DNA from: Candidatus Poribacteria bacterium | GTDB lineage: Bacteria > Poribacteria > WGA-4E > WGA-3G | Reading direction: 5' to 3' | Length of the DNA stretch: 64,000 nt | NCBI GenBank assembly: GCA_028820635.1 | Contig: JAPPIG010000042.1 | Location: forward strand, 180,344-244,343 | Shown here: positions 1-64,000 of the stretch, in pieces | Layout: each line of letters begins with the position of its first letter | Position numbering within the stretch: position 1 is the stretch's first letter | Notes under the pieces: generated by a model | Database searches by the model: none | What the model saw: only the letters and a program-made list of their open reading frames with translations | What the model was told of the DNA's origin: nothing | Position numbers and translations under genes: made by a program

Positions 1-266
1 CGCAACTGGTTCTTGATGATTCCGTACCACCGCGCGGTTTCTAAATCACAGGAGAAAACGCGACTTTGTTCCACTAAAATGTCAATTTTCTGTAGATTCT
101 CCGACACTTTATTGGATTTTTGTGCCCCAAAACAGAGTTCACCAATAATAGGAGGGGCTACGGCTACATAGTCAGAATCTCTTACTTTTTCTTGGACTAT
201 GGGATTACCTGCAAACAATGCAATTGCAATATTGGTATCAAGCAGATATCTACCACTCTGATTCAT
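1..266 (-). CDS. PIN-domain toxin (VapC-like), partial
   Basis: The minus strand from an ATG at 266 runs open to the window edge, giving 88 codons of a gene whose 3' end is missing. It begins MNQSGRYLLDTNIAIALFAG. LLDTNI is the first acidic motif of PIN-domain ribonucleases, and a GELCFGA segment near residue 50 carries the next conserved Glu. PIN toxins of the VapC family cleave RNA, typically tRNA, and are neutralised by a cognate antitoxin. The start overlaps the last 17 bases of the upstream small gene (250-480), the usual arrangement of vapBC operons with translational coupling. The frame is clear; activity cannot be judged because the C-terminal acidic residues lie outside the window. 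Confidence 0.82.
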   Translation of the reverse strand, partial: MNQSGRYLLDTNIAIALFAGNPIVQEKVRDSDYVAVAPPIIGELCFGAQKSNKVSENLQKIDILVEQSRVFSCDLETARWYGIIKNQL

Positions 267-480
267 CTATCTGCTCACATCCTTCTTCAATCGTCTGCTT
301 CATAATTTCCAAATCCTCTTTTGAAATTGTTCCTACAAGCTGAAGAAGATTTTTGCCGGGGTATTGTTTTAGTGGCTCAGCTGACAACTCTAATATGAAA
401 TCCAACACTTGCCTTTGTTGCTCAAGTGAAAGACTTTTGAGTTGCTGGACAATCTCTTGGGTAGTTGTCAAATTTTTCAT
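250..480 (-). CDS. VapB-type antitoxin
   Basis: A 76-residue acidic protein begins MKNLTTTQEIVQQLKSL and ends in an acidic tail with Asp-Glu-Ser-Glu-Trp. The N-terminal two thirds read as amphipathic helix (SLEQQRQVLDFILEL). The tail contains ISKEDLEIMKQTIEEGCE, typical of small antitoxins next to PIN toxins. A purine-rich stretch (AAAAGGAGGCAAC) precedes the ATG and gives a strong ribosome binding site. The stop codon lies inside the coding region of the following PIN toxin, so the two are almost certainly one operon, antitoxin first. Its exact DNA-binding fold is not evident, and the VapB label rests mainly on the neighbour. Confidence 0.75.
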   Translation of the reverse strand: MKNLTTTQEIVQQLKSLSLEQQRQVLDFILELSAEPLKQYPGKNLLQLVGTISKEDLEIMKQTIEEGCEQIDESEW

Positions 481-575
481 TGTGTTGCCTCCTTTTCATT
501 TCAATAACGATAAGGATTTTATCGCGCCAAAATACTGATAAATAGTTTACCCATAAATTGTATTCAGAATCAACG

Positions 576-2021
576 CTATTGAAACCGGACATATTCAGCA
601 ATTTCGAGTATTTCCTCTGCTGCCCACCTTTCTAAAAGGTATTTTTCTGCCAGCGTTGGTAGCCGATTCCGCTTTCCGCGAACTTGACGGATGAGGTTAT
701 CGGGGCGTGAAACTTCAACTGTCAAAGCCTTGTGTCTTCCATTTTCATCCTCCGATTCCACTGTCCAAATTGACTTTTTTCCAGAGTAGCATGACCTTGC
801 ATAACTACTAACACAGTGATTCATTTTTCTACTTTCATAAATAAGCTCGTCTGTGCTGAGAAGTTCCCGAATATGCCAGTATCTCAAGTTCCCCTTCTTC
901 TCACTTCCTACTCGGAAATGGAATTCACCGATTTCTGATCGAGGCCACTGATAGTGTCCACCTCTCGTTGCCTTACCGAGTTGTTTATGCCATTCATTAA
1001 CTTGACGAAGCAAAGTATTAGGTGTTCTCCCATTCATACTAAAGTTCGGTTGAGGCGGATCTATTTCCTCAGCGACTCCTCTTTCAACAAACACACGCTG
1101 ATTTTCGAATTTCTGGTTCCAAATATAATCAATAATCGGATGCACATGACTAACGTCTAACATCGGATTCGCTATAAAGAAGCGGATTACATTCAACCAA
1201 AAATCATCGTTTTTGAAATTCCCTAACATGCGCGTTCCACGGAGTGCATCCATTAACCGTTTATCCCCACCGAGTGCATGCACCTGTCCCCATCGAATTG
1301 CCTCCTCAACGCTATATTGCTTGGGTGCTCTAAGAAAATGGTGTGCCATCTTTTTGGTCAACGCAACCGGTATCCCTGGAGCAGTTCTGATATTTTGCCC
1401 TGCCCCGATATGTATATACCAATTCTGATACATCCCGTTTTCAGTTAACCAAACACTATCCATAAAGGATGGGACATCATAGGCTACAAAAAGGTGGTGC
1501 AGAAGTTCTCCAAACTGCCGATCGCGGTTATGTCTTTTGACCTGCCACGTATCAAGAGGACGAATCCAACTTTCAGAATGGTTCGCTATTGCTTCAATTC
1601 CCTTAATATAGGTAGGATCTTCTAAGAGATCGGAGTTTTGTTCAAGGCACATTAGAAGTTTCAAAATCACTTTTGGATAATAACTTCTTTCAAAAGCAAG
1701 TGCAATTTCCTTAGCCGTTCCATTCCTTAGTTCTTGGCTCTGCAATTCACCGTTATATATTTTCGGGATAATTTCATTCAAGTTACGCGCTTTCTTCTTC
1801 TCTGTCATTATCTCGGATGCTTTAATTGCGGTTACTATGTTTTGTTCATTTCTCAGTTGCCGAGTATTTTTATCTAAACCCCGACTGAAATTATGCTGCT
1901 GACACCATGTTTTATAATCTTCAACTGTAGATAAACCAAGTTGATGGATATGTGCTTGCATTTTGAGCGTACATTCTTCTATAGAGATTTTGGGTGGTTT
2001 CACTTTACTCTTTTTCGCCAT
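576..2021 (-). CDS. PcfJ-like protein
   Basis: This 481-residue protein has a basic N-terminus (MAKKSKVKPPK) and no membrane segment. The C-terminal region carries the PcfJ-family signature: residues 401-411 read NHCVSSYARSC, followed by SIWTVE at 417-422 and a strand ending in VRGKRNRLP near 446-455. PcfJ-like proteins were named from a conjugative-plasmid operon but are widespread on chromosomes, and their biochemical role is unknown. The conserved His-Cys pair suggests a metal or catalytic site, but that is only inference. An AGGAGG-like site lies about 8 bases before the ATG. The gene is about 95 bases upstream, on the same strand, of the toxin-antitoxin pair, so this edge of the window may be an accessory region. 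Confidence 0.72.
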   Translation of the reverse strand: MAKKSKVKPPKISIEECTLKMQAHIHQLGLSTVEDYKTWCQQHNFSRGLDKNTRQLRNEQNIVTAIKASEIMTEKKKARNLNEIIPKIYNGELQSQELRNGTAKEIALAFERSYYPKVILKLLMCLEQNSDLLEDPTYIKGIEAIANHSESWIRPLDTWQVKRHNRDRQFGELLHHLFVAYDVPSFMDSVWLTENGMYQNWYIHIGAGQNIRTAPGIPVALTKKMAHHFLRAPKQYSVEEAIRWGQVHALGGDKRLMDALRGTRMLGNFKNDDFWLNVIRFFIANPMLDVSHVHPIIDYIWNQKFENQRVFVERGVAEEIDPPQPNFSMNGRTPNTLLRQVNEWHKQLGKATRGGHYQWPRSEIGEFHFRVGSEKKGNLRYWHIRELLSTDELIYESRKMNHCVSSYARSCYSGKKSIWTVESEDENGRHKALTVEVSRPDNLIRQVRGKRNRLPTLAEKYLLERWAAEEILEIAEYVRFQ

Positions 2022-2275
2022 CTGATTCCTCCGATAATACCAATTTGGAATGATATTTACAAAAGTAAACTACAAGAAAAATATTAGGGAATTACTTAAT
2101 ATTAATTAGATGTGCGTTTAAAGGTAGTAGGCACGTTCCGCGTGCCGTAAGCGCCATTAATGGTAATTTAACGCGCATTGCCGTGAGTGGATTGGCATTG
2201 ATATGCGGTTAGAACTTACGCTTGATAGGGTATTGGAATTTTTAAAATTTTACCATGAAAAAACGGTAGAATCAA

Positions 2276-3526
2276 CTATTTTTTTACTGCACCAAAGGTG
2301 ACGCCACGCAACAAATGACTCCGCATCAAAAAAGTGAAAATTGCGACTGGAAGTAGGAAGACGAATGTTGATGCGGCAATTTTTCCCCAGTCTATGCCTG
2401 CCGACCCGGTAGCACTTGTAATAGATGGTGGTGCTGTTACCGCATTACCACCTGTTGATGTTAAAACAAGTGCAAATGCAAACTCGTTCCATGCTGTAAT
2501 CAGACAGAATACAGCAGTTGCAGCAATTCCTGTGACGGATTGTGGTAAAACAACTTTCAAGAAAGTTTGAAAGCGGGTATATCCATCTACAAGTGCAGCA
2601 TCTTCGTATTCTCTTGGGATTTCATCAATAAAACCCTTCATAAGCCAAACAGCGAACGAAACATTGAAAGTGGTGTAGAGCAGTATCATGCCGAAATGCG
2701 TATCTCGCAGTCCAAGCGCGTTATACATTAAAAAGATCGGGATTACGACAACAACGGGTGGGAGCATGCGGGTACTTAAAATAAAAAAGAGGAGGTCATC
2801 CTTGCCAGCGATCTTGAACCGAGAGAAGGCATACGCTGAGAGTGTGCCTAACCCAACAGCGAGAACAGTACTGCCAACACCGATAATTATACTATTGAGC
2901 AACTGATAGAAATACTTTGATCCACCATTTGCAAAAGCAATACAAACACCGATTGTTGCGAAAATGACTGGAATGACAAATGCAAATAACTCTTTTTTAT
3001 CAACAAGTAACTCGACACCAGAACTGTTGCTTGTTGTAGAGATCTTTTTTCTCCAAGGAACAAATAGGAGATAGGCTACTATGTTACAAAAAATCAGCGT
3101 GAAAAAGTGGAAACGGACATCTACCTGCGATCGGCTGACAAGTGGCTGCGTGTTGAAAAAACTATAGATGCATGTTAATACAAAGATTATATTACATATC
3201 AATCCGATGTTTCTTATCAGTACGGCACGTGACATTATAGACTTCACCAGGGAAAATAAGGCAAACAGGAATAATCCGCCCAGAGTCTGTGCAATAAAGA
3301 GATAAGTTACGCTCGGTACATTCTCTTCGGGTAGCAACTTTTGATAATTTTCCAACGAAATGCTGAAGAAAAACTTAGGAACTATTGTGTTAATATCTCC
3401 CGGCGATTTCAGCGACGTTACTACTATCCAGTAAATAGGAAGGATGTAGAGGATAACCGCGAAGACTATTAATACCATTAGAAGGTAATATCCAAATGTC
3501 TTTCTTTCTACTGACGGGTTTGCCAT
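2276..3526 (-). CDS. Sugar ABC transporter permease, MalG type, with extra membrane insert
   Basis: This is the second inner-membrane permease of a carbohydrate importer of the MalFGK/Ugp class. The C-terminal half holds the ABC-permease core, including the EAA loop EYEDAALVDGYTRF, which docks on the ATPase. At 416 residues it is about 130 longer than usual MalG proteins. The excess lies between the first periplasmic loop and the core, around residues 75-195, and contains about four hydrophobic segments plus a basic loop (VPWRKKIS). The start is 6 bases after the stop of the preceding permease gene, so the two are co-transcribed. No ATPase gene is nearby, so a shared MsmK-like ATPase elsewhere is likely. 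The substrate is not identifiable. Confidence 0.88.
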   Translation of the reverse strand: MANPSVERKTFGYYLLMVLIVFAVILYILPIYWIVVTSLKSPGDINTIVPKFFFSISLENYQKLLPEENVPSVTYLFIAQTLGGLFLFALFSLVKSIMSRAVLIRNIGLICNIIFVLTCIYSFFNTQPLVSRSQVDVRFHFFTLIFCNIVAYLLFVPWRKKISTTSNSSGVELLVDKKELFAFVIPVIFATIGVCIAFANGGSKYFYQLLNSIIIGVGSTVLAVGLGTLSAYAFSRFKIAGKDDLLFFILSTRMLPPVVVVIPIFLMYNALGLRDTHFGMILLYTTFNVSFAVWLMKGFIDEIPREYEDAALVDGYTRFQTFLKVVLPQSVTGIAATAVFCLITAWNEFAFALVLTSTGGNAVTAPPSITSATGSAGIDWGKIAASTFVFLLPVAIFTFLMRSHLLRGVTFGAVKK

Positions 3527-3532
3527 AACGTA

Positions 3533-4459
3533 TTATGCTTCTCCCTTTACACGATTTAGGTACTTTACATAGATATTACTCAGTGCCACAATAATAATCA
3601 GCAGAATATATGCCATAGCACATGCTTTGCCAGTATTAAAGTTCCGAAATGCAAGTTTATATAAGTTCATTGACACAGTTTCAGTGACAGTACCAGGACC
3701 GCCTTCACGTGTTAGTACATAAACAATATCAAACATCTTAAAAGCATCCATAGTCCTGAATAACAATGCAATAAGTAAAAGAGGAGAAACTAACGGCAGT
3801 GTAATCCATCTAAACTTGAACCAGGTTGAGGCTCTGTCCACATCAGCGGCTTCATAGAGGGATTTCGGTACCGCGCTTAATCCGGCAAGTGCAATCAACA
3901 TCATAAATGGTGACCACATCCACGTATCAACAATGACAACAGCAAACATTGCAATTTTTGGGTCTGTCGTCCATCCGATAGGAGATTTGAGGATAGGACT
4001 AAGAAAATAATTTAGCAATCCCGCATTATCCGAGGCAAGAATAAACCGCCAAAAGAGACCGACCACCACTGGAGATAGCATCATCGGAAGTAGCAGCAGT
4101 GTTGTGACGAATCCTTTTGCACGGAATTGGCGATTCAGCAAAAGGGCGAGACCAAACCCGATTAGAAACTGGGCAGTTACTGCTAAAATCACAAAGTAGG
4201 CAGTCGTACGAAAATAACCCCATATTTCAGGATCGGTAAGTAGCCGTGCGTAGTTACGTGCACCAATAAATTTCGGTGCTGTTGGCATAGAGGCTTTGTA
4301 ACGATGAAAACTCAAATAGAGCGACCACAAGAGGGGAAAGATGTTCATCAAGATAAGCAAAATCATCGTTGGCATGATGAATGCCATCTTAAGTTGGTAA
4401 TCGCTCATTCCACGAGAGAAGCGGTTGGTCTGCATATTTTTGTTGTTAGTCTGTAACAC
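3533..4459 (-). CDS. Sugar ABC transporter permease, MalF/UgpA type
   Basis: This is a six-helix permease of the binding-protein-dependent sugar importer family. The N-terminal helix (MAFIMPTMILLILMNIFPLLWSL region) and the EAA loop around SLYEAADVDRASTWFKFRWITLP are clear. The open frame begins with GTG at 4459; ATG codons at 4435 and 4408 are alternatives, and none has a good ribosome binding site, so the start is uncertain. It lies between the binding protein gene (4541-5857) and the second permease (2276-3526), all minus strand. A GC-rich hairpin separates it from the binding protein gene and probably reduces permease expression relative to the binding protein. Confidence 0.88.
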   Translation of the reverse strand: MLQTNNKNMQTNRFSRGMSDYQLKMAFIMPTMILLILMNIFPLLWSLYLSFHRYKASMPTAPKFIGARNYARLLTDPEIWGYFRTTAYFVILAVTAQFLIGFGLALLLNRQFRAKGFVTTLLLLPMMLSPVVVGLFWRFILASDNAGLLNYFLSPILKSPIGWTTDPKIAMFAVVIVDTWMWSPFMMLIALAGLSAVPKSLYEAADVDRASTWFKFRWITLPLVSPLLLIALLFRTMDAFKMFDIVYVLTREGGPGTVTETVSMNLYKLAFRNFNTGKACAMAYILLIIIVALSNIYVKYLNRVKGEA

Positions 4460-4482
4460 CAGCAGGCACTATAGCAGGAAAA

Positions 4483-4501
4483 GCGCGCTTATATAGCGCG
4501 C
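4483..4501 (-). terminator. Intercistronic hairpin after binding-protein gene
   Basis: A perfect inverted repeat, GCGCGCT and AGCGCGC around a TATAT loop, lies between the solute-binding protein stop and the first permease. On the minus strand it is followed by only four T residues, so it should act as a weak terminator or as an mRNA 3' stabiliser rather than a full stop. Such hairpins are common after binding-protein genes, where excess periplasmic protein over permease is needed. Confidence 0.55.
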
Positions 4502-4540
4502 CCATCCAAAAATCCAATAAGTTATATTCCTACAATCAAC

Positions 4541-5857
4541 TTAATCGTCGTAGTATCCTGCGTCCTCAAAGATTTCCTCATGTTTGCGGGCAATAGAATT
4601 GAGAGCATCTTTTGCAGATTTGATCTTAGTGATCGCCTCATTCCAGTTTGTCTGACAAACTTCTAATAGTTCAGCATATTCCGGCACTGCCCAGAAATCA
4701 CGAAGATACGGGAAACTTGCTGCAAACGCTTCGTTAAACGGCGTAGCCTTTTTGAAAGTATCGGATTGTAGAACCTCTTTATGAGGTGTAAATCCACCCA
4801 ATTTTGCCCACTTCTCTTGCACAGGTTTCTGCATGAACCATTTCATATATTGCTTAGCGATATCCTGTTTTTCAGAATAAGCTGAGACAGACATGCCTTG
4901 TCCACCGATACTAATATAGTGTCCTTTTGGACCTTTAGGTGCAATAAAAAAACCACTTTTATCATAAGAAAGCGGGTTAGTTTCAGCATTGACTACCCCA
5001 GGGAAAAATGCAAAATAGTTCATCCCCATCGCTACTTTACCAGAAATATACGCATTAAGAGTTTCTTGCCAATAGTAGTTCGGAGCATCTGGCGGAGCAA
5101 ATTTGAGCAAATCTGTGTAAAATTCGAGTGCTTTGACTGCATCTTTATTATTGACGTGTCCTTTCACTTTAAAGCTATTTGGATCTCCATAAGAGCCACC
5201 AAAACTCCACATCACTTGCTGAAATCCCATCGTAATGCCGTCATATTCTTTGCTGTACCAGGTTGCAATTCCATATAGTTGCTGCTCTGGGCGTGTAAAG
5301 AATTCAGCAATATCTCGGAGTTGAGTATACGTTTTCGGTGGGGCGAGAGGATACCCATATTTTGCTTGGAAATTCTTCATTTCTGTCGGGTCTTCAAAGA
5401 GGTCTTTCCGATAGACATAACCTGCTGCATCCACTTCAGCTGGAAGTGCCCAATACTTTTTACTCCCCTTCGGATATTCTGCAAAGGCGGTCATAGCAGG
5501 TCCATAGATTGAATCAACATCTATATTTTCATTTATCCAATCTGTTAGATCAATATAATGTCCACCGACAGAATTCCTACCTAACCATTGACTGTCTCCA
5601 ATTACAATATCATACAGATCACTCTTTCCAACAAATTCAGTGAAAACTTTATCCTGAAAATTCGGCCATGGAATTTGTACTACATCAACAGCAATTCCTG
5701 TCTCTGCGGTGAAGTCCTTAGAAAGTTCTTGTAAATAGTTTGCAGGATCCCATTCTGCCCAGACAATAGTTAAGGATTCTTGTGCGTCAGCCTGGAAGGG
5801 TGTCCAAATCATTACAGCCATCAGAATCAGGACTGCACTTATACATAAGCGTTTCAT
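4541..5857 (-). CDS. Extracellular solute-binding protein of sugar ABC importer
   Basis: This 438-residue periplasmic binding protein of the MalE-like family 1 class starts with a signal peptide (MKRLCISAVLILMAVMIW, cleavage near ADA-QES). Family features include the opening strand LTIVWAEWDPANYLQEL, the FTAETGIAVDVV segment, and a C-terminal KQYMKWFMQKPVQEKWA region. An AGGAG site lies about 10 bases before the ATG. It is the first gene of the minus-strand importer operon with two permeases. A monosaccharide, oligosaccharide or polyol ligand is expected from the family, but no ligand can be assigned from the sequence. Confidence 0.9.
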   Translation of the reverse strand: MKRLCISAVLILMAVMIWTPFQADAQESLTIVWAEWDPANYLQELSKDFTAETGIAVDVVQIPWPNFQDKVFTEFVGKSDLYDIVIGDSQWLGRNSVGGHYIDLTDWINENIDVDSIYGPAMTAFAEYPKGSKKYWALPAEVDAAGYVYRKDLFEDPTEMKNFQAKYGYPLAPPKTYTQLRDIAEFFTRPEQQLYGIATWYSKEYDGITMGFQQVMWSFGGSYGDPNSFKVKGHVNNKDAVKALEFYTDLLKFAPPDAPNYYWQETLNAYISGKVAMGMNYFAFFPGVVNAETNPLSYDKSGFFIAPKGPKGHYISIGGQGMSVSAYSEKQDIAKQYMKWFMQKPVQEKWAKLGGFTPHKEVLQSDTFKKATPFNEAFAASFPYLRDFWAVPEYAELLEVCQTNWNEAITKIKSAKDALNSIARKHEEIFEDAGYYDD

Positions 5858-6566
5858 TTCTATAACTACTCCTTTTGAATAGTGCTTTATGCACTGTTTT
5901 ACGATATGTTGGTGGTCTGCTGCACCAAATTTCTAAATAAGGATTGTAGCAAATTACATAAATTTTGGCAAGGGAATTTAAAAGTAAAAGGATGGGTGTG
6001 CAATTAATGGGACAGAGATTCAATTTGTGGAGAGTATATCACATTTTTACTGTTAGGAGGAACTCCGATTCCCGACAATAATCAAAATGGTCGCGATTCG
6101 GAGATCGCTTCTACCATCGAGGTGTAGGTCGGGTAAAGCGAAGCGAAACCCATAACTGTCAACTTAAGGAATCTATATATTTTTCTCACACTGCTCAACA
6201 CCGACTATGATTGAAACTGTCCCATATTTAGTCCCGTAGGGACGATATGTTTATAGAAAAATGTTACCCACCACCTCTTGAGTTCCGTAGGAACGGCATA
6301 GAAAGATAAACATATCGTCCCTACGGGACTAAAGAAGTTAATTGCCACGTTTTCTATAAACATATCGTCCCTACGGGACTGAAGATCCCTTAAAATGTTC
6401 CGAATATGCATAATGAGAAATTACCCGAATAATAAATTAATCTTCATACGGGACTGAAGAAAGAATCAACTAACGATAAAATTAAAAAACGTCATGTAAT
6501 TGTGAAACAATATTTTACAATTAGTTATTTAGCACAACTCGTTATTTCTACATTTGATTATGTATC
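5858..6566. repeat. Gene-free stretch with dispersed palindromic repeats
   Basis: No convincing gene is present in about 700 bases. Around 6054-6114 there is a hairpin-type repeat with the halves AACTCCGATTCCCGAC and GTCGCGATTCGGAGATCGC. Around 6229-6259 a unit reads AGTCCCGTAGGGACGATATG, continuing with TTTATAG. The same unit occurs twice inverted at about 6301-6332 and 6350-6380, each ending in a perfect ATCGTCCCTACGGGACT. The three copies have irregular spacing and mixed orientation. Small ORFs across it are products of the repeats. Confidence 0.7.
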
Positions 6567-7967
6567 TTACTGCGTATCGTCGTCCACATTCCTACATTTT
6601 AAATTTATATCGCCTCCAACGCTACGGAATTTTAATAGAGGACCATCACCGTTAATGATCCCTTGCAATTGCCATTCCTTTGGAGTTTCTTGACCGACTC
6701 TAATGACCGGAAGTTCGGATTTAATGTCGCCACCAATACTTCTGGCATCAAGTTTTGCTAAAATCTCCGACATCAGTGAAACAGTAATATCGCCACCGGC
6801 TGATTCTAAGGTCCAATCATCTTGGGGTTGTCCCAACATATTGGCAACGATAGAACCGCCAGCAGTTTTGGCTGTAACAGGACCATCGTTATCCAAACTT
6901 ATACTTCCACCTGAAGTTTCAACAGTTGCCCCACCCTTGCAGCGGATCAGCTTGACTGTGCCACCAGATGTTTCTGCAGAAATAGCACCGACTATATCAG
7001 TACATCGCACATTCCCACCAGATGTGATCGCGTCAACTCTACCAATGTTCTCTAATATCTCAATGTTGCTTCCAAAGGATTCGACACGAATATCACTTTT
7101 ACATTTTGTCAATTTGACCTTCCCAAAACCGGTGTGTCCAAAAACAGCACCTGTAACATTCTCAAATTGAAGTTTGCCCTTACCTGTTCTACTCTGTACT
7201 ATTCCGTTCGTATCAACGACAGATATATCGCCGCTTGCGGTTTTTAAATAAACGTCGTAATTGGTTTTTGGAATCGTAATCTCAAAATGAATGTTCATCC
7301 GATCTGCAATTTTTTTCCAGTCCTGTTTCTCCTCATTGAACTTTCCGTTGATCTGAAGTTCCTGTCCCTGTTCGTTAAAGTTTACCTGAAAGTCTTTGAG
7401 AATTTCAGTGGCATTTCTATCCGCCTTTAACTGTGCGGAGCGTCGGACGATGATGTTGACGACTTCACTCTCTGCTGTTCGAACGTCGATTGCCCCCAGA
7501 TCTGTATCAAGCACGAGTTTTCCATTGGTACCCACATTGAACGATTCATTGATGTCATCTAAAGTTTCCACGGACAAAAATTCAGGCATAGATTTGCGAA
7601 TTAAATCACCTATCTTACCCTCCCTCAATTCTTCGCCGATATTTTCAACAAATTTCTTACCAAGAATGTTGGTCATCATACTTTTTAAATCAGATGATAT
7701 GCTCATTCCCTCACTCAGGTAAGCCGCGAGATGACTACAGGCAATACTGATTTCACTAAAAGTGGCATCCTCTGGCAATGGATCAAAAAGCCCCTCAGGC
7801 ACCGCACTGATCTCAGTCAGTCTATTCAAAACCTTATTAAATTGGGAGATGCACCGATTTTCTCCATCCTTATGTGCTTCAGTCAATATAGAATCTTCTG
7901 CGATTTCTGCTGTCTGTTCTAATATCTGAAAGAGTCCGCGAATTTCTTGTTGTCGTTCTTGTTGCAT
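6567..7967 (-). CDS. DUF4097-family beta-helix protein
   Basis: This 466-residue protein has a helical N-terminal region of about 150 residues (MQQERQQEIRGLFQILEQ) and a repetitive beta-strand C-terminal part from about 150 to 445. The latter has serial turns such as TASGDISV, TSGGNVRC, TSGGTVKL, TSGGSISL, TAGGSIVA and SAGGDITV. This is the DUF4097/DUF4098 putative-adhesin beta-helix pattern. There is no signal peptide or membrane segment, so a cytoplasmic location is the simplest reading. An AGAGG site precedes the ATG. DUF4097 proteins often lie beside sigma or anti-sigma genes, and an ECF sigma gene lies 437 bases upstream on the same strand, so a regulatory link is possible but unproven. 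Confidence 0.75.
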   Translation of the reverse strand: MQQERQQEIRGLFQILEQTAEIAEDSILTEAHKDGENRCISQFNKVLNRLTEISAVPEGLFDPLPEDATFSEISIACSHLAAYLSEGMSISSDLKSMMTNILGKKFVENIGEELREGKIGDLIRKSMPEFLSVETLDDINESFNVGTNGKLVLDTDLGAIDVRTAESEVVNIIVRRSAQLKADRNATEILKDFQVNFNEQGQELQINGKFNEEKQDWKKIADRMNIHFEITIPKTNYDVYLKTASGDISVVDTNGIVQSRTGKGKLQFENVTGAVFGHTGFGKVKLTKCKSDIRVESFGSNIEILENIGRVDAITSGGNVRCTDIVGAISAETSGGTVKLIRCKGGATVETSGGSISLDNDGPVTAKTAGGSIVANMLGQPQDDWTLESAGGDITVSLMSEILAKLDARSIGGDIKSELPVIRVGQETPKEWQLQGIINGDGPLLKFRSVGGDINLKCRNVDDDTQ

Positions 7968-8404
7968 TTGAAATACCTCTGAATGTAAACGCTAAATTTG
8001 TCAATTCGTCCTGATCAACTTCAAATCACTGAACAATTCAAACCTACAATAACGCGTTGTGCGAGTTAACATTTGGTATGTTTATATTTCACATGTCCGT
8101 CTCGTTTGGGTTGAATTCCATAACTTTTCCGATTCCTGCCGCCCTCAAAGGTAGGAGGGAACTCTGATGCCCGACTACAACGGGTCGCGATTCGGAGATC
8201 GCTCCTACAGAAGATGAACAGTTGTGAAAAAACAACAAAACTGTCACTTAACTAGTGGTCTGTCTACTCTAAAATTGCGGGTATAGGTCGCGATTCGGAG
8301 ATCGCTCCTACAGAAGATGGTCCGTCTTTGTAGGAGGGAACTCCGATTCCCGACTATTACTGATACCTATAATTTTAGAATGGATACTCCACTAGCACAA
8401 GTCG
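7968..8404. repeat. Gene-free stretch with two hairpin-type repeats
   Basis: There is no gene here. Two copies of the hairpin-type repeat occur at about 8150-8212 and 8286-8356. Both combine a half reading GTAGGAGGGAACTC with another reading GATTCGGAGATCGCTCCTAC, but in the second copy the order of the halves is reversed. The same family appears near 6054 and 52153. Confidence 0.65.
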
Positions 8405-8989
8405 TTACAATACATCCCCATATCCTCGTTTTTCTAAAAGCGATTTTAACAATTCTTTTGCTTTGTGGAGTCGCCATTTCACCGTTGTTAACGGAAGCGA
8501 TAAAAATTCTGCGATTCGTTTCTGTGGCATATCTGCCCAATAATAAAGTTTAATAACCTCCTGAAATTCAGCGGGTAAGGAGTTAATTGTATCTCTGACT
8601 GCTTCATGAGTGGATTCCTGAACCAAAATTTGTGCAGGATCAGAAGAAGCAGGATCCGCCTCAATTCGCAATTCAGCATCTTCATCTTCATGAAGTTGAA
8701 ATTTGCTTGCTCGTTTTACGAATCGCAGTGCGCGGTTACGTGTAATTGAATAGAGCCACGAACCAAATCTGTTTAAATTATCCAGTTGCGGAAGTGCCTC
8801 AAAAGCAAGCAGAAAAGCATCTTGGACGATATCTTCTGCCTCGGTAGGGTCTCGGACAATTTGTTGAGCCACCGTTAGCATTGCTCGTTGATACCGTAAA
8901 ACCAATTCATCAAATGCTTTGAGATTGCCTGCAAGCACTGCAATTATCAGTTCCGCATCTTCGGTATCTTTCAATTCTTCTGTGCTCAT
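8405..8989 (-). CDS. ECF-type RNA polymerase sigma factor
   Basis: This is a 194-residue sigma-70 family protein of the extracytoplasmic-function group. Region 2 is visible as DPTEAEDIVQDAFLLAFEAL followed by FGSWLYSITRNRALRF. Region 4 is visible as LPAEFQEVIKLYYWADMP and the helix-turn-helix IAEFLSLPLTTVKWRLHKA. The open frame extends further upstream, but the ATG at 8989 has an AAGGAGA site 8 bases before it and begins at the conserved N-terminus, so it is chosen here. ECF sigmas direct transcription of envelope or stress regulons. No adjacent classical anti-sigma factor is seen; the downstream DUF4097 protein is the nearest candidate partner. Confidence 0.9.
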   Translation of the reverse strand: MSTEELKDTEDAELIIAVLAGNLKAFDELVLRYQRAMLTVAQQIVRDPTEAEDIVQDAFLLAFEALPQLDNLNRFGSWLYSITRNRALRFVKRASKFQLHEDEDAELRIEADPASSDPAQILVQESTHEAVRDTINSLPAEFQEVIKLYYWADMPQKRIAEFLSLPLTTVKWRLHKAKELLKSLLEKRGYGDVL

Positions 8990-9203
8990 CAAACAATTTC
9001 TCCTTTTCCTACATATTAGAGACATTATTGTCCGAAAAGGATAGTATTTGCTGTATTTACTGCAAGATGCGATACTAAAAAAATAAAAAATTTGCAGGAT
9101 TTCAGGTATTCCTATCAATCCTGCAAACATCATCTGGACAACACTTCTTAACCAGATAATTGGCGTGAAATCATCTGGTTAAGCGAGATATTTTATTTTC
9201 GCG

Positions 9204-9680
9204 CTAAGAGCCAGGTTTAAAAAATGTTACTAAGCATCCACCAGCCGCTGCAAGCAAAATCCCAAGTACAAATTGCCAGCGGATAGCACCCCAACCCCCT
9301 TCAGGTGGATGTGACAGCGTCGCAACGATAGCATTCACAATTGGTGCTCCCGCAAAGACAATAGACATAACTACCGCTGGTCTGCCTTTCGCACCGAATG
9401 CAAGCAACACACCAAAAGCACCGACAGCACCGACGACCCCCGCAAGAAAAGACCAAGATACCCCCTTCCCTGTGAAAGACCATTCTGCGCCATTTACCAT
9501 AAGCATTACTGCAGAACCGATCACGGCTACCAAAAGATACGCAAGACCGACAAAGAGAAATGCTTTATAACGTCCATGCACAGCATCAGCCATAGACAAT
9601 TGACCTTTATGAAGAAAAACTCCGTAGAGTCCCCAGGATGCTACGGTCATCACAACGAAAATTATCCACGTTTTTACCAT
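9204..9680 (-). CDS. Small EamA/DMT-like membrane protein
   Basis: This 158-residue protein has five hydrophobic helices (about 4-22, 43-63, 74-95, 101-122 and 135-155). The N-terminus (MVKTWIIFVVMTVASWGLYG) and the glycine-rich fourth and fifth segments resemble half of a drug/metabolite transporter of the EamA type. A full transporter would need dimerisation. An AAAGGAG site sits 6 bases before the ATG. The substrate is unknown. Confidence 0.65.
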   Translation of the reverse strand: MVKTWIIFVVMTVASWGLYGVFLHKGQLSMADAVHGRYKAFLFVGLAYLLVAVIGSAVMLMVNGAEWSFTGKGVSWSFLAGVVGAVGAFGVLLAFGAKGRPAVVMSIVFAGAPIVNAIVATLSHPPEGGWGAIRWQFVLGILLAAAGGCLVTFFKPGS

Positions 9681-9710
9681 TATTATCTCCTTTCATCAGC
9701 AGAAATTCTT

Positions 9711-9867
9711 ATACCATTTCTAATTGACAAAGTATCATTCCGATTTTGAGTTTCTTTGTAGGAGCGACCTCCTGATCGCGACCGGGAGGTCGCTCCTACA
9801 GAAGAGGGTGTTGCATTCGGACTACCGATTAATGAAATAATGTAATATCATTATTTAGAAATGGTAT
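9711..9867. mobile_element. MITE-like element, copy 1 (157 bp)
   Basis: This 157-bp non-coding element is bounded by perfect 13-bp terminal inverted repeats (ATACCATTTCTAA and TTAGAAATGGTAT). Its centre holds the palindrome GTAGGAGCGACCTCC...GGAGGTCGCTCCTAC. A near-identical copy of the same length lies at 40402-40558 in the opposite orientation. It encodes no protein, so if mobile it moves with a transposase acting in trans. Confidence 0.72.
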
Positions 9868-9890
9868 TACAGTAAATCTATAAATATGTA

Positions 9891-9981
9891 ATACCAAATT
9901 AACAGGATTCATCTTGTTTTATTAGGATCGGGTGCGGTTAGGAAACCGCACCTACCGAGACGAATCGAGTTAATTTGGTAT
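9891..9981. mobile_element. Second MITE-like element (91 bp)
   Basis: Terminal inverted repeats of 13 bp (ATACCAAATTAAC and GTTAATTTGGTAT) enclose a core hairpin with GGTGCGGTT and AACCGCACC halves. The ends share ATACCA with the 157-bp family but then diverge. It lies only 23 bases beyond that element. Confidence 0.6.
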
Positions 9982-9984
9982 AAA

Positions 9985-10380
9985 CACCTCTTCGTAGGTG
10001 CGGTTTTATAACCGCATCATAAAGGACAATTTAGTGAGGAGCGTTAGTGCATCTCATACACTTGTCGCCCCGCTGGGGCTTTGTTATTGACGGGATCAAC
10101 GTTTACTATACACCTATCGCCTCTCCGAGGCTTAGCAAAGCATATCTCAGTACCAGCGGTGCGGAAGGTGTATAGGACCTGATACAACAAAGACCCAAGC
10201 ACCAGCGGTGCGAAATGTGTACAGCGCAATATCGGTTTACAAAACCCTCCTACAAGAGACATGATCTTAAATTGATGTTTATGGTGCGGTTTTATAACCG
10301 CACCAATTCTCCAACATTGCTTCTACTCAGTTCACGTAATTTAACTATGAAAAACAAGAAAACGCTTGGCATATAGGACA
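9985..10380. repeat. Gene-free stretch with degenerate repeats
   Basis: There is no credible gene. The stretch contains two GGTGCGGTT-type half or full palindromes (near 9990 and 10280-10302). It also contains a GC-rich palindrome around 10065-10080 (GCCCCGCTGGGGC) and two related units starting ACCAGCGGTGCG near 10152 and 10191. ORFs here are built from repeats. Confidence 0.55.
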
Positions 10381-10382
10381 AG

Positions 10383-11672
10383 CTAAAGATACTTTTCAAA
10401 CACTTTCATAAGCTGCTGTGCCGTAATAACGTCACTGAATTTCTGATGCACATTAGACTTCCCGACTATTCCTAATTGCTTCCGTTTTGATGGGTCTCGA
10501 AATAGTTGAAATATGCCTTCAGCGAGTGCCTCTGAAGATTCAGGTTCTACCAAGAGTCCCCCTTCGGTTGCCTTAACCATCTCTGGAAATGATCCGTGTT
10601 GTGGTTGAACGACTGGCACTCCATTCGCAAGTGCTTCCAAGATAGATAAACCTTTTGATTCACGGTAAACTGTCGGAACAGAGAAAACATGTAGACGATT
10701 CAAAAAATCTATCTTTTGTGAACGCGTCACTTCTCCGTAATGCACAAAACTATCTTGCAATCCCCAAGCATGAATTTGATTAACTAACTCCTCAAAATAC
10801 GGTTCATCTTTTTTGCCGAGATACCCCGCGACATGCAGTTCTATGTTATTCGCCCCCAACTCTTTTGTCAGGGTGTAGAATGCGCTGACTAAGAGGTGTA
10901 ATCCTTTTTCAGGACAAATGCGTGCTAAATAGCCAATTTTAAGGGGTGGAGGTCCTGCTTTCTCAACCAAATTTCCGTGTCCATCCAAGTTCAAACCGAG
11001 TGGCACGACATCAATTTTATCAACAGGTACTTTTAGATATTCCTCTGCCATAAATTGTGCATAGTAGTTACAGGGTGCTACAAATCCATCAACATCTGCG
11101 GCACGTTCTGCAAGCAAGCTTAAAGCCTTAGTTTTGTAGGGATCAATCAAATCACGAAGAAAGATATCTTCACCTTGAAGTCCACACACAACCGGCACAT
11201 CTAAGGCATTTTTAATTTCTCTTGTAAAACCTACAAACATAGAGTTAGTCAAATAGATGATGTCCGGTTTATCGTCTTCCTGAAGCCATTTGACCAATTT
11301 TTCCAACTCTTTCCTTTGATACCCTTGTTCAGCACTGAGCATAGATACCGTCAACATACCCAAATCTCGTGCATCTGTAGAAGCACTGAATCGCGACAAT
11401 CCGTTTAATAATGATGAATTATCAAGAAGTTTATCAAATATCCATGGTGTATGCCGAAAGAAAGATAGTTTTTGTTGAAGGTATACGTTAATTCCCCCAA
11501 AAAAGACGCGATTCAAACTTACGTTCACTTCATCTGTTCGAGTAGGCGTATAAGTCGGAATCAATGAAACGTTATGTCCCTGTTTCTGTAGCACCGTTGC
11601 TACAGTATTGTCATGGATGCAGGTACCACAATACATACCTGCAGCGCCTGCTGTGATATAAGCAACTTTCAT
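10383..11672 (-). CDS. Glycosyltransferase family 4 (GT-B fold)
   Basis: A 429-residue retaining glycosyltransferase of the GT4 type. The N-terminal Rossmann half begins MKVAYITAGAAGMYCGTC. The C-terminal donor-binding half carries KIGYLARICPEKGLHLLV near residue 245 and the family signature SKGLSILEALANGVPVVQP near residue 340, with the Glu-x7-Glu pattern that contacts the nucleotide-sugar. Enzymes of this family build lipopolysaccharide, capsule or glycolipid. The start has only a weak purine stretch. It lies 54 bases after the sodium symporter gene on the same strand and could be the last gene of that unit. The acceptor is unknown. Confidence 0.88.
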   Translation of the reverse strand: MKVAYITAGAAGMYCGTCIHDNTVATVLQKQGHNVSLIPTYTPTRTDEVNVSLNRVFFGGINVYLQQKLSFFRHTPWIFDKLLDNSSLLNGLSRFSASTDARDLGMLTVSMLSAEQGYQRKELEKLVKWLQEDDKPDIIYLTNSMFVGFTREIKNALDVPVVCGLQGEDIFLRDLIDPYKTKALSLLAERAADVDGFVAPCNYYAQFMAEEYLKVPVDKIDVVPLGLNLDGHGNLVEKAGPPPLKIGYLARICPEKGLHLLVSAFYTLTKELGANNIELHVAGYLGKKDEPYFEELVNQIHAWGLQDSFVHYGEVTRSQKIDFLNRLHVFSVPTVYRESKGLSILEALANGVPVVQPQHGSFPEMVKATEGGLLVEPESSEALAEGIFQLFRDPSKRKQLGIVGKSNVHQKFSDVITAQQLMKVFEKYL

Positions 11673-11726
11673 CTTTTAACTTTTCAACAAGTTCAATAAA
11701 TGTTAACTTGCAAATCTCCCCTAAAG

Positions 11727-13190
11727 TTATCCATTACTGAAATACCTTTTAATAGTTTCTGATGATGGCGGTTTTGTAAATAAAGAAACAATTATCAAGG
11801 TCAATGAAGATACAAGGATAATTACTGCTACAGGCATAATTCCTGTTCCACCAACAGTATATCCGGGTGTTTTCCAATTGTTGAGAAAGAAATATAACCA
11901 TAATAGTATTACACTAATGATGGATGCAAGAACACCATACTTTGTGCTACGTTTCCAAAACAGTGCTGCAACTACTATCGGAAATAGTCCAGAAAAACCT
12001 GTGAAAGACCAAATTGCGAGCTTAAAAATACTCGGTGTAGCAATTAGAGAAATGATATAGGTAATGCATAGGACACAAACCACAAATAATCGTCCAAACC
12101 AAACCTGTTGATTTTCTGACATCTGTTCTCGTCCATGTTTTCTAAGGTAAGGACGAATGATGTCGTGTGTAAACATGCTTCCAAGAGAAAGTGATTGCGA
12201 ATCTAATGAAGACATGATTGCTGCAAACACACCCGCTGCTAAAAAGCCTGATAGAATACCTGGGGCGTATTCACGAATCATCTGAATTAGCACATTGTTA
12301 ACTTGTGGTCCTTCTAAACTCGGAAACCCCACATTGCCCAATATCCCAAGAAGCACACTTGGAATCCAAACAATTGCGATACAAATCGGATAGAAAATAA
12401 TTGGATAGCGAAACGTGCTAACATCTTTTGCGGTCAGGCAATGCGAGAAAATATGCGGAAACATGCCAACAGAAAGTGGAATACAAGTGTATGTCAAAAG
12501 TTCTAACGGTTTAATGTGGTTAGCCTGCATCAACAAATTTGTATCGACTTTAGAAAGCGCGTTGGAAAATCCTCCCATACGATGTATGATTACTACAAAG
12601 GCAATTCCTCCGAGTGTCATGAAAACAAGCGTTTGAAACGTATTAACCCATGCAGTGCCACGCATTCCGCTATAGGTTACGTAACACAAAACAACTGCAC
12701 ACACCAACAATCCACCTAACCACTCTGGAATCGTGTCCTCTGTAATTGTTGCTAATGTTCCACCCCCTCCCATTACCCCGATAAGCAGATAAGGGATAAG
12801 AAGCAGTACGAGGACGGTAAAAAGAAGTAAACCTACCCCATACGATTCCCACCGGTCGCGGAAGTATTGTACCTGAGTCATATATCCAAAACGTTTCCCA
12901 AGCTTCCATAAACGGGTTCCAATAAAGAAGAACACACATGGCACAATAATTGCTGAAGAAGATGCCATCAGTGCAAAAACGCCAATACCTCTGTGGTAAG
13001 CCTCCCCAGAAGCGCCGAGGATAGAAAACGCTGTCATGTTTGTGCCGAAAAGCGTCATCAATAACACAAACCAATTTATGTTACGGCTTGCCACAAAATA
13101 GTCTTCGCCAGTTTTTTGGAAAAACTTATGACTTAGAATACCTATGCTCAGCACCAAAGCCAAATAGATAATGATGACCGCAAGGATCAT
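11727..13190 (-). CDS. Sodium:solute symporter (SSS family)
   Basis: A 487-residue, 12-13 helix symporter of the SSS/PanF-like family. The N-terminus (MILAVIIIYLALVLSIGILS, then DYFVASRNINWFVLL) is typical, with TGEDYFVASR forming the first loop. The open frame runs further upstream, but the ATG at 13190 has GGAGGGAAAA directly in front and overlaps the stop of the DUF3311 gene as ATGA, so it is the likely start. The SSS plus DUF3311 pairing is recurrent in bacteria, with the small protein regarded as an accessory subunit. The solute cannot be named. Confidence 0.88.
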   Translation of the reverse strand: MILAVIIIYLALVLSIGILSHKFFQKTGEDYFVASRNINWFVLLMTLFGTNMTAFSILGASGEAYHRGIGVFALMASSSAIIVPCVFFFIGTRLWKLGKRFGYMTQVQYFRDRWESYGVGLLLFTVLVLLLIPYLLIGVMGGGGTLATITEDTIPEWLGGLLVCAVVLCYVTYSGMRGTAWVNTFQTLVFMTLGGIAFVVIIHRMGGFSNALSKVDTNLLMQANHIKPLELLTYTCIPLSVGMFPHIFSHCLTAKDVSTFRYPIIFYPICIAIVWIPSVLLGILGNVGFPSLEGPQVNNVLIQMIREYAPGILSGFLAAGVFAAIMSSLDSQSLSLGSMFTHDIIRPYLRKHGREQMSENQQVWFGRLFVVCVLCITYIISLIATPSIFKLAIWSFTGFSGLFPIVVAALFWKRSTKYGVLASIISVILLWLYFFLNNWKTPGYTVGGTGIMPVAVIILVSSLTLIIVSLFTKPPSSETIKRYFSNG

Positions 13191-13381
13191 TTTTCCCTCC
13201 ATACAAATTTGACTATAAAGAACATAAGCAGAGATGCCGCAAGGCAAAACACAATGTGATATAGCAAGCCTACTGGTAGTCCTAAAACAAGTTGAGGTGT
13301 CCCCCATAACCAAAAATCGTTGTGGAGAATGAATAGCAACACCAGCAAACTGTAAAGAACCCACCTAAGTGTAGATTTCAT
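13187..13381 (-). CDS. DUF3311-family small membrane protein
   Basis: A 64-residue protein with two transmembrane helices (about 5-22 and 38-58) and the conserved pair LHNDFWLW and GLPVGLLYHI. These mark the DUF3311 family found directly upstream of SSS transporters. An AAGGGAAAG site lies 7 bases before the ATG. The gene overlaps its neighbours at both ends: 17 bases with the TRAP permease and 4 bases (ATGA) with the symporter. Translational coupling is therefore expected. The function is unknown beyond association with the symporter. Confidence 0.85.
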   Translation of the reverse strand: MKSTLRWVLYSLLVLLFILHNDFWLWGTPQLVLGLPVGLLYHIVFCLAASLLMFFIVKFVWREK

Positions 13382-15335
13382 GGTTTAACTTTCCCTTACG
13401 CCAATTATAGTAAAAGATAAGAGTACCCGCAACTATTGCTATGACATGGATCCAAATGAACCCTATTTCTGTAGGTGCAAAAAAGAGGATTGCTGCCGTA
13501 ATAAACATTATTCCGCGCTCCCATAAAGATATTTCCTTGAAGGCGTACCCTGCTATACTTGCTGCAAGAATCACTGTCCCAACTAATGTAAATGACAGAT
13601 TAATTATAAAAGCCCATAATTCTGGACTACCACCATCAATGTTGAGCCACAGAAGTTCGGGACGTAGCACAAAGGCATAGGGTAACGCAAAGCCTACGAG
13701 TGCAAAACGAAAAGCAGCGAATGCTGTTTGCATTATGCTGGCATTGGCAATTGCCGCAGCGGTATAGGCAGCTAAAGCTACTGGAGGTGTGACCATTGAC
13801 ATCATTCCAAAATAAAAAATGAAAAAGTGTGCTGCAAGTAGAACCACTCCTAAATCTACAAGCACTGGTCCTACCATAATCGCTACCAGTAGATAACAAA
13901 CTGAGGACGGAAGGCCCATCCCCAATATAATTGTGGAGACCATCAACAAAAAAAGTGCAAATATCAGATTGGTTTCCGCGAGTGACAACAAGGCTGATGC
14001 CATTTCGGAACCTACGCCTGTCAGGTCAACTACCCCCAAGATGATTCCAACACAAGCAGCGGCAGCTATCAGTGACACACCGCTATGTGCAGCGTTTTCC
14101 ATGGATTTCAAAATTCCAGAAATACCGACACGGGTTTTGGCGTGAAACAGACTTACAATCAATATGGCGAGAAGACTCCAACTGACAGCGCGAAACGGCG
14201 TAGAACCCATCAATAGAAACAAAATTAAAGTAATAAACGCGGCGAAGAAAACCACACCCTGCATCTTTGAAAGTTTTTCTATAGGTGGGTCATCTTGGAC
14301 AGTGTCTTCATCTGTGGCTGTACCTTGTGGAGAATGATCCACTACTGTGTTGCTGATTCGTTTGGCATAAAAATGAACGATGAGTAACAGCGCGGTATAG
14401 TAGAGAATCGCAGGAAGCAAGGCTGCTTTGATTATTTCAAGATAAGTAACAGATGGCTCCACAATTTCTAACATCATGTAAGCTGCTGCACCCATGATTG
14501 GTGGTACTAATGCACCGCCTGAACTTGCGGCAGCTTCGATCCCGCCTGCAATAGTTGGTTGAAAACCTACACTCCGCATCAACGGGATCGTAAATGTGCC
14601 GGTTGTTGCTGTGTTTGCAACTGCTGACCCAGAAAGTGAACCCATCAGACCGCTTCCAATCACTGCCACTTTTGCTGGACTACCGACGCTTTTGCCAAAA
14701 ATACGTCTGGTTAACTTTAAAATATAGGCTGTAGCCCCTGTCCTTTCAAGAAAAGTGCCAAACAAGACAAACAGAAACACATAAATGAACATTACGCGAA
14801 GGGCAATACCGAATACACCGCCATGCAAGTACGTTTTACTTATAATCCGTTGTAAGGCATACCCGCGATGTTGAAATAACCATTTAGGCATGAACTGACC
14901 AAAACTTGCATAGAGGAGGAAAGCAATAGCGAGAAGTGGCAATGTTATCCCAATTGAGCGGCGGGCAGCTTCAAGAATTAAAATGAGACCGAACCCACCG
15001 ATGAAGTAGTCCAACATGTGTTCTGCGGAAGCACGTTCTCCGAGAAATACGCCGTTCAACCAAAGTTTTTCAAAAATGGGTTCTGTTTGGATTGCAATAT
15101 AACCGAAACAGATAATTACACTGCCTACGAGCACGAAATCAAGTATTTGACAAAATCGGTTTTCAGCAAAACGGGAATGAAGTGGATACTTCAAGAATAC
15201 GACTATTAATCCCAACATTGCGAAAATCGCTAACTGAGATTGAGGTTTTAGAAATGGATAGTTGACTTCGGCTAAGATAAAGAGGCTCAGCAGGACTGCA
15301 ACTGGAAGAATAAGGGTCTGTTTTATCTGTTTCAA
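13365..15335 (-). CDS. TRAP transporter fused 4TM/12TM permease (TAXI type)
   Basis: At 656 residues, this is the fused DctQ-DctM permease typical of TAXI-TRAP systems. The N-terminal quarter has the small-subunit helices, and the remainder the large DctM subunit with VAVIGSGLMGSLSGSAVANT and GSALVPPIMG-like segments. The open frame starts with TTG at 15335, with only a weak ribosome site, so the true start could be a few codons downstream. Such transporters import carboxylates driven by sodium, using a periplasmic TAXI protein. No binding protein adjoins it; a TAXI lipoprotein gene exists at 44373-45404. Downstream it overlaps the DUF3311 gene. Confidence 0.88.
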   Translation of the reverse strand: MKQIKQTLILPVAVLLSLFILAEVNYPFLKPQSQLAIFAMLGLIVVFLKYPLHSRFAENRFCQILDFVLVGSVIICFGYIAIQTEPIFEKLWLNGVFLGERASAEHMLDYFIGGFGLILILEAARRSIGITLPLLAIAFLLYASFGQFMPKWLFQHRGYALQRIISKTYLHGGVFGIALRVMFIYVFLFVLFGTFLERTGATAYILKLTRRIFGKSVGSPAKVAVIGSGLMGSLSGSAVANTATTGTFTIPLMRSVGFQPTIAGGIEAAASSGGALVPPIMGAAAYMMLEIVEPSVTYLEIIKAALLPAILYYTALLLIVHFYAKRISNTVVDHSPQGTATDEDTVQDDPPIEKLSKMQGVVFFAAFITLILFLLMGSTPFRAVSWSLLAILIVSLFHAKTRVGISGILKSMENAAHSGVSLIAAAACVGIILGVVDLTGVGSEMASALLSLAETNLIFALFLLMVSTIILGMGLPSSVCYLLVAIMVGPVLVDLGVVLLAAHFFIFYFGMMSMVTPPVALAAYTAAAIANASIMQTAFAAFRFALVGFALPYAFVLRPELLWLNIDGGSPELWAFIINLSFTLVGTVILAASIAGYAFKEISLWERGIMFITAAILFFAPTEIGFIWIHVIAIVAGTLIFYYNWRKGKLNHEIYT

Positions 15336-15820
15336 AAGATTAAGCGAACCTGCCCTTTCGCTGACGCATTTCGTTATCGCAAGGTTAACACAAAACGCTT
15401 GTAGGACTGACTGTTGGCGCTATCACGCCTACTTTCTATGCTGGACTTGTTTTATAGTTTAACAAATAATAGGAGGGGTGTCAAATAAAATGTAGGTTAG
15501 AGGTGTATAAATATCTGACATTAACCACGTCATCTTTCGTGTTGGAGGGCTTTGTAAACCCGATTTATTACCCAAAGGTAGGCGGGGAATGCCTAAATGG
15601 CATTCATACCCGGGGAACGCCTATAGGCGTTCATACCGTTGATTTCTTGATTTGGCGTTTTGTAAAAGCGCCGTTTATAGCGTCTGATGTCTGGACTCGG
15701 CGCGTTTACAAAACGCGCCTACCGGGCATGCGCCCGCTAAATTGACGCCTATAGTGCGGTTGGGAAACCGCACCTACCAAAGTGTAAAAGTAATTATAGA
15801 TTTAACTATAAGCAGAGTAT
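15336..15820. repeat. Gene-free stretch with several palindromes
   Basis: No gene is seen. At 15583-15653 lies a 71-bp dispersed repeat (halves GGCATTCATACC and GGCGTTCATACC) with a near-identical inverted copy at 52201-52271. At 15699-15719 there is a hairpin GGCGCGTTT / AAACGCGCC. At 15754-15773 there is a hairpin GTGCGGTT / AACCGCAC. The apparent ORF on the plus strand here is composed of these repeats. Confidence 0.65.
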
Positions 15821-16834
15821 CTAACTTGTTCTGGATGTGCCTTTGAACACAGCATATAGATACCAAAATGCAGGCACTAACATAACACCACCTATGATAA
15901 CCACAATTAACACAGGTCGCAGCACAGAGTCCGGTGCAGCAGTGTTTGAAAAGGTGAGATTTGGGGCAACAATGTAGGGAAACTGTGCCAATCCCCAACC
16001 GAAAATAATCAATACGACCTGTATCGGAACGAGCACACGGGCAAGTTGAAAGTAACGCCGCCAAATCGACCAGATCGCACAAACTGCAACAGCACCGGTT
16101 AAGATATGAAATGGTATTGACCAAACGCTATTGCCCAGTCCTTGTCGGATTGAAGGTGCACCTTTGGCAGATAAAAGAAAGCTGATTCCTGCCATTGCAC
16201 CTACACTGACTGCTGCGATGAGTGCACGTACTCGAAAATCCTTCTGCAATTCTGAATTGTCAGTTTCGAGAGTAAGGTAAACGGCAGCGAGCAATGCACA
16301 GAGCGTCAAGGTGAAAAAGCCGATTGCGAACGGAAAGGGGGCAAACCACGATGAGAAAAAATCGGTGTCTACGGTGCCGGTTTCTACATCCACATGAATT
16401 GTTCCTGATGCTACCGCCCCTAAGGTAACACCTAACATAATAGGCGTTATAATACTTGCAATTGCGAATACACGACTCCATCTAAGGTGTGTTTTGTCAG
16501 ATTGATCGTCGTAGGTACGGAAGACAAAGGCAGTGCCGCGAAGTACAATTCCGATGAGCATTAAGGTGAGTGGAATGTGCAGAGCTGTGCCGATTGTTGC
16601 AAATGCCACTGGAAACGCGACAAAGAGTAGAACAACAATGACAATCAACCAGACGTGATTTGCCTCCCAGATTGGCGCGAGTGCATTTGTGATAAGGTTA
16701 CGTTGTGTTTTTGCCCTGCTACCAGTCGCAAATAGATCCCAGACACCGCCGCCAAAGTCAGCACCACCTGTCAGCATGTAGATAATCAGTGAGATTAACA
16801 TCACACCTGCAATCCAGATTTCAAGATTCAACAT
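15821..16834 (-). CDS. cydB: Cytochrome bd oxidase subunit II
   Basis: This is the second core subunit of the bd-type quinol oxidase, a proton-motive terminal oxidase with high oxygen affinity. It has nine or so helices. The N-terminal signature YMLTGGADFGGGVWDLFA lies at about residues 19-36, followed by APIWEANHVWLIVIVVLLFVAFP around 55. The frame is open upstream, but the ATG at 16834 gives the standard CydB N-terminus and has a GGAG/AAGG purine run before it. At 337 residues it is slightly short for the family. It is separated from cydA by a methyltransferase gene on the same strand. Confidence 0.93.
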   Translation of the reverse strand: MLNLEIWIAGVMLISLIIYMLTGGADFGGGVWDLFATGSRAKTQRNLITNALAPIWEANHVWLIVIVVLLFVAFPVAFATIGTALHIPLTLMLIGIVLRGTAFVFRTYDDQSDKTHLRWSRVFAIASIITPIMLGVTLGAVASGTIHVDVETGTVDTDFFSSWFAPFPFAIGFFTLTLCALLAAVYLTLETDNSELQKDFRVRALIAAVSVGAMAGISFLLSAKGAPSIRQGLGNSVWSIPFHILTGAVAVCAIWSIWRRYFQLARVLVPIQVVLIIFGWGLAQFPYIVAPNLTFSNTAAPDSVLRPVLIVVIIGGVMLVPAFWYLYAVFKGTSRTS

Positions 16835-16969
16835 TAGACCTTGCTCCACATGACAGGAAGTACTTTGCAAGATTCAACTTCAATCAGTTCATCGCAGCAA
16901 TCTATTCAACTATCCCTGTCTTTAGACGTAGGATTGTAAACAGATTCGTGAATTCCGTAAATGGAATTT

Positions 16970-17773
16970 TTAGCTAACCCGACCTATGTACAAGATGTGC
17001 GCTGCCATGTCTACTACGGCGGGCTCTGTTGCTGTTTCCAAGACTAACTCGACCCAACGTTCCCACTTTGTTGGTTCTTCTGCCACCGTGTTCGTCGCTG
17101 CAGATAATCCTGTTGAAAGCCCTTCACAACCGACCATTTCCAGTGTGGTTAATCCACAAGATTCAGCGAGTTGCTGAAGTTCGCAAGACCGAAAAAAATG
17201 CCATAAGCTATCTTGAACGAGGTTATTGCCTTTTCCTTCTTTTATTAATTCCCAGTACTTGGGTATTATCAGTTCCTCACTCACACGACTGAGAACGGTC
17301 CGCAGCATTGCCAGATAACCCATAACACTAATGCTTACGATCGCCCCAGATTTAGCGACCCGAACCAATTCTGAAGTTGCTTGGACCCGCTCGGCTTCAT
17401 CACTGATATGTGTTAACGGACCCCCGAGGCACAGCACCGCATCAAAGTCATTTGTATTAAAACGCGAAAGATCTCTTATATCTCCGACAACGGACGCTTT
17501 TAGTCGACTCGCAACGGGTTTCGGTTCTAATTTGATTTTTTCTTCAGCAAAAGCCGTATAAGTTGCGTTAATATCCAAGAGAACCACATCATAGCCTGCT
17601 CGACAAAGTTCGAGAGTATAACGCCCTGGTCCGCCACCCGCGTCTAAAATCCTACCTGTCTCAGGCAGGTGTTTCCGAAGGTGGTGCATTGTCAGCAAAA
17701 ACTCCAGTGAGTTATAAGCATCCTTCACCAACCGATTCCATTCTCCGATTTCAACTTCATTTTCTTGCAGCAT
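16970..17773 (-). CDS. Class I SAM-dependent methyltransferase
   Basis: A 267-residue methyltransferase of the Rossmann type. Motif I is RILDAGGGPGRYTLELCRAG at about residues 37-56, followed by the acidic end of strand 2 (VVLLDIN) and motif IV (FDAVLCLGGPL) near 110. This class methylates small molecules, quinones, lipids or proteins, and the substrate cannot be read from sequence. A GGAG site lies about 11 bases before the ATG. It is unusual in sitting between cydA and cydB on the same strand. Confidence 0.85.
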   Translation of the reverse strand: MLQENEVEIGEWNRLVKDAYNSLEFLLTMHHLRKHLPETGRILDAGGGPGRYTLELCRAGYDVVLLDINATYTAFAEEKIKLEPKPVASRLKASVVGDIRDLSRFNTNDFDAVLCLGGPLTHISDEAERVQATSELVRVAKSGAIVSISVMGYLAMLRTVLSRVSEELIIPKYWELIKEGKGNNLVQDSLWHFFRSCELQQLAESCGLTTLEMVGCEGLSTGLSAATNTVAEEPTKWERWVELVLETATEPAVVDMAAHILYIGRVS

Positions 17774-17836
17774 TAATTCTATCTCCGAGGCATCAATGTT
17801 TAGTAACCAAGTTCAGTAAATTGGTAACGGTCATGG

Positions 17837-19126
17837 TTAGTTTAAAAAGATTTGACGACGCAGCAAGATAACAACAATTACTGATAGAAATATATAAAGC
17901 ACAGTAAATCCAATGAAAGGAATAACAAGATTTGGCATAGGTGTTACAGCGTCTGCCGTCCGCATAATGTCATAGATTACCCACGGTTGTCTACCAACTT
18001 CGGTAACTGTCCATCCTGCTTCTATAGCAATAAACCCAAGCGGCGTGCAGTATGTGACAAACCTGAGATACCAACTATTGACAGGCAAACCTTTCTGTCT
18101 CCATGCTAACCATCCGCCGAGGATTCCCGCGACAATCATCACTATCCCGCATGCAACCATAATCTGAAAAGCGAAATGCACTATTGCAACAGGCGGACGA
18201 TTTTCAGGTGGAACGTCTTTGAGTCCCATAATTTCGGCATTGAAGTCAAAGTGTGCAAGGAAACTAAGTGCCTTCGGAATTTCTATGGCGTATCGGGTTA
18301 CTTCATCTTCTTCGTCTGGAATACCGCCTATCCGCAAAGGCGCACCGCGTTCTGTTTCCCATTGTCCTTCCATCGCTGCGAGTTTGACGGGTTGATGTTT
18401 TGCAAGCCGTTTAGCACTAATGTCCCCAGAAATCGGTTGAAGGAGGGCAACTACACCACCGACACACAATGCAATTGCAAATGCTTTTCTATGAAATGGG
18501 TTATCTGGATCGCGTCTCAGAAAATAGGCATGGATACCGGCAACAGCAAATCCGACAGCAAGGAAGGCAGCTAAAGTCATGTGAAGTGCTTGACTGAATG
18601 AAGAGGGATTTAGCATTGCTGCAATGGGGTCAATGTTAGTAACTTTACCTTCAACGATTGAAAAACCAGTTGGCGTGTTCATCCAAGCATTAGCGGTTAC
18701 AACAAAGATACCTGACAGCATGCCACCTACTAACACCATTACACCAGCGAACCAGTGGACAGTCTTTGGCACGCGTTCCCATCCATACAAATAGATGCCG
18801 AGAAAGATTGCCTCTACAAAGAACGCTAATCCTTCCAGCGAAAACGGCATTCCAATAATAGGACCGGCGTAAGCCATAAAACCTGGCCACAATAAACCGA
18901 GTTCAAAGGATAATACAGTCCCTGAAACCGCCCCCACAGCAAACATAATGGCAGTGCCTTTCGACCAACGTTTTGCGAGTGTGAGATAGGTTTCGTCCTT
19001 TGTTTTCAGCCACATCCCCTCAGCAATCACCATGAGTAGCGGCATTGCTATGCCGATAGAAGCGAAGATAATATGGAATGCAAGAGACATTGCCATTTGT
19101 GCGCGTGCTGCCAATAGATCTTCCAT
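17837..19126 (-). CDS. cydA: Cytochrome bd oxidase subunit I (short Q-loop type)
   Basis: This is the haem-carrying subunit of the bd quinol oxidase. At 429 residues it is about 90 shorter than the Escherichia coli protein and belongs to the short Q-loop, CioA-like class. His18 in MAMSLAFHIIFASIG corresponds to the haem b595 ligand. The signature GWTVTEVGRQPWVIYDIMRT is present near residue 370. The Q-loop after GDISAKRLAKHQPVKLAAME is brief. An AGGTAA site precedes the ATG. The gene is the first of the cydA-methyltransferase-cydB run and is insulated from the upstream phyH gene by a terminator. Confidence 0.94.
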   Translation of the reverse strand: MEDLLAARAQMAMSLAFHIIFASIGIAMPLLMVIAEGMWLKTKDETYLTLAKRWSKGTAIMFAVGAVSGTVLSFELGLLWPGFMAYAGPIIGMPFSLEGLAFFVEAIFLGIYLYGWERVPKTVHWFAGVMVLVGGMLSGIFVVTANAWMNTPTGFSIVEGKVTNIDPIAAMLNPSSFSQALHMTLAAFLAVGFAVAGIHAYFLRRDPDNPFHRKAFAIALCVGGVVALLQPISGDISAKRLAKHQPVKLAAMEGQWETERGAPLRIGGIPDEEDEVTRYAIEIPKALSFLAHFDFNAEIMGLKDVPPENRPPVAIVHFAFQIMVACGIVMIVAGILGGWLAWRQKGLPVNSWYLRFVTYCTPLGFIAIEAGWTVTEVGRQPWVIYDIMRTADAVTPMPNLVIPFIGFTVLYIFLSVIVVILLRRQIFLN

Positions 19127-19137
19127 GCGATTTTACC

Positions 19138-19170
19138 TAAAACAAAAATAGGCGGGTACAACGACCCGCC
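19138..19170 (-). terminator. Rho-independent terminator after phyH-type gene
   Basis: A perfect 7-bp stem, GGCGGGT and ACCCGCC, spans 19151-19170 with a six-base loop. On the minus strand it is followed by TATTTTTGTTTT. It ends the transcript of the dioxygenase gene and separates it from cydA, whose start lies 12 bases beyond the T-rich tract. Confidence 0.85.
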
Positions 19171-19189
19171 TTTCAAATATCATAATGAT

Positions 19190-20017
19190 TTACGCAACCC
19201 ACGGATCAAGACCGAGCAGTTTTTTGCCTAAAGGTGTCAACTCAGCAGTTTTTCCTTTATTATGCTCTTTCTCTTTCTGATTTTTACCGAGTCCAGTTAG
19301 CCGTTCTCGCCATCCTGTAACCCTGCCTTCGCTTGTATCTTTGCCATCATTTGGTGCTGGTGACATTGTGATGTATTGCGCCATCCGAGGACGCACAGCA
19401 GAGTTTGGACTGCTGCCATGCGGCAACGCACTATGCCAAATAACCAAATCACCCGCCTTACCTGCGACAGGCACTGCTTCATCCTGATATTCACGAACCA
19501 CTTGTCCTGGATTAGCATTTTCCGGTAGGCTTTTTAACCATTCTTCTAATTTACGGTGAAAACCGGGAATACAGGTAAACGCACCTTGATTGCCGGGGGT
19601 ATCTGCCAGATATAGCACACCTTGCACCCTTAAGCGCACGGGCATATCGTTTAGATTCATATCCCAATGCAAATAGGGACCTGGGAACTTCCAATCATCG
19701 CGTTCAGGCGGATTCATACTGGCACGGTCAAAGCTGACCCATAGTTTTTCATTACTCCAGATTTCTGAGAATGCTTGATGCACACGTGGATATTGCCGGT
19801 TATCCCATAAAGCTTGATGCTGATAGATTTCTACCATGATGCCGCGGCGTGGCGGATCAGTAGGATACCAACTATCCGGATTTTCGCCATCCATTTCAAG
19901 GAAGTCCCATACAGCTTGTTCAGCAGCACGGCAATTTTCAAGGGGAACAGCCTCACGGACAACGACATAGCCATTTTCTTCCCAAAATTCTAAGTCTTCT
20001 TTACTAAAAACAGGCAT
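19190..20017 (-). CDS. Phytanoyl-CoA dioxygenase family protein (PhyH)
   Basis: A 275-residue Fe(II)/2-oxoglutarate-dependent oxygenase. The iron facial triad is visible as His117-x-Asp119 (YLHWDMNLND) and distal His200 in WHSALPHGSSPN, with an Arg shortly after (RPRMAQYI) for 2-oxoglutarate. The ATG at 20017 has GGAG seven bases before it and is preferred over the TTG at 20029. PhyH proteins hydroxylate varied small molecules; the CoA substrate implied by the name should not be assumed. It appears to be transcribed alone, with a clear terminator after the stop. Confidence 0.9.
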   Translation of the reverse strand: MPVFSKEDLEFWEENGYVVVREAVPLENCRAAEQAVWDFLEMDGENPDSWYPTDPPRRGIMVEIYQHQALWDNRQYPRVHQAFSEIWSNEKLWVSFDRASMNPPERDDWKFPGPYLHWDMNLNDMPVRLRVQGVLYLADTPGNQGAFTCIPGFHRKLEEWLKSLPENANPGQVVREYQDEAVPVAGKAGDLVIWHSALPHGSSPNSAVRPRMAQYITMSPAPNDGKDTSEGRVTGWRERLTGLGKNQKEKEHNKGKTAELTPLGKKLLGLDPWVA

Positions 20018-20172
20018 GAGTTTCTCCAATATTGTACTTACAATATATTACAGCGCGCTTACAAAGCGCCCCTACAACCTGAGAAATGGTTGCTGTAAAT
20101 CAACTTTTGTTCCAATGATACTAACTATCCATAAAGAAATATCCGAACTATTTACACAACAAAAACCAACAC

Positions 20173-20856
20173 TCATAACGTGAAATGTTGCCGGGCGTAT
20201 TCAAGACGTTCCGGCACGCCAATATCAATCCATTCAGTTTCTACTTTGTGGACATAAAGTTGGGATAGGTAAGGAAAGACATCCCGTTCAATTGAAAAGA
20301 CTTCCTTTTGTGGAAAACCGTTAATGATAGAACTATTAAAAAGAAAAACGGCACCGTTTGCACAACCGGGACGCACTACCTCCTGTTTTTCTCTGAATTC
20401 AGTAATTCGCCCCTCTGTGTCAGCAACGATTTCACCATAAGATGTCAGATCGGGTACCGAAATACCAAGCAATAATCCTTCCATTTCTGGACGCAAACAA
20501 GACAACATGTCAGCTAAGGAGAAGTTTCTCAACAGAATATCGCCGTGTAACACAAAGACTGGAAAATCGTCAACGAAGCGAAATGCGTTTTTAATAGCAC
20601 CACCGGTTCCAAGCGGTTTGTCTTCTTCGGCATATCTGATCTTAACACCTGCATGCCTTTTTCCAACATGTTTATACAACACGTCGTGCAGATGCCCAGA
20701 AGCAAGAATTACCTCATTTACGCCAGCTTCAGATAAAAGTTTTAACTGCCATTCTAAAACGGTGCGATCACCAATTTTCAGAAGTATCTTCGGCAGTTTT
20801 TCTGTTGTTTTGCCAAGTCTTGTGGAAAGCCCACCACAGAGAATAATCGCTTGCAT
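20173..20856 (-). CDS. Sugar-1-phosphate nucleotidyltransferase
   Basis: A 227-residue GT-A-fold nucleotidyltransferase of the RmlA/HddC/mannose-1-phosphate guanylyltransferase group. The nucleotide-binding opening reads MQAIILCGGLSTRLG with the catalytic TEKLPKILLKIGDRT run. LGTGGAIKNA is near residue 83, and VFVLHGDILLRNF carries the metal-binding Asp near 107. It activates a sugar phosphate for cell-surface glycan synthesis. The short length without a C-terminal beta-helix fits HddC-like heptose or mannose guanylyltransferases. An AAGGAAAT site precedes the ATG. No glycan genes adjoin it. Confidence 0.85.
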   Translation of the reverse strand: MQAIILCGGLSTRLGKTTEKLPKILLKIGDRTVLEWQLKLLSEAGVNEVILASGHLHDVLYKHVGKRHAGVKIRYAEEDKPLGTGGAIKNAFRFVDDFPVFVLHGDILLRNFSLADMLSCLRPEMEGLLLGISVPDLTSYGEIVADTEGRITEFREKQEVVRPGCANGAVFLFNSSIINGFPQKEVFSIERDVFPYLSQLYVHKVETEWIDIGVPERLEYARQHFTL

Positions 20857-21002
20857 GAAGTAATTTCCTTAGTGGACTGTGAACATTTTCTAACATCAAT
20901 TCAGGTTAGAGACATAAAAATTTATCGACATTTCACGGATAATGACCAAGTTTCTCAGGAGTCAGCATTTACTTGAATTTGACCTGTATATGTACTTGCT
21001 TT

Positions 21003-22103
21003 CTATGTCCTCAAAGCATTTAGGAATGCCTCAACACTCGGAGTTTGTAATGCGAGAACAACCAGCTGCTTCAGTTGTTCGAGATCAGAAATTGATTTAA
21101 GTGCTTGTTCTATGTTATGTAAGTCACTTTTAGGGAACTGTGTTGTAAGTATTGAGAGTATATTTTCCACGGTGGTTTCGCGCGCCCCTTGTTCAATACC
21201 TTGTTCAATACCTTGTTCAATACCTTGTTCAATACCTTGTTCAATACCTTGTTCAATTAGCACTTGTGCCATTGATTCTGCCATGGGAGTCACCTCCATT
21301 TGTTGTGTGTTTTGGTCTATGAGTTGGACGAGTTCTTCATGTTCTTCTGCGGGTCTGCGATGTAGTATCAATGAAATAAGATACTTTATCGCCTCTTCCA
21401 TTTGTCCCTTCTGGCCCGGACCAAGTGTATCAAGATAGTCAACGGCATCAACTAAAGCGCGACTGATCGCTTCCTTATCTGCGTGTTCCTGCTGAAGCAC
21501 TGTCATCAACCATCCGAAAGGATGATCGGTTTTCGTCAATGTTTCCGTATCTGTTTCCTTGACGCTAAGAAAAAGTATCTCACAATGTGGCACAAACCGT
21601 GTGAGTTCATCTGGGATATCCATAATAGCGTCAAGCTGCAGTGGCGTTTTCCAAGTACGATCACCCGTATAAAACACTATAGGGAGTATCGGTGTTAACC
21701 GCCGTTCTGCTTTCGGCACATTGTTTTGCTCCCATGTTCTGCGTTCTGTGTCCCATATCATCAGCATGTAAAACAACATTCGAAATCCCATTGTTTCATC
21801 CACCGTGGACTGGTGTTCAATGAGAATATAGATAACGATCTCACCGGTTTGTTCTTCACTTTTAAACGGCACACGATAGACGAGGTCCGATTCCTGCGCT
21901 CTGAATATCTCCAGTACAAAACTCCTCTCAATCTGGTCAATCCGTTCAAAATCCATCTTTTCCGATAGGTTGCCAGCGATGATCTGGACTAAGCATCGCA
22001 AGTTTTCTATGTTTTGGAGCAACCATCTTGCGCTCTGATCAGGATAATGTTCAGTCTGTATCCTCCAAAAATCAACGATTTGTTGTTCGTTTCTATTTTC
22101 CAT
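21003..22103 (-). CDS. Rpn-family PD-(D/E)XK nuclease / putative transposase
   Basis: A 366-residue protein of the Rpn (YhgA-like, recombination-promoting nuclease) family. The nuclease core is visible as Asp73 (ESDLVYRV) followed by Glu96-x-Gln98 in IYILIEHQST, the D..ExQ signature of the family. A MLFYMLMIWD helix follows. Near residues 285-308 six exact copies of Ile-Glu-Gln-Gly form a short repetitive linker. Rpn proteins cut DNA and stimulate RecA-independent recombination in Escherichia coli; they are often multi-copy. The start lacks a strong ribosome site. Confidence 0.85.
   Translation of the reverse strand: MENRNEQQIVDFWRIQTEHYPDQSARWLLQNIENLRCLVQIIAGNLSEKMDFERIDQIERSFVLEIFRAQESDLVYRVPFKSEEQTGEIVIYILIEHQSTVDETMGFRMLFYMLMIWDTERRTWEQNNVPKAERRLTPILPIVFYTGDRTWKTPLQLDAIMDIPDELTRFVPHCEILFLSVKETDTETLTKTDHPFGWLMTVLQQEHADKEAISRALVDAVDYLDTLGPGQKGQMEEAIKYLISLILHRRPAEEHEELVQLIDQNTQQMEVTPMAESMAQVLIEQGIEQGIEQGIEQGIEQGIEQGARETTVENILSILTTQFPKSDLHNIEQALKSISDLEQLKQLVVLALQTPSVEAFLNALRT
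21187..21258. repeat. Tandem 12-bp repeat, six copies, inside the Rpn gene
   Basis: Six consecutive units of CCTTGTTCAATA (the last ends in T) encode Ile-Glu-Gln-Gly six times. The unit is a multiple of three, so copy number changes would lengthen or shorten the linker without shifting frame. Confidence 0.95.
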
Positions 22104-22149
22104 GAAATCTTAAATATATGCTGCCAAATACTGAACTTATGGTTTCTCT

Positions 22150-22533
22150 TCAAATAGTTTCAGGAAGAAAATCAAATGCGTTTTCAATCTGTTCAAGTCG
22201 TAGCAATTCAAATTGTGGCGATAGATGGATTGCAATTACATCAAAACGGCAGGGGACATCTAACATGTTTTGTGTTTGTAAATATGCCAATGCGATTTTA
22301 GAAATTTGCCGCTGCTTCTGCTCTGTAACCGCGTATTGTGGCAAGCCATATTTTAAACTACGCCGTGTTTTAACCTCTACAAAAACGATTCTCTTATCTT
22401 GCTGGGCGATAAGATCAATTTCACCACGTTGGAAACGGTAATTTTGCACAAGAATCTGATAACCTTGTGCTTTAAGATGTTCAGCTGCGAATGTTTCACC
22501 GATTTTGGCAATGTTTGGCAGTGAACGTCGCAT
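22150..22533 (-). CDS. yraN: YraN/UPF0102 family endonuclease-like protein
   Basis: A 127-residue protein of the UPF0102 family. The signature is complete: GETFAAEHLKAQGYQIL, then RGEIDLIAQQDKRIVFVEVK, with the Asp and Glu-x-Lys of a PD-(D/E)XK nuclease fold, then Thr-Arg. The ATG at 22533 has GAGGAAAG seven bases upstream and is favoured over a GTG at 22554. The gene follows rnhB, a neighbourhood conserved in many bacteria. The physiological role is unsettled. Confidence 0.93.
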   Translation of the reverse strand: MRRSLPNIAKIGETFAAEHLKAQGYQILVQNYRFQRGEIDLIAQQDKRIVFVEVKTRRSLKYGLPQYAVTEQKQRQISKIALAYLQTQNMLDVPCRFDVIAIHLSPQFELLRLEQIENAFDFLPETI

Positions 22534-22589
22534 TTGAACTTTCCTCAGCTCCACCGCAAATTAAAAAAGCACCTATGGATAGGTTTTAA

Positions 22590-23180
22590 CTAATCTGATA
22601 GTAATTTGAAAGTATTCCTATGAATTGCTGAAGCACCAAACTGTGCAATCGCTTGACGATGTTGTGCTGTAGGATATCCCTTATGTTGCTCAAATCCGTA
22701 ATTTGGATATGTTTGATGGAATTCAATCATCAGTCTGTCGCGCGTCGTTTTGGCAATAACTGAAGCCGCAGCGATGGATAAACTTAGGTTATCCCCTTTG
22801 GGAATTGCTTGTCCCGGAATGTTTGTTTTCGGCAGCTTAGAACCATCTACAAGCAGATAATCAGGTTTGGGTGCAAGTTGTTCTACTGCTTCTGCCATAG
22901 CTCGCAGCGCAGCTTGTAAGATGTTAAGTTCCTCAATTAAGCGATTATCTACTGAACCGACACCAACTGAAACAGCAACACTTTGGATTTCATTAGCGAG
23001 CAATGAACGCTGTTTTGCAGTCAATTGCTTAGAATCTTTCAAACCTTCAATTTTACAATTGACAGGCAGGATAACAGCAGCAGCTACGACGGGACCTGCC
23101 AAAGCACCTCTACCCGCTTCGTCAATCCCAGCAATTCGCTTGTATCCTTTCTGCCGGCAAGCACGCTCAAAAGCGTCCAT
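22590..23180 (-). CDS. rnhB: Ribonuclease HII
   Basis: A 196-residue ribonuclease HII that nicks RNA-DNA hybrids at ribonucleotides during DNA repair. The catalytic opening is AGIDEAGRGALAGPVVAAAV with Asp20 and Glu21, a further Asp lies in YLLVDGSKLP, and the C-terminal PNYGFEQHKGYPTAQH motif is present. Length is standard. It starts four bases after the rplS stop, within the ribosomal operon. Confidence 0.96.
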   Translation of the reverse strand: MDAFERACRQKGYKRIAGIDEAGRGALAGPVVAAAVILPVNCKIEGLKDSKQLTAKQRSLLANEIQSVAVSVGVGSVDNRLIEELNILQAALRAMAEAVEQLAPKPDYLLVDGSKLPKTNIPGQAIPKGDNLSLSIAAASVIAKTTRDRLMIEFHQTYPNYGFEQHKGYPTAQHRQAIAQFGASAIHRNTFKLLSD

Positions 23181-23184
23181 CTCG

Positions 23185-23529
23185 TTATCTTCTTTGCTCT
23201 CTGACTCGTGCAGATTTACCGGTACGGTTCCTCAAATAATATAACTTTGCACGGCGGACAGCACCGTACCGAACAACCCGAATACTTTCAATATTCGGTG
23301 AATGAAGTGGAAAGGTTCTTTCGCTTCCTGTACCAAATGCAACGCGTCGGACGGTAAAAGTAGCACGAGTTCCGCCATGTGCACGGCGAATCACAGTGCC
23401 TTCATAAGCCTGAATACGTTCCTTCTGTCCTTCTCGGATACGGGTATTGACTCTAACAACATCTCCAGGACTAAACTCAGGAATATCAGTTTTCTTATAT
23501 TGGTTTTCTACGGATTCAATCAAATTCAT
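23185..23529 (-). CDS. rplS: 50S ribosomal protein L19
   Basis: A 114-residue L19. Family features include [20 protein letters not shown], followed by [15 protein letters not shown] and the C-terminal [30 protein letters not shown] site precedes the ATG. It lies between trmD and rnhB, the standard order. Confidence 0.97.
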
Positions 23530-23554
23530 TGTTTTTTCCTCCTTTCTTCATAAC

Positions 23555-24289
23555 TTAACAAGAAGATTTATTTTCTGATGTTTGCAAAAGTGCAAGTTCT
23601 TCGTCAGTGAGTTCAAGATTTTGAAGTAAATCTGGGCGGCGTTGTGCTGTACGTTTAATCGCTTCTGCATGCCGCCATTCTTTTATCTTCTCATGATGTC
23701 CGCTTAACAGCACTTCTGGGACTTTCATTCCCTCATATTCAGCAGGACGTGTATAGTGCGGATGGTCAAGCAAATCTTGGCTGAAAGAGTCCTCATGTGC
23801 AGACTCAAAATCTCCTAACGCCCCCGGCAAAACACGTCCGATAGCATCAATTAGCACAAGTGCTGCAATTTCACCACCACTCAAAACGTAATCACCAATT
23901 GAGATTTCAGTTGTGACAATTTTTTGGCGAACCCTTTCATCAATCCCTTTGTAGCGACCACATATAAGGATAAGATGCGACTCCAAAGACAATGCTTCAA
24001 CGAGGGATTGTGTCAACGGTGTACCCTGCGGTGTTAAATATACAATTTGCGCGTCAGATTCTGTGTTCAACGCTGCGACAGCTGCGAAAAGCGGCTCAGG
24101 TTTTAGAATCATACCCGCACCGCCACCATAAGGATAGTCATCAACAGTTTTATGTTTATCTGTTGCCCAATCTCGCAGATTATACACGTTAATACTGAAT
24201 CGGTCAGCGTCCTGAATACGTCTTAAAATGCCGGTTTGAAGGGCGGGGGCGATTATCTCTGGAAACAGCGCGAGCACATCCATTTTCAT
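23555..24289 (-). CDS. trmD: tRNA (guanine-37-N1)-methyltransferase
   Basis: A 244-residue SPOUT-class methyltransferase that makes m1G37 in tRNAs and prevents +1 frameshifting. Visible features include MDVLALFPEIIAP at the N-terminus, DYPYGGGAGMILKPEPLF, and the trefoil-knot cofactor region LICGRYKGIDERV and EISIGDYVLSGGEIAALVLI. It follows khpA by 21 bases with no rimM between them. Confidence 0.97.
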   Translation of the reverse strand: MKMDVLALFPEIIAPALQTGILRRIQDADRFSINVYNLRDWATDKHKTVDDYPYGGGAGMILKPEPLFAAVAALNTESDAQIVYLTPQGTPLTQSLVEALSLESHLILICGRYKGIDERVRQKIVTTEISIGDYVLSGGEIAALVLIDAIGRVLPGALGDFESAHEDSFSQDLLDHPHYTRPAEYEGMKVPEVLLSGHHEKIKEWRHAEAIKRTAQRRPDLLQNLELTDEELALLQTSENKSSC

Positions 24290-24310
24290 CTTGACGCTTG
24301 CCTATAATCG

Positions 24311-24562
24311 CTATTCTTCGGTCCTCGGTTCCTCAAGTAGTTCAAGAATTACCTTTTTGTTGCCATTCAACCCAGCTGTATAAAGCAGTGTTCTGATTGC
24401 TTTAAGTGTCCGACCGTATCTACCGATAACTTTACCTAAATCTGCTTCTGCGACACTCAATTCAATAATAACCACTTTTTCGCCAGTCACTTCGCGGACT
24501 ACTACATCATCAGGATAATCAACAAGTGCTTTTACGATGTATTCAATAAGTTCTTTGAACAT
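24311..24562 (-). CDS. khpA: KH-domain RNA-binding protein
   Basis: An 83-residue single KH-domain protein with the GXXG loop in GKVIGRYGRTLKAIRTLL and the N-terminal FKELIEYIVKALVDYPD segment. KhpA-type proteins bind RNA and, in Firmicutes, pair with KhpB/EloR. The position between rpsP and trmD is the conserved one. Confidence 0.94.
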   Translation of the reverse strand: MFKELIEYIVKALVDYPDDVVVREVTGEKVVIIELSVAEADLGKVIGRYGRTLKAIRTLLYTAGLNGNKKVILELLEEPRTEE

Positions 24563-24631
24563 AACTAACTTTCTGTGATTATAAAAAACAAAAATATGAG
24601 TATGTATGCCAATTCAGCAGGACTTGAAAAA

Positions 24632-25006
24632 CTATTCTTCTTCTGACGATTCAGATGCTTCTGTCGCAAGGACTTCCTGTTCGTTTTCAGACGAGTCTGT
24701 ATCCTCTGCTTCCATTGCTTCGTCTTCAGGGAGTGGTTTTCCAAGTTTTTCGTAAGTAAATTTCTTCCAGATACCTTCTTGTGAAAGCAATCTTTTGGCT
24801 GTATCTGTTGGTTGAGCACCACGTCTTAACCATTTTAAAGCTTTCTCTTCGTCAATTAGGACATCTGCAGGATCCGTTAAAGGATTGTAATGACCGAGAC
24901 GTTCTAAAAACACACCGTCTCGCTGGGCTCGTGCATCGGCTGCAACGAGCCGATAAAAAGGACGTTTTTTTCTGCCGAGCCGTTGTAATCTAATTCTAAC
25001 TGCCAA
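24632..25006 (-). CDS. rpsP: 30S ribosomal protein S16 with acidic tail
   Basis: The first 80 residues are a normal S16 ([34 protein letters not shown]). The protein is 124 residues long because of a C-terminal extension from about 90 rich in Glu, Ser and Asp. Translation begins at TTG (25006), with an AGGAGGT site eight bases upstream, so a non-ATG start is well supported. Confidence 0.95.
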
Positions 25007-25181
25007 AAAATACCTCCTGGTATACGGTAAATCTATGATTGTTCTTATTTTGTTGCTGTAACGTCTTTATACTTTCCAAGTGAAAAATGTAAGAGGCGCA
25101 ATGAATTGCGCGACTACAAACGCGTCTATTATGCCGCATTCGTTGGGTTTCACTGCGTTCTACCAACCTACAAATACTGTG

Positions 25182-26570
25182 TTATTTACGTCGTTTACGT
25201 TTTCGTGGCTTTCTCTTTTTTCGCTGTGTTTGGGGAAGCATACCCATTTTGCCACCCATCTTTGGCATTGCCATTGATGCCTGTTGGTTCAGCATGTTAT
25301 TCATCATTCGGAGTTGGGAAACTAACTGATTAACTTGATTGACCGAGGTGCCACTTCCTTTGGATATGCGAACTTTTCGACTTCTATCTAACAACTGGGG
25401 ATTCTGTCTTTCCGCAGGTGTCATCGACTGTATCATCGCTTTGGCATATTTGAGATGACTCTCATCGGGTTGTAGGTCTTTGACAGGTAATTGGTTCTTA
25501 AAAGGCACGAGGTCCAACAATTGGTCAAGGGGTCCCATATTTTTCAGCTGTTCAAGCTGCGTGAGGAAATCGTTGAAATCTAATCCCTTTCTCTCTGTCA
25601 GTTTGCGTTCTAATTCGCGTGCTTGGTCCTCGTTGAAAACAGCTTCGGCTTTTTCCATCAGCGTTTGGAAATCGCCTTGTCCGATGATACGCGATGCCAT
25701 CCGTTCAGGATGAAATTCCTCAAGTGCAGCTGCCTCAATCTTTTCACCTACACCGATGAATTTGATAGGTTTCTCTGTGACAGAGCGGATAGAGAGCGCA
25801 GCACCACCCCGTGCATCCCCATCCATTTTAGTCAAGATAACACCGCTAATATCTAAATCGTTATTGAAGTTTTCAGCAACATTTACAGCGTCCTGACCTG
25901 TCATCGCATCAACAACAAGCAGAATCTCAGAAGGATTCACAGCGTCCTTGATCCCCTGCAATTCTCCCATCAACGTTTCATCAATATGTAAACGACCTGC
26001 TGTGTCTATGATAATACAATCATAACCGCGTTTCATTGCATCTTGCACGGAATCCTTGGCAATATCAACTGGAGACACATCAGTTCCCTGCGCAAAAACA
26101 GGGGTCTCTATTTGTTCCCCAAGCACCTGCAGCTGCTTGATTGCAGCAGGGCGATAAACATCCGCTGCAACGAGCATCGGATTACGACCTTCCTTACGGA
26201 ATTTGAGTGCCAATTTCGCTGCGACTGTCGTTTTACCAGCACCTTGCAAGCCTGCTAACATCACAATCGTGGGACCGTTGGGTGCAATTTGAATCTTTGC
26301 AGATTCAGTCCCCATCAACGTCGTCAATTCCTCTTTGATAATCTTTGCGATTTGGAGCTCCGGTGTGAGGCTACCCATCACTTCCTGACCAAGTGCGCGC
26401 ACTTTGATGCTTTCAATAAAATCGCGTGTGACCTTGTAGTTAACGTCTGCTTCTAAAAAGGCGCGACGCACTTCGCGCAGAGAATCAGAGATATTATTTT
26501 CTGTCAATTTTCCCTGCCCTTTTATTTTTTTGAAGGTGCTTTGTAAACGTTCACTTAAGCTCTCAAACAT
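25182..26570 (-). CDS. ffh: Signal recognition particle protein
   Basis: A 462-residue Ffh, the GTPase of the bacterial signal recognition particle. N-domain helices lead to the P-loop GLQGAGKTTVAAKLA near residue 110, DTAGR near 190, and TKMDGDARGGAALS near 248. The methionine-rich M-domain binds 4.5S RNA and signal sequences. The last residues are a strongly basic tail (RKKRKPRKRKRRK). An AAGGA site precedes the ATG. It heads the ribosomal block on the minus strand. Confidence 0.97.
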   Translation of the reverse strand: MFESLSERLQSTFKKIKGQGKLTENNISDSLREVRRAFLEADVNYKVTRDFIESIKVRALGQEVMGSLTPELQIAKIIKEELTTLMGTESAKIQIAPNGPTIVMLAGLQGAGKTTVAAKLALKFRKEGRNPMLVAADVYRPAAIKQLQVLGEQIETPVFAQGTDVSPVDIAKDSVQDAMKRGYDCIIIDTAGRLHIDETLMGELQGIKDAVNPSEILLVVDAMTGQDAVNVAENFNNDLDISGVILTKMDGDARGGAALSIRSVTEKPIKFIGVGEKIEAAALEEFHPERMASRIIGQGDFQTLMEKAEAVFNEDQARELERKLTERKGLDFNDFLTQLEQLKNMGPLDQLLDLVPFKNQLPVKDLQPDESHLKYAKAMIQSMTPAERQNPQLLDRSRKVRISKGSGTSVNQVNQLVSQLRMMNNMLNQQASMAMPKMGGKMGMLPQTQRKKRKPRKRKRRK

Positions 26571-26717
26571 GGCTACGCATCCTTTATCAAAGGAATTTAG
26601 TTATAGAATTATAGCAGATTTTACCGCCTCTGTCAAGTTTTTTTGTGTCTGGTGGGTGTTAGGAATTTTGTCTGAACCAGGATTTTCAGGATTGTAGAGG
26701 TTTTGTCTGAATTGCGG

Positions 26718-26803
26718 AATATTGGTCCTGGATAATGTTCAATCCTTCTTTGATATTTTATTTTTTAAATGTTATTATTGTAATAATTGAATACGTAGTG
26801 TCG
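26718..26803. repeat. Direct repeat, copy A, upstream of WD40 gene
   Basis: About 86 bases, beginning AATATTGGTCCTGGATAATG and ending GAATACGTAGTGTCG, recur with a few substitutions at 28887-28971 in the same orientation. The two copies bracket the decayed WD40 gene. The stretch is AT-rich with no ORF. Confidence 0.8.
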
Positions 26804-26901
26804 CACGATTACATAACCGAAGAACACCAACAACCTTGAAATGCCCATCGCTATCTGATATACTATCCACAACCCTTATACGCCATATTGAGGTGATGCC
26901 G

Positions 26902-28804
26902 ATGAAATACATATCTACAACAAAAAACAAGCACATTTCAATCTTATTGACACTCATACTCCTTTCAACGTTCTATCTCCCCACTCTTTTTGCCCAAGTC
27001 CCTTTACCCGAAGGCGCGAAAGCGCGGCTCGGTAAAGGGCGTATTCTCGATCTGAAGTATTCACCAGACGGCAGGCAACTCGTTGTTGCAACTTCTATTG
27101 GGATTTGGATTTACGATGCTACCACCTATCAAGAACTCGACTTACTCACGAAACACGAAATACCTATTGAACGTATGACTCTCAGTCCGAATAGCAGCTT
27201 TATCGTTCTCAGTCCGAATGGCAGCTTTCTTGCAAGTAGGGATCAAAAGAACGTAATTCATCTGTGGGATATGGTCACAAGAACACATAAATATAAACTT
27301 GCGTATCAGGACAATGTTTTACATATCGCCTTCAGTGCAGATGAAAAAACATTTTTCACGGTGGCTTCAGGCGGAAAGATCTGTTCTTGGCACACAGACA
27401 CAGGGAACAAAAAGCACGATTTTAAAGAGACACCAGAAATGACCGATCGTGTTTTTCGTCTCGCCTTCAATCCAGATGGTTTCATTCTGGCAACTGGGAA
27501 TAGGGACAGCACCGTCTCTTTGTGGATGCGACATCAGGCGAACGCAAACATACACTTGAGGGACATGAAAACATTGTTTTGATCCTCATATTCAGTCCAG
27601 ATGGCAAAACGTTGGTAACCGGGGATTGGCACCAAAGCACCCGTCTGTGGGACACAGAAACAGGAAAACAGAAACAAGCGATTACTGAAGAAGACGGTTT
27701 TATGAGCCTCACGTTTAGTCCTGAGGGAAGCCTATTAGCCAATGGAAGTCATATTGGACCTATCCACTTGATGAATGCAGACACAGTCGAACACATAAAA
27801 ACATTTACAGGGCATAGCGGATATGTTTCGGCTGTCTCGTTCAGTCCGGATATGCGGACGATTGCAAGTGGGGGTATTGATGGCACGCTGCGTATTTGGG
27901 ATGTCGCTTCCGGTGAAATTAAGCACACATATACCGACCATTACGGTATGTTCTACTGTTTTGACATCAGTCCGGATAACAAGACAATCGTCTCCGTGAG
28001 TCCGAACCAACCTATTTTTTTATGGGATACAACATCAGGTAAACTAAAAAAGACATTTAACAAAGAACCGTATTTTTTTGTCGGAGACATTACATTCAGT
28101 CCAAACGGAAATGTCATCGCTATAGGGGGGAATAATAAAAAGGACATCACCCTGTGGGATAGGCACACAGGTAAATCCATAAAAACGCTTAATGGACATG
28201 AGTCGTTTATATCGGGTATTGCTTTTAGTCCCGATGGCAAGTCAATCGCAAGTTGCAGTATGGATAAGACTGTCCGTCTGTGGAATACCGAAACAGGTGA
28301 ACATAAGAAGACGCTCGAAGGACATACGGAGTGGGTCACAGGTGTGGCATACAGTCCCGATGGAAATACAATTGCAAGTGTTAGTCCTGATAAAACTTTA
28401 CGTTTATGGGACGCAAAAATAGGAAAAGAAAAGAGAGTATTTCAACTTCAGAGAGTGGACTCAAGTTTTGCATTTAGTCCTAATGGAGAATCTATTGCCG
28501 TTGTGAATGATCTCTTTGCAGTGGATTTGTGGAATGCAAGCACTGGCAAGCAAGAGAGAGTTATTAGGGTGCGTGATAATGCAAGCATCTCAAGTCTCGC
28601 GTTCAGTCCCGATGGAAAATTTATTGCCGTTGGTAGTGCGGACGGGGTGTTGATATATTAGATGTAAAGACCCGTCGACGCAGGTTTGTGGGGTATGGGT
28701 CGCATGCTATTTCGGATATTGCTTTTGTCAAGGACGGGAAAGCGATTGTGAGTCTGAGTGGTTTTGGCAGCATGTATCTGTGGGATAATCCTGCATCTGA
28801 ATAG
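26902..28804 (+). pseudogene. Secreted WD40-repeat protein, disrupted by two frameshifts
   Basis: The gene begins at an ATG at 26902 with a GAGGTGAT site just upstream and a signal peptide (MKYISTTKNKHISILLTLIL, cleavage after LFAQ). About thirteen WD40-type units follow, each with SPDGK-like and LWD/TGxxKxxLxGH-like segments, enough for one or two propellers. Two breaks interrupt it. Near 27525 the expected Leu-Trp-Asp-Ala-Thr-Ser-Gly is read as WMRHQA because one G is missing. Near 28655 the frame ends at VLIY-stop, although the next frame continues with DVKTRRRRF to the WDN-containing end at 28804. These may be true mutations or assembly errors in a low-coverage genome. Confidence 0.8.
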
Positions 28805-28886
28805 CCGCCTCTTACATTCTGTGAATCAACGCTAAACGCGCTTTTCGGTATTTGGCGGGAATTAGGCATTCCCCGGATTTCGCGGA

Positions 28887-28971
28887 TTATTGGTACTGGA
28901 TAATGTTAAATCTTTCTTTGATATTTTATTTTTAAATTGTTATTATTGTAATAATTGAATACATAGTGTCG
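28887..28971. repeat. Direct repeat, copy B, downstream of WD40 gene
   Basis: A near-identical partner of the repeat at 26718-26803 in the same orientation. The shared core includes CTTTGATATTTTATTTT and GTTATTATTGTAATAATTGA. The rest of the stretch up to 29253 holds a degraded GTAGGTTGGGTT / AACCCAAC palindrome and a ...CCCCGCTGGGACTGAAG unit near 29119-29137, and no gene. Confidence 0.8.
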
Positions 28972-29180
28972 TAGGTTGGGTTGAGGCACGAAACCCAACA
29001 TCAAACGCTTGGACAAACTGGAATGTTAGGGTTCACCTGCGGTTCAACCCAAAAAAAGTTTTGCTAAATTGACACTTATGGGGTTTTGCTTTTATTGATT
29101 GCGCGCGTTCTATAAACATGCTACCCCGCTGGGACTGAAGTAGTTATCAGTCGTCAGTTGTTAGAAATTGTAACCTCCTC

Positions 29181-29204
29181 TGTAGGAGCGAGCTACGCTC
29201 GCGA
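29181..29204. repeat. REP upstream of RAYT gene
   Basis: A single palindromic unit TGTAGGAGCGAGCTACGCTC followed by GCGA lies 50 bases before the RAYT start. It carries the same GTAGGAGCGA head as the downstream array. Confidence 0.75.
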
Positions 29205-29253
29205 TACCGTATATAAAAACAATCCCTACTTGTAATACTTATAGGAATATGAA

Positions 29254-29727
29254 ATGAAACAAACGCCCACTCAAGGACACCGACAACTCCGCAAAGGCAG
29301 ACACTCAATACCCGGTACCTACTATTCCCTCACACTCGCCACACTTAACAAAAAACCACTGCTCGCAACGCCTAAAATCGCAGACATCATTTTTCAAGCC
29401 TTTGACTGGCTCGAAACAAACGAGCGACTCAGATGGTTTTGTGTGATTGTAATGCCGGATCATATCCACGCCGTTTTCCAACTTGGCAGTAAGCAAATAT
29501 TGTCGCGGCTTATACAATCCTTCAAAAGCCACACAGCGAAACAGATAAATGCGTGTTTGGGTCGTAGCGGTTCGCTTTGGCAAGGTGCTTACTATGAACA
29601 CGGTATTCGGCAGTCTGAATCATTGAATACCATTATTCAATATTGTTATCAGAACCCAGTACGGTCAGGATTAGTAAAGGATGCGGGAGATTATCCATTT
29701 TGGCGGTGTAAATTCGAGATGGAATGA
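29254..29727 (+). CDS. REP-associated tyrosine transposase (RAYT)
   Basis: A 157-residue Y1-type HUH transposase of the RAYT/TnpA-REP family. The metal-binding HUH pair is His70-Ile-His72 in VIVMPDHIHAVFQLG. The nucleophile is Tyr113 or Tyr114 in GAYYEHGIRQ. The family tail IIQYCYQNPVRSGLV is intact. RAYTs cut single-stranded REP DNA and are thought to have spread these palindromes. An AGGAAT site precedes the ATG. REPs lie on both sides (29181-29204 and 29754-29935), as expected for a RAYT with its substrates. The gene looks complete. Confidence 0.93.
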   Translation: MKQTPTQGHRQLRKGRHSIPGTYYSLTLATLNKKPLLATPKIADIIFQAFDWLETNERLRWFCVIVMPDHIHAVFQLGSKQILSRLIQSFKSHTAKQINACLGRSGSLWQGAYYEHGIRQSESLNTIIQYCYQNPVRSGLVKDAGDYPFWRCKFEME

Positions 29728-29753
29728 GGAAGATCGCGGGGAACAAGGGCAGA

Positions 29754-29935
29754 GATCGTGAGCACAGATCGCTCCTACAAAGGTTAGGAAAAGATTATCG
29801 CTTTAAAATCGCGAGCGAAACTCGCTCCTACAAAGGTTAGGAAAAGGTTGTCGCTTTAAAATCGCGAGCGAAGCTCGCTCCTACAGAAGAGAGGTTTGAT
29901 GTAAAAAATCGCGAGCGAAGCTCGCTCCTACAAAG
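29754..29935. repeat. REP array downstream of RAYT (four units)
   Basis: Four palindromic units of the form ATCGCGAGCGAAGCTCGCTC, continuing CTACAAAG, occur at about 29754-29782 (diverged), 29807-29835, 29860-29889 and 29907-29935. The first two intervals are a tandem duplication of 53 bases (29778-29830 and 29831-29883) sharing CAAAGGTTAGGAAAAG and TCGCTTTAAAATCGCGAGCG. The last unit contains the TAG stop codon of the convergent restriction-modification gene. Confidence 0.88.
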
Positions 29936-32900
29936 AAGGCAATGCCGCCACAATCTCAACAGTCTGCAAACTCACAGAAATAACCCGTCCAATCAAATCC
30001 ACAATATACCGCTGCTGTGGCTCCGCACGATTCGGGTCGTTCACAATACCGCTGCGTTTGTCCACCTTCACGCGATACTGGTCAACAATCCATTCCAACG
30101 CAGAACGTGTACCAAGCCGATAATCAAACGCCTCCGCAGGGATACCGTCTATTGTGAGGAAATCGTTGTATATCAACTGCGTTTTGTCTCTGGACAATTT
30201 CATTTTCTCCACACGCCAATCCACTGATATGTTAGGCGTTTCAATGTATTTCAGACCGTTATATTTCGGTTGCGATTCATAGTTAACGTGGATGTCTGCT
30301 AACTGTGCGCCAGCGTTAGCAAATCCCCAGAAATCTTGTGCAAACGGGATATGCGGCAAATCGCGCTTGAGGTTCGCCTGATATTTTTCACGATACTTAT
30401 GATGGTGCAGGATACCGTAGTTGTAGTGGAAGATGTCCCATTTGCTAATGGTGTCATCGCTGTAGTGTTTGCGGAATTCTGCCAATGCCCAATCGGTGAT
30501 GTTCTCTTGGCGGTTTGTGCCATCCTCGTTGTAGGTGTAGAAGGGGAAGCATTGAGAATCCCCATTAAGATGAACATCTGCTAACTGCTGAACCACCAAA
30601 CAGTGAAACGGCTTTTTACTTCCAAGGGTTGTAAGACAAATCACTCGATTTTCGGTCTCTGTCTTATGTGTTGGGAATATGGAAGGCAAAACATATACAC
30701 GTTCATTTATCATTCGGTCAAAGTAAAGGTTTGATTTCGTAAATGGACGGTAAAGAGCCAATCTAACATTTTCTCGAGAATAATCAACAGTTTTTCCACT
30801 TTGTAAGTTTCGCTTTAGTCCCTCACTCCAACTGATTTTTGTGTTATCAGCCTCAACAAAATCGTCAAGATTTGTTTCGTGATCTGTGCGTTGTGTCCAA
30901 CGTGCCACTTCTGTGTTATATGTTTCAATCATTCGAGTGACATTTTCAGTAAGGGTGTTTCGGTTGAAGTTGTAAACCCATGCGTCTCGGCTCGTATTGA
31001 TGCCACGACTATAAGTTTTGAAAAGGACATCTACTGCCGCACCTTTTACTGCTTTCGCTTCCTTCGTTCCTATCGGGATAAAAGTGTCAAACTCAGCGTG
31101 AAGTCCTTCGGTAAGCCATGTATACTTTGCGTCAATCGCTACCTGTTTCATCGGAACGTTTGTATAGTTCCCAAAGTTGGTTAACAATTCCTGTTTCTCG
31201 CGTGCTTTTAAATAATCATCAACAGAGTAAATCCATACTTCAGCTGGATGGATTGTTACGTCTGCTTTTTTGATAAAGAAAGTGATTCCAACACCAACCC
31301 GAATTTGGTCATCAAAAACATTACCTCCCTCTTTTCGGCGGCGTTCTCCAGAGGTGCGTGCATTTCCTTTGAGGTCAATATGGTAAATCTTGGTGAAATC
31401 CTGTGCAAGATGTTTCCGCATTCCATCAAACGCAATACCAACAAGAAAGCCATTGTTCGTTACATACGCAACGACTCCCTCTTCTTTTATTCGCCGTGAT
31501 GCCCACAATATTGCTTTTACATAAGGGTCTGAAAGAGCGTTTTTATTTGTTGCTTTTGAATCTTGCGTATACGTCTCCTGCAACACCTTATCCACCGTTT
31601 CATACTTGCGATTTTTGTTATTGTCATTTTCATTAACCTGTCCCATATTATAAGGCGGGTTGCCGATAACGACAAACATATCCGCTTTTTTCTGCCGTTC
31701 TACCCGTTCCGTGTTTTCCTGTGTGAAAAGTGTCATCTGCTGGTCTTCAAGCAATTCAAAGGTATCCGCAAGCGTGATGCCCTCAAATGGTAGGTAGGTC
31801 TGTGTGCGTTGAAAGAACTCCTGCTCAATGTTCAGACTGGCGATGTAGTAAGGCAGTAGCATCACCTCGTTGCAATGTAACTCGTGCCGATATTTCTCCT
31901 CTAACGTTGTGCCTTGAATGTCCTGCATCAGTCGGACGATGAAGTTACCCGTGCCGACAAACGGGTCAATGATATGCACGCCCGTATCCGATAGTGAACG
32001 TCCGAACTCAGTTTCAAGGATATGTGATACGCTTTTGACCATAAAATCTACAATCGGTTGTGGCGTATAGACGATGCCGTGTGTATCTGCAACATCTTCC
32101 GAGAACCCTTGAAAAAACTTCTCATAGAAGGTGTTGAGGAAGTGCTGTTTTTGTGAAAAATCTCTGCAGTACGTGGCTGCCTGTTCAAGAGCGACATAGA
32201 AGCGATCTAAAGGTCTGAGGAACTCCTCGCGACTAAACGCATGACGGATGAGTTCATCAACAACATTTTCTATCTCGCGTGCGATGATGTTTCGGCGAGT
32301 GAAGGCGGAGTTGTTAAAGACTGTTCGGAAAATGCGTTCGGTGAGAATGTGCTGGATAAGCATCTCCTCAACAGCGGCACGTGAGAGGTCGGGATTGATA
32401 GAGGTGCGGCAGATTTCGTAGAAGTCGGTGAACGCTTTTTTGAACGATGGGTCCCTCTCATACCGTTGCTCAATGAGTTCCATGAGTTTATTTGCGAGGT
32501 CAGGGACATGCGCTCTGAAGTCGGTAACGGCGGTTTGCCAATTGTCAAGTGCGGGTGCTGTGTATGCGAACAGATATTTGAGAGACTCAACAAGGTTGGC
32601 GGAATCGGATATATCCAAGTCCAGCGCGGTCTGTCCGTTCTGAATCAAGATGCCACGTACTGGCGTTTGAAACAGGATATTGTCAAGTGGATAGCCTGCA
32701 TCGCGTTTTTGCTGCACGGCTATGTCAAGGTCGTCATCGGTATCCTTTGCTTCCCAATAAGCGAGTGGAATACCGTATTCGTCTATTACGGCACCGTCAA
32801 TCACGATGCGGTCATCTGTTGCGGTACGCATGGCGTATTGTGGGATGAGCGTTGCGTTTACTTGTCTGGCGCATGTATTGAGCAGTGTTTCAAAAGGCGC

Positions 32901-33005
32901 ACTGACTGCGCCTTCGTGTGTTACGTCGTGCTGTTCGTATTGCTGTAAGGTGGCGTAGTAGTCGCGGACGGGTTTGTGGGTCGGTTTTAGGTTGAGTTGT
33001 GGCAT
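29928..33005 (-). CDS. Single-chain restriction-modification enzyme, type ISP/IIG-like
   Basis: A 1025-residue protein combining a nuclease with an adenine-N6 methyltransferase. An N-terminal PD-(D/E)XK core is visible as VIDGAVIDEYG (Asp70) and WEAKD (Glu85-x-Lys87). A helical segment follows at about 150-310. The SAM-binding motif DPFVGTGNF is at 347-355 and the catalytic Asn-Pro-Pro-Tyr at 449-452. The remaining 550 residues resemble the target-recognition and C-terminal part of type ISP enzymes. Helicase motifs are absent, unlike full-length ISP proteins of about 1500 residues. One polypeptide should therefore both methylate and cut. The stop codon lies inside a REP. The start has a poor ribosome site. 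Confidence 0.85.
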   Translation of the reverse strand: MPQLNLKPTHKPVRDYYATLQQYEQHDVTHEGAVSAPFETLLNTCARQVNATLIPQYAMRTATDDRIVIDGAVIDEYGIPLAYWEAKDTDDDLDIAVQQKRDAGYPLDNILFQTPVRGILIQNGQTALDLDISDSANLVESLKYLFAYTAPALDNWQTAVTDFRAHVPDLANKLMELIEQRYERDPSFKKAFTDFYEICRTSINPDLSRAAVEEMLIQHILTERIFRTVFNNSAFTRRNIIAREIENVVDELIRHAFSREEFLRPLDRFYVALEQAATYCRDFSQKQHFLNTFYEKFFQGFSEDVADTHGIVYTPQPIVDFMVKSVSHILETEFGRSLSDTGVHIIDPFVGTGNFIVRLMQDIQGTTLEEKYRHELHCNEVMLLPYYIASLNIEQEFFQRTQTYLPFEGITLADTFELLEDQQMTLFTQENTERVERQKKADMFVVIGNPPYNMGQVNENDNNKNRKYETVDKVLQETYTQDSKATNKNALSDPYVKAILWASRRIKEEGVVAYVTNNGFLVGIAFDGMRKHLAQDFTKIYHIDLKGNARTSGERRRKEGGNVFDDQIRVGVGITFFIKKADVTIHPAEVWIYSVDDYLKAREKQELLTNFGNYTNVPMKQVAIDAKYTWLTEGLHAEFDTFIPIGTKEAKAVKGAAVDVLFKTYSRGINTSRDAWVYNFNRNTLTENVTRMIETYNTEVARWTQRTDHETNLDDFVEADNTKISWSEGLKRNLQSGKTVDYSRENVRLALYRPFTKSNLYFDRMINERVYVLPSIFPTHKTETENRVICLTTLGSKKPFHCLVVQQLADVHLNGDSQCFPFYTYNEDGTNRQENITDWALAEFRKHYSDDTISKWDIFHYNYGILHHHKYREKYQANLKRDLPHIPFAQDFWGFANAGAQLADIHVNYESQPKYNGLKYIETPNISVDWRVEKMKLSRDKTQLIYNDFLTIDGIPAEAFDYRLGTRSALEWIVDQYRVKVDKRSGIVNDPNRAEPQQRYIVDLIGRVISVSLQTVEIVAALPSL

Positions 33006-33032
33006 GGGGTATGTTAATTGTAAGTTGGGTTC

Positions 33033-33341
33033 TTAAGTTATCAAAGCAATAAGGGCAATAACCGCAGCACCGACAGCAGTACACAGAGGGAGGACATTTA
33101 ACACTTTACTGATGCCTTCTTGTTTGCCTTCCAGTTTCCCTTTTATCCATCCTACATCGCGTTCCAAGGTGCCGACGCGGGTATCCAGAGAATCAAGACG
33201 TTTTTCAACACGTGCACTGTTTTCTCTTGCTTGTGCCTCAATCCGTGACAAGGATTCAAGGACTCTTTCTTGAAAATCTTGATCAGACCTTTCAATACCT
33301 CCGTGTGCAGTGTCCGTACAGGATAGCATACGTGCTTGCAA
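33033..33341 (-). CDS. Small coiled-coil membrane protein
   Basis: A protein of about 100 residues with a heptad-rich coiled coil (LESLSRIEAQARENSARVEK, then RLDSLDTRVGTLERDV) and one C-terminal transmembrane helix (VLPLCTAVGAAVIALIALI). The start is uncertain: codons at 33341 and 33329 are possible and neither has a clear ribosome site. It ends 27 bases before the restriction-modification gene on the same strand. It resembles small hemolysin-XhlA-like or tail-anchored coiled-coil proteins. The function is unknown. Confidence 0.6.
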   Translation of the reverse strand: MQARMLSCTDTAHGGIERSDQDFQERVLESLSRIEAQARENSARVEKRLDSLDTRVGTLERDVGWIKGKLEGKQEGISKVLNVLPLCTAVGAAVIALIALIT

Positions 33342-33470
33342 ATATCAAGTTACCCTTGACATTGGGTATGTAAAGTTTTTGTCATTAACCGTTGCTTTTT
33401 GTTGTTGAAGGGTTTTCAACCCGATTTCTCAATTGTCACAAGTCTGTTGGGCATTGACTTGGGTCTCTTC

Positions 33471-33512
33471 TGTAGGAGCGACCTCCTGGTCGCGACCGGG
33501 AGGTCGCTCCTA
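33471..33512. repeat. Palindromic repeat core
   Basis: A 42-bp near-perfect palindrome with 15-bp arms GTAGGAGCGACCTCC and GGAGGTCGCTCCTAC and an inner GGTCGCGACC. It equals the core of the 157-bp MITE-like elements but without their ends. Confidence 0.85.
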
Positions 33513-33598
33513 CAGAATTCGCGTAATCCGTGAGCAAACAAGTGACAAAAACTTTACACCCCCTTGACATTTGCCTATATCTATGGTAAAACTATGTT

Positions 33599-34654
33599 AT
33601 GAAAAACACAACTGTAAACATTATCTATATCTTATGTATAATAGGTTTCTATCTTGGGAGTCAAGGGTGTGCCCTCAATTTTGACACGGATGGTTCCACC
33701 TTAGGAATTATTGAAAAATCTGGAGAGTTAACAGAAAATGAGGTTTGGAGTGGACGTATATATGTTACAAGTACCGTTATTGTTCCAGAAGGTGTAACGC
33801 TAACGATTCGTGCGGGAACGATTGTTGGTTTTGAACCAGCAGATAATCCCAGTGAATTGATTGTGCATGGTGAACTCTATGCAGAAGGTGCACCTGACCG
33901 TATGATAGTCTTTGGCTCTTTAGGCAAACAATCGGAGGCGAAAACTGAAACTAACCTACAGAACGCAACGTCACAAACGTTCACAAGAGATATGCTAAAA
34001 CAGCAATTTACGATGCCAACTGATTCTTCTACCCAAGCAACAACCGCAGCACCGCCAAAAGCAGGAGATTGGCAGGGCATAAAAATTGAAACAGGGAGTC
34101 CAAATAGCCGACTCACGTACTGTCGCATCCAGCATGCCACTTACGCTATAATATGTGAAACAGATACTGTCCAAATAGAAAGATGTCTATTCAGTGAAAA
34201 CAAAATCGGTGTACTATGTGAGAATACCAATCCTGCTATTACTGCCAACGAATTCAATAGAAATGGCACTGGTGCTCAATTTCGGGGTGCCGCCGCACCA
34301 GAAGTAGAATATAACGAATTCAATGCCAACCGAAATGGACTTGTATGTGAAGACGATTCACGCCCGCGTATCCAACATAATAATATCCGATCAAACTATG
34401 AGTATGCCATCATCTGTTATTCGACCTCTTCACCAGAGATCGTTTCTAACAATATTACGTTGAACAGTGGATGGGCAGTTTATGACGGTGGGAGACTGCG
34501 AGACAATTATATCAGTGGAAACAAACTGGTGGGACCTAACGTCACTGAACTGAGCATCGGCACACAGAGCGAGCAGTTTTATGGTGTTGATGAAGTATTT
34601 GATCCGAGAAACTCACCGGTGTCGGAGGCTGGCGTACCAAGCGATAATTTTTAA
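33599..34654 (+). CDS. Right-handed beta-helix lipoprotein
   Basis: A 351-residue exported protein. The hydrophobic N-terminus ends in GSQGC (Cys24), a plausible lipidation site. After a beta-rich region (VPEGVTLTIRAGTIVGF, the pattern seen in NosD/DUF1565-like proteins) comes a series of parallel beta-helix rungs: CRIQHATYAIICET, CLFSENKIGVLCEN, NEFNRNGTGAQFRG, NEFNANRNGLVCED, NNIRSNYEYAIICY and NNITLNSGWAVYDG. Such helices bind or cut polysaccharides, but no catalytic residues are obvious. It precedes the UbiA gene by six bases and may be co-transcribed with it. There is no strong ribosome site before the ATG. Confidence 0.8.
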   Translation: MKNTTVNIIYILCIIGFYLGSQGCALNFDTDGSTLGIIEKSGELTENEVWSGRIYVTSTVIVPEGVTLTIRAGTIVGFEPADNPSELIVHGELYAEGAPDRMIVFGSLGKQSEAKTETNLQNATSQTFTRDMLKQQFTMPTDSSTQATTAAPPKAGDWQGIKIETGSPNSRLTYCRIQHATYAIICETDTVQIERCLFSENKIGVLCENTNPAITANEFNRNGTGAQFRGAAAPEVEYNEFNANRNGLVCEDDSRPRIQHNNIRSNYEYAIICYSTSSPEIVSNNITLNSGWAVYDGGRLRDNYISGNKLVGPNVTELSIGTQSEQFYGVDEVFDPRNSPVSEAGVPSDNF

Positions 34655-34659
34655 ATAAA

Positions 34660-35586
34660 ATGAGTCATATCAAAGCATATCTTGAACTCATCCGTTATCC
34701 GCTTTTTGCAATTCCAATTGTCGCAACACTTCCAGGGGCACTCATCGCAAGTGAAGGACAATTGACGGGGCGCGTTGTAGCTGCACTGATTATAGCGATG
34801 TTCGGCTACTTTGCAGGGATGATAAAAAACGACTATTTCCACCGTGAAACAGACGCACTAACAAATCCAGATCGTCCGTTACCTTCGCATCGGCTAACAC
34901 CTAAGCAAGCTTTAGTGCCTGCAAGCATAATCTATGCCCTCTGTGTTCTCTGCGGATTTTTGCTAAATGTGAAAGCGGGTTTGTTGGTAATGGCGTTAGT
35001 TGCAATTTCGCATCTTTATAATGCCATTTTCAAAGCCAAGGGGATTTTAGGAAGTTTGACATTACCTTTGGGAATTGGGTTATTGAACGTTTTCGGTGCA
35101 TTGGTCGTGAGTGGAAATGTTCCGCGGTTAGTCTGGTATGCTTTTGGAGCGACAACACTTTATGATTTAGGCACGCATATAACAACTACATTTAAAGATA
35201 TTTCACGTGATAGAGAGCAGGGCATCACAACAACACCCATGCAACTCGGTATTCGTCCAGCACTGTTTTTGGCTGCTGCCGCAACAATATTAGCATTCGT
35301 CATTGCACTTTTACCGTACTGGTTGGAAGAACCGCTTGCCCAAAAAACCTATGCTGTTTGGGTAATTCTGGGGATGCTTGCGGCAGTAATAACCCGTATC
35401 CCGCTCTATCTGCAACCGAACGAGAAAAACGGGTATTTTGCGTTAAAGGGATCAATGATAGGTTCAATTCTCTTTTTTCCGTGCCTAATTGGAACACAGA
35501 TTTCTCTTGTTATCTCTATATCTATCATTATACCGTTGTTATTGATTACAGTATTGTTGTTAAGAACATCACAGCAAGAGGTTTGA
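34660..35586 (+). CDS. UbiA-family prenyltransferase
   Basis: A 308-residue membrane protein with eight or nine helices. The first prenyl-diphosphate motif reads IKNDYFHRETDALTNPDRPL, where Asn57-Asp58 and Asp65 are kept but the middle Asp of NDxxDxxxD is His61. The second motif is DISRDREQGITT. UbiA enzymes attach isoprenoid chains to aromatic or other acceptors in quinone, chlorophyll or ether-lipid synthesis. This divergent form resembles SCO1-type UbiA homologues of unknown substrate. It is followed after 25 bases by the sulfatase-like gene, suggesting a plus-strand operon. Confidence 0.85.
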   Translation: MSHIKAYLELIRYPLFAIPIVATLPGALIASEGQLTGRVVAALIIAMFGYFAGMIKNDYFHRETDALTNPDRPLPSHRLTPKQALVPASIIYALCVLCGFLLNVKAGLLVMALVAISHLYNAIFKAKGILGSLTLPLGIGLLNVFGALVVSGNVPRLVWYAFGATTLYDLGTHITTTFKDISRDREQGITTTPMQLGIRPALFLAAAATILAFVIALLPYWLEEPLAQKTYAVWVILGMLAAVITRIPLYLQPNEKNGYFALKGSMIGSILFFPCLIGTQISLVISISIIIPLLLITVLLLRTSQQEV

Positions 35587-35611
35587 AGACAAAAAACTAA
35601 TAAAGGAAAAC

Positions 35612-37060
35612 ATGAAAAATATTGTCTTACTAATTACCGATACGTTCCGCTATGACAACCTCGGTGAACGGGCAGAAAAACCTATCCGCACACCGATGCT
35701 TGATAAATTTGAGGCGGAACGTGCAACTGCTATAGACAAATTCTATATGAGCAGTTTTCCCACTATTCCACACCGGACCGATGTTGCGACTGGCACATTG
35801 GGATGGCCTCATTACGGATGGCAACCAATTGATCAGAGCGGTCCAAATCATATCGCACAACTTTTAGGCGGACAAGGATACGCAACGCAACTTATTTGCG
35901 ATTGTCCGCATCTGTTCAACGCCCGATTCCAGCAGGGCTTTCAGGCTGCTTTCCAACACCGTGGCCAAGAAGGTGATAAACCGCTGCTTCATCTGAATGA
36001 TGAAATACAGACTATTATGCCGGATGAAAAGACACGTCCGAATCCTTCTTTTCGTGGGAACACCTTGCCCAATACCCACCGCTGGACAAACCGATACTAC
36101 CAATACGAAGCAGAGACTTTTTCCGGCAGGACATCACAAACTGCAATACGATTTTTAGAGGAGAACTATCACTCCGAACCTTTCTTCCTTTGGGTTGACT
36201 TTTTTGATCCGCATGAGCCGTGGGATCCCCCCGAATACATCGTCAAACGTTACGATCCAACCTATTCTGGACCGCCAATGCTACATCCGAATTATGGGCG
36301 ATCTTCTATTTATACCGATGCGGAGTTGCATAACCTGTGGGCACACTACGCTGGCGAATCTGAACTTGTGGATCGACACATCGGACAGATTATTCAAAAA
36401 GTTGATGACCTTGAAATTTGGGATGATACGCTTGTTGTCGTAATGTCAGACCACGGCATGTCTATCGGTGAACACGAAAGGACAGGAAAATCTAACATTG
36501 ATTCTGAAGACCCGCGATATTGGCCTACTTATCCGGAGATTAATCATCAAATGTTCATGATTGCTGGTGGTGACGTTCCACAAGGGCAACGTCTTGATAT
36601 GATTGCACAACCGATGGATATTCTACCAACGTTGTGTGACTTAGCAGGGGTCACCCTTGATCCTCGGAAACCTTTTGAGGGACGTTCCTTTGCAGATGCG
36701 CTTCTTTCTGGTGACTCTCAGCACAGAGAATATGCGGTTACAGGTACTCACATCGGTTCGCGCGATGGCACTGTGCCGCGACGAGCGACAACACCCTTCC
36801 TTGTCACTGAACGTTGGGGATACGCACCCGTTGGTGAATACGGCACCCCTGAATTGTTTGATTTGACAGTTGACCCAATCGCAACGAATAATTTGGCAGA
36901 GGACAATGCAGCGCTTGTTACCGAATTGCATCAACTTTTTATGGCGCACCTATTGGAACATAACGCGCCAGAGAATTTTCTTGCGCTTTGGCAAGAGCCG
37001 CCTACAGGTGAAGGCAAAGGTAAATGGTCAATCGATTATCCAGAAGAGGATAAGGAATAG
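35612..37060 (+). CDS. Sulfatase-like hydrolase with Thr at the nucleophile position
   Basis: A 482-residue alkaline-phosphatase-superfamily enzyme. Metal-site segments are LLITDTFRYDN (Asp10) and VVVMSDHGMSIGEHER (near residues 270-287). The usual Cys/Ser-x-Pro-x-Arg sulfatase motif is replaced by Thr51-Ile-Pro-His-Arg55 in SFPTIPHRTDVATG. Formylglycine formation needs Cys or Ser, so this enzyme is probably not a classical sulfatase; a Thr nucleophile as in phosphodiesterases and phosphatases of the superfamily is more likely. No signal peptide is present. An AAAGGAAAA site precedes the ATG. Confidence 0.85.
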   Translation: MKNIVLLITDTFRYDNLGERAEKPIRTPMLDKFEAERATAIDKFYMSSFPTIPHRTDVATGTLGWPHYGWQPIDQSGPNHIAQLLGGQGYATQLICDCPHLFNARFQQGFQAAFQHRGQEGDKPLLHLNDEIQTIMPDEKTRPNPSFRGNTLPNTHRWTNRYYQYEAETFSGRTSQTAIRFLEENYHSEPFFLWVDFFDPHEPWDPPEYIVKRYDPTYSGPPMLHPNYGRSSIYTDAELHNLWAHYAGESELVDRHIGQIIQKVDDLEIWDDTLVVVMSDHGMSIGEHERTGKSNIDSEDPRYWPTYPEINHQMFMIAGGDVPQGQRLDMIAQPMDILPTLCDLAGVTLDPRKPFEGRSFADALLSGDSQHREYAVTGTHIGSRDGTVPRRATTPFLVTERWGYAPVGEYGTPELFDLTVDPIATNNLAEDNAALVTELHQLFMAHLLEHNAPENFLALWQEPPTGEGKGKWSIDYPEEDKE

Positions 37061-37116
37061 AAGTTTGGATTCTTCGGATCAAAAACTTGTCAATTTTCAT
37101 AAAGAAATGAAAGTAT

Positions 37117-38427
37117 ATGGAAACTTCAAATTCGTTGCATGATCAACTAAGACGTATTGTAGGTGAGTCTGGCATACTGTCAGAGGGACAAGTATCTGAC
37201 TATACTTATGACAGTTGTATTCCAGAAATAGTTGTCATGCCTGCATCCGTTCAAGCGTTACAAAATGTACTTCGCTTCGCGTCAGTGCAGAATTTGTCCG
37301 TTATACCTGCTGGGTCAGGAACAAAACTTGGAATCGGCAACTTAGCTCCAAAAACAGATATTGTCCTTGCTACAACTCGTCTAAACAAGGTGATTGAATA
37401 CGAACCAGCAGACTTGACGGTAACTGTTGAAGCAGGTATTCGCTTAGCGGATCTACAAACCGAATTGGCAAAAACTCGACAATTTCTTCCGTTGAATCCG
37501 CCTTATGCAGACCGATGTACTATTGGTGGAATTGTATCTACGAACGCCAGTGGCCCGCTGCGCCTACGATATGGAACTGCACGAAATTTGGTTTTAGGTA
37601 TGCATGTTACCCATGCAACTGGTACCGTTGTCAAAAGTGGTGGTAAAGTCGTTAAAAACGTTGCAGGATATGACCTCAACAAACTTTATATCGGTGCTTT
37701 CGGAACGCTCGGTATCATAACCGAAGTTACTCTCAAATTAGCACCACTGCCTGCACATGAGGCAATACTCGCCGTACAATCTGAGACAATTCAAGATGCG
37801 GTTAATACTGGATTAAATATTGTTAGTTCACAGACACTACCTACCTTTGTAAATCTGTTCGTAAACGTTGAGTTCAATCAATCTCATGAGAAAAAACCGA
37901 CACTGTTAGTCGGATTTGCCGGAGATCCTGAAACTGTAGCATGGCAACTCAATTCGACTCAAACTCTCGTGGAACAAAACGGCTCGATTGGTGTGCAAAA
38001 AACAGAAGGAGAATCGCACGAAAATATCTGCCATATTATTCAGGAATTTTCAGCTGTAGATCGTAAATCCGATACAGTTCTTGTAAAAGTAAATCTCAAA
38101 CGTACTGATATGGCAGAATTTGCCGAACATGGATTGAAAGATACTTGTCAAATGATGGTACTGTTGGGAAACGGTGTGCTTTACCTTAAAATCCCAATAG
38201 ATTCTGCCACCGATTTACAACAACTTGCAGACACACTCACGCAACTACGTCAATGTGTTATAGATGTAGGAGGCAATCTAATTATAGAAACTGCTCCGCC
38301 TGAACTGAAACAACAGATAGATGTTTGGGGTCCGATAGGTAGCACTCTCAAGTTGATGGAACAGGTTAAGGCAAAATTTGATGCCAAGAGTGTATTAAAC
38401 CCCGGACGTTTTGTCTCAAGTATTTAG
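37117..38427 (+). CDS. FAD-binding oxidase, GlcD/GlcE-like
   Basis: A 436-residue PCMH/VAO-type flavoprotein. The FAD-binding stretch VIPAGSGTKLGIGNLAPKTD lies at about residues 65-85, followed by TIGGIVSTNASGPLRLRYGT and GGKVVKNVAGYDLNKLYIGA. The FAD-linked oxidase C-terminal domain ends with PGRF. It is close to the glycolate oxidase subunits GlcD and GlcE, which oxidise 2-hydroxy acids. The companion FeS subunit GlcF is not in the window, so the electron acceptor is unknown. It lies 57 bases after the sulfatase-like gene. Confidence 0.87.
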   Translation: METSNSLHDQLRRIVGESGILSEGQVSDYTYDSCIPEIVVMPASVQALQNVLRFASVQNLSVIPAGSGTKLGIGNLAPKTDIVLATTRLNKVIEYEPADLTVTVEAGIRLADLQTELAKTRQFLPLNPPYADRCTIGGIVSTNASGPLRLRYGTARNLVLGMHVTHATGTVVKSGGKVVKNVAGYDLNKLYIGAFGTLGIITEVTLKLAPLPAHEAILAVQSETIQDAVNTGLNIVSSQTLPTFVNLFVNVEFNQSHEKKPTLLVGFAGDPETVAWQLNSTQTLVEQNGSIGVQKTEGESHENICHIIQEFSAVDRKSDTVLVKVNLKRTDMAEFAEHGLKDTCQMMVLLGNGVLYLKIPIDSATDLQQLADTLTQLRQCVIDVGGNLIIETAPPELKQQIDVWGPIGSTLKLMEQVKAKFDAKSVLNPGRFVSSI

Positions 38428-38431
38428 AGCA

Positions 38432-38604
38432 TATCTCATAAATCAGATTATGTTAAAGTACTCTGTTCTACTCAACCTTGAAACTTAGTTCGTAGGTCGG
38501 GTAGAGCGAAGCGAAACCCGACAATATTAGGGTTTCAGGGTCAACCTGTCGGGTTTCGCTTCGCTCTACCCGACCTACAATCCGCTACAATGATTTATGA
38601 GATA
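38432..38604. mobile_element. Non-coding element with nested inverted repeats (173 bp)
   Basis: The ends are 14-bp inverted repeats, TATCTCATAAATCA and TGATTTATGAGATA. Inside, two perfect 32-bp arms at 38492-38523 and 38547-38578 begin GTAGGTCGGGTAGAGCG and are separated by 23 bases. No ORF is present. The form suggests a MITE-like unit carrying a REP-type palindrome. The rest of the gap between the FAD oxidase and the PorX-like gene shows nothing further. Confidence 0.65.
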
Positions 38605-38723
38605 CACTATAGTATATTCTCATTTATTAATGATCTCTTGAAATACCATGTCCACATTTTGATAAAACGTTCCGAGTTGTTAAACCCTATCATCAAGTAC
38701 GCATTGAAAAGGGAGAAGATAAC

Positions 38724-40343
38724 ATGGAAAACACAAAGGGGAGGATTCTTTGGATTGATAACGCATTAAGAGTACCGTTGGCAAGTCCATATCTGAAGTC
38801 TGAGCAGAAGCTTTATGTGCGATTTTTAGAGTATCACGGATATGATGTCTCGTTAACAGATAGTGGTGATGAGGGAATCGCTTTACTGAAAGATAAGACG
38901 TTCCACGGTGTATTATTAAATTATGAAATGCCAACTGGCAACGTTGATTTGCTTTCACGCATCCGGAAAGAGGATGCACATATTCCCATTATTCTGCTGA
39001 CTAAGTCAGGTGGACAAGAGATAATGGAGAAAGCAAGTCTTCATGGTGTTGACGATGTCTTAATAATGCCGACAAACCCCAGACAGTTGGTTTCATCACT
39101 TGCATTTTTACTTGAAAAGCAGAATATTCGAGAAACATATACACCACAAGCGTACGTTGATAACTTTAATAAGCAATATACACTGGAACACAATCAAACA
39201 CAGACTTTGGAGGATGAACTTCATGATAGCGACTGGCAAGCATGGATAGACACATATATCCGTTTTGTTGAGTGGGATATAAAATTAGATTCGCTTTCTA
39301 ATGTTGATGAGCTTAAAACAATCCATGCAAGTGAAAAACGTGAAGCCAATTCTGTTTTTGCTGATTATATTCAAAACACTTACAGTTTGTGGCTTGAAAG
39401 TGAAGATTCTCCCACTTTGTCTGTGGATGTTTTTTACAAATATGTGATTCCAGAGATACAGATGGGGAAATCCGTGCTGTTTGTCGTAATGGATTGTATG
39501 CGGTTGGACCATTGGTTGAAAATTGAACCTCTGCTCTACCGTGATTTCCACATGACAAAGCACTATTACTATTCTATTTTGCCTACGTCAACCCATTATG
39601 CTCGTAATGCTATTTTCAGCGGTTTATTTCCACGAGATTTGGCTGAACGATACCCTAATCTGTATGCCGAACCAGATGAAGAACATACAAGTATCAACCG
39701 CTATGAAAAAGAACTCATGTATTTGCAACTTGAACGGCATGGGATAGCTTTAAAACCATCACCACATTACTTCAAAATTTTCGATGCACGTGGTGAAATT
39801 CAATACCTACAGTGGTTAACAGATGCAAACCGGATTAGTTTGGCAGCAGTAGTCGTCGATTTCCTTGACATGTTGACGCACCTTAGAAGTGAGACGCCCC
39901 TATTTCAGCAACTTATTTCAAATGAAGAAGCGTTTAGGGCACTTGTGCAAACGTGGTTTCAGAATTCACGGATTTACAAAATTATCAAGCTTGCGGCTGA
40001 ACGTGGAATTACGACAATAATTACATCTGATCACGGTTCAGTGCTATGTCAAAACGCAGTCAAAATATCAAGTCCCTACGAACTTTCGAGTGGACTGAGA
40101 GCAAAAAAGGGCAAAGACATATCCTGTTCACCTGAAGCAGGTTTGTTGATAAACAATCCTGAAGAATATAGATTGCCACATAGTGCTGCAGACAAGAACT
40201 ACATTCTCGCTAAAGAAGATTACTATTTTGTATATGAAAGACAGTTTAACGTGTATAAAGAGATATTTCAGAATAGTTTCCAACACGGGGGCATTTCATT
40301 TGAAGAGATGATCCTACCATGTGTTGTCCTTGAACCGCGGTGA
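38724..40343 (+). CDS. PorX-like protein: degenerate receiver plus PglZ domain
   Basis: A 539-residue protein with a receiver-like N-terminus (about 1-125), a helical linker, and a PglZ/alkaline-phosphatase-type domain from about 245. The PglZ core reads LFVVMDCMRLDHW (Asp257, Asp262), LPTSTHYARNAIFSG (Thr288/Thr290, the likely nucleophile region) and TIITSDHGSV, and ends HGGISFEEMILP. This matches PorX of the type IX secretion system. In the receiver the phospho-acceptor Asp is Asn66 (LLNYEMP), one acidic-pocket Asp is Asn13, and the Lys of the KP motif is missing (MPTNP). Control by phosphorylation is therefore unlikely. A GGGAGAAG site precedes the ATG. Confidence 0.88.
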   Translation: MENTKGRILWIDNALRVPLASPYLKSEQKLYVRFLEYHGYDVSLTDSGDEGIALLKDKTFHGVLLNYEMPTGNVDLLSRIRKEDAHIPIILLTKSGGQEIMEKASLHGVDDVLIMPTNPRQLVSSLAFLLEKQNIRETYTPQAYVDNFNKQYTLEHNQTQTLEDELHDSDWQAWIDTYIRFVEWDIKLDSLSNVDELKTIHASEKREANSVFADYIQNTYSLWLESEDSPTLSVDVFYKYVIPEIQMGKSVLFVVMDCMRLDHWLKIEPLLYRDFHMTKHYYYSILPTSTHYARNAIFSGLFPRDLAERYPNLYAEPDEEHTSINRYEKELMYLQLERHGIALKPSPHYFKIFDARGEIQYLQWLTDANRISLAAVVVDFLDMLTHLRSETPLFQQLISNEEAFRALVQTWFQNSRIYKIIKLAAERGITTIITSDHGSVLCQNAVKISSPYELSSGLRAKKGKDISCSPEAGLLINNPEEYRLPHSAADKNYILAKEDYYFVYERQFNVYKEIFQNSFQHGGISFEEMILPCVVLEPR

Positions 40344-40401
40344 GGTTGAGTGGTCAGGTAAACTGTCAAATAGATTTTTACGTTATCAGGAACCAAAACT
40401 T

Positions 40402-40558
40402 ATACCATTTCTAAATAATGATACTACATTATTTCATAAATCGGTTGTCCGAATGCAACACCTCTTCTGTAGGAGCGACCTCCTGGTCGCGACCAGGAGG
40501 TCGCTCCTACAAAGAAACTCAAAAATCGGAATGATATTTTGTCAATTAGAAATGGTAT
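40402..40558. mobile_element. MITE-like element, copy 2 (157 bp)
   Basis: This has the same length and the same 13-bp ends (ATACCATTTCTAA and TTAGAAATGGTAT) as the element at 9711-9867, but inverted relative to it. When one is reverse-complemented the two differ at only a few positions. The core palindrome uses GTAGGAGCGACCTCC arms. It lies between the PorX-like gene and dsbD and leaves the dsbD ribosome site intact. Confidence 0.75.
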
Positions 40559-40592
40559 TACTTGAATACTCTCTTCCAAGGAGAAGAAACCT

Positions 40593-42470
40593 ATGCTAAA
40601 AAACACCAAACCTAATAAAACTTTACTTTGCGCGCTGTTAACATTTATCACAATAATATTTCCGATTTGCACACAAGCACAGTTTCCTGATTTCGACCTT
40701 TCTGATAATCAACCTGTAGAGAAATTAAGTGCTGAAGGGTTTATCTCTTTGGATAAGGTACAACCCGGCAGAGACTTCAAAATTGCTGTTGTAGTGAAGA
40801 TAGCAAAAGGATGGCATGTCAATGCAAATCCCGCTCGTGAAGGACTTATTCCGACTGAAATAATATTTCCTGAAACGCCGAACTTGACTTTTGGGAAAGT
40901 GATATATCCTACAGGTGACACACTCAATCTCGCTTCAATAGGAGAAGCACCAGTCTACCACGATACTATTACGATTGGTATCCCTGCAACTTTGCTTCAA
41001 AGCACACCAATTGGACCTACAACTTTAGATATGCAACTTCGTTATCAAGCGTGTAATGATGAACAGTGTCTGTTACCGGAAACGCTAAATGTTACCATAC
41101 CGATTAATGTTGTCAGTTTAGCTGAAACAGCACAACAGGTTAATGATACTATTTTCGCCAATATCGCATTTGAAAATACGACAAACGACAGTAGTGAAGA
41201 TCAAGGGGGAATTGCAGGTGCACTTTCTGGGGGCAATTTATGGCTCGCATTTCTACTTGTGTTTGTCGGGGGAATTGTAACGAGTTTAACACCGTGTGTG
41301 TATCCCTTAATACCGATAACGGTTTCTATCTTCGGTGCGAATGAATCTACTGGTATCCTCAGATCTTTTCTACTTTCGGTGGTGTATGTATTTGGAATCG
41401 TAGTTACCTATTCAATTTTAGGTGTTGCGGTCGCGTCAACGGGGGCAGTATTTGGTCAGATTATGGCAAATCCCTGGGTGATCGGTTTCATCAGTGTGAT
41501 TCTTGTTACACTTGGTTTGTCTATGTTCGGTGTTTTTGAAATACGCTTGCCTTCTTCAATGCAAAATAGGCTTAATACTGTTGGAGGCGCTGGATTTGTT
41601 GGTGCGTTTGGGATGGGAACTGTTGCGGGGGTGATCGCCGCACCATGCACGGGTCCTGCTTTGGCTGCTGTCTTGGCATATATTGCTACAACGAGCAGCT
41701 TAGTAATCGGATTCTGGCTAATGTTTACGTATGCTTTGGGCATGGGTTTATTGTTCATTTGCATTGGGACGTTCTCTGGTTTACTTTCTGCCCTACCACG
41801 CTCAGGTGGATGGATGTACGTTTTGGAAAATATCTTTGGAATTGCGATTATCACGATGGCACTCTACTTTCTCAAAGATGTTAAATTCTTTGCACCTTTG
41901 ACAAGTTTTTTACAGAACTCGCTCCCATTTTTTGGCATCGCCGCCGGTTTAATTCTTATAGGACTACTTCTCGGCAAGTTGACGCAACGTTTTAGTGGTA
42001 TCTCTACGGGGATGAAAGTTCGTAAAGCATCTGGTCTTTTAATGGTTATAGTTGGGGCATTTATGATAGTTGGAGGGCTTCAACAACCGGTTGCTGGGGT
42101 ACATCTGAACTGGATTGATGATGAACCTACCGCATTAGAAACTGCAAAACAGGAAGACAAATTGGTGATGCTTGATTTTTACGCGACGTGGTGTAGTGCC
42201 TGCAATGAACTGGATCATAAGACTTTTTCCGACCAAGCTATTGTTGATAAATTAGAAAATTACATTACGGTCAAACTTGATTTTTCTGTTGAATCTGACA
42301 AGGCATTAACAGAAAAGTACCAGATTCGCGGATTACCTGTTGTTATTTTTATGGATGCTCAAGAGAACATTCTTAAGCGGATTGAGAAGTTTGTTGATGC
42401 AGAGGAGATGCTAAAGATAATCGAAAATGTTGAAGATGCAGCTAAATCTACTAAAAGTAGTGATTTATAA
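40593..42470 (+). CDS. dsbD: Thiol:disulfide interchange protein DsbD
   Basis: A 625-residue three-domain electron conduit that carries reductant from cytoplasmic thioredoxin to the periplasm. A signal peptide (LCALLTFITIIFPICTQAQ) is followed by the alpha domain with Cys154 and Cys159 (YQACNDEQCLLPE). An eight-helix membrane domain has TPCVYPLIP (Cys235) and APCTGPALA (Cys352). The C-terminal thioredoxin domain has DFYATWCSACNELDHKTF (Cys534, Cys537). All six catalytic cysteines are present. An AAGGAGAAG site precedes the ATG. The TPR gene follows after 11 bases and is likely co-transcribed. Confidence 0.95.
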   Translation: MLKNTKPNKTLLCALLTFITIIFPICTQAQFPDFDLSDNQPVEKLSAEGFISLDKVQPGRDFKIAVVVKIAKGWHVNANPAREGLIPTEIIFPETPNLTFGKVIYPTGDTLNLASIGEAPVYHDTITIGIPATLLQSTPIGPTTLDMQLRYQACNDEQCLLPETLNVTIPINVVSLAETAQQVNDTIFANIAFENTTNDSSEDQGGIAGALSGGNLWLAFLLVFVGGIVTSLTPCVYPLIPITVSIFGANESTGILRSFLLSVVYVFGIVVTYSILGVAVASTGAVFGQIMANPWVIGFISVILVTLGLSMFGVFEIRLPSSMQNRLNTVGGAGFVGAFGMGTVAGVIAAPCTGPALAAVLAYIATTSSLVIGFWLMFTYALGMGLLFICIGTFSGLLSALPRSGGWMYVLENIFGIAIITMALYFLKDVKFFAPLTSFLQNSLPFFGIAAGLILIGLLLGKLTQRFSGISTGMKVRKASGLLMVIVGAFMIVGGLQQPVAGVHLNWIDDEPTALETAKQEDKLVMLDFYATWCSACNELDHKTFSDQAIVDKLENYITVKLDFSVESDKALTEKYQIRGLPVVIFMDAQENILKRIEKFVDAEEMLKIIENVEDAAKSTKSSDL

Positions 42471-42481
42471 AGGAGGCACAC

Positions 42482-43570
42482 ATGGAATCGAATAACCAGA
42501 TTGAAAAGAAGTCATTTTTTTCATTTAACCGTTGGCTTTTATATACCGAAATCATAGCAATTATTGGGTTTGTAGTGCTTGCTGTACTCTATACGCAGCG
42601 GGGTGGTGCCGAACCTAAATCCCTTCCGTTATCTGAAGTTGAAACCCTAATTGCTGAAGCAGATTCACACTTCGAAAATCAAGACTTAGGTAGAGCAGTG
42701 TTCCTGTATTGGCAAGCACTCCAAGCAATGGAAAGTGAAAAAACTGATGACAATAAAATGGATCGCTTGCATGCGAACCTTCGTATTGCAGAGATCTACT
42801 CCCAGAGTAATTGGTTAAAAGATGCAAAATCGCGCCTACAACATGCTTCAAATATCCAACCTGATCATGAAGATGTTCTCCTTTTAAGTGGCAGACTTTT
42901 TCGCGATGAAGGGGCGCTAAAAGAGGCAACTGAACAATTTTTAGCAGTGTTAGAAAAGAACCCTAAAAATGCTGAGGCACGCTATCTCCTGGGTGTTCTG
43001 TATCAAGGGAACAAGCAATATGAAGCGGCATCCGCACATTATCGCGCGGCGATTGAAAGCGATCAAGAGTTCAAACATATCCCTTCTGAAAAAGCACCTA
43101 TCGGTGTGCTTGCGCGCCTGCAATTATCGCGCACCTACAATAAGATGTTCAATAATTATAGTCTCCTTGATCGAGAACTCACCGATGAAGATTACACAGA
43201 AATTTCACGACTTGAAACACAGTCAGTTTCTCTTTTAGAGGAAGCACTTCAAAAACAACCGGATATGCAAGAAATTGTGAATGACCTCATCGGTTTACTT
43301 TATAGGCGTGCCATAGCACTTAAACGCGAAGCAGCAACGCGCCCTTATGCAGACGCGTTGGAAGTCTATGAACGCATTGTGGAACTTGAACCGACAGAAG
43401 TAAAAGCTTGGCAGGAGATGGCTGAAATTTATGAGAGTTATCTGATGGATAAACTGAAAGCACTTGAAATGTACCGAAAGGTTTACGAACTTGAACCGCA
43501 TGCAACTTACTTAGCAATTATTAAATCACTTGAAGAAGAAATTACTGCAGAAAATGGGGAATTGGAATAA
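42482..43570 (+). CDS. Membrane-anchored TPR protein
   Basis: A 362-residue protein with a short cytoplasmic N-terminus, one transmembrane helix (about 18-38, YTEIIAIIGFVVLAVLY) and at least five tetratricopeptide-like helical repeats, for example KDAKSRLQHASNIQPDHEDV, ATEQFLAVLEKNPKNAEARY and YEAASAHYRAAIESDQEF. A strong AAAGGAGG site lies 6 bases before the ATG. TPR scaffolds hold protein partners. Its position after dsbD could mean a role in periplasmic assembly or cytochrome maturation, but no specific partner is evident. Confidence 0.85.
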   Translation: MESNNQIEKKSFFSFNRWLLYTEIIAIIGFVVLAVLYTQRGGAEPKSLPLSEVETLIAEADSHFENQDLGRAVFLYWQALQAMESEKTDDNKMDRLHANLRIAEIYSQSNWLKDAKSRLQHASNIQPDHEDVLLLSGRLFRDEGALKEATEQFLAVLEKNPKNAEARYLLGVLYQGNKQYEAASAHYRAAIESDQEFKHIPSEKAPIGVLARLQLSRTYNKMFNNYSLLDRELTDEDYTEISRLETQSVSLLEEALQKQPDMQEIVNDLIGLLYRRAIALKREAATRPYADALEVYERIVELEPTEVKAWQEMAEIYESYLMDKLKALEMYRKVYELEPHATYLAIIKSLEEEITAENGELE

Positions 43571-43598
43571 TGACGACTTGATCCCAAAAATGGCATTA

Positions 43599-44045
43599 TT
43601 AACGCTGAAATCTCCTAAAAAGATTTGTGCAACACGAGCATTGATATTTATTTAATGTTCTACTAACCTTCTGTTTAACTTCATTTGGAAACTCACTCGT
43701 TAGTTTATTTAACCGCCTCCCCTTTTTTCTATACGATGCTTTAGCAATCTCAAGAGCTAACGGTAAAAATTGCAAACAATGCTGTAGTTTCTTCCCCATC
43801 TTTTTAGGTAAATACGGAACAGTTTTTACAACTCCTGCTGTTCCTTTTTTTATTTCAATTGAGGTATGCACAGCAAATTTGATCGCCACCTTCCCTATTT
43901 TTTGACGATGTTTGAATAAAACCGTGGCAAGTTCTAATGCTAAAGGTAGAAATGGTAACATGCGCGTCAAAGCTGCACCAGCTGCCTTTGGCAGATGCGG
44001 AATCACAGCATTCAAAGCCGGTCTTAAGGCTGTCATACTAATCAT
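43599..44045 (-). CDS. Hypothetical helical protein with internal duplication
   Basis: A 148-residue protein of unknown function. Two similar segments are visible, each with a basic prefix, then FLPLALE and another basic stretch: the first near residues 17-50 (LPKAAGAALTRMLPFLPLAL), the second near 80-115 (LPKKMGKKLQHCLQFLPLAL). Net charge is strongly positive. The C-terminus carries CSCC. The ATG at 44045 has GGAGGAA seven bases upstream and is preferred over the longer frame. Its gene is convergent with the TPR gene. No family is recognised. Confidence 0.7.
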   Translation of the reverse strand: MISMTALRPALNAVIPHLPKAAGAALTRMLPFLPLALELATVLFKHRQKIGKVAIKFAVHTSIEIKKGTAGVVKTVPYLPKKMGKKLQHCLQFLPLALEIAKASYRKKGRRLNKLTSEFPNEVKQKVSRTLNKYQCSCCTNLFRRFQR

Positions 44046-44149
44046 TGAGATTCCTCCATTAGGCACAAATTGTAAGCTGATTAGGTAACCACGATACATT
44101 TCAAAGCGGTAAATGTGGAAAGTTGCAACTTGTAGGTAGGATAGAAAGA

Positions 44150-44221
44150 AGCCGATGAGAGGATTTGAACCTCCGACCTACTGATTACGAATCAGTTGCT
44201 CTTCCACTGAGCTACACCGGC
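44150..44221 (-). tRNA. tRNA-Thr (anticodon CGT)
   Basis: The minus-strand sequence folds into a cloverleaf. The acceptor GCCGGTG pairs with CATCGGC, with one G-T pair. The D arm contains AGCTCAGTGGAAGAGC. The anticodon stem ACTGA/TCAGT encloses TTCGTAA, and the T arm is GGAGGTTCAAATCCTC. CGT reads the Thr codon ACG. It follows tRNA-Phe by 24 bases on the same strand, so the two are probably one transcript. CCA is not encoded. Confidence 0.93.
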
Positions 44222-44245
44222 TTGACAGAGCGTTTAAATAGAGAA

Positions 44246-44318
44246 TGCCGAGAGGCAGAATCGAACTGCCGACACATAGATTTTCAGTCTACTGCTCTAC
44301 CGACTGAGCTATCTCGGC
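44246..44318 (-). tRNA. tRNA-Phe (anticodon GAA)
   Basis: The cloverleaf on the minus strand has acceptor GCCGAGA with TCTCGGC, D arm AGCTCAGTCGGTAGAGC, anticodon stem TAGAC/GTCTA-like pairing around CTGAAAA with anticodon GAA, and T arm GGCAGTTCGATTCTGCC. The discriminator is A. It precedes tRNA-Thr and lies 54 bases after the TAXI lipoprotein gene. Confidence 0.95.
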
Positions 44319-44372
44319 TTCAGATATTTATAATACCATTAATTAAAACGATTGTCAAATCTTTTAGCGATT

Positions 44373-45404
44373 TTATTCGTTCCAAATTCCGATTTCGCGA
44401 TAGAAACGGATAGCCCCCGCGTGGAAAGGTGTGCCTACATCCTTGACTGCGTTTTTCTCATTGATGGCTTTGCCCGCTTTATGTGCCTTGACAACTTCAG
44501 CACGATGCGTATACAAGGTTTTCGTAAAATGATAAACCATGTCTTCATCTGCATTCGCAGCCGTGATAATATGCATTGAACCAACATTCATGGTATCAAA
44601 GGGTTCTGTCAGCACTTTTTCATACGCATCCACGGGGATAGTTATTGGGTTAAAGAAGGGGTACTTTTCAAAGAGTGCTTTTTTCGCTGCTTCCTCAAAC
44701 GGCACAAAAGTTATATCTTGAGTTGTGCTCACCTGCGTTATTGCAGGAGTTGGAATTGCGCCTCCCATAAAAGCAGCGGCAGCGGAACCGTCCGCCAATA
44801 AATCTGCTGCAGCACTGTATTTCGCGTTGAGTGGGGAAAAGTCCTCATACGTTACACCGTGTTCTGCTAATATTGGTTTCAGAAAATACTCAAAACCCGC
44901 ACCCGCTGGCCCCACAACGACGCGTTTTCCTTTAAAATCAGCAATTGACTGGATACCTGAAGATTTTTGCGTTACAAATATTCCGACATTCGGTGCAAGT
45001 GTCATGACTGAATGGATAGGTTGTTCGGTTTTCCACGCCCCTTCACCACGCACCGCAAAATAGGAAATCGCGGCATTGGCAATGGCAAATTCTAAAGTGG
45101 CATCTTCTCTAACGATCAATCGTATATTTTCTTGTGTACCATTAGTCCCTTCAGCGGTTACTTCCCAGTCCTTTTCGGTAATATTCCGACTTATAACATC
45201 AGCAATTGCGCCACCGACGCGGTGAAAAGCACCCCCTAATGTGCCTGTTCCGATGCTAATAAATCGGCGTTTTTCAGTATTATTCTCTACTTGACCAGAT
45301 TGATCACTTTTCTCACTTTGTTTTGATGCGTTATCGCACCCAATTCCAAAACTCAAAGCAAAGGCAAGACAAAAAATGGATAAATAAGATATGATGAACT
45401 TCAT
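44373..45404 (-). CDS. TAXI-family TRAP transporter solute-binding lipoprotein
   Basis: A 343-residue periplasmic protein with a lipoprotein signal ending FGIGC (Cys23), then a Ser/Gln-rich linker. The TAXI motif is visible as ISIGTGTLGGAFHRVGGAIA near residue 45, with WEVTAEGTNGTQENIRLI and VGPAGAGFEYFLKPIL further on. TAXI proteins bind glutamate-like or other carboxylates for a fused TRAP permease. The ATG at 45404 has AGGAGA upstream and starts the signal peptide, so it is chosen over the longer frame. No permease adjoins it; the only TRAP permease in the window is 29 kb away. Confidence 0.92.
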   Translation of the reverse strand: MKFIISYLSIFCLAFALSFGIGCDNASKQSEKSDQSGQVENNTEKRRFISIGTGTLGGAFHRVGGAIADVISRNITEKDWEVTAEGTNGTQENIRLIVREDATLEFAIANAAISYFAVRGEGAWKTEQPIHSVMTLAPNVGIFVTQKSSGIQSIADFKGKRVVVGPAGAGFEYFLKPILAEHGVTYEDFSPLNAKYSAAADLLADGSAAAAFMGGAIPTPAITQVSTTQDITFVPFEEAAKKALFEKYPFFNPITIPVDAYEKVLTEPFDTMNVGSMHIITAANADEDMVYHFTKTLYTHRAEVVKAHKAGKAINEKNAVKDVGTPFHAGAIRFYREIGIWNE

Positions 45405-45507
45405 TAATGTTCTCCTATAATGACAAAGCCTGAAGGCTTCAATCAAGATAATGGTTTTATTTCAAATTTTTAGCCTCTATAAAAACTGAATGTTAGGATA
45501 AGATTTG

Positions 45508-46800
45508 TTACACAGTAGATCCGAGCGGCACCTCAGGCGGGAAGTAACACATCTTTGACATTGCAGGAAAGATGTGCGTTACATCACGCCTGTAGACATC
45601 TCCACTTAAAATATCAACAATGCCGCCAAGATGTTCTGGATACTCTGATAAAAACCGCGCAAAACTAAATTCCTTCGTATAAAAAGCGTAGACAAGTTTC
45701 CGAAACGCTTCCATACCAGCAACAAACGTATGTCCGAAACTCCCTAATTGTGTTTCAGAAAAATCGTTCTCTCGGAACGCTTCAATAATCGCATCCGCTG
45801 CCATTTCACCAGATTTGAGTGCTAAAAACAGACCTGTTGAATAGACTGGGTCTAAAAACCCAAACGCGTCACCTATCAATACCCAATTATCTCCTGCGAT
45901 ACGACTCGCACGGTATGAGAAATCTTTTGTTGTCTGGATAGGGAAGAGTTGCTTTGCTCCTTCAAGTCGTTGTTTCAAAGGTTGGCATTTCTCCAGTTCT
46001 TCGTCAAAGATTTTCTGTGCGTTGAGTTTACCGTCAGATTCTCTACGATTTTGGAGAAGGTAGTCCAATTCACCGACTACCCCAATACTCGTACGATTGT
46101 AGGGTAGTGGAATTGACCAAAACCACGAATCTTTATCTTCGGTATGCAGAATAAGGGTAGCACCTTCATCTATTCCCGTGTCGCGATGCCCACCCTCATA
46201 GTGTGTAAAAAGGGATGCTTTCTTCAGGTTTGGTTCTATGGTGTTGAGGTCTAACTGTCTTCCAATTAGAGACCGCTGCCCAGTTGAATCTACTATAACG
46301 GTTCCCTGTATCGTTTCAAGATTATTTTTTTCTTGTGATTGACCGTTTTTTCCATTCTGTGAGACAACACCAACTGCTTTATCCCCTTCAAAAAGCACTT
46401 TGCGAACACGGACACCTCGTCTTACTTCTACGCCTCTCTCTATTGCATTATCCAAAAGCATCTGGTCAAACTCGCTACGCAGTACCTGCCATGTAACCGC
46501 ACTTTCATGTGGATTGGTATCAAAGAAATAGAATGGGTTAGTCGCCTTACCCGTGCGCGTAAAAAACTGTACACTGAACTTCTGTGGAAAATGACTCGCT
46601 CTTAGTTTTTCAAGCATGCCGAGTCGTTTGAAAGTCCAGTACGTGGCGGGAATGAGAGACTCACCAATCTTGAATGTTGGTTCAGCGTCGCGCTCAAGAA
46701 GTAGTACGCGGTAACCTTGCTGCGCTATGAGTGTAGCAGCGGTGCTTCCAGCGGGTCCGCCGCCGATAATGATGGTGTCATAGTTTTTGTGTGTGCTCAT
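45508..46800 (-). CDS. Flavin-dependent oxidoreductase of halogenase-like family
   Basis: A 430-residue FAD enzyme. The dinucleotide fold GGGPAGS is at 13-19 and the second FAD motif VLIGDAFGFLDPVYSTGLFL near residue 307. The halogenase signature W-x-W-x-I-P is complete at 226-231 (WFWSIP), and Lys44 lies in FKIGESLIP. Flavin-dependent halogenases use FADH2, oxygen and chloride or bromide to halogenate aromatic substrates. Many homologues with this motif instead reduce geranylgeranyl groups or act on unknown substrates, so halogenation is only a possibility. No flavin reductase or biosynthetic cluster is adjacent. Confidence 0.82.
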   Translation of the reverse strand: MSTHKNYDTIIIGGGPAGSTAATLIAQQGYRVLLLERDAEPTFKIGESLIPATYWTFKRLGMLEKLRASHFPQKFSVQFFTRTGKATNPFYFFDTNPHESAVTWQVLRSEFDQMLLDNAIERGVEVRRGVRVRKVLFEGDKAVGVVSQNGKNGQSQEKNNLETIQGTVIVDSTGQRSLIGRQLDLNTIEPNLKKASLFTHYEGGHRDTGIDEGATLILHTEDKDSWFWSIPLPYNRTSIGVVGELDYLLQNRRESDGKLNAQKIFDEELEKCQPLKQRLEGAKQLFPIQTTKDFSYRASRIAGDNWVLIGDAFGFLDPVYSTGLFLALKSGEMAADAIIEAFRENDFSETQLGSFGHTFVAGMEAFRKLVYAFYTKEFSFARFLSEYPEHLGGIVDILSGDVYRRDVTHIFPAMSKMCYFPPEVPLGSTV

Positions 46801-46856
46801 AGGATGCTTTTAATAGGGGGAGTTTGTCTGAAGTTTTCTCAAATAGAATTCAATTG

Positions 46857-47057
46857 TTAATCCGCTGCTTTTTCGTCTGTTGTTTTCGTGGGTTTTGGAT
46901 CCTCAGATGGCGGATCCACGAATTTGTATTCGCCAGACTTCCGGTATTCTTTTTTTAACTCCCGGTAGTATTCGCCCAGTTTGCTGGCATCGTAATCAAA
47001 CTTTGCAGAGATTTTCCTTCGAATCTTGTGAATTTCCTCAAGTTCATAGTTCGCCAT
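46857..47057 (-). CDS. Small acidic-tailed hypothetical protein
   Basis: A 66-residue protein starting MANYELEEIHKIRRKISAKF, with a helical, charged first half and a Pro/Asp/Lys-rich tail (DPPSEDPKPTKTTDEKAAD). The ATG at 47057 has GAGAGA eight bases upstream. Similar short proteins in cyanobacteria and planctomycetes resemble antitoxins, but no toxin gene follows. Function is unknown. Confidence 0.6.
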   Translation of the reverse strand: MANYELEEIHKIRRKISAKFDYDASKLGEYYRELKKEYRKSGEYKFVDPPSEDPKPTKTTDEKAAD

Positions 47058-47124
47058 TTTCGTTCTCTCTGCAAACAATTATAGCCTCTCAAGAATTGAG
47101 TTGTCAAGGAAAACGCCTGTTCAT

Positions 47125-48375
47125 CTATAAGGCGCGTTCATCAATAAACCGTTTTGATTTGAGCTCGAATCTCGGCAAAGTTCCAAGCGGGACTGTTTTT
47201 ACAATTGTGCGTAAACCTAAAGCATTTCGGATTGCTGAACTCACAGCAGTTGCAGTATCAGCAGGTTTGGGGTTTGTAGATTCTACCTGAATTTCAAGCT
47301 CATCAAGTGTCTCGGTTCGGTAAGCACGAACAGCAAACTCGCTCACATCTGGAAACTTAAGGATAATATTTTCAATCGTAGCAGGATAGACGTTTAAACC
47401 ACGAATGATAATAGCATTGTCTAACCTTCCGATAACACCACCATCAAGGACGCTGTGTTGGCTTCCGCATTCACAAGATTCAGTCTTGAGTTTGACATAA
47501 TCCCCTGTCCGATAACGAATTACGGGCATACCAATTCGACCTAAATTCGTAATGACTAATTCCCCTTCGTCAGATGGATTACCTGTCTCAGGATCAAGTA
47601 CTTCACAGATAAACTCATCTTCGTTGAGGTGGACTCCTGCTTGCGGCCCACACATCACACCCCATGCGCCGACTTCGGTTGCACCCGCATGGTCATAGGC
47701 ACGTGCCCCCCAACCGTTCTCAATACGTTGTTTTGTTGCAGATAGACTTGCTCCGGGTTCGCCTGCGTGGATTGTTACTCTAACTTTAGCATCTTTGCTG
47801 AGGTTAACTCCCTCTTGTTCTGCGACTTCAGCAAGGCGTAACGCATAAGTTGGTGTACAAATTACCACCGTCACATCATTGCTGAGGATAGCCCGTATCC
47901 GTTGTTCGGATGTCATACCGCCATTTGCAATTGTAAGTGCGCCAAGTTGCTGCGCCCCATGATACGCACTCCAGAAACCGATAAACGGACCGAACGAGAA
48001 TGCCATCATGAGTCGATCTGACGATGTCACCTCCGCAGCACTATAAATATCTCTCCAGCATTTTCCCCACCAGTCCCATGATTCCTGTGTGTCTAACCAT
48101 CGCAATGGTGCGCCTGTTGTACCTGAGGTTTGATGTATGCAGGTATATTGATCTAATGGAAAGGTGAGATTTGTGCCGTAAGGTGGATGGGACACCTGAT
48201 CTGCACTGAGTTCGTCTTTTGTTGTAAAGGGTAGTTGCTGGTAATCTGATAGTGTTTGAATGTCGTTTGGATGTGTAATTCCAGCTTCGGTGAGTTTTTG
48301 CTTATAAAAGGCGTTTGTTTTTAAAACCTGAGCGAGCATTTCGCGGAGACGGTGTAATTGTGATTTTATATCCAT
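47125..48375 (-). CDS. PaaK-like acyl-CoA (phenylacetate-CoA) ligase
   Basis: A 416-residue adenylate-forming enzyme of the phenylacetate-CoA ligase group. The P-loop is CIHQTSGTTGAPLRW near residue 84, the A5 region YDHAGATEVGAWG near 226, and the paired-Cys segment SCECGSQ with GRLDNAIIIRGLNVYP near 325-345. The C-terminal GTLPRFELKSKRFIDER closes the lid domain. It activates an aryl or acyl acid to its AMP ester and CoA thioester. It is the last gene of a four-gene operon, starting 3 bases after the radical SAM gene stop. Confidence 0.9.
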   Translation of the reverse strand: MDIKSQLHRLREMLAQVLKTNAFYKQKLTEAGITHPNDIQTLSDYQQLPFTTKDELSADQVSHPPYGTNLTFPLDQYTCIHQTSGTTGAPLRWLDTQESWDWWGKCWRDIYSAAEVTSSDRLMMAFSFGPFIGFWSAYHGAQQLGALTIANGGMTSEQRIRAILSNDVTVVICTPTYALRLAEVAEQEGVNLSKDAKVRVTIHAGEPGASLSATKQRIENGWGARAYDHAGATEVGAWGVMCGPQAGVHLNEDEFICEVLDPETGNPSDEGELVITNLGRIGMPVIRYRTGDYVKLKTESCECGSQHSVLDGGVIGRLDNAIIIRGLNVYPATIENIILKFPDVSEFAVRAYRTETLDELEIQVESTNPKPADTATAVSSAIRNALGLRTIVKTVPLGTLPRFELKSKRFIDERAL

Positions 48376-48378
48376 GTA

Positions 48379-49719
48379 TTACGTATACCGCGTATTCTGA
48401 TATTCAGGGGCATAGAAAGCCGGAAGTAAACTATCAACTTGCAGCAGTCCGCGTTGTGTCAGTTGAATCTCATCTGATTCAGCGTTAACGGACAACATAC
48501 CATCGTTTTGAAGTTTTTCATACGCATCAGCGTAAAGTGTAAGAATATCCGCGTTGAATTTGGTTTGAAAATAGGAGGGTTTTATCTTGCCAAGTTTGAG
48601 TTGCAGAATCATCTCTCGTGTCAATCGTTCTGCTTCTGTAGGATTCAGTGCGCGATAGATAGGTAGCTTATCTTCCTCAAGATTATCAAGATAGTCTCCC
48701 CATGAAGGTGCGTTTTGAAAGTGAATCCCGCTGAGATGCGAAAAAGATGCAACACCTGTACCTATCATATCACTCCCTTGCCACACTGCATCGCGGTAGA
48801 CGAACTGACAAGGCTTGTCTTTTTTGAGTACTGTGTAAGCACTGGATTGTGCGTAACCAACTCGCGCAAATTGTTCAAAAGCGTATTGATGCCATTCTCG
48901 TTTCAGTTTCCAATCAGCGACAGGCAATGCATCTCCGCCAAGAATGTCTTTGGAATAAACGGTATTGAACGGCAGTTCAAGTTGGTAAACGGTGATACTG
49001 TCAGGATCAAGTTCGACTGTTTTTCTGACTGTCTCGCGCCAACTGTCCCATGTTTCCCCAATCATACCAGAGATGAGGTCAATGTTAACTTGGTCAAATG
49101 CCAATTCTTTGATCCAAGGGTCGATCCGATATACTTCTTTTGAGAGATGCGCTCTGCCGTTTTCAGCAAGTATTTCATCATTCAAATTCTCAACACCGAG
49201 ACTCAATCGGGTTACACCAATAGCCTTGATCGCTTCCAATTTCTTTCGTGTCAGGGTACCGGGTTCACACTCAAAAGCGACCTCTTCAGCAGCATCCCAT
49301 GGCAACACATTTTTCACTCTGTCTACCAAAGTTGTCAGATGATTGACACTAATATAGGAGGGTGTGCCACCACCAAAATAAACAAAATGCAAAGGTCGCC
49401 CTGTAATTGCAGGTTGCTTGCTGTATAGTTCAACCTCTTTTGCCAAAGCGTTTAGGTAAGTGTCAATTTCTGAACTGTTTTTATCGGTATATACCCGAAA
49501 GTAGCAGAATTTGCATCGTTTGCGACAAAAGGGAATGTGCAAGTAAAGTCCAAGCGTGGCATCTGGACGCGGTTCTTCACTCAGCGCGCGATGCACTTCG
49601 GGAACTGCTGAATCGTTCCAAGTAGAATATGGAGGATAGTTTGAGACAAAAACGCTGCCGACTGTTGTCTTTTTTGATTCTATTCCTGCTGTTGCAGGTT
49701 CCGGTTTAGTTGTAGACAT
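48379..49719 (-). CDS. HemN/HemW-like radical SAM enzyme
   Basis: A 446-residue radical SAM protein. The 4Fe-4S cluster motif Cys-x3-Cys-x2-Cys is LHIPFCRKRCKFCYFRVY (Cys65, Cys69, Cys72). FVYFGGGTPSYIS follows near residue 110, with RLSLGVENLNDEIL and the HemN-like C-terminal region after it. Relatives are coproporphyrinogen dehydrogenase and the haem chaperone HemW. An N-terminal extension of about 55 residues is atypical. The start overlaps the stop of the beta-propeller gene by one base (TAATG). The operon context is not haem synthesis, so a different radical reaction is plausible. Confidence 0.88.
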   Translation of the reverse strand: MSTTKPEPATAGIESKKTTVGSVFVSNYPPYSTWNDSAVPEVHRALSEEPRPDATLGLYLHIPFCRKRCKFCYFRVYTDKNSSEIDTYLNALAKEVELYSKQPAITGRPLHFVYFGGGTPSYISVNHLTTLVDRVKNVLPWDAAEEVAFECEPGTLTRKKLEAIKAIGVTRLSLGVENLNDEILAENGRAHLSKEVYRIDPWIKELAFDQVNIDLISGMIGETWDSWRETVRKTVELDPDSITVYQLELPFNTVYSKDILGGDALPVADWKLKREWHQYAFEQFARVGYAQSSAYTVLKKDKPCQFVYRDAVWQGSDMIGTGVASFSHLSGIHFQNAPSWGDYLDNLEEDKLPIYRALNPTEAERLTREMILQLKLGKIKPSYFQTKFNADILTLYADAYEKLQNDGMLSVNAESDEIQLTQRGLLQVDSLLPAFYAPEYQNTRYT

Positions 49720-50888
49720 TATTTCTTTTCTCCAAAGCAGTAGAGGACCCCATCCTCTGTTCCTATGTATATTTTCCCATCAGAAACGCTGGGTGATGCA
49801 ACGATAGATGAACCTGTTTCATATTTCCACACCTGTTCCCCGTTGGTAATATCAAGCGCAATAAATACGCCACGAGTTGTACCAAAAAACACGCGTTTTC
49901 CAACGATGACCGGAGAAGATTCAATACGGGATTTTGCGGCAAAATTCCATTGCGGTTCACCTTTTTCTGGTGAGAGCGCATGCACCATCTTGTCGCGCCC
50001 CCCAATAATTATACGGTCTTTTGTTACGGCGGCAGAAGCAAAAAACGGAAGTTTACGTACCGGATGTTCATACCGCCACTTAATTTCACCAGATGTGAGG
50101 TCAACACCTAACACTTCGTTACCATACGTTCCGCAATAAGCGCGAACTTTGGACGTAGTTTGTGCTTCTGTGTTAACGTCTAAAATCGCTGGACTCGCAC
50201 CAACATACGCACCAAGGTTAACCTGTTGTGTCTGATTCCCATCGTTAATATTAATAATTCGTAAAAAACTATCGCACCCTGTGACAATAACGAAATCTCC
50301 GAAAATTGCGGGTGTGCCGTGAACATATCCTTCAGTTTCAAATTTCCATACTAATTCACCATTTTTTATGTTAAGACAGTAGAGAAATCCATCATACGAG
50401 CCAAATAGCACATTGTCGCCAGCGAAATTTGCTGATGATATGATTTCGCCCTCTGTAGTAAACTCCCATTTCTTTTTTCGAGTGTCAATATCCACAGCAT
50501 GAAAAATACCATCTTCATCACCAAAATATATAACGCTCTTGTGAATAGATGGTGATGATTTAATTGGTGCAGTTGCCTCATACTTCCATTTGCTTTTTCC
50601 GGTTTGTGCGTTAATGGCATAAAGAAAACCATCTAACGCTCCGATATACAGGGTGCCATCAACAATTGCAGCAGTGGACTCAATCATATCTCCTGCTTTA
50701 AAAGCCCAGATTAACTCAAGTTTGTCGGGGAGTTGTGAATCGGCTACACCTGTGAGTTGCGGATTCCCACGAAAGCTTTCCCAATCACCAAAAGCGGAGT
50801 GCATTCCGAGAATCAATAAAAAAGTTAATACGTTAGCAATAAGACTCCAATATGGTCGTGTCTTTAACTGCTCAAAAAATGTGTTCAT
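49719..50888 (-). CDS. Exported PQQ-type beta-propeller protein
   Basis: A 389-residue protein with an N-terminal hydrophobic segment (about 15-35), then beta-propeller blades with recurring tryptophans: SKWKYEATAPIKSSPSI, KKWEFTTEGEIISSANF, LVWKFETEGYVHGTPAI, IKWRYEHPVRKLP and QVWKYETGSSIVASPSV. Each blade has the (A/G)xDxxTG-like turn of the PQQ-binding family. Most such proteins do not bind PQQ and act as scaffolds or assembly factors in the periplasm. It overlaps the alcohol dehydrogenase stop by 17 bases and the radical SAM start by one. Confidence 0.9.
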   Translation of the reverse strand: MNTFFEQLKTRPYWSLIANVLTFLLILGMHSAFGDWESFRGNPQLTGVADSQLPDKLELIWAFKAGDMIESTAAIVDGTLYIGALDGFLYAINAQTGKSKWKYEATAPIKSSPSIHKSVIYFGDEDGIFHAVDIDTRKKKWEFTTEGEIISSANFAGDNVLFGSYDGFLYCLNIKNGELVWKFETEGYVHGTPAIFGDFVIVTGCDSFLRIININDGNQTQQVNLGAYVGASPAILDVNTEAQTTSKVRAYCGTYGNEVLGVDLTSGEIKWRYEHPVRKLPFFASAAVTKDRIIIGGRDKMVHALSPEKGEPQWNFAAKSRIESSPVIVGKRVFFGTTRGVFIALDITNGEQVWKYETGSSIVASPSVSDGKIYIGTEDGVLYCFGEKK

Positions 50889-51993
50889 ATAGTCTCACAA
50901 AATCATGTATCGCCAAAGAACGTGGGTTAAACTGGGCAGTCCATTGTGCTGCGGCTTCCTTTGCCAATGTAGCGATGTCTGTTGATCTTATATTACATTG
51001 GACAGAACTATCTTGTAATGAGTTCGGCAAATCGCCTTTCTGCATTAACATTTCAATTCTATCTGCCAAATTTCCGTCCGAGTAAAGCTCACGATACGAT
51101 TCGTCTGCGATTGTTTTGTTAAATCGAATTACATGTGGTAACATCAGGGCAACAGCAACACCGTGTGTTATGCCGAATCTGGCTGTCAATGGATTTGCAC
51201 ATGCGTGTGCCGCGCCTAACATTGAGTTTTCAATCGCAACGCCAGCAAGATAAGCACCGAATAACATCTTTCCGCGTGCTTTACTGTTTTTCGCATCAAG
51301 TGCCAATTCGAAATTAGCATCTAAAAGTTGCCATGCGTGTAGAGAGAACATCTGCGACATTGGGTTGCGTCTGGTTGAAACGAAACTTTCAATTGCATGG
51401 GCAATTGCGTCTATTCCTGTGATAGCGGCTACAGATTTCGGTAAGGTTTCTGTTACCGTCGGGTCTAAAATTACTGTTTTAAATTGCGCTTTTTTATCAC
51501 CACACGCCATTTTGATATGTGTGTCTTCCTGTGCAATTAGGGCAAAAGATTGTGCCTCACTTCCTGTGCCTATTGTTGTCGGAATACCGATTGAAGGGAA
51601 CATCGGTTGCGATGCTTTGTTCGTTCCCCAGTAATCCTCCATTTTCCCACCGTTGGTTAGTAGAAAATTTGTGCTTTTTGCACAATCCATCGCACTTCCA
51701 CCACCGAGTCCAATAATCAGGTCAATCGGTGCATTGGCTTTTGCAAATTGAACCGCAGCTTCAACATGTTTCGTGGTTGGGTTAGGGTCAACATCTGTGA
51801 AAACGTAACATGGAATCTTCTCAATATTAAGTGCTGAATATGCACGTTTGAGGATACCAGCTTCCTGAATACCAGGGTCTGTTACAATTAGAACACGGCT
51901 GCCGCCAAGAGCTATTGTGGATTCAACAAGTTTCTCAATACTGTTTTCGCCAAAGATGACGCGTTGTGCCAAATCAGAATCAAAAGAAATCAT
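50872..51993 (-). CDS. Iron-containing alcohol dehydrogenase
   Basis: A 373-residue group III alcohol dehydrogenase. It has the NAD(P)-binding GGGSAMDCAKSTNFLL near residue 95, the metal-binding Asp/His set in AITGIDAIAHAIESFVS (near 190-205) and AHACANPLTARFGITHGVAV (near 260-280) with the further His in MLPHVIRFN. It interconverts alcohols and aldehydes with Fe or Zn. It is the first gene of an overlapping four-gene operon with a beta-propeller, a radical SAM enzyme and a PaaK-like ligase. There is no good ribosome site directly before the ATG. Confidence 0.92.
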   Translation of the reverse strand: MISFDSDLAQRVIFGENSIEKLVESTIALGGSRVLIVTDPGIQEAGILKRAYSALNIEKIPCYVFTDVDPNPTTKHVEAAVQFAKANAPIDLIIGLGGGSAMDCAKSTNFLLTNGGKMEDYWGTNKASQPMFPSIGIPTTIGTGSEAQSFALIAQEDTHIKMACGDKKAQFKTVILDPTVTETLPKSVAAITGIDAIAHAIESFVSTRRNPMSQMFSLHAWQLLDANFELALDAKNSKARGKMLFGAYLAGVAIENSMLGAAHACANPLTARFGITHGVAVALMLPHVIRFNKTIADESYRELYSDGNLADRIEMLMQKGDLPNSLQDSSVQCNIRSTDIATLAKEAAAQWTAQFNPRSLAIHDFVRLYEHIF

Positions 51994-52377
51994 GACAACA
52001 AGTTTTCTATTTGTTAAATTTCCAAACGGATTGAGCTTATCAATGATTCAAATTATATCAGATTTCGGTTCGTTATTCAAGGAAAGAAAGTAGGTAGGAC
52101 AGAGCCATTCAATTCTCCAATAATCGAACAGGCTACATCTGTTTCTTCTTGTAGGAGCGATCTCCGAATCGCGACAAAACACAACGATAGTCGGGAATCT
52201 AAATCAAGAAATCAACGGTATGAACGCCTGTAGGCGTTCCCCGGGTATGAATGCCATTTAGGCATTTCCCGGAGTTCCCTCCTACAATTAAAGGGAAAAC
52301 TCGACAATTGAATGACTCTGGTAGGTAGGATTATTTGACCTGAGTCACTTTATTTGTAAATATGTAATTTATTCAAG
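51994..52377. repeat. Gene-free stretch with a repeat nested in a repeat
   Basis: At 52153-52287 a hairpin-type repeat is split: the left part (GTAGGAGCGATCTCCGAATC) and the right part (GGAGTTCCCTCCTAC) flank an insert at 52201-52271. That insert is the near-identical inverted copy of the 71-bp repeat at 15583-15653. Nothing else is seen in the gap. Confidence 0.72.
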
Positions 52378-53877
52378 TCAATTACTGTTAGGATACTCAG
52401 CTAAATGTGCTTGTGGCGTGCCATTCCGATAATCGCCATCACGAGCATTCAGCATCCATTTGCTGAGTCGGGTGACAAGGTCGGGATGGTCTGAGGAAAT
52501 ATCGTTCTCTTCGCGGTAGTCGTGAGAGAGGTGGTATAGCTGAAAACTATCCGTTTTGTTGATATATCGTAGTTTCCAACCATCTGACGTTACCAACGCG
52601 GGACCAAGTCGAGAGGCGTATACAATCCACTCATGGTTCTGTTGTTGCTCAGGTTGTTCCAGAAGAGTCGGTAAGAATGACACCCCATCTTTGTTTTGCG
52701 GCAATTTCACACCGATGATGTCAGCAAGGGTTGGCATCAAATCGTAGTTTGCGAGCATGTGGTTTGATACACGATCAGGTGCTATCGTTCCAGGAAAACG
52801 GACAAGATAAGGGATACGCGTGCCGCCTTCCCAACTTGACCACTTCAAACCACCCATTCCATCGTTGCCGTTGAACACGTCGCCCCCTGTTTCCGAATAG
52901 AATTTCGTTGTAATTTCGTCAAACGGTTCACCTTCCAAATTCCTCTGTCGACCAGAAGTCCGCCCTTCTTGCCGGTAATACACTTCGTGTCCGTTATCTG
53001 AGCAAAAAACGATCATCGTGCGATCATCAATCCCGAGTTGTTGGAGTTCATCCAAAATGATCCCAACGGTCTCATCCAACTTCAGGATCATAGAGGCGTA
53101 TTCTTTTTCATACGTTGTCAATTCTGATGATTGCCTGACAGACGGATGAATGTCGGGTATGGCAATTGGTCCGTGTGGCAGCTGAGATGGATGGTAGAGG
53201 AAGAAAGGTTTATTCTTGTGTTTTCGGAGAAACTCTATGATTTTGTCGTTGAAAATGTCCTGAGAATATACCGCCTTCCCTTGACGATTCCTGCGAATCA
53301 CCATACTTTCATCCGATTCCGAATTCGGATGCTTCGCACAGTCTGCGTGGGTATTCCCCTGAATATATTTCAATTCCCCATTTTCAAAGAGAAAAGGTGG
53401 GTAAAATCCGTGACAACGCTGGTGATCATAATAACCGTAGTGATACTGCCACCCGTGACGACGGATACGTTCTGCTGTTGTGGCAAAACCCCATTCAAGT
53501 TTCCCGATCTGTCCCGTTACATAACCCGCTTCCTCCGCGATTTCAGCTAAAAAAACATCATCGGTACCCGCCTGTAATCCAGTGGAATGAATCAGCTCCG
53601 AAATTTCATCTGGCATCATTTCACCGGTGCTTATGCTTTGATAGATACCTGCTTTGGTATATGTCCATGTGCCTTGATGGCAATCGTGGATACCTGTCAA
53701 CATACTGGCACGGGAGGGGGCACAGAATGCGCAACCGTAGGCGTGATTGAACCGCATTCCTTCGTTTGCAAGACGGTCAATATTGGGTGTCTCAAAATGT
53801 TGTTGTCCATAGCAGCTTAACATGCCGCGCCCGAGGTCGTCTGCGAAAATAAGAATTACATTGGGGTTTTCGGTCAT
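52378..53877 (-). CDS. Formylglycine-dependent sulfatase
   Basis: A 499-residue sulfatase. Metal ligands lie in LIFADDLGRGMLSCYG (Asp13, Asp14). The maturation motif Cys52-Ala-Pro-Ser-Arg56 (FCAPSRASMLTG) is intact, so Cys52 should be converted to formylglycine. The second metal-binding segment is VFCSDNGHEVYYRQEG. No signal peptide is present. The ATG at 53877 gives the conserved start; an upstream codon at 53907 is less likely. Sulfatases of this kind release sulfate from glycans or lipids. It is the last gene of the minus-strand unit with the aldehyde dehydrogenase and the selenoprotein N-like gene. Confidence 0.93.
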   Translation of the reverse strand: MTENPNVILIFADDLGRGMLSCYGQQHFETPNIDRLANEGMRFNHAYGCAFCAPSRASMLTGIHDCHQGTWTYTKAGIYQSISTGEMMPDEISELIHSTGLQAGTDDVFLAEIAEEAGYVTGQIGKLEWGFATTAERIRRHGWQYHYGYYDHQRCHGFYPPFLFENGELKYIQGNTHADCAKHPNSESDESMVIRRNRQGKAVYSQDIFNDKIIEFLRKHKNKPFFLYHPSQLPHGPIAIPDIHPSVRQSSELTTYEKEYASMILKLDETVGIILDELQQLGIDDRTMIVFCSDNGHEVYYRQEGRTSGRQRNLEGEPFDEITTKFYSETGGDVFNGNDGMGGLKWSSWEGGTRIPYLVRFPGTIAPDRVSNHMLANYDLMPTLADIIGVKLPQNKDGVSFLPTLLEQPEQQQNHEWIVYASRLGPALVTSDGWKLRYINKTDSFQLYHLSHDYREENDISSDHPDLVTRLSKWMLNARDGDYRNGTPQAHLAEYPNSN

Positions 53878-53908
53878 AACTACAATACCAGTGGTTTTGA
53901 ACAGCAAG

Positions 53909-55327
53909 TTATTTCAGAATATCACAAAGTTGAAAAGCACGTTGCCGATAGAGATGTTCAAACAAATTCCCTTCATGCGGACTATCCCAAGAAATTTGGT
54001 TTGTCGGGATTGCACCCAAATTTAATCTGTCAACAAAAGATGTTGATAGTAGTTCTTGAGGCAATTCGTCATCTTCAGTAATAACAGTAGCGACCAGCGT
54101 TGCTCCAATAGATTCGACGAGTTTTGCTGCTGGCACTTCAACAACACTTACAAATGGGAATGGAAATTCAGTGTTTGCTAATGGATGTTCTGGGTTTTCA
54201 CACCAAACAACCGTCGGTCTGAGGAAGGTGCAACCATCTAATTCAATTACCCGTTCACCAGATGTTAATTCAATTGCACCAGACTGTTTGAGATGTCGGT
54301 CAATCAGTGATGAGATGCTATGGGCAGCTTTTGGATTTGCCCATGCAGCAATTCCTGCCTCAGGATGGTCAAGCGGTTTCGGTTCAATAGCCGCCAAACG
54401 TTCCGCTAACGCTTCGGCAATATCATTGCCATGTGCTGTCACCCATACGCCAGAGGCATTAATGCATGATCTACCACCGTTTTTAGCAACCGATTCTACA
54501 ATGAGATCAAGATGTTGTTTCCAATTTGATTGCTGCCCTTCGTGAATGATGATTTTACTACGCCCCGGTCCATGAATTTCCACGCGTGGATCGTTTAACC
54601 ATGACTCTACAGTTGAACCACCGCCAAACAGCATAGATCTGCCACATCGAAATAAGATTTCGTTAGCACCAGGATAATCAGTTGGGTAAAAACTGAACGC
54701 TTCTGGTAGCACACCTGCTTCCATAAACGCTTGCGCTATCCGATAAGGAGTCCACGGTTCCTCACGCCCCGGTTTCAGTACTAATGGAACTTTTAAAGCA
54801 ACCGCAGGAATCCACAAAGAGTGAACACCAGGAGAATTGCTTGGCAGCACCGCACCGAGTGCATCTGTTTCACATACGTAACTTAATGTCCGCTCATTTT
54901 GAACACCCCACCCTGAGTCTAAGATTCGTAAATCAAGTCCACGTGTTAAACCATCTAAAACGGTCTCTATATTTTCTAAAACACCTTGAATCTTCCCCAT
55001 GTTTTGTTGACAGAGTGTTTCAGGTAAACCGGTTGTACCAGAAACCTGTTCGACATAATCTGTGGGGGATTGCGTACCACCACCAAGCGGAAGGTCTGCG
55101 GTAGTGAATAGACGTGCAGCATCGTTGCACATCCCAATCAACTCTGAAACGGAATGTTGTGAAAGTGTTTGCTTGTGAAGTGGTAAGTCGCGGAGGTCTT
55201 TGGCTATCAAACCAGTGTTCGCTTGGCTGACTTCAACCAAAGGTTCACCTGTTTTGATATGTGAGACACTAACGGTTTTCAAACTTCTATAAGAACGACC
55301 TGCGCGTAGAATTGGGATGTGTACCAT
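53909..55327 (-). CDS. Aldehyde dehydrogenase family / acyl-CoA reductase-like protein
   Basis: A 472-residue protein of the ALDH superfamily. The cofactor Lys185 sits in PLVLKPGREEPWTP, GGGSTVESW is near residue 236, and the nucleophile Cys288 is in KNGGRSCINASGVW. The general-base region is unusual (IIHEGQQS instead of ELGGK), which hints at an acyl-CoA reductase of the LuxC kind rather than an oxidising ALDH. An AMP-forming ligase two genes upstream would supply the activated acyl group. The ATG at 55327 lies 12 bases after the propeller stop, and the longer frame from 55381 would overlap that gene. Confidence 0.85.
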   Translation of the reverse strand: MVHIPILRAGRSYRSLKTVSVSHIKTGEPLVEVSQANTGLIAKDLRDLPLHKQTLSQHSVSELIGMCNDAARLFTTADLPLGGGTQSPTDYVEQVSGTTGLPETLCQQNMGKIQGVLENIETVLDGLTRGLDLRILDSGWGVQNERTLSYVCETDALGAVLPSNSPGVHSLWIPAVALKVPLVLKPGREEPWTPYRIAQAFMEAGVLPEAFSFYPTDYPGANEILFRCGRSMLFGGGSTVESWLNDPRVEIHGPGRSKIIIHEGQQSNWKQHLDLIVESVAKNGGRSCINASGVWVTAHGNDIAEALAERLAAIEPKPLDHPEAGIAAWANPKAAHSISSLIDRHLKQSGAIELTSGERVIELDGCTFLRPTVVWCENPEHPLANTEFPFPFVSVVEVPAAKLVESIGATLVATVITEDDELPQELLSTSFVDRLNLGAIPTNQISWDSPHEGNLFEHLYRQRAFQLCDILK

Positions 55328-55338
55328 TGTCTTTTCGA

Positions 55339-56034
55339 CTACCTTGTAATCTTTGCGACCCAACCAGAAGAAGCATCGCAATATAAGAAATCATCACCAT
55401 AGATGGATAAACCGTGCGGTTCTGGACAGTCTTCGGGAACCTCAATCACATCAAGCGGTGTACCGTCTTCAAGATCAAGTCTAACAATGACTCTATCAGA
55501 GGTGTGGGTTGACCAAAGCCCATCTTCAACACGAACCATGCCGTGTCCACGTCCATGAGGTAACGGAAGTGTCTTTTGTACAGACCAATCCGAAATTCTG
55601 ACTTTATGCGTAACCTGATTCTTAAGCGTTTGGACCCACAGATGGCCTTCATCGTAGTGGTCATATTCGATACCGTGTGTGCCACCGCCATCGGGTATCG
55701 GGTAGCGTCCAAGGGTTTCGCCAGTAGCAGGATCAACTTGGAAAACCTCACCTGTCTCAGCATCTGTATCCCGGACAGGACGCCAGCGTTCCCCAGTACC
55801 ATTCGCTGCTAACCAGAGCGAGCCTCCACCATACGTCATTCCACTCGTGTTGGAAGACTCACTCGGAATGTCACGAATGAGCTTCGGCACGGTATAATCC
55901 GGGTCTGATGTGATTTCAACCAAGGCGACTCTGTCCGTAATCTGATCAACGATCCATAAACCTTCGTCTGTAACCTGTAAACCGTTCGGGACTGAGTAGG
56001 GGGAACGAAAGACTTTTTCGATTTTTGTTATCAT
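55339..56034 (-). CDS. Six-blade beta-propeller protein (SMP-30/NHL-like)
   Basis: A 231-residue protein made of repeated strands such as PYSVPNGLQVTDEGLWIVDQ, SSNTSGMTYGGGSLWLAANG, GGGTHGIEYDHYDEGHLWV and GRGHGMVRVEDGLWSTHTSD. This is a small propeller of the SMP-30/gluconolactonase or YncE-like kind, without signal peptide. A GAGGAAC site precedes the ATG. It sits 15 bases after the selenoprotein N-like gene. Catalysis, perhaps a lactonase or lyase, is possible from the fold but no metal site can be confirmed. Confidence 0.82.
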   Translation of the reverse strand: MITKIEKVFRSPYSVPNGLQVTDEGLWIVDQITDRVALVEITSDPDYTVPKLIRDIPSESSNTSGMTYGGGSLWLAANGTGERWRPVRDTDAETGEVFQVDPATGETLGRYPIPDGGGTHGIEYDHYDEGHLWVQTLKNQVTHKVRISDWSVQKTLPLPHGRGHGMVRVEDGLWSTHTSDRVIVRLDLEDGTPLDVIEVPEDCPEPHGLSIYGDDFLYCDASSGWVAKITR

Positions 56035-56048
56035 ATTTGGGTTCCTCT

Positions 56049-57209
56049 TCAGTGTCTATCTACTTGCGCTAAAGATGACTTTAACCACCTAAAATATTCG
56101 GATTTTCGTTCATTACCAGGAAAAGATTTGTGAAACTCATTCGTGGGCAAATGTTGGATAAACTCCAATTCTGGTGTCAAAATCAGAGAGTCCACGGGAT
56201 ATACAAAATGCTCTTGGAGTTTTGTCGCTAACATAGCGGCAGCAACTCCCTTGGTACCGTCCTGTAGTTCGGGCAATTCTCGCAGTAGAACCCAAACATT
56301 GACAAAGTGGGTGTTGAGTAACTTGATGACTTTCGATGAAGAGAGCGGACCCGCTCTCAAAATTTTGCCCGACCCTCAGCACGATTCATCATCAAGGGCA
56401 CCAAACAAAACTAACGCATGGATAGGACGGTTTGTCAGTTTCGCGAGTTCGATGGTATCTTCAATTGGGTCCCACTCAATTTTAGCAAACTTGTAGAACG
56501 TAGTCGCTAACTTTTTGCGGGCTTCTTCTTCAGTGATGGCTGTTTCCCATGCTATCTCGCGTCCAGGCGTGCTTGATAAAGTGGAGAGTTCCATGCGAGG
56601 AATGAAAGCCACGTCTGCTGCCCTGAACGCATTAACATCTACATTGCTATTGCGTGCCGGAAGAAACAGAGAAAACTCTACAACTGCTCCTTCCTTTCGA
56701 TTCAGTACCAGTCGTCCTGCAAACTGTGCTGGCAACAAACGGATACCAGACGCGTCCAGCACGAACTGTGCATGAATTCGGAAGACAACTTCGGCGTAAT
56801 TGGGCGAAATTGCCCGTAAACACGCTTTTGCCCCTTCATATCTATGTGTTCTGCGGGAAAAGACGGTGATCTCCGTTGTTGCTCCCGGGTGAAACTGATA
56901 GAGGAAAGGGAGAATTCCTTTCGGGTCAAATTCCCAAATATCCCCTACATTAGCAGTCGAAGACGGTAGAAAAACTTGAAAGTCGGTTTGGCTGTAGTTC
57001 TTCAATGGGTGTGCAGGTTTAGGATTGAAAAGTTTCAACGCTTGTTCCCATTCCATATTCGCTAATTCTGGACATTTTGTTTTTGCCCGAGCAAACTGCT
57101 CCTCCGTTAATTGATGCAAGTTATAAGTAGCATCTGCGATTGGCTCCCAATGTGCTTGCAACTGCACACTCGCTGTACTGCTAAGAACATTACTAAAGTC
57201 CATTATCAC
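56049..57209 (-). CDS. Selenoprotein N-like protein with in-frame UGA (Sec278)
   Basis: The frame from GTG at 57209 (ATG at 57203 is the alternative) runs 277 codons to a TGA at 56376-56378. The same frame then stays open another 108 codons to a stop at 56049. The junction reads ALVLFGALDDESC-UGA-GSGKILRAGPLSS. This matches the SELENON signature GALDDxSCUGSG with the SCUG redox motif. The continuation (KLLNTHFVNVWVLLRELPEL) also follows the animal protein. Selenocysteine is therefore expected at residue 278, next to Cys277, in a thioredoxin-like fold. No signal peptide, EF-hand or transmembrane segment is evident. It lies between an AMP-forming ligase gene and a beta-propeller gene. The selenocysteine tRNA and SelAB genes are not in the window. 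A gene finder would wrongly split it in two. Confidence 0.9.
56341..56358 (-). promoter_or_regulatory. Putative bacterial SECIS hairpin
   Basis: Reading the minus strand, 17 bases after the UGA (56378-56376), GAGAGCG pairs perfectly with CGCUCUC around a GGUC loop. The stem can extend by one pair to leave a GU loop. Bacterial SECIS elements lie in the coding region directly behind the UGA and have a conserved G at the start of the apical loop; the Escherichia coli fdhF loop also contains GGUC. The position of the loop, about 25 bases downstream, fits SelB binding. Confidence 0.75.
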
Positions 57210-57239
57210 CTTATTTTTTCTCCTGTTTGTTAGGACGAT

Positions 57240-58313
57240 TTAGTAAACACCTACTACAACACTCTCTTGCAGTTCAGAAAGCAGACGTAGATTTTCAACG
57301 CCATCCCAAGGATATTCAGGAATCGGTTCAGCGCGTTCCGCTTCGTCACGCTCCAGAAAACGAGGTATGAAAAATTCCTTTGTCAAGGTCGTGAGCATCA
57401 CGCGTCCGGTTTCACCGTAATCAACAAGTTGTTCCGGATTTTCAGGGTTAACCAATTCTATAACTGCACGCGGTTGCGGCGGATAATAGATAATCGCATA
57501 GTTGTCAGCAGGATCAAAGGGTTTACAAGTGGCTAATCCCATAAGCGTATTACCGTAGGTCGGCACAAAATCAATTCCCGGCACGAGTTCCTCACGTGCG
57601 AAACGGTGGAATTGCGCGTCCATTTCGGTACCGCCACAGAAGATACCTTTTATACCAACTTTTTCTAATGAAATTTTCTCACATAAGGCTTCCAACAGTT
57701 TAGGTGTGGTAAATAGACATTGAACGTTCTCATGTGCTTTTAGAACGTTAAGTGCTTGTGAGATAACGTGGCTCTTATACGCATCTAATTCCTGATGTTT
57801 CCCGTAACGCACAAGCTGGTTCACCCAGCGCGGATCAAGGTCAACAAGGAAACAGATACCGCCACGATGCTGTGCAAGGTGTTCTACAGCAAGTCTTAAT
57901 CGACGTGGTCCGGTGGGACCTAACATTAGCCAATCGCTTCCGGGTGGAAAACTTTCATCGGATAATGTTTCACTGAACAACTCGTAATCAATATGGAAAT
58001 CTCGGATACTGATACGACATTTCGGTATACCTGTTGAGCCACCGGTTTCAAAAACATAGATCGGTTTATCGGCATACGCTTTTGGAACCCACCGTCTCAC
58101 AGGACCACCACGAAGCCATTCATCTTGGAAATGTCCAAGACATTTGAGATTGGCATAACCATCAATCTCTTTTCGTGGATCAAAATCCAAGTTCTCTGCG
58201 AATTCTAACCAGAAAGGACATCCGGTTTCTGGACTAAAGTGCCAGTTAACAATCTCCCGAACATGTGCGTCAAGTGTCATTCGGCCGTTTTCAATTTTTT
58301 CGGAAAGGTTCAT
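57240..58313 (-). CDS. AMP-forming acyl ligase, PaaK/LuxE-like
   Basis: A 357-residue adenylate-forming enzyme. The P-loop reads YVFETGGSTGIPKCRIS near residue 82. FCGGTEMDAQFHRFAREE and a YGNTLMGLATC segment mark the A4-A5 region. VDYGETGRVMLTTLTKEFFI precedes the C-terminal end. The mobile lid domain is short, as in LuxE and archaic phenylacetate-CoA ligases. The ATG at 58313 is favoured over a longer frame because it follows a GAGCAG site and clears the neighbouring gene. It starts the operon with the selenoprotein N-like gene, propeller, aldehyde dehydrogenase and sulfatase. Substrate unknown. Confidence 0.85.
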   Translation of the reverse strand: MNLSEKIENGRMTLDAHVREIVNWHFSPETGCPFWLEFAENLDFDPRKEIDGYANLKCLGHFQDEWLRGGPVRRWVPKAYADKPIYVFETGGSTGIPKCRISIRDFHIDYELFSETLSDESFPPGSDWLMLGPTGPRRLRLAVEHLAQHRGGICFLVDLDPRWVNQLVRYGKHQELDAYKSHVISQALNVLKAHENVQCLFTTPKLLEALCEKISLEKVGIKGIFCGGTEMDAQFHRFAREELVPGIDFVPTYGNTLMGLATCKPFDPADNYAIIYYPPQPRAVIELVNPENPEQLVDYGETGRVMLTTLTKEFFIPRFLERDEAERAEPIPEYPWDGVENLRLLSELQESVVVGVY

Positions 58314-58360
58314 TTCTGCTCTTCTATTGTGATTAGTTTGTAAAAGGATTCGGTTAGATC

Positions 58361-58966
58361 TTAGGCTTTTTGTGCTACCATACTTGCAAGGATACCGAGA
58401 ACTTTGTCGCACCGTTCAATTTGGTAGGGTAGCATGTCAATGTCAAGTTTTTTACCTTCCAATTTTAGGAATCGCCATTCTGTGCCTGAAGTGGTAGCAC
58501 CATAAACGCATGGAATGTCATTTCCTTCTTCCGCGTTAAAGTATTGGGCAGCAACCATTTCTGCTACACACTGTCCAAGCCCAATTTCAAGGTTATCGTT
58601 CTTTGCTTCAACAAGGACAATAATCGGTGCCTCCAAATTAAATTGGACAGGTGAAAGGCTTACCACAAAGTCACAAACACCGGTCAATCCGCTCTCATCA
58701 TCAACGCTGAAGTCTATCCCAGAAAAAAGACTAATACTATGGTCTAACTGCTCACGGAGTTCGACAAGAACATGGGCAACAATCAGTTCAGACTTTGCCT
58801 TCTCAGTTCCAATTGCGGTCGCTAATGGTATGTTTCGAGCTAACAAGGATGTAAGTAACTCGCCGGGAGCGACTGGTTCTGTATCAGAAAAAAGTCCAGC
58901 GGTATCAACCTCTTCAAGTTCAAATGCTGCCCGCACAGATGGTAAAGTAAAGTTGCTATATACCAT
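58361..58966 (-). CDS. PD-(D/E)XK-like hypothetical protein
   Basis: A 201-residue protein of unknown family. A nuclease-like core is visible: Asp99 in TGVCDFVVSLSP and Glu120-x-Lys122 in IIVLVEAKNDNLEIGLGQC, followed by a helix (VAEMVAAQYFNAEEGNDIP) that resembles the Gln-containing helix of the fold. The Glu61 region KAKSELIVAHVLVEL may supply the first acidic residue. An AGGGA site lies nine bases before the ATG at 58966. It precedes the ligase gene by 47 bases on the same strand and may or may not belong to that operon. Confidence 0.7.
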   Translation of the reverse strand: MVYSNFTLPSVRAAFELEEVDTAGLFSDTEPVAPGELLTSLLARNIPLATAIGTEKAKSELIVAHVLVELREQLDHSISLFSGIDFSVDDESGLTGVCDFVVSLSPVQFNLEAPIIVLVEAKNDNLEIGLGQCVAEMVAAQYFNAEEGNDIPCVYGATTSGTEWRFLKLEGKKLDIDMLPYQIERCDKVLGILASMVAQKA

Positions 58967-59028
58967 GTAAGTATCCCTTACTTTGGGACATGAAATAGAT
59001 TCCAAATGAATCGTTGACTTTAGAACCT

Positions 59029-60549
59029 CTATTCAGAAATTGCAATCAACCGATTACGGGTTACGATGTAAAGCACACCATCCTTTGCCACGGGTGTGGT
59101 ATAAACTGAACTCCCCATATTGAATTCATCAAGTACCACTTTCGTTTTGCCTGTTTTTAAGATGACAACATCACCATCTTCATCGCCAAGATAGACCTTA
59201 CCATCAACAACGTAAGGCGAACCCCAGATAGCGGCAAAGGTATCATGCGTCCAGAACAGATCGCCAGTTTTTACATCCAAGCAGTAGAGAAATCCGCTTA
59301 AATCAGAGATATAGAGAAGCCCTTCGTGAATAGCAACGGTAGACATTGTTCGATTGAACTGTTCATCTCCAAAGTGCCATACCGCAGCGGTTGAGGTCGT
59401 ATCACCTTTTTGTGAAGCGTCAATGCACCAGAGGTGTCCAACGCCTTCACCATGCTCTGGATCTTGTCCAACAGCAAGATAAACTTTGTCGTCATGAACG
59501 ACTGGTGTGGAAATGATGTTGTTCCGTGTGCCACGTCCACCAAGTTCCCATTCAGAATCTTTTGGGTTGCAGTCAAACTTCCAGATTATCTTGCCGGTTT
59601 CCGGTTCAAACGAGTAGACCCAACCATCGCCGCCGGGAATAATGACTTGTGGGACACCTTTGATAACACCGTAAGCTGGATTTGACCACTGTCCGTGTAG
59701 TATATTTTCTCCAGGGGAGGCATCTTCCCAAACCAATTCACCAGTGTTTTTATTCAATGCGATAAAACTTGGGGCATCGGGAACAGGGATATGGATATGT
59801 GTTTCATCAACACCGTTGCTTGTTTCCAAGAAAAGCAGGTCTCCGACAGCAAGCGGAGAACAAGTAGCGAGGTTGTGCGGAAAAACGTCCAACTCATCCA
59901 TCATATCATAAATCCAGATGATGTCCCCGTCAATTTCACTTGTCTCGGTTTCGTCTTTAAAGGGTCCGTCATTTTCGCCATCAAGAAAGCCTTCTGTATC
60001 AACACAAACAACTTCACAGCGGTTAGAGATGTAGTAGAGTCTATCGCCCTCAATATATGGCGTTGAACAGATTCCCTGCAGAGGCCAGTCGTTAACGCGT
60101 CCTGAAAGGAGTTTTGTATGTGTGATTTGCCACAGAAATTCGCCATCGGATTCTCGAAACGCCATGAGATTCCCACGGTCACCCGTCAATTTCGGATTTT
60201 TCAGGGCATCGTTATTCGTTCCAACAAAAATTTTGCCGCCGCTGATGAGGGGACCCGCGTAACTTTGTGAACCGAGTTCTGCTACCCATTTGATATTTTC
60301 ACCTGTTTCCAGATTCCATTTTGCTGGAATGTTTTTCTCATCCGAAACCATGTTACGACTTAACGTACCACCCCATAGAGCAATTTCTTTATCAGCAGAT
60401 TTATGGGAGTCTGCAAAACTGTTTGGCACTTGAAATACACTGAGAAGACCGAATGTCAGAACGAAGAGGACAAACGAATACGAATGCACACCGTAACTAT
60501 TATTTCTTATAGCGATGCTTTTAGCACCGCTTTTCCATTCAAAAATCAT
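59029..60549 (-). CDS. Secreted PQQ-type beta-propeller protein 2
   Basis: A 506-residue protein with an N-terminal extension and a signal peptide (YSFVLFVLTFGLLSVFQVP, cleavage near FADS). Repeated blades follow, with tryptophans in DGEFLWQITHTKLLSG, GKIIWKFDCNPKDSE and GDLFWTHDTFAAIWG and with TG turns. Family members with LWGGTLSRNMVS-type openings are common in planctomycete-like bacteria and are probably periplasmic. It starts three bases after the lipoprotein gene and ends the three-gene unit. Confidence 0.88.
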   Translation of the reverse strand: MIFEWKSGAKSIAIRNNSYGVHSYSFVLFVLTFGLLSVFQVPNSFADSHKSADKEIALWGGTLSRNMVSDEKNIPAKWNLETGENIKWVAELGSQSYAGPLISGGKIFVGTNNDALKNPKLTGDRGNLMAFRESDGEFLWQITHTKLLSGRVNDWPLQGICSTPYIEGDRLYYISNRCEVVCVDTEGFLDGENDGPFKDETETSEIDGDIIWIYDMMDELDVFPHNLATCSPLAVGDLLFLETSNGVDETHIHIPVPDAPSFIALNKNTGELVWEDASPGENILHGQWSNPAYGVIKGVPQVIIPGGDGWVYSFEPETGKIIWKFDCNPKDSEWELGGRGTRNNIISTPVVHDDKVYLAVGQDPEHGEGVGHLWCIDASQKGDTTSTAAVWHFGDEQFNRTMSTVAIHEGLLYISDLSGFLYCLDVKTGDLFWTHDTFAAIWGSPYVVDGKVYLGDEDGDVVILKTGKTKVVLDEFNMGSSVYTTPVAKDGVLYIVTRNRLIAISE

Positions 60550-60552
60550 ACA

Positions 60553-61506
60553 TCACCATACCTTTAGATTATCATAATAGATTTCAGTCGCGGAATAGGC
60601 ATAGATACCTGGACTACCTTCTCGATTCGGGAGAGGGTCTTCAGCAGTGATCGTCCATTCATCTGGTTCCGATTCGCTGGTGCGCCATACCTTACCACTA
60701 ATTACCGCTTTTTCATCAATAACTTCGACCTTCATTTTCATTGTATACCAAACGTCTGCCTCCCATGCGAAGTCAATCGTTTTTGCCATGCGCAAATCGG
60801 ATGCCCACGACCGGATTTGAAGACGTTGCTGCCTACCTTGCATATCCAACGTATAGCGGTTTGCAATTAAGCCCATATCTGGTAATCGCCGTTTATATCT
60901 CGTCCCCAACAGGTCAACTTGAATCTGATAGTCTTTCATTGTTGGAGGGCCGATGTAGACGTTTGACTTGTTCAAACCACGTTGAACAGGTGTCTTGACT
61001 AAAACCCTGTTGCCATTTTTTTCACGAACAAAATATTTGTTTGTAGCAGCGATCCAGTGTGAAGGTGTTTTTTCAAGTTCAACGTTTTCAAAGTCTTCTG
61101 TCCAAGGTAGTGGCGGAATAACTCTAATCCGAGTAGTTGCTTTTAACTCGCCAGATTGTGCCGTGACTGTGCCTGCATGCGGACCAACACTATTATCAGG
61201 TGTGAACTGGTTGTCCTCAAGTGTTCCAGTTAAACCTGTGAGAGACCATTCTATTGTGCCAACTGCACTTGTCTGTCTCCCATTCGCATCAAACGCGATA
61301 ACGTTGAGTTCAACAGGATCACCTGATGTAATAGTTTCGGCAGGGGTGAGCAGGAGTGCGACTGCAGGGTCAGTGCTCATCGTGGGTGCTTCAATCTCTT
61401 TGGTAGCACACCCGACAGCAAAAAGGCAAATTATCAGACTTGCAAAAAGCGTATATTGTCCAAAAACAGAAACTTTCCATCTTGCTATAAAACAAAATTT
61501 TTTCAT
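60553..61506 (-). CDS. Lipoprotein with Ig-like and LamG/DUF1080-like domains
   Basis: A 317-residue lipoprotein with lipidation Cys33 in CLFAVGC. Residues 45-125 form an Ig-like or cadherin-type beta domain (SGDPVELNVIAFDANGRQ, then TTRIRVIPP). The rest is a concanavalin-like beta-sandwich (WTEDFENVELEKTPSHWIA, then YYDNLKVW at the end). These proteins are attached to the outer membrane and often bind glycans. The ATG overlaps the stop of the upstream propeller gene (TAATG), and the next gene starts three bases after its stop, so the three are an operon. Confidence 0.82.
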   Translation of the reverse strand: MKKFCFIARWKVSVFGQYTLFASLIICLFAVGCATKEIEAPTMSTDPAVALLLTPAETITSGDPVELNVIAFDANGRQTSAVGTIEWSLTGLTGTLEDNQFTPDNSVGPHAGTVTAQSGELKATTRIRVIPPLPWTEDFENVELEKTPSHWIAATNKYFVREKNGNRVLVKTPVQRGLNKSNVYIGPPTMKDYQIQVDLLGTRYKRRLPDMGLIANRYTLDMQGRQQRLQIRSWASDLRMAKTIDFAWEADVWYTMKMKVEVIDEKAVISGKVWRTSESEPDEWTITAEDPLPNREGSPGIYAYSATEIYYDNLKVW

Positions 61507-62843
61507 TATTTCCTCCCTACACAGTAGAGACGTTCTTCAGTAGTGAAATAGATTCGTCCATCAGCAATAGCAGGTGAACCGAAGATTTCAACATAGTGAT
61601 CATCTTCTTCTCGACTTATTTCTTGGACACTGAGCGACTCACAGTCATCCGTACCGGGTTGAAGGATATGGAATTTACCGTTGACTTCAGTAACATACAA
61701 TTTTCCATCAGCCCATACAGGTGATCCTTTTCCAACGGTACCGATGCTATGCTGCCATAATACTTTTCCGGTTTCTGCATTCAGACAGTGAATATTTGCT
61801 GAGTTATCAACGACATAGAGTTGCCCGTTTTTAAGTGTAGGTGAAGCATAACCAACCCCGACCCCATCATATCGCCATACCTCATGGGTAGCGGTAACAT
61901 CTCCGTTACCAGTTGCATCAATGCAGACAACACGTCCCATAGCCGTAGTGTCAAAATTTTCTTCGCTATGAGAAGCATAAACCTTTGTGCCAGCCACAAG
62001 GACAGAGGTATTGATACCGCGCTTACTTAGTTTGAAACCCCACACCATTTCACCAGTGGTCTGTTTCATAGCGTAGATGCCTCCATCAGCATTGCCACCA
62101 ATAATAAGTGTTTGTCCATTGATTTCGGTGACAACTGGCGTGGAATAGGTTGTGTCAAGCGGTCTGCCGCCGGGTGTTGAGACCCAAATCAGATCACCAT
62201 TCCGTTTGTCAAATGCAAAGTAGCGGTGCCTTGGGATAGATTGGTTTCCCCATCCCACATTCAGATAACTGATAACAACAAGGTTGCCAGCAATTACAGG
62301 AGTGTGAACGCGTCCACCGTAACCAGAAATCCGCCCATATTCCTCTGTGAGTGAACGTGACCACACAATATTTCCATCTTTATCATAGCAAATAAAAAGT
62401 CCCTGAACGCCATGTATGTAGATATTACCGGTTTCTGTATCCCCGACAGGATTTGTCCAACCGACACGGTTGAATGTAATAGTGGTATGAAATACGTTAA
62501 ATTGATGAATCCATAACAGATCACCGGTTTTCGCATCAAAACAAGCAATGCGTTCCTGTTCAGTTATATCCTTGCCAACACGTCCGAGGACATAGACTCT
62601 ATCGTTGAGCACAACCGGTGTGGACCGTCCTATAAAATCTGCCTGCCAGAGCAGGTTTTCTCCGTCAACTGACCAGTTAGATATTAGTCCAGTTTCTGCA
62701 GATGTGCCATCCTGATTAGGTCCTCGCCAACTTGGCCAATCGTCGGCATAAACTAACACAGGCGTAACGATTAAAAGAAAAAAGAAAAAAATCCGATAAT
62801 ATATCGGTATGCATTTATGCAAAGTATTATTCCCCCTATCCAT
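61506..62843 (-). CDS. Secreted PQQ-type beta-propeller protein 1
   Basis: A 445-residue propeller with a signal peptide (IFFFFLLIVTPVLVYA) and the family opening DDWPSWRGPNQDGTS, followed by eight-blade-type repeats such as GDLLWIHQFNVFHTT, GEMVWGFKLSKRGIN and GKVLWQHSIGTVGKG, each ending in a SPVW/STPVV strand. Proteins with WPSWRGPNQDG openings are abundant in Planctomycetes and related groups. The gene is the first of the propeller-lipoprotein-propeller operon. The exact start is uncertain because no good ribosome site is present. Confidence 0.88.
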   Translation of the reverse strand: MDRGNNTLHKCIPIYYRIFFFFLLIVTPVLVYADDWPSWRGPNQDGTSAETGLISNWSVDGENLLWQADFIGRSTPVVLNDRVYVLGRVGKDITEQERIACFDAKTGDLLWIHQFNVFHTTITFNRVGWTNPVGDTETGNIYIHGVQGLFICYDKDGNIVWSRSLTEEYGRISGYGGRVHTPVIAGNLVVISYLNVGWGNQSIPRHRYFAFDKRNGDLIWVSTPGGRPLDTTYSTPVVTEINGQTLIIGGNADGGIYAMKQTTGEMVWGFKLSKRGINTSVLVAGTKVYASHSEENFDTTAMGRVVCIDATGNGDVTATHEVWRYDGVGVGYASPTLKNGQLYVVDNSANIHCLNAETGKVLWQHSIGTVGKGSPVWADGKLYVTEVNGKFHILQPGTDDCESLSVQEISREEDDHYVEIFGSPAIADGRIYFTTEERLYCVGRK

Positions 62844-62960
62844 TTATTATGTGATTATGTGAAATTAAGACGACTGTGATGTCTTAATGTTTAAGTTGCG
62901 CCTCTAAGATAAAATGAATTGACCAGGTGTATCTGGTAATGTCAACGAATGTAAGCTTGT

Positions 62961-63803
62961 CTAAAACCTTGTTTTCAAAGTACCCCACATGATTGATAAT
63001 TTATTAGTAGGTTCAACACTGAGTCCAACTTTAGATTCAAAGTTGCGAGTCACTTCTTCTGCGGTGAGTGCGCGATCATAAATACGGACTTCATCAATCA
63101 CACCGGGAAAATGTCTTTCTACCTTACCACGATTGTTCGCCGCACCTATATAGACAGGACGCACAAACGGAACAAAGGTATCCAAATTCTTTTTTCCACC
63201 AACAATTACTTTTTGTGGTTGACCGTCCATATAGATACTGAGTTTTGCTTCCCCCGCATCCTCTATTATAAAAACGACATGATGCCACTTCCCATCCGAA
63301 AGTGCAAACTCAATTTCAACGGCAATGTGATTGCACCCAGCAGCAGATTTCTGTCGAACATAATAGTGAACAATATCCTCTGCGAGCGGAAATCCGGCTT
63401 TTGCGCTTCGGTTGACATCAATTGCCCATGCCATATTGCAACCATCATCAAGCACTTTGAAGAGGGAGGTCCAATCTTTCTTGAAGTCTGTTTTGACCCA
63501 TGCCTCAAATGTTGATGTGCCGACTTTACTGCCGAAATCGCCAAGGTTTGTTAGGTTAACATAATCATCAGAACCGTCAAATTCCAGAGCATCACCTACC
63601 TTTCCGGCAACTACTTTTGGATCTCCAACGATTGTCCCACTGTTTTTACCCCAGACATCTTTAACTGTTTTATCTGTAATATCCTGTTCGTCAAACGTCC
63701 AATAACTCACCAGACCATCAGTTACGATAGTATCGGCAGCGGTGTTGAAAGATAGCAAAGCAATAACCGCTGTAAATATAAAGAAATAGAGAAGTTTTTT
63801 CAT
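62961..63803 (-). CDS. Secreted LamG-domain protein
   Basis: A 280-residue protein with a signal peptide (MKKLLYFFIFTAVIALLSF, cleavage near TAADT) and a concanavalin A-like LamG domain. The domain opens with DGLVSYWTFDEQDI and continues with DALEFDGSDDYVNL, then FEAWVKT, GKWHHVVFIIEDAG and the closing GVIDEVRIYDRALTAEEV. The tail SVEPTNKLSIMWGTLK is frequent in such secreted proteins. It probably binds extracellular glycans. An AAGGAG site precedes the ATG. Confidence 0.92.
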   Translation of the reverse strand: MKKLLYFFIFTAVIALLSFNTAADTIVTDGLVSYWTFDEQDITDKTVKDVWGKNSGTIVGDPKVVAGKVGDALEFDGSDDYVNLTNLGDFGSKVGTSTFEAWVKTDFKKDWTSLFKVLDDGCNMAWAIDVNRSAKAGFPLAEDIVHYYVRQKSAAGCNHIAVEIEFALSDGKWHHVVFIIEDAGEAKLSIYMDGQPQKVIVGGKKNLDTFVPFVRPVYIGAANNRGKVERHFPGVIDEVRIYDRALTAEEVTRNFESKVGLSVEPTNKLSIMWGTLKTRF

Positions 63804-64000
63804 GGTTATACTCCTTAAAAATATGAATGGAGGTTGCCCATTTACATGTTATGTTTGACATCAATCATAACATTTTTGATTATTTTAGGCAATATAAATT
63901 TTGATAGAGACAGAACTATTCAATTCGCCTATAATTTCTTTTTCCCTAGGTTGTGTTTACATTTGAAAAGTATTGACATTATGCGGACATTTTATTATAT

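Follow-up and report, generated by a model that had tools for sequence, protein, structure and literature searches.

A predicted selenoprotein family of Poribacteria homologous to the catalytic region of animal SELENON

On the minus strand of the window, the 64,000-nucleotide stretch of Candidatus Poribacteria DNA analysed here, two open reading frames lie in the same frame and are separated by a TGA, which raises the question of whether this codon ends a protein or encodes selenocysteine (Sec) within a longer one. The first frame spans 277 codons (56376-57209, minus) from a GTG start at 57209 and ends in GALDDESC, the second (56049-56360, minus) encodes 103 aa from a TTG start, and the 15 bases separating them (56361-56375) are stop-free, so that the ORF listing bears out the original prediction of one frame split by a TGA. 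Translated with TGA as U, the SelN-like gene (56049..57209, minus) yields 386 residues with the predicted Sec at 278, GALDDESC-U-GSGKILRAGPLSS; the expected read across the codon, DDESC-U-GSGKILRAGPL, likewise stands, and the frame is also open beyond the TGA in homologues. An AGGAG resembling a ribosome-binding site (57220..57224, minus) lies 10 bases ahead of the GTG, an alternative ATG start is found at 57203 on the same strand, and the final stop is itself a TGA (56049-56051, minus). Because the gene terminates in TGA, UGA is not reassigned in the genome, and general reassignment was ruled out. We consider it highly probable that the 386-residue product encoded in the window is homologous to animal SELENON in its catalytic region, with a UGA that is predicted to be read as Sec by the organism's own machinery, likely under the guidance of a hairpin.

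Conservation of the in-frame UGA and of a hairpin behind it

The predicted Sec codon (56376..56378, minus) lies within an SCUG motif at residues 276-279 (56373..56384, minus) that is also present in animal SELENON, according to passages of PMC12839072, and it is TGA in 111 of 111 distinct sites. The site was followed across 59 genomes, the window's own included, by means of an exact DNA motif pattern with the reversed pattern as control. With TGA, the motif occurs 207 times in 41 of the 59 genomes, at most 15 times in any one of them; the reversed pattern has no match in the same set. With a Cys codon at residue 278, a replacement that the original prediction proposed to look for in homologues, the pattern has no occurrence in the 59 genomes, as judged by a search that requires a fixed context, would miss variants, and finds seven of the genome's own eight copies in TGA form. 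One SelN copy of a relative (L138, G024:C2:7981-8826) carries Gly (GGC) at the Sec site and no UGA, perhaps a natural loss.

Profile matching extends this picture. Among 148 matched stretches, drawn from chosen loci and including near-copies, 135 contain the motif and all 135 have TGA; two of the remaining 13 are full-length, with DEGC for DESC, and also have TGA, and the other 11 do not span the site. Nearly all of the matches listed contain exactly one in-frame TGA, two of them having an extra TAA and two lacking the TGA (one of these a partial match). Rather than terminating at the codon, homologues keep the frame open beyond it, down to about 37% identity. In the database entries examined, the gene is broken in two at the UGA: the best 120 of the 724 proteins from a whole-protein search measure 226 to 299 residues, and the 75 proteins found with the back part all start behind the UGA. 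None of these 75 carries words of the front half, and no full-length Cys form was seen in this search, which relies on shared words and would let distant forms escape. Because the entries are split in this way, current annotation hides the SelN family.

Immediately downstream, 17 bases behind the UGA, starts a predicted SECIS hairpin (56341..56358, minus), whose stem pairs 56352-56358 with 56341-56347 around a GGUC loop (56348-56351). This class i form, GAGAGCG-GGUC-CGCUCUC, is accompanied among relatives by a class ii form, GAGGGC-AGGU-GUCCUC or the same with an AGUU loop, and all 111 distinct sites are able to form one or the other. In 19 thinned class i sequences 98.5% of cells are paired, with changes on both sides at 2 of 7 pairs; in 29 thinned class ii sequences the figures are 98.3% and 3 of 6 pairs. 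Versions of the hairpin slid along the sequence pair at 33-75%, and the covariation score was reached by none of 500 shuffles, with the proviso that, of the five covariation measures for class i, two fail to exceed the shuffles clearly (the number of both-side-change pairs was reached by 32 of 500, and that of further pair types by 214 of 500). RNAalifold, unaided, returns the same class i and class ii hairpins. None of 5000 synonymous recodings, made with uniform codon choice, is as stable as the real sequence (-11.9 versus a mean of -2.6 kcal/mol). Folded alone, the window's 51-base stretch has another minimum-energy structure, at -13.3 kcal/mol, the hairpin alone being at -10.7; minimum-energy folding recovers the hairpin in 30 of 47 thinned sequences and misses it in 17, the window among these.

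At the 111 distinct sites, GGT is the codon for the loop Gly in 91 of 91 sites that have Gly, CTC that for Leu in 107 of 111 and CCG that for Pro in 58 of 60. Ahead of the UGA many codons vary, Gly at -8 using four of them, and fixed codons occur outside the hairpin too (Cys before the UGA is TGC in 111 of 111 sites, and AAA encodes Lys at +4 in 107 of 110). No Rfam family, SECIS included, matches the 201-base stretch searched. The GGU of the loop is akin to that of the E. coli fdhF SECIS.

Selenocysteine machinery and alternative readings of the UGA

The assembly (5.97 Mb, 93.7% complete) contains selA, selB, selC and selD, all four of the genes that the original prediction proposed to look for. 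The tRNA-Sec scores 78.1 bits, has a UCA anticodon according to ARAGORN and lies 34 bases from selB (348.7 bits) on the same strand; selA scores 611.8 bits, and selD, at 370.1 bits, has its own in-frame UGA in CAGUASKL. Behind the UGA of selD (G000:C112:62937-63863, L045) a hairpin, GCUC-CGGGU-GAGC, is recognizable by eye; computed folds prefer others. FTHFS was not found in the genome, which has no bearing on the Sec reading. Across the 41 SelN-bearing genomes, selA is over the cut-off in 37 and selB in 39, which leaves four without the former and two without the latter; three of the four are at most 86% complete and the fourth (G006) is 95% complete. Two genomes, G050 and G054, have no selA match, no selB over the cut-off and no SelN. 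The machinery is mostly present in the other 16 SelN-less genomes, and thus does not require SelN. According to PMC5649159, most sponge-symbiont bins have SelA and SelB together, which is not the case for most of their close references.

Were the TGA a real stop, a sequencing error or a mark of decay, the two frames would represent a truncated protein and its leftover. The split annotation of the public entries, with its 75 separate back parts and its best whole-protein matches of 226 to 299 residues, is what such a reading can claim, but the TGA stands at one codon in 207 places of 41 genomes, the protein is conserved on either side of it, the SECIS-like hairpin is conserved, the Sec machinery of the genome is complete, and Sec sits at this very motif in SELENON (passages of PMC12839072); we regard it as very improbable indeed. 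A sequencing error was rejected on the recurrence of the TGA in those genomes, the window's own included, and a true stop or pseudogene on that recurrence together with conservation on both sides. A subtler possibility is that the UGA is read through and the 277-residue form is nonetheless the main product, Sec insertion being minor or selenium-regulated. Sec insertion in general competes with termination, and the front part (275 residues) is predicted to fold well alone (pLDDT 82.6), yet the exact pattern found no back-up Cys form in the 59 genomes and conservation is strong just behind the UGA; this reading seems improbable to us. A true selenoprotein, as originally predicted, is supported by homology, by conservation of the UGA, by the covarying hairpin and by the Sec machinery, and Sec insertion is strongly predicted.

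Relationship to SELENON and diversity of the bacterial family

Named animal selenoprotein N entries were retrieved with an approximate human SELENON sequence as query. Between the shark protein and the window protein, the alignment covers 353 columns with 31% identity (E 3e-46) and runs from PA.P...F.VFLP through FRIHA.F, P(A/G)QF.G and GALDD(E/Q)SC to the LLN..F helix, and the two remain in line through the helix LLN..F(V/I)..W.L(L/V)(R/K)EL..L, which upholds the homology to SELENON first recognized from the motif and the helix behind it. The shark, lamprey and carp proteins are each matched by all 150 bacterial rows. Exactly two residues, U and G, are missing from the shark UniRef entry, which is what an annotation passing over the UGA would produce; the presence of Sec on the animal side, in SCUG, is therefore taken from passages of PMC12839072. 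The bacterial and animal proteins are alike in the catalytic luminal region, in SCUG with UGA as the Sec codon (predicted on the bacterial side) and in the helix behind it.

They differ in what surrounds this region. Animal SELENON has an N-terminal membrane anchor with the redox domain on the far side, a calcium-sensing EF-hand and a redox action on SERCA that is linked to calcium. The window copy is a soluble form with no membrane-like stretch: the N-terminal anchor of the animal protein is not found in it, its highest 19-residue hydropathy being 1.15 as against 1.97 for carp SELENON, and no EF-hand family is among its Pfam matches at E<=1, so that it is a homologue of the catalytic region and not a SELENON in the full sense. 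The idea of a short cytoplasmic form, without anchor or EF-hand, consequently suits the window copy and does not extend to the family, in which other copies look, by eye, exported (a signal-peptide-like start in L130), lipoprotein-like (L102, L107 and L123) or membrane-anchored. The signal of the bacterial gene, unlike that of animal SELENON, is a bacterial-type hairpin inside the coding frame, and bacterial SelN is multicopy per genome and occurs fused to redoxin and ECF sigma domains.

The window's own genome has eight SelN copies with one TGA each, and the eight UGAs are likely read as selenocysteine. Five of the eight lie in a row (G000:C34:11521-19298, L139), one UGA each, and neighbouring copies on one contig are also seen in several relatives. 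The read-through protein has homologues in 41 of the 59 genomes, as many as 17 matches in a single one. In a genome scan, the top 80 of 211 confirmed loci all belong to Poribacteria, and the four names among the best 120 of 724 proteins are Candidatus Poribacteria. Redoxin (AhpC/TSA) fusions are represented by L013, L014 and proteins P0242-P0316; their redoxin motif reads NGFC, NSFC or SGFC (L014, P0242, P0260, P0270, P0312), the first Cys of the usual CxxC being missing. In four records (L100, L135, L136, L137) a single open frame joins Sigma70_r2 and r4, both above cut-off, to a hydrophobic stretch, membrane-spanning by eye, and a SelN domain with UGA, a layout that resembles the type II layout of SELENON; the product is possibly a selenocysteine-containing, membrane-tethered sigma factor. 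Behind many SelN copies stands a C-terminal domain of about 130 residues (L128-L134), apparently doubled in L133, which matches no Pfam family in the copies scanned.

The window gene begins 30 bases behind an AMP-binding-enzyme-like gene (57240..58412, minus; 28.4 bits, below the Pfam cut-off of 29.9) and ends 14 bases ahead of a Vgb_lyase-like gene (55339..56034, minus; weak, below cut-off), both of which are near SelN in relatives. They are followed by an aldehyde-dehydrogenase family protein (53909..55381, minus), in the same neighbourhood in relatives, and a sulfatase (52378..53907, minus), in the same neighbourhood in part of them, the whole forming a recurrent arrangement from 52378 to 58412. 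In 110 loci, the window's own included and many with other SelN subfamilies or short flanks, the Vgb-like gene is near SelN in 27 (19 distinct loci) and the AMP-binding-like gene in 22, a recurrence that points to a lasting neighbour set for the window copy. Nothing among the neighbours of the SelN gene hints at a redox partner. Also close to it, between 49719 and 62843, are an iron-dependent alcohol dehydrogenase and several genes in which PQQ-like beta-propeller repeats can be seen by eye.

A review may already mention a bacterial relative of SELENON, possibly joined to a thioredoxin domain. As far as term searches of their main texts show, no bacterial SELENON is named in two reviews of prokaryotic selenoproteins, PMC13188914 (2026) and PMC9312934 (2022), or in PMC12013277, PMC5029168, PMC11227280 and PMC9402790. 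None of the open papers searched contains both 'selenoprotein N' and 'Poribacteria', or 'selenoprotein' and 'Poribacteria', and the one paper found on selenoproteins together with extracytoplasmic function sigma factors concerns C. difficile. The eight copies in one genome, the up to 17 matches in relatives and the redoxin and sigma fusions are new here, and they and the SECIS-like hairpin go beyond what the original prediction covered. A bacterial selenoprotein family homologous to the SELENON catalytic region, much expanded and diversified in Poribacteria, is strongly predicted.

Predicted fold, proposed function and origin

In the structural model, the Sec-bearing half (residues 235-384) has a predicted thioredoxin-like fold that appears closest to the DsbH / ERp19-AGR / UAS / DUF255 group, and in our reading of the model the Cys-Sec pair would lie between a strand and the next helix, at the CxxC position of such folds. 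Bacterial SelN differs from DsbH, DUF255 (PF03190), ERp19-AGR and UAS in having SCUG, not CxxC, and about 230 residues of additional domain at the N-terminus; the PF03190 match of the window protein, 12.5 bits, is below the cut-off of 27. The N-terminal part alone has no match to the PDB at E<=0.001 (best 0.055), which does not show a new fold. By sequence, the best PDB match has an E of 0.32 in one search and there is none at E<=1 in another, and no NCBIfam family matches the protein at E<=0.1. Mammalian thioredoxin reductase is a flavoprotein with a GCUG motif at its C-terminal end. A vicinal Cys-Sec pair followed by Gly is shared with that enzyme, a likeness drawn for SELENON in part of PMC12839072, and decoding of Sec by SelA, SelB, SelC and SelD with a SECIS just behind the UGA, as predicted for SelN, is shared with known bacterial selenoproteins.

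SelB with its Sec-tRNA would bind the hairpin, and Sec would be inserted instead of termination. The motif and the predicted fold suggest that SelN is a thiol/selenol oxidoreductase, in which Sec would attack its substrate, a disulfide or a peroxide, to be resolved by the adjacent Cys as a selenylsulfide that a reductant would then reset. For the window copy this activity is most likely intracellular; other copies would carry it out beyond the membrane, and within the sigma-factor fusions SelN would likely be a redox sensor. That sensing of redox state or ligand is the main role of the domain, a reversible Sec bond switching attached domains or partners, is a rather unlikely reading. It could draw on the four records in which an ECF sigma factor is fused across a hydrophobic stretch, and on the description, in part of PMC7474598, of animal SELENON as a calcium sensor tied to redox activity; the window copy, however, has no output domain, and the five tandem copies in one genome and the redoxin fusions suggest catalysis.

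How bacteria and animals came to share the protein is a further question. In an unrooted tree of 38 of the 150 bacterial rows (thinned at 72% identity) and seven of eight animal rows, the seven animal rows fall on one side of one branch (100/100) of length 1.76, an arrangement that, in a tree that cannot be rooted, is compatible with transfer in either direction. Transfer of SelN to Poribacteria from an animal host, a sponge, and not from bacteria to animals, is a possibility that we hold only tentatively: Poribacteria are known sponge symbionts (PMC5649159), the gene was not found in any of 10 same-class genomes outside the order or in 8 of 13 listed as the same order, and the position of the animal rows is compatible with it, but the bacterial side is diverse, with several subfamilies, layouts and fusions in five genera besides the window's own, and the SECIS-like hairpin lies inside the bacterial coding region. 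Conversely, animal SELENON may be a captured bacterial redox module that radiated in Poribacteria into soluble, lipoprotein-like and redoxin-fused forms and a membrane-tethered Sec sigma sensor, a proposal that is likewise speculative and to be held with some doubt. The ER-resident animal protein and the sigma fusion share a layout of inner part, one membrane pass and outer Sec domain; if the proposal is true, the sigma fusion would be a living model for SELENON redox sensing across a membrane.

SELENON is a cause of inherited human myopathies, as described in passages of PMC12839072, and a bacterial homologue that is soluble, compact and equipped with a bacterial SECIS of its own could open the catalytic region to direct tests, so that this simple form could probably serve for the study of SELENON chemistry. 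With so many UGA-bearing copies, the lineage appears to be one that relies on selenium for a single protein family, and the ECF sigma fusion is suggestive of selenocysteine in transcriptional control.
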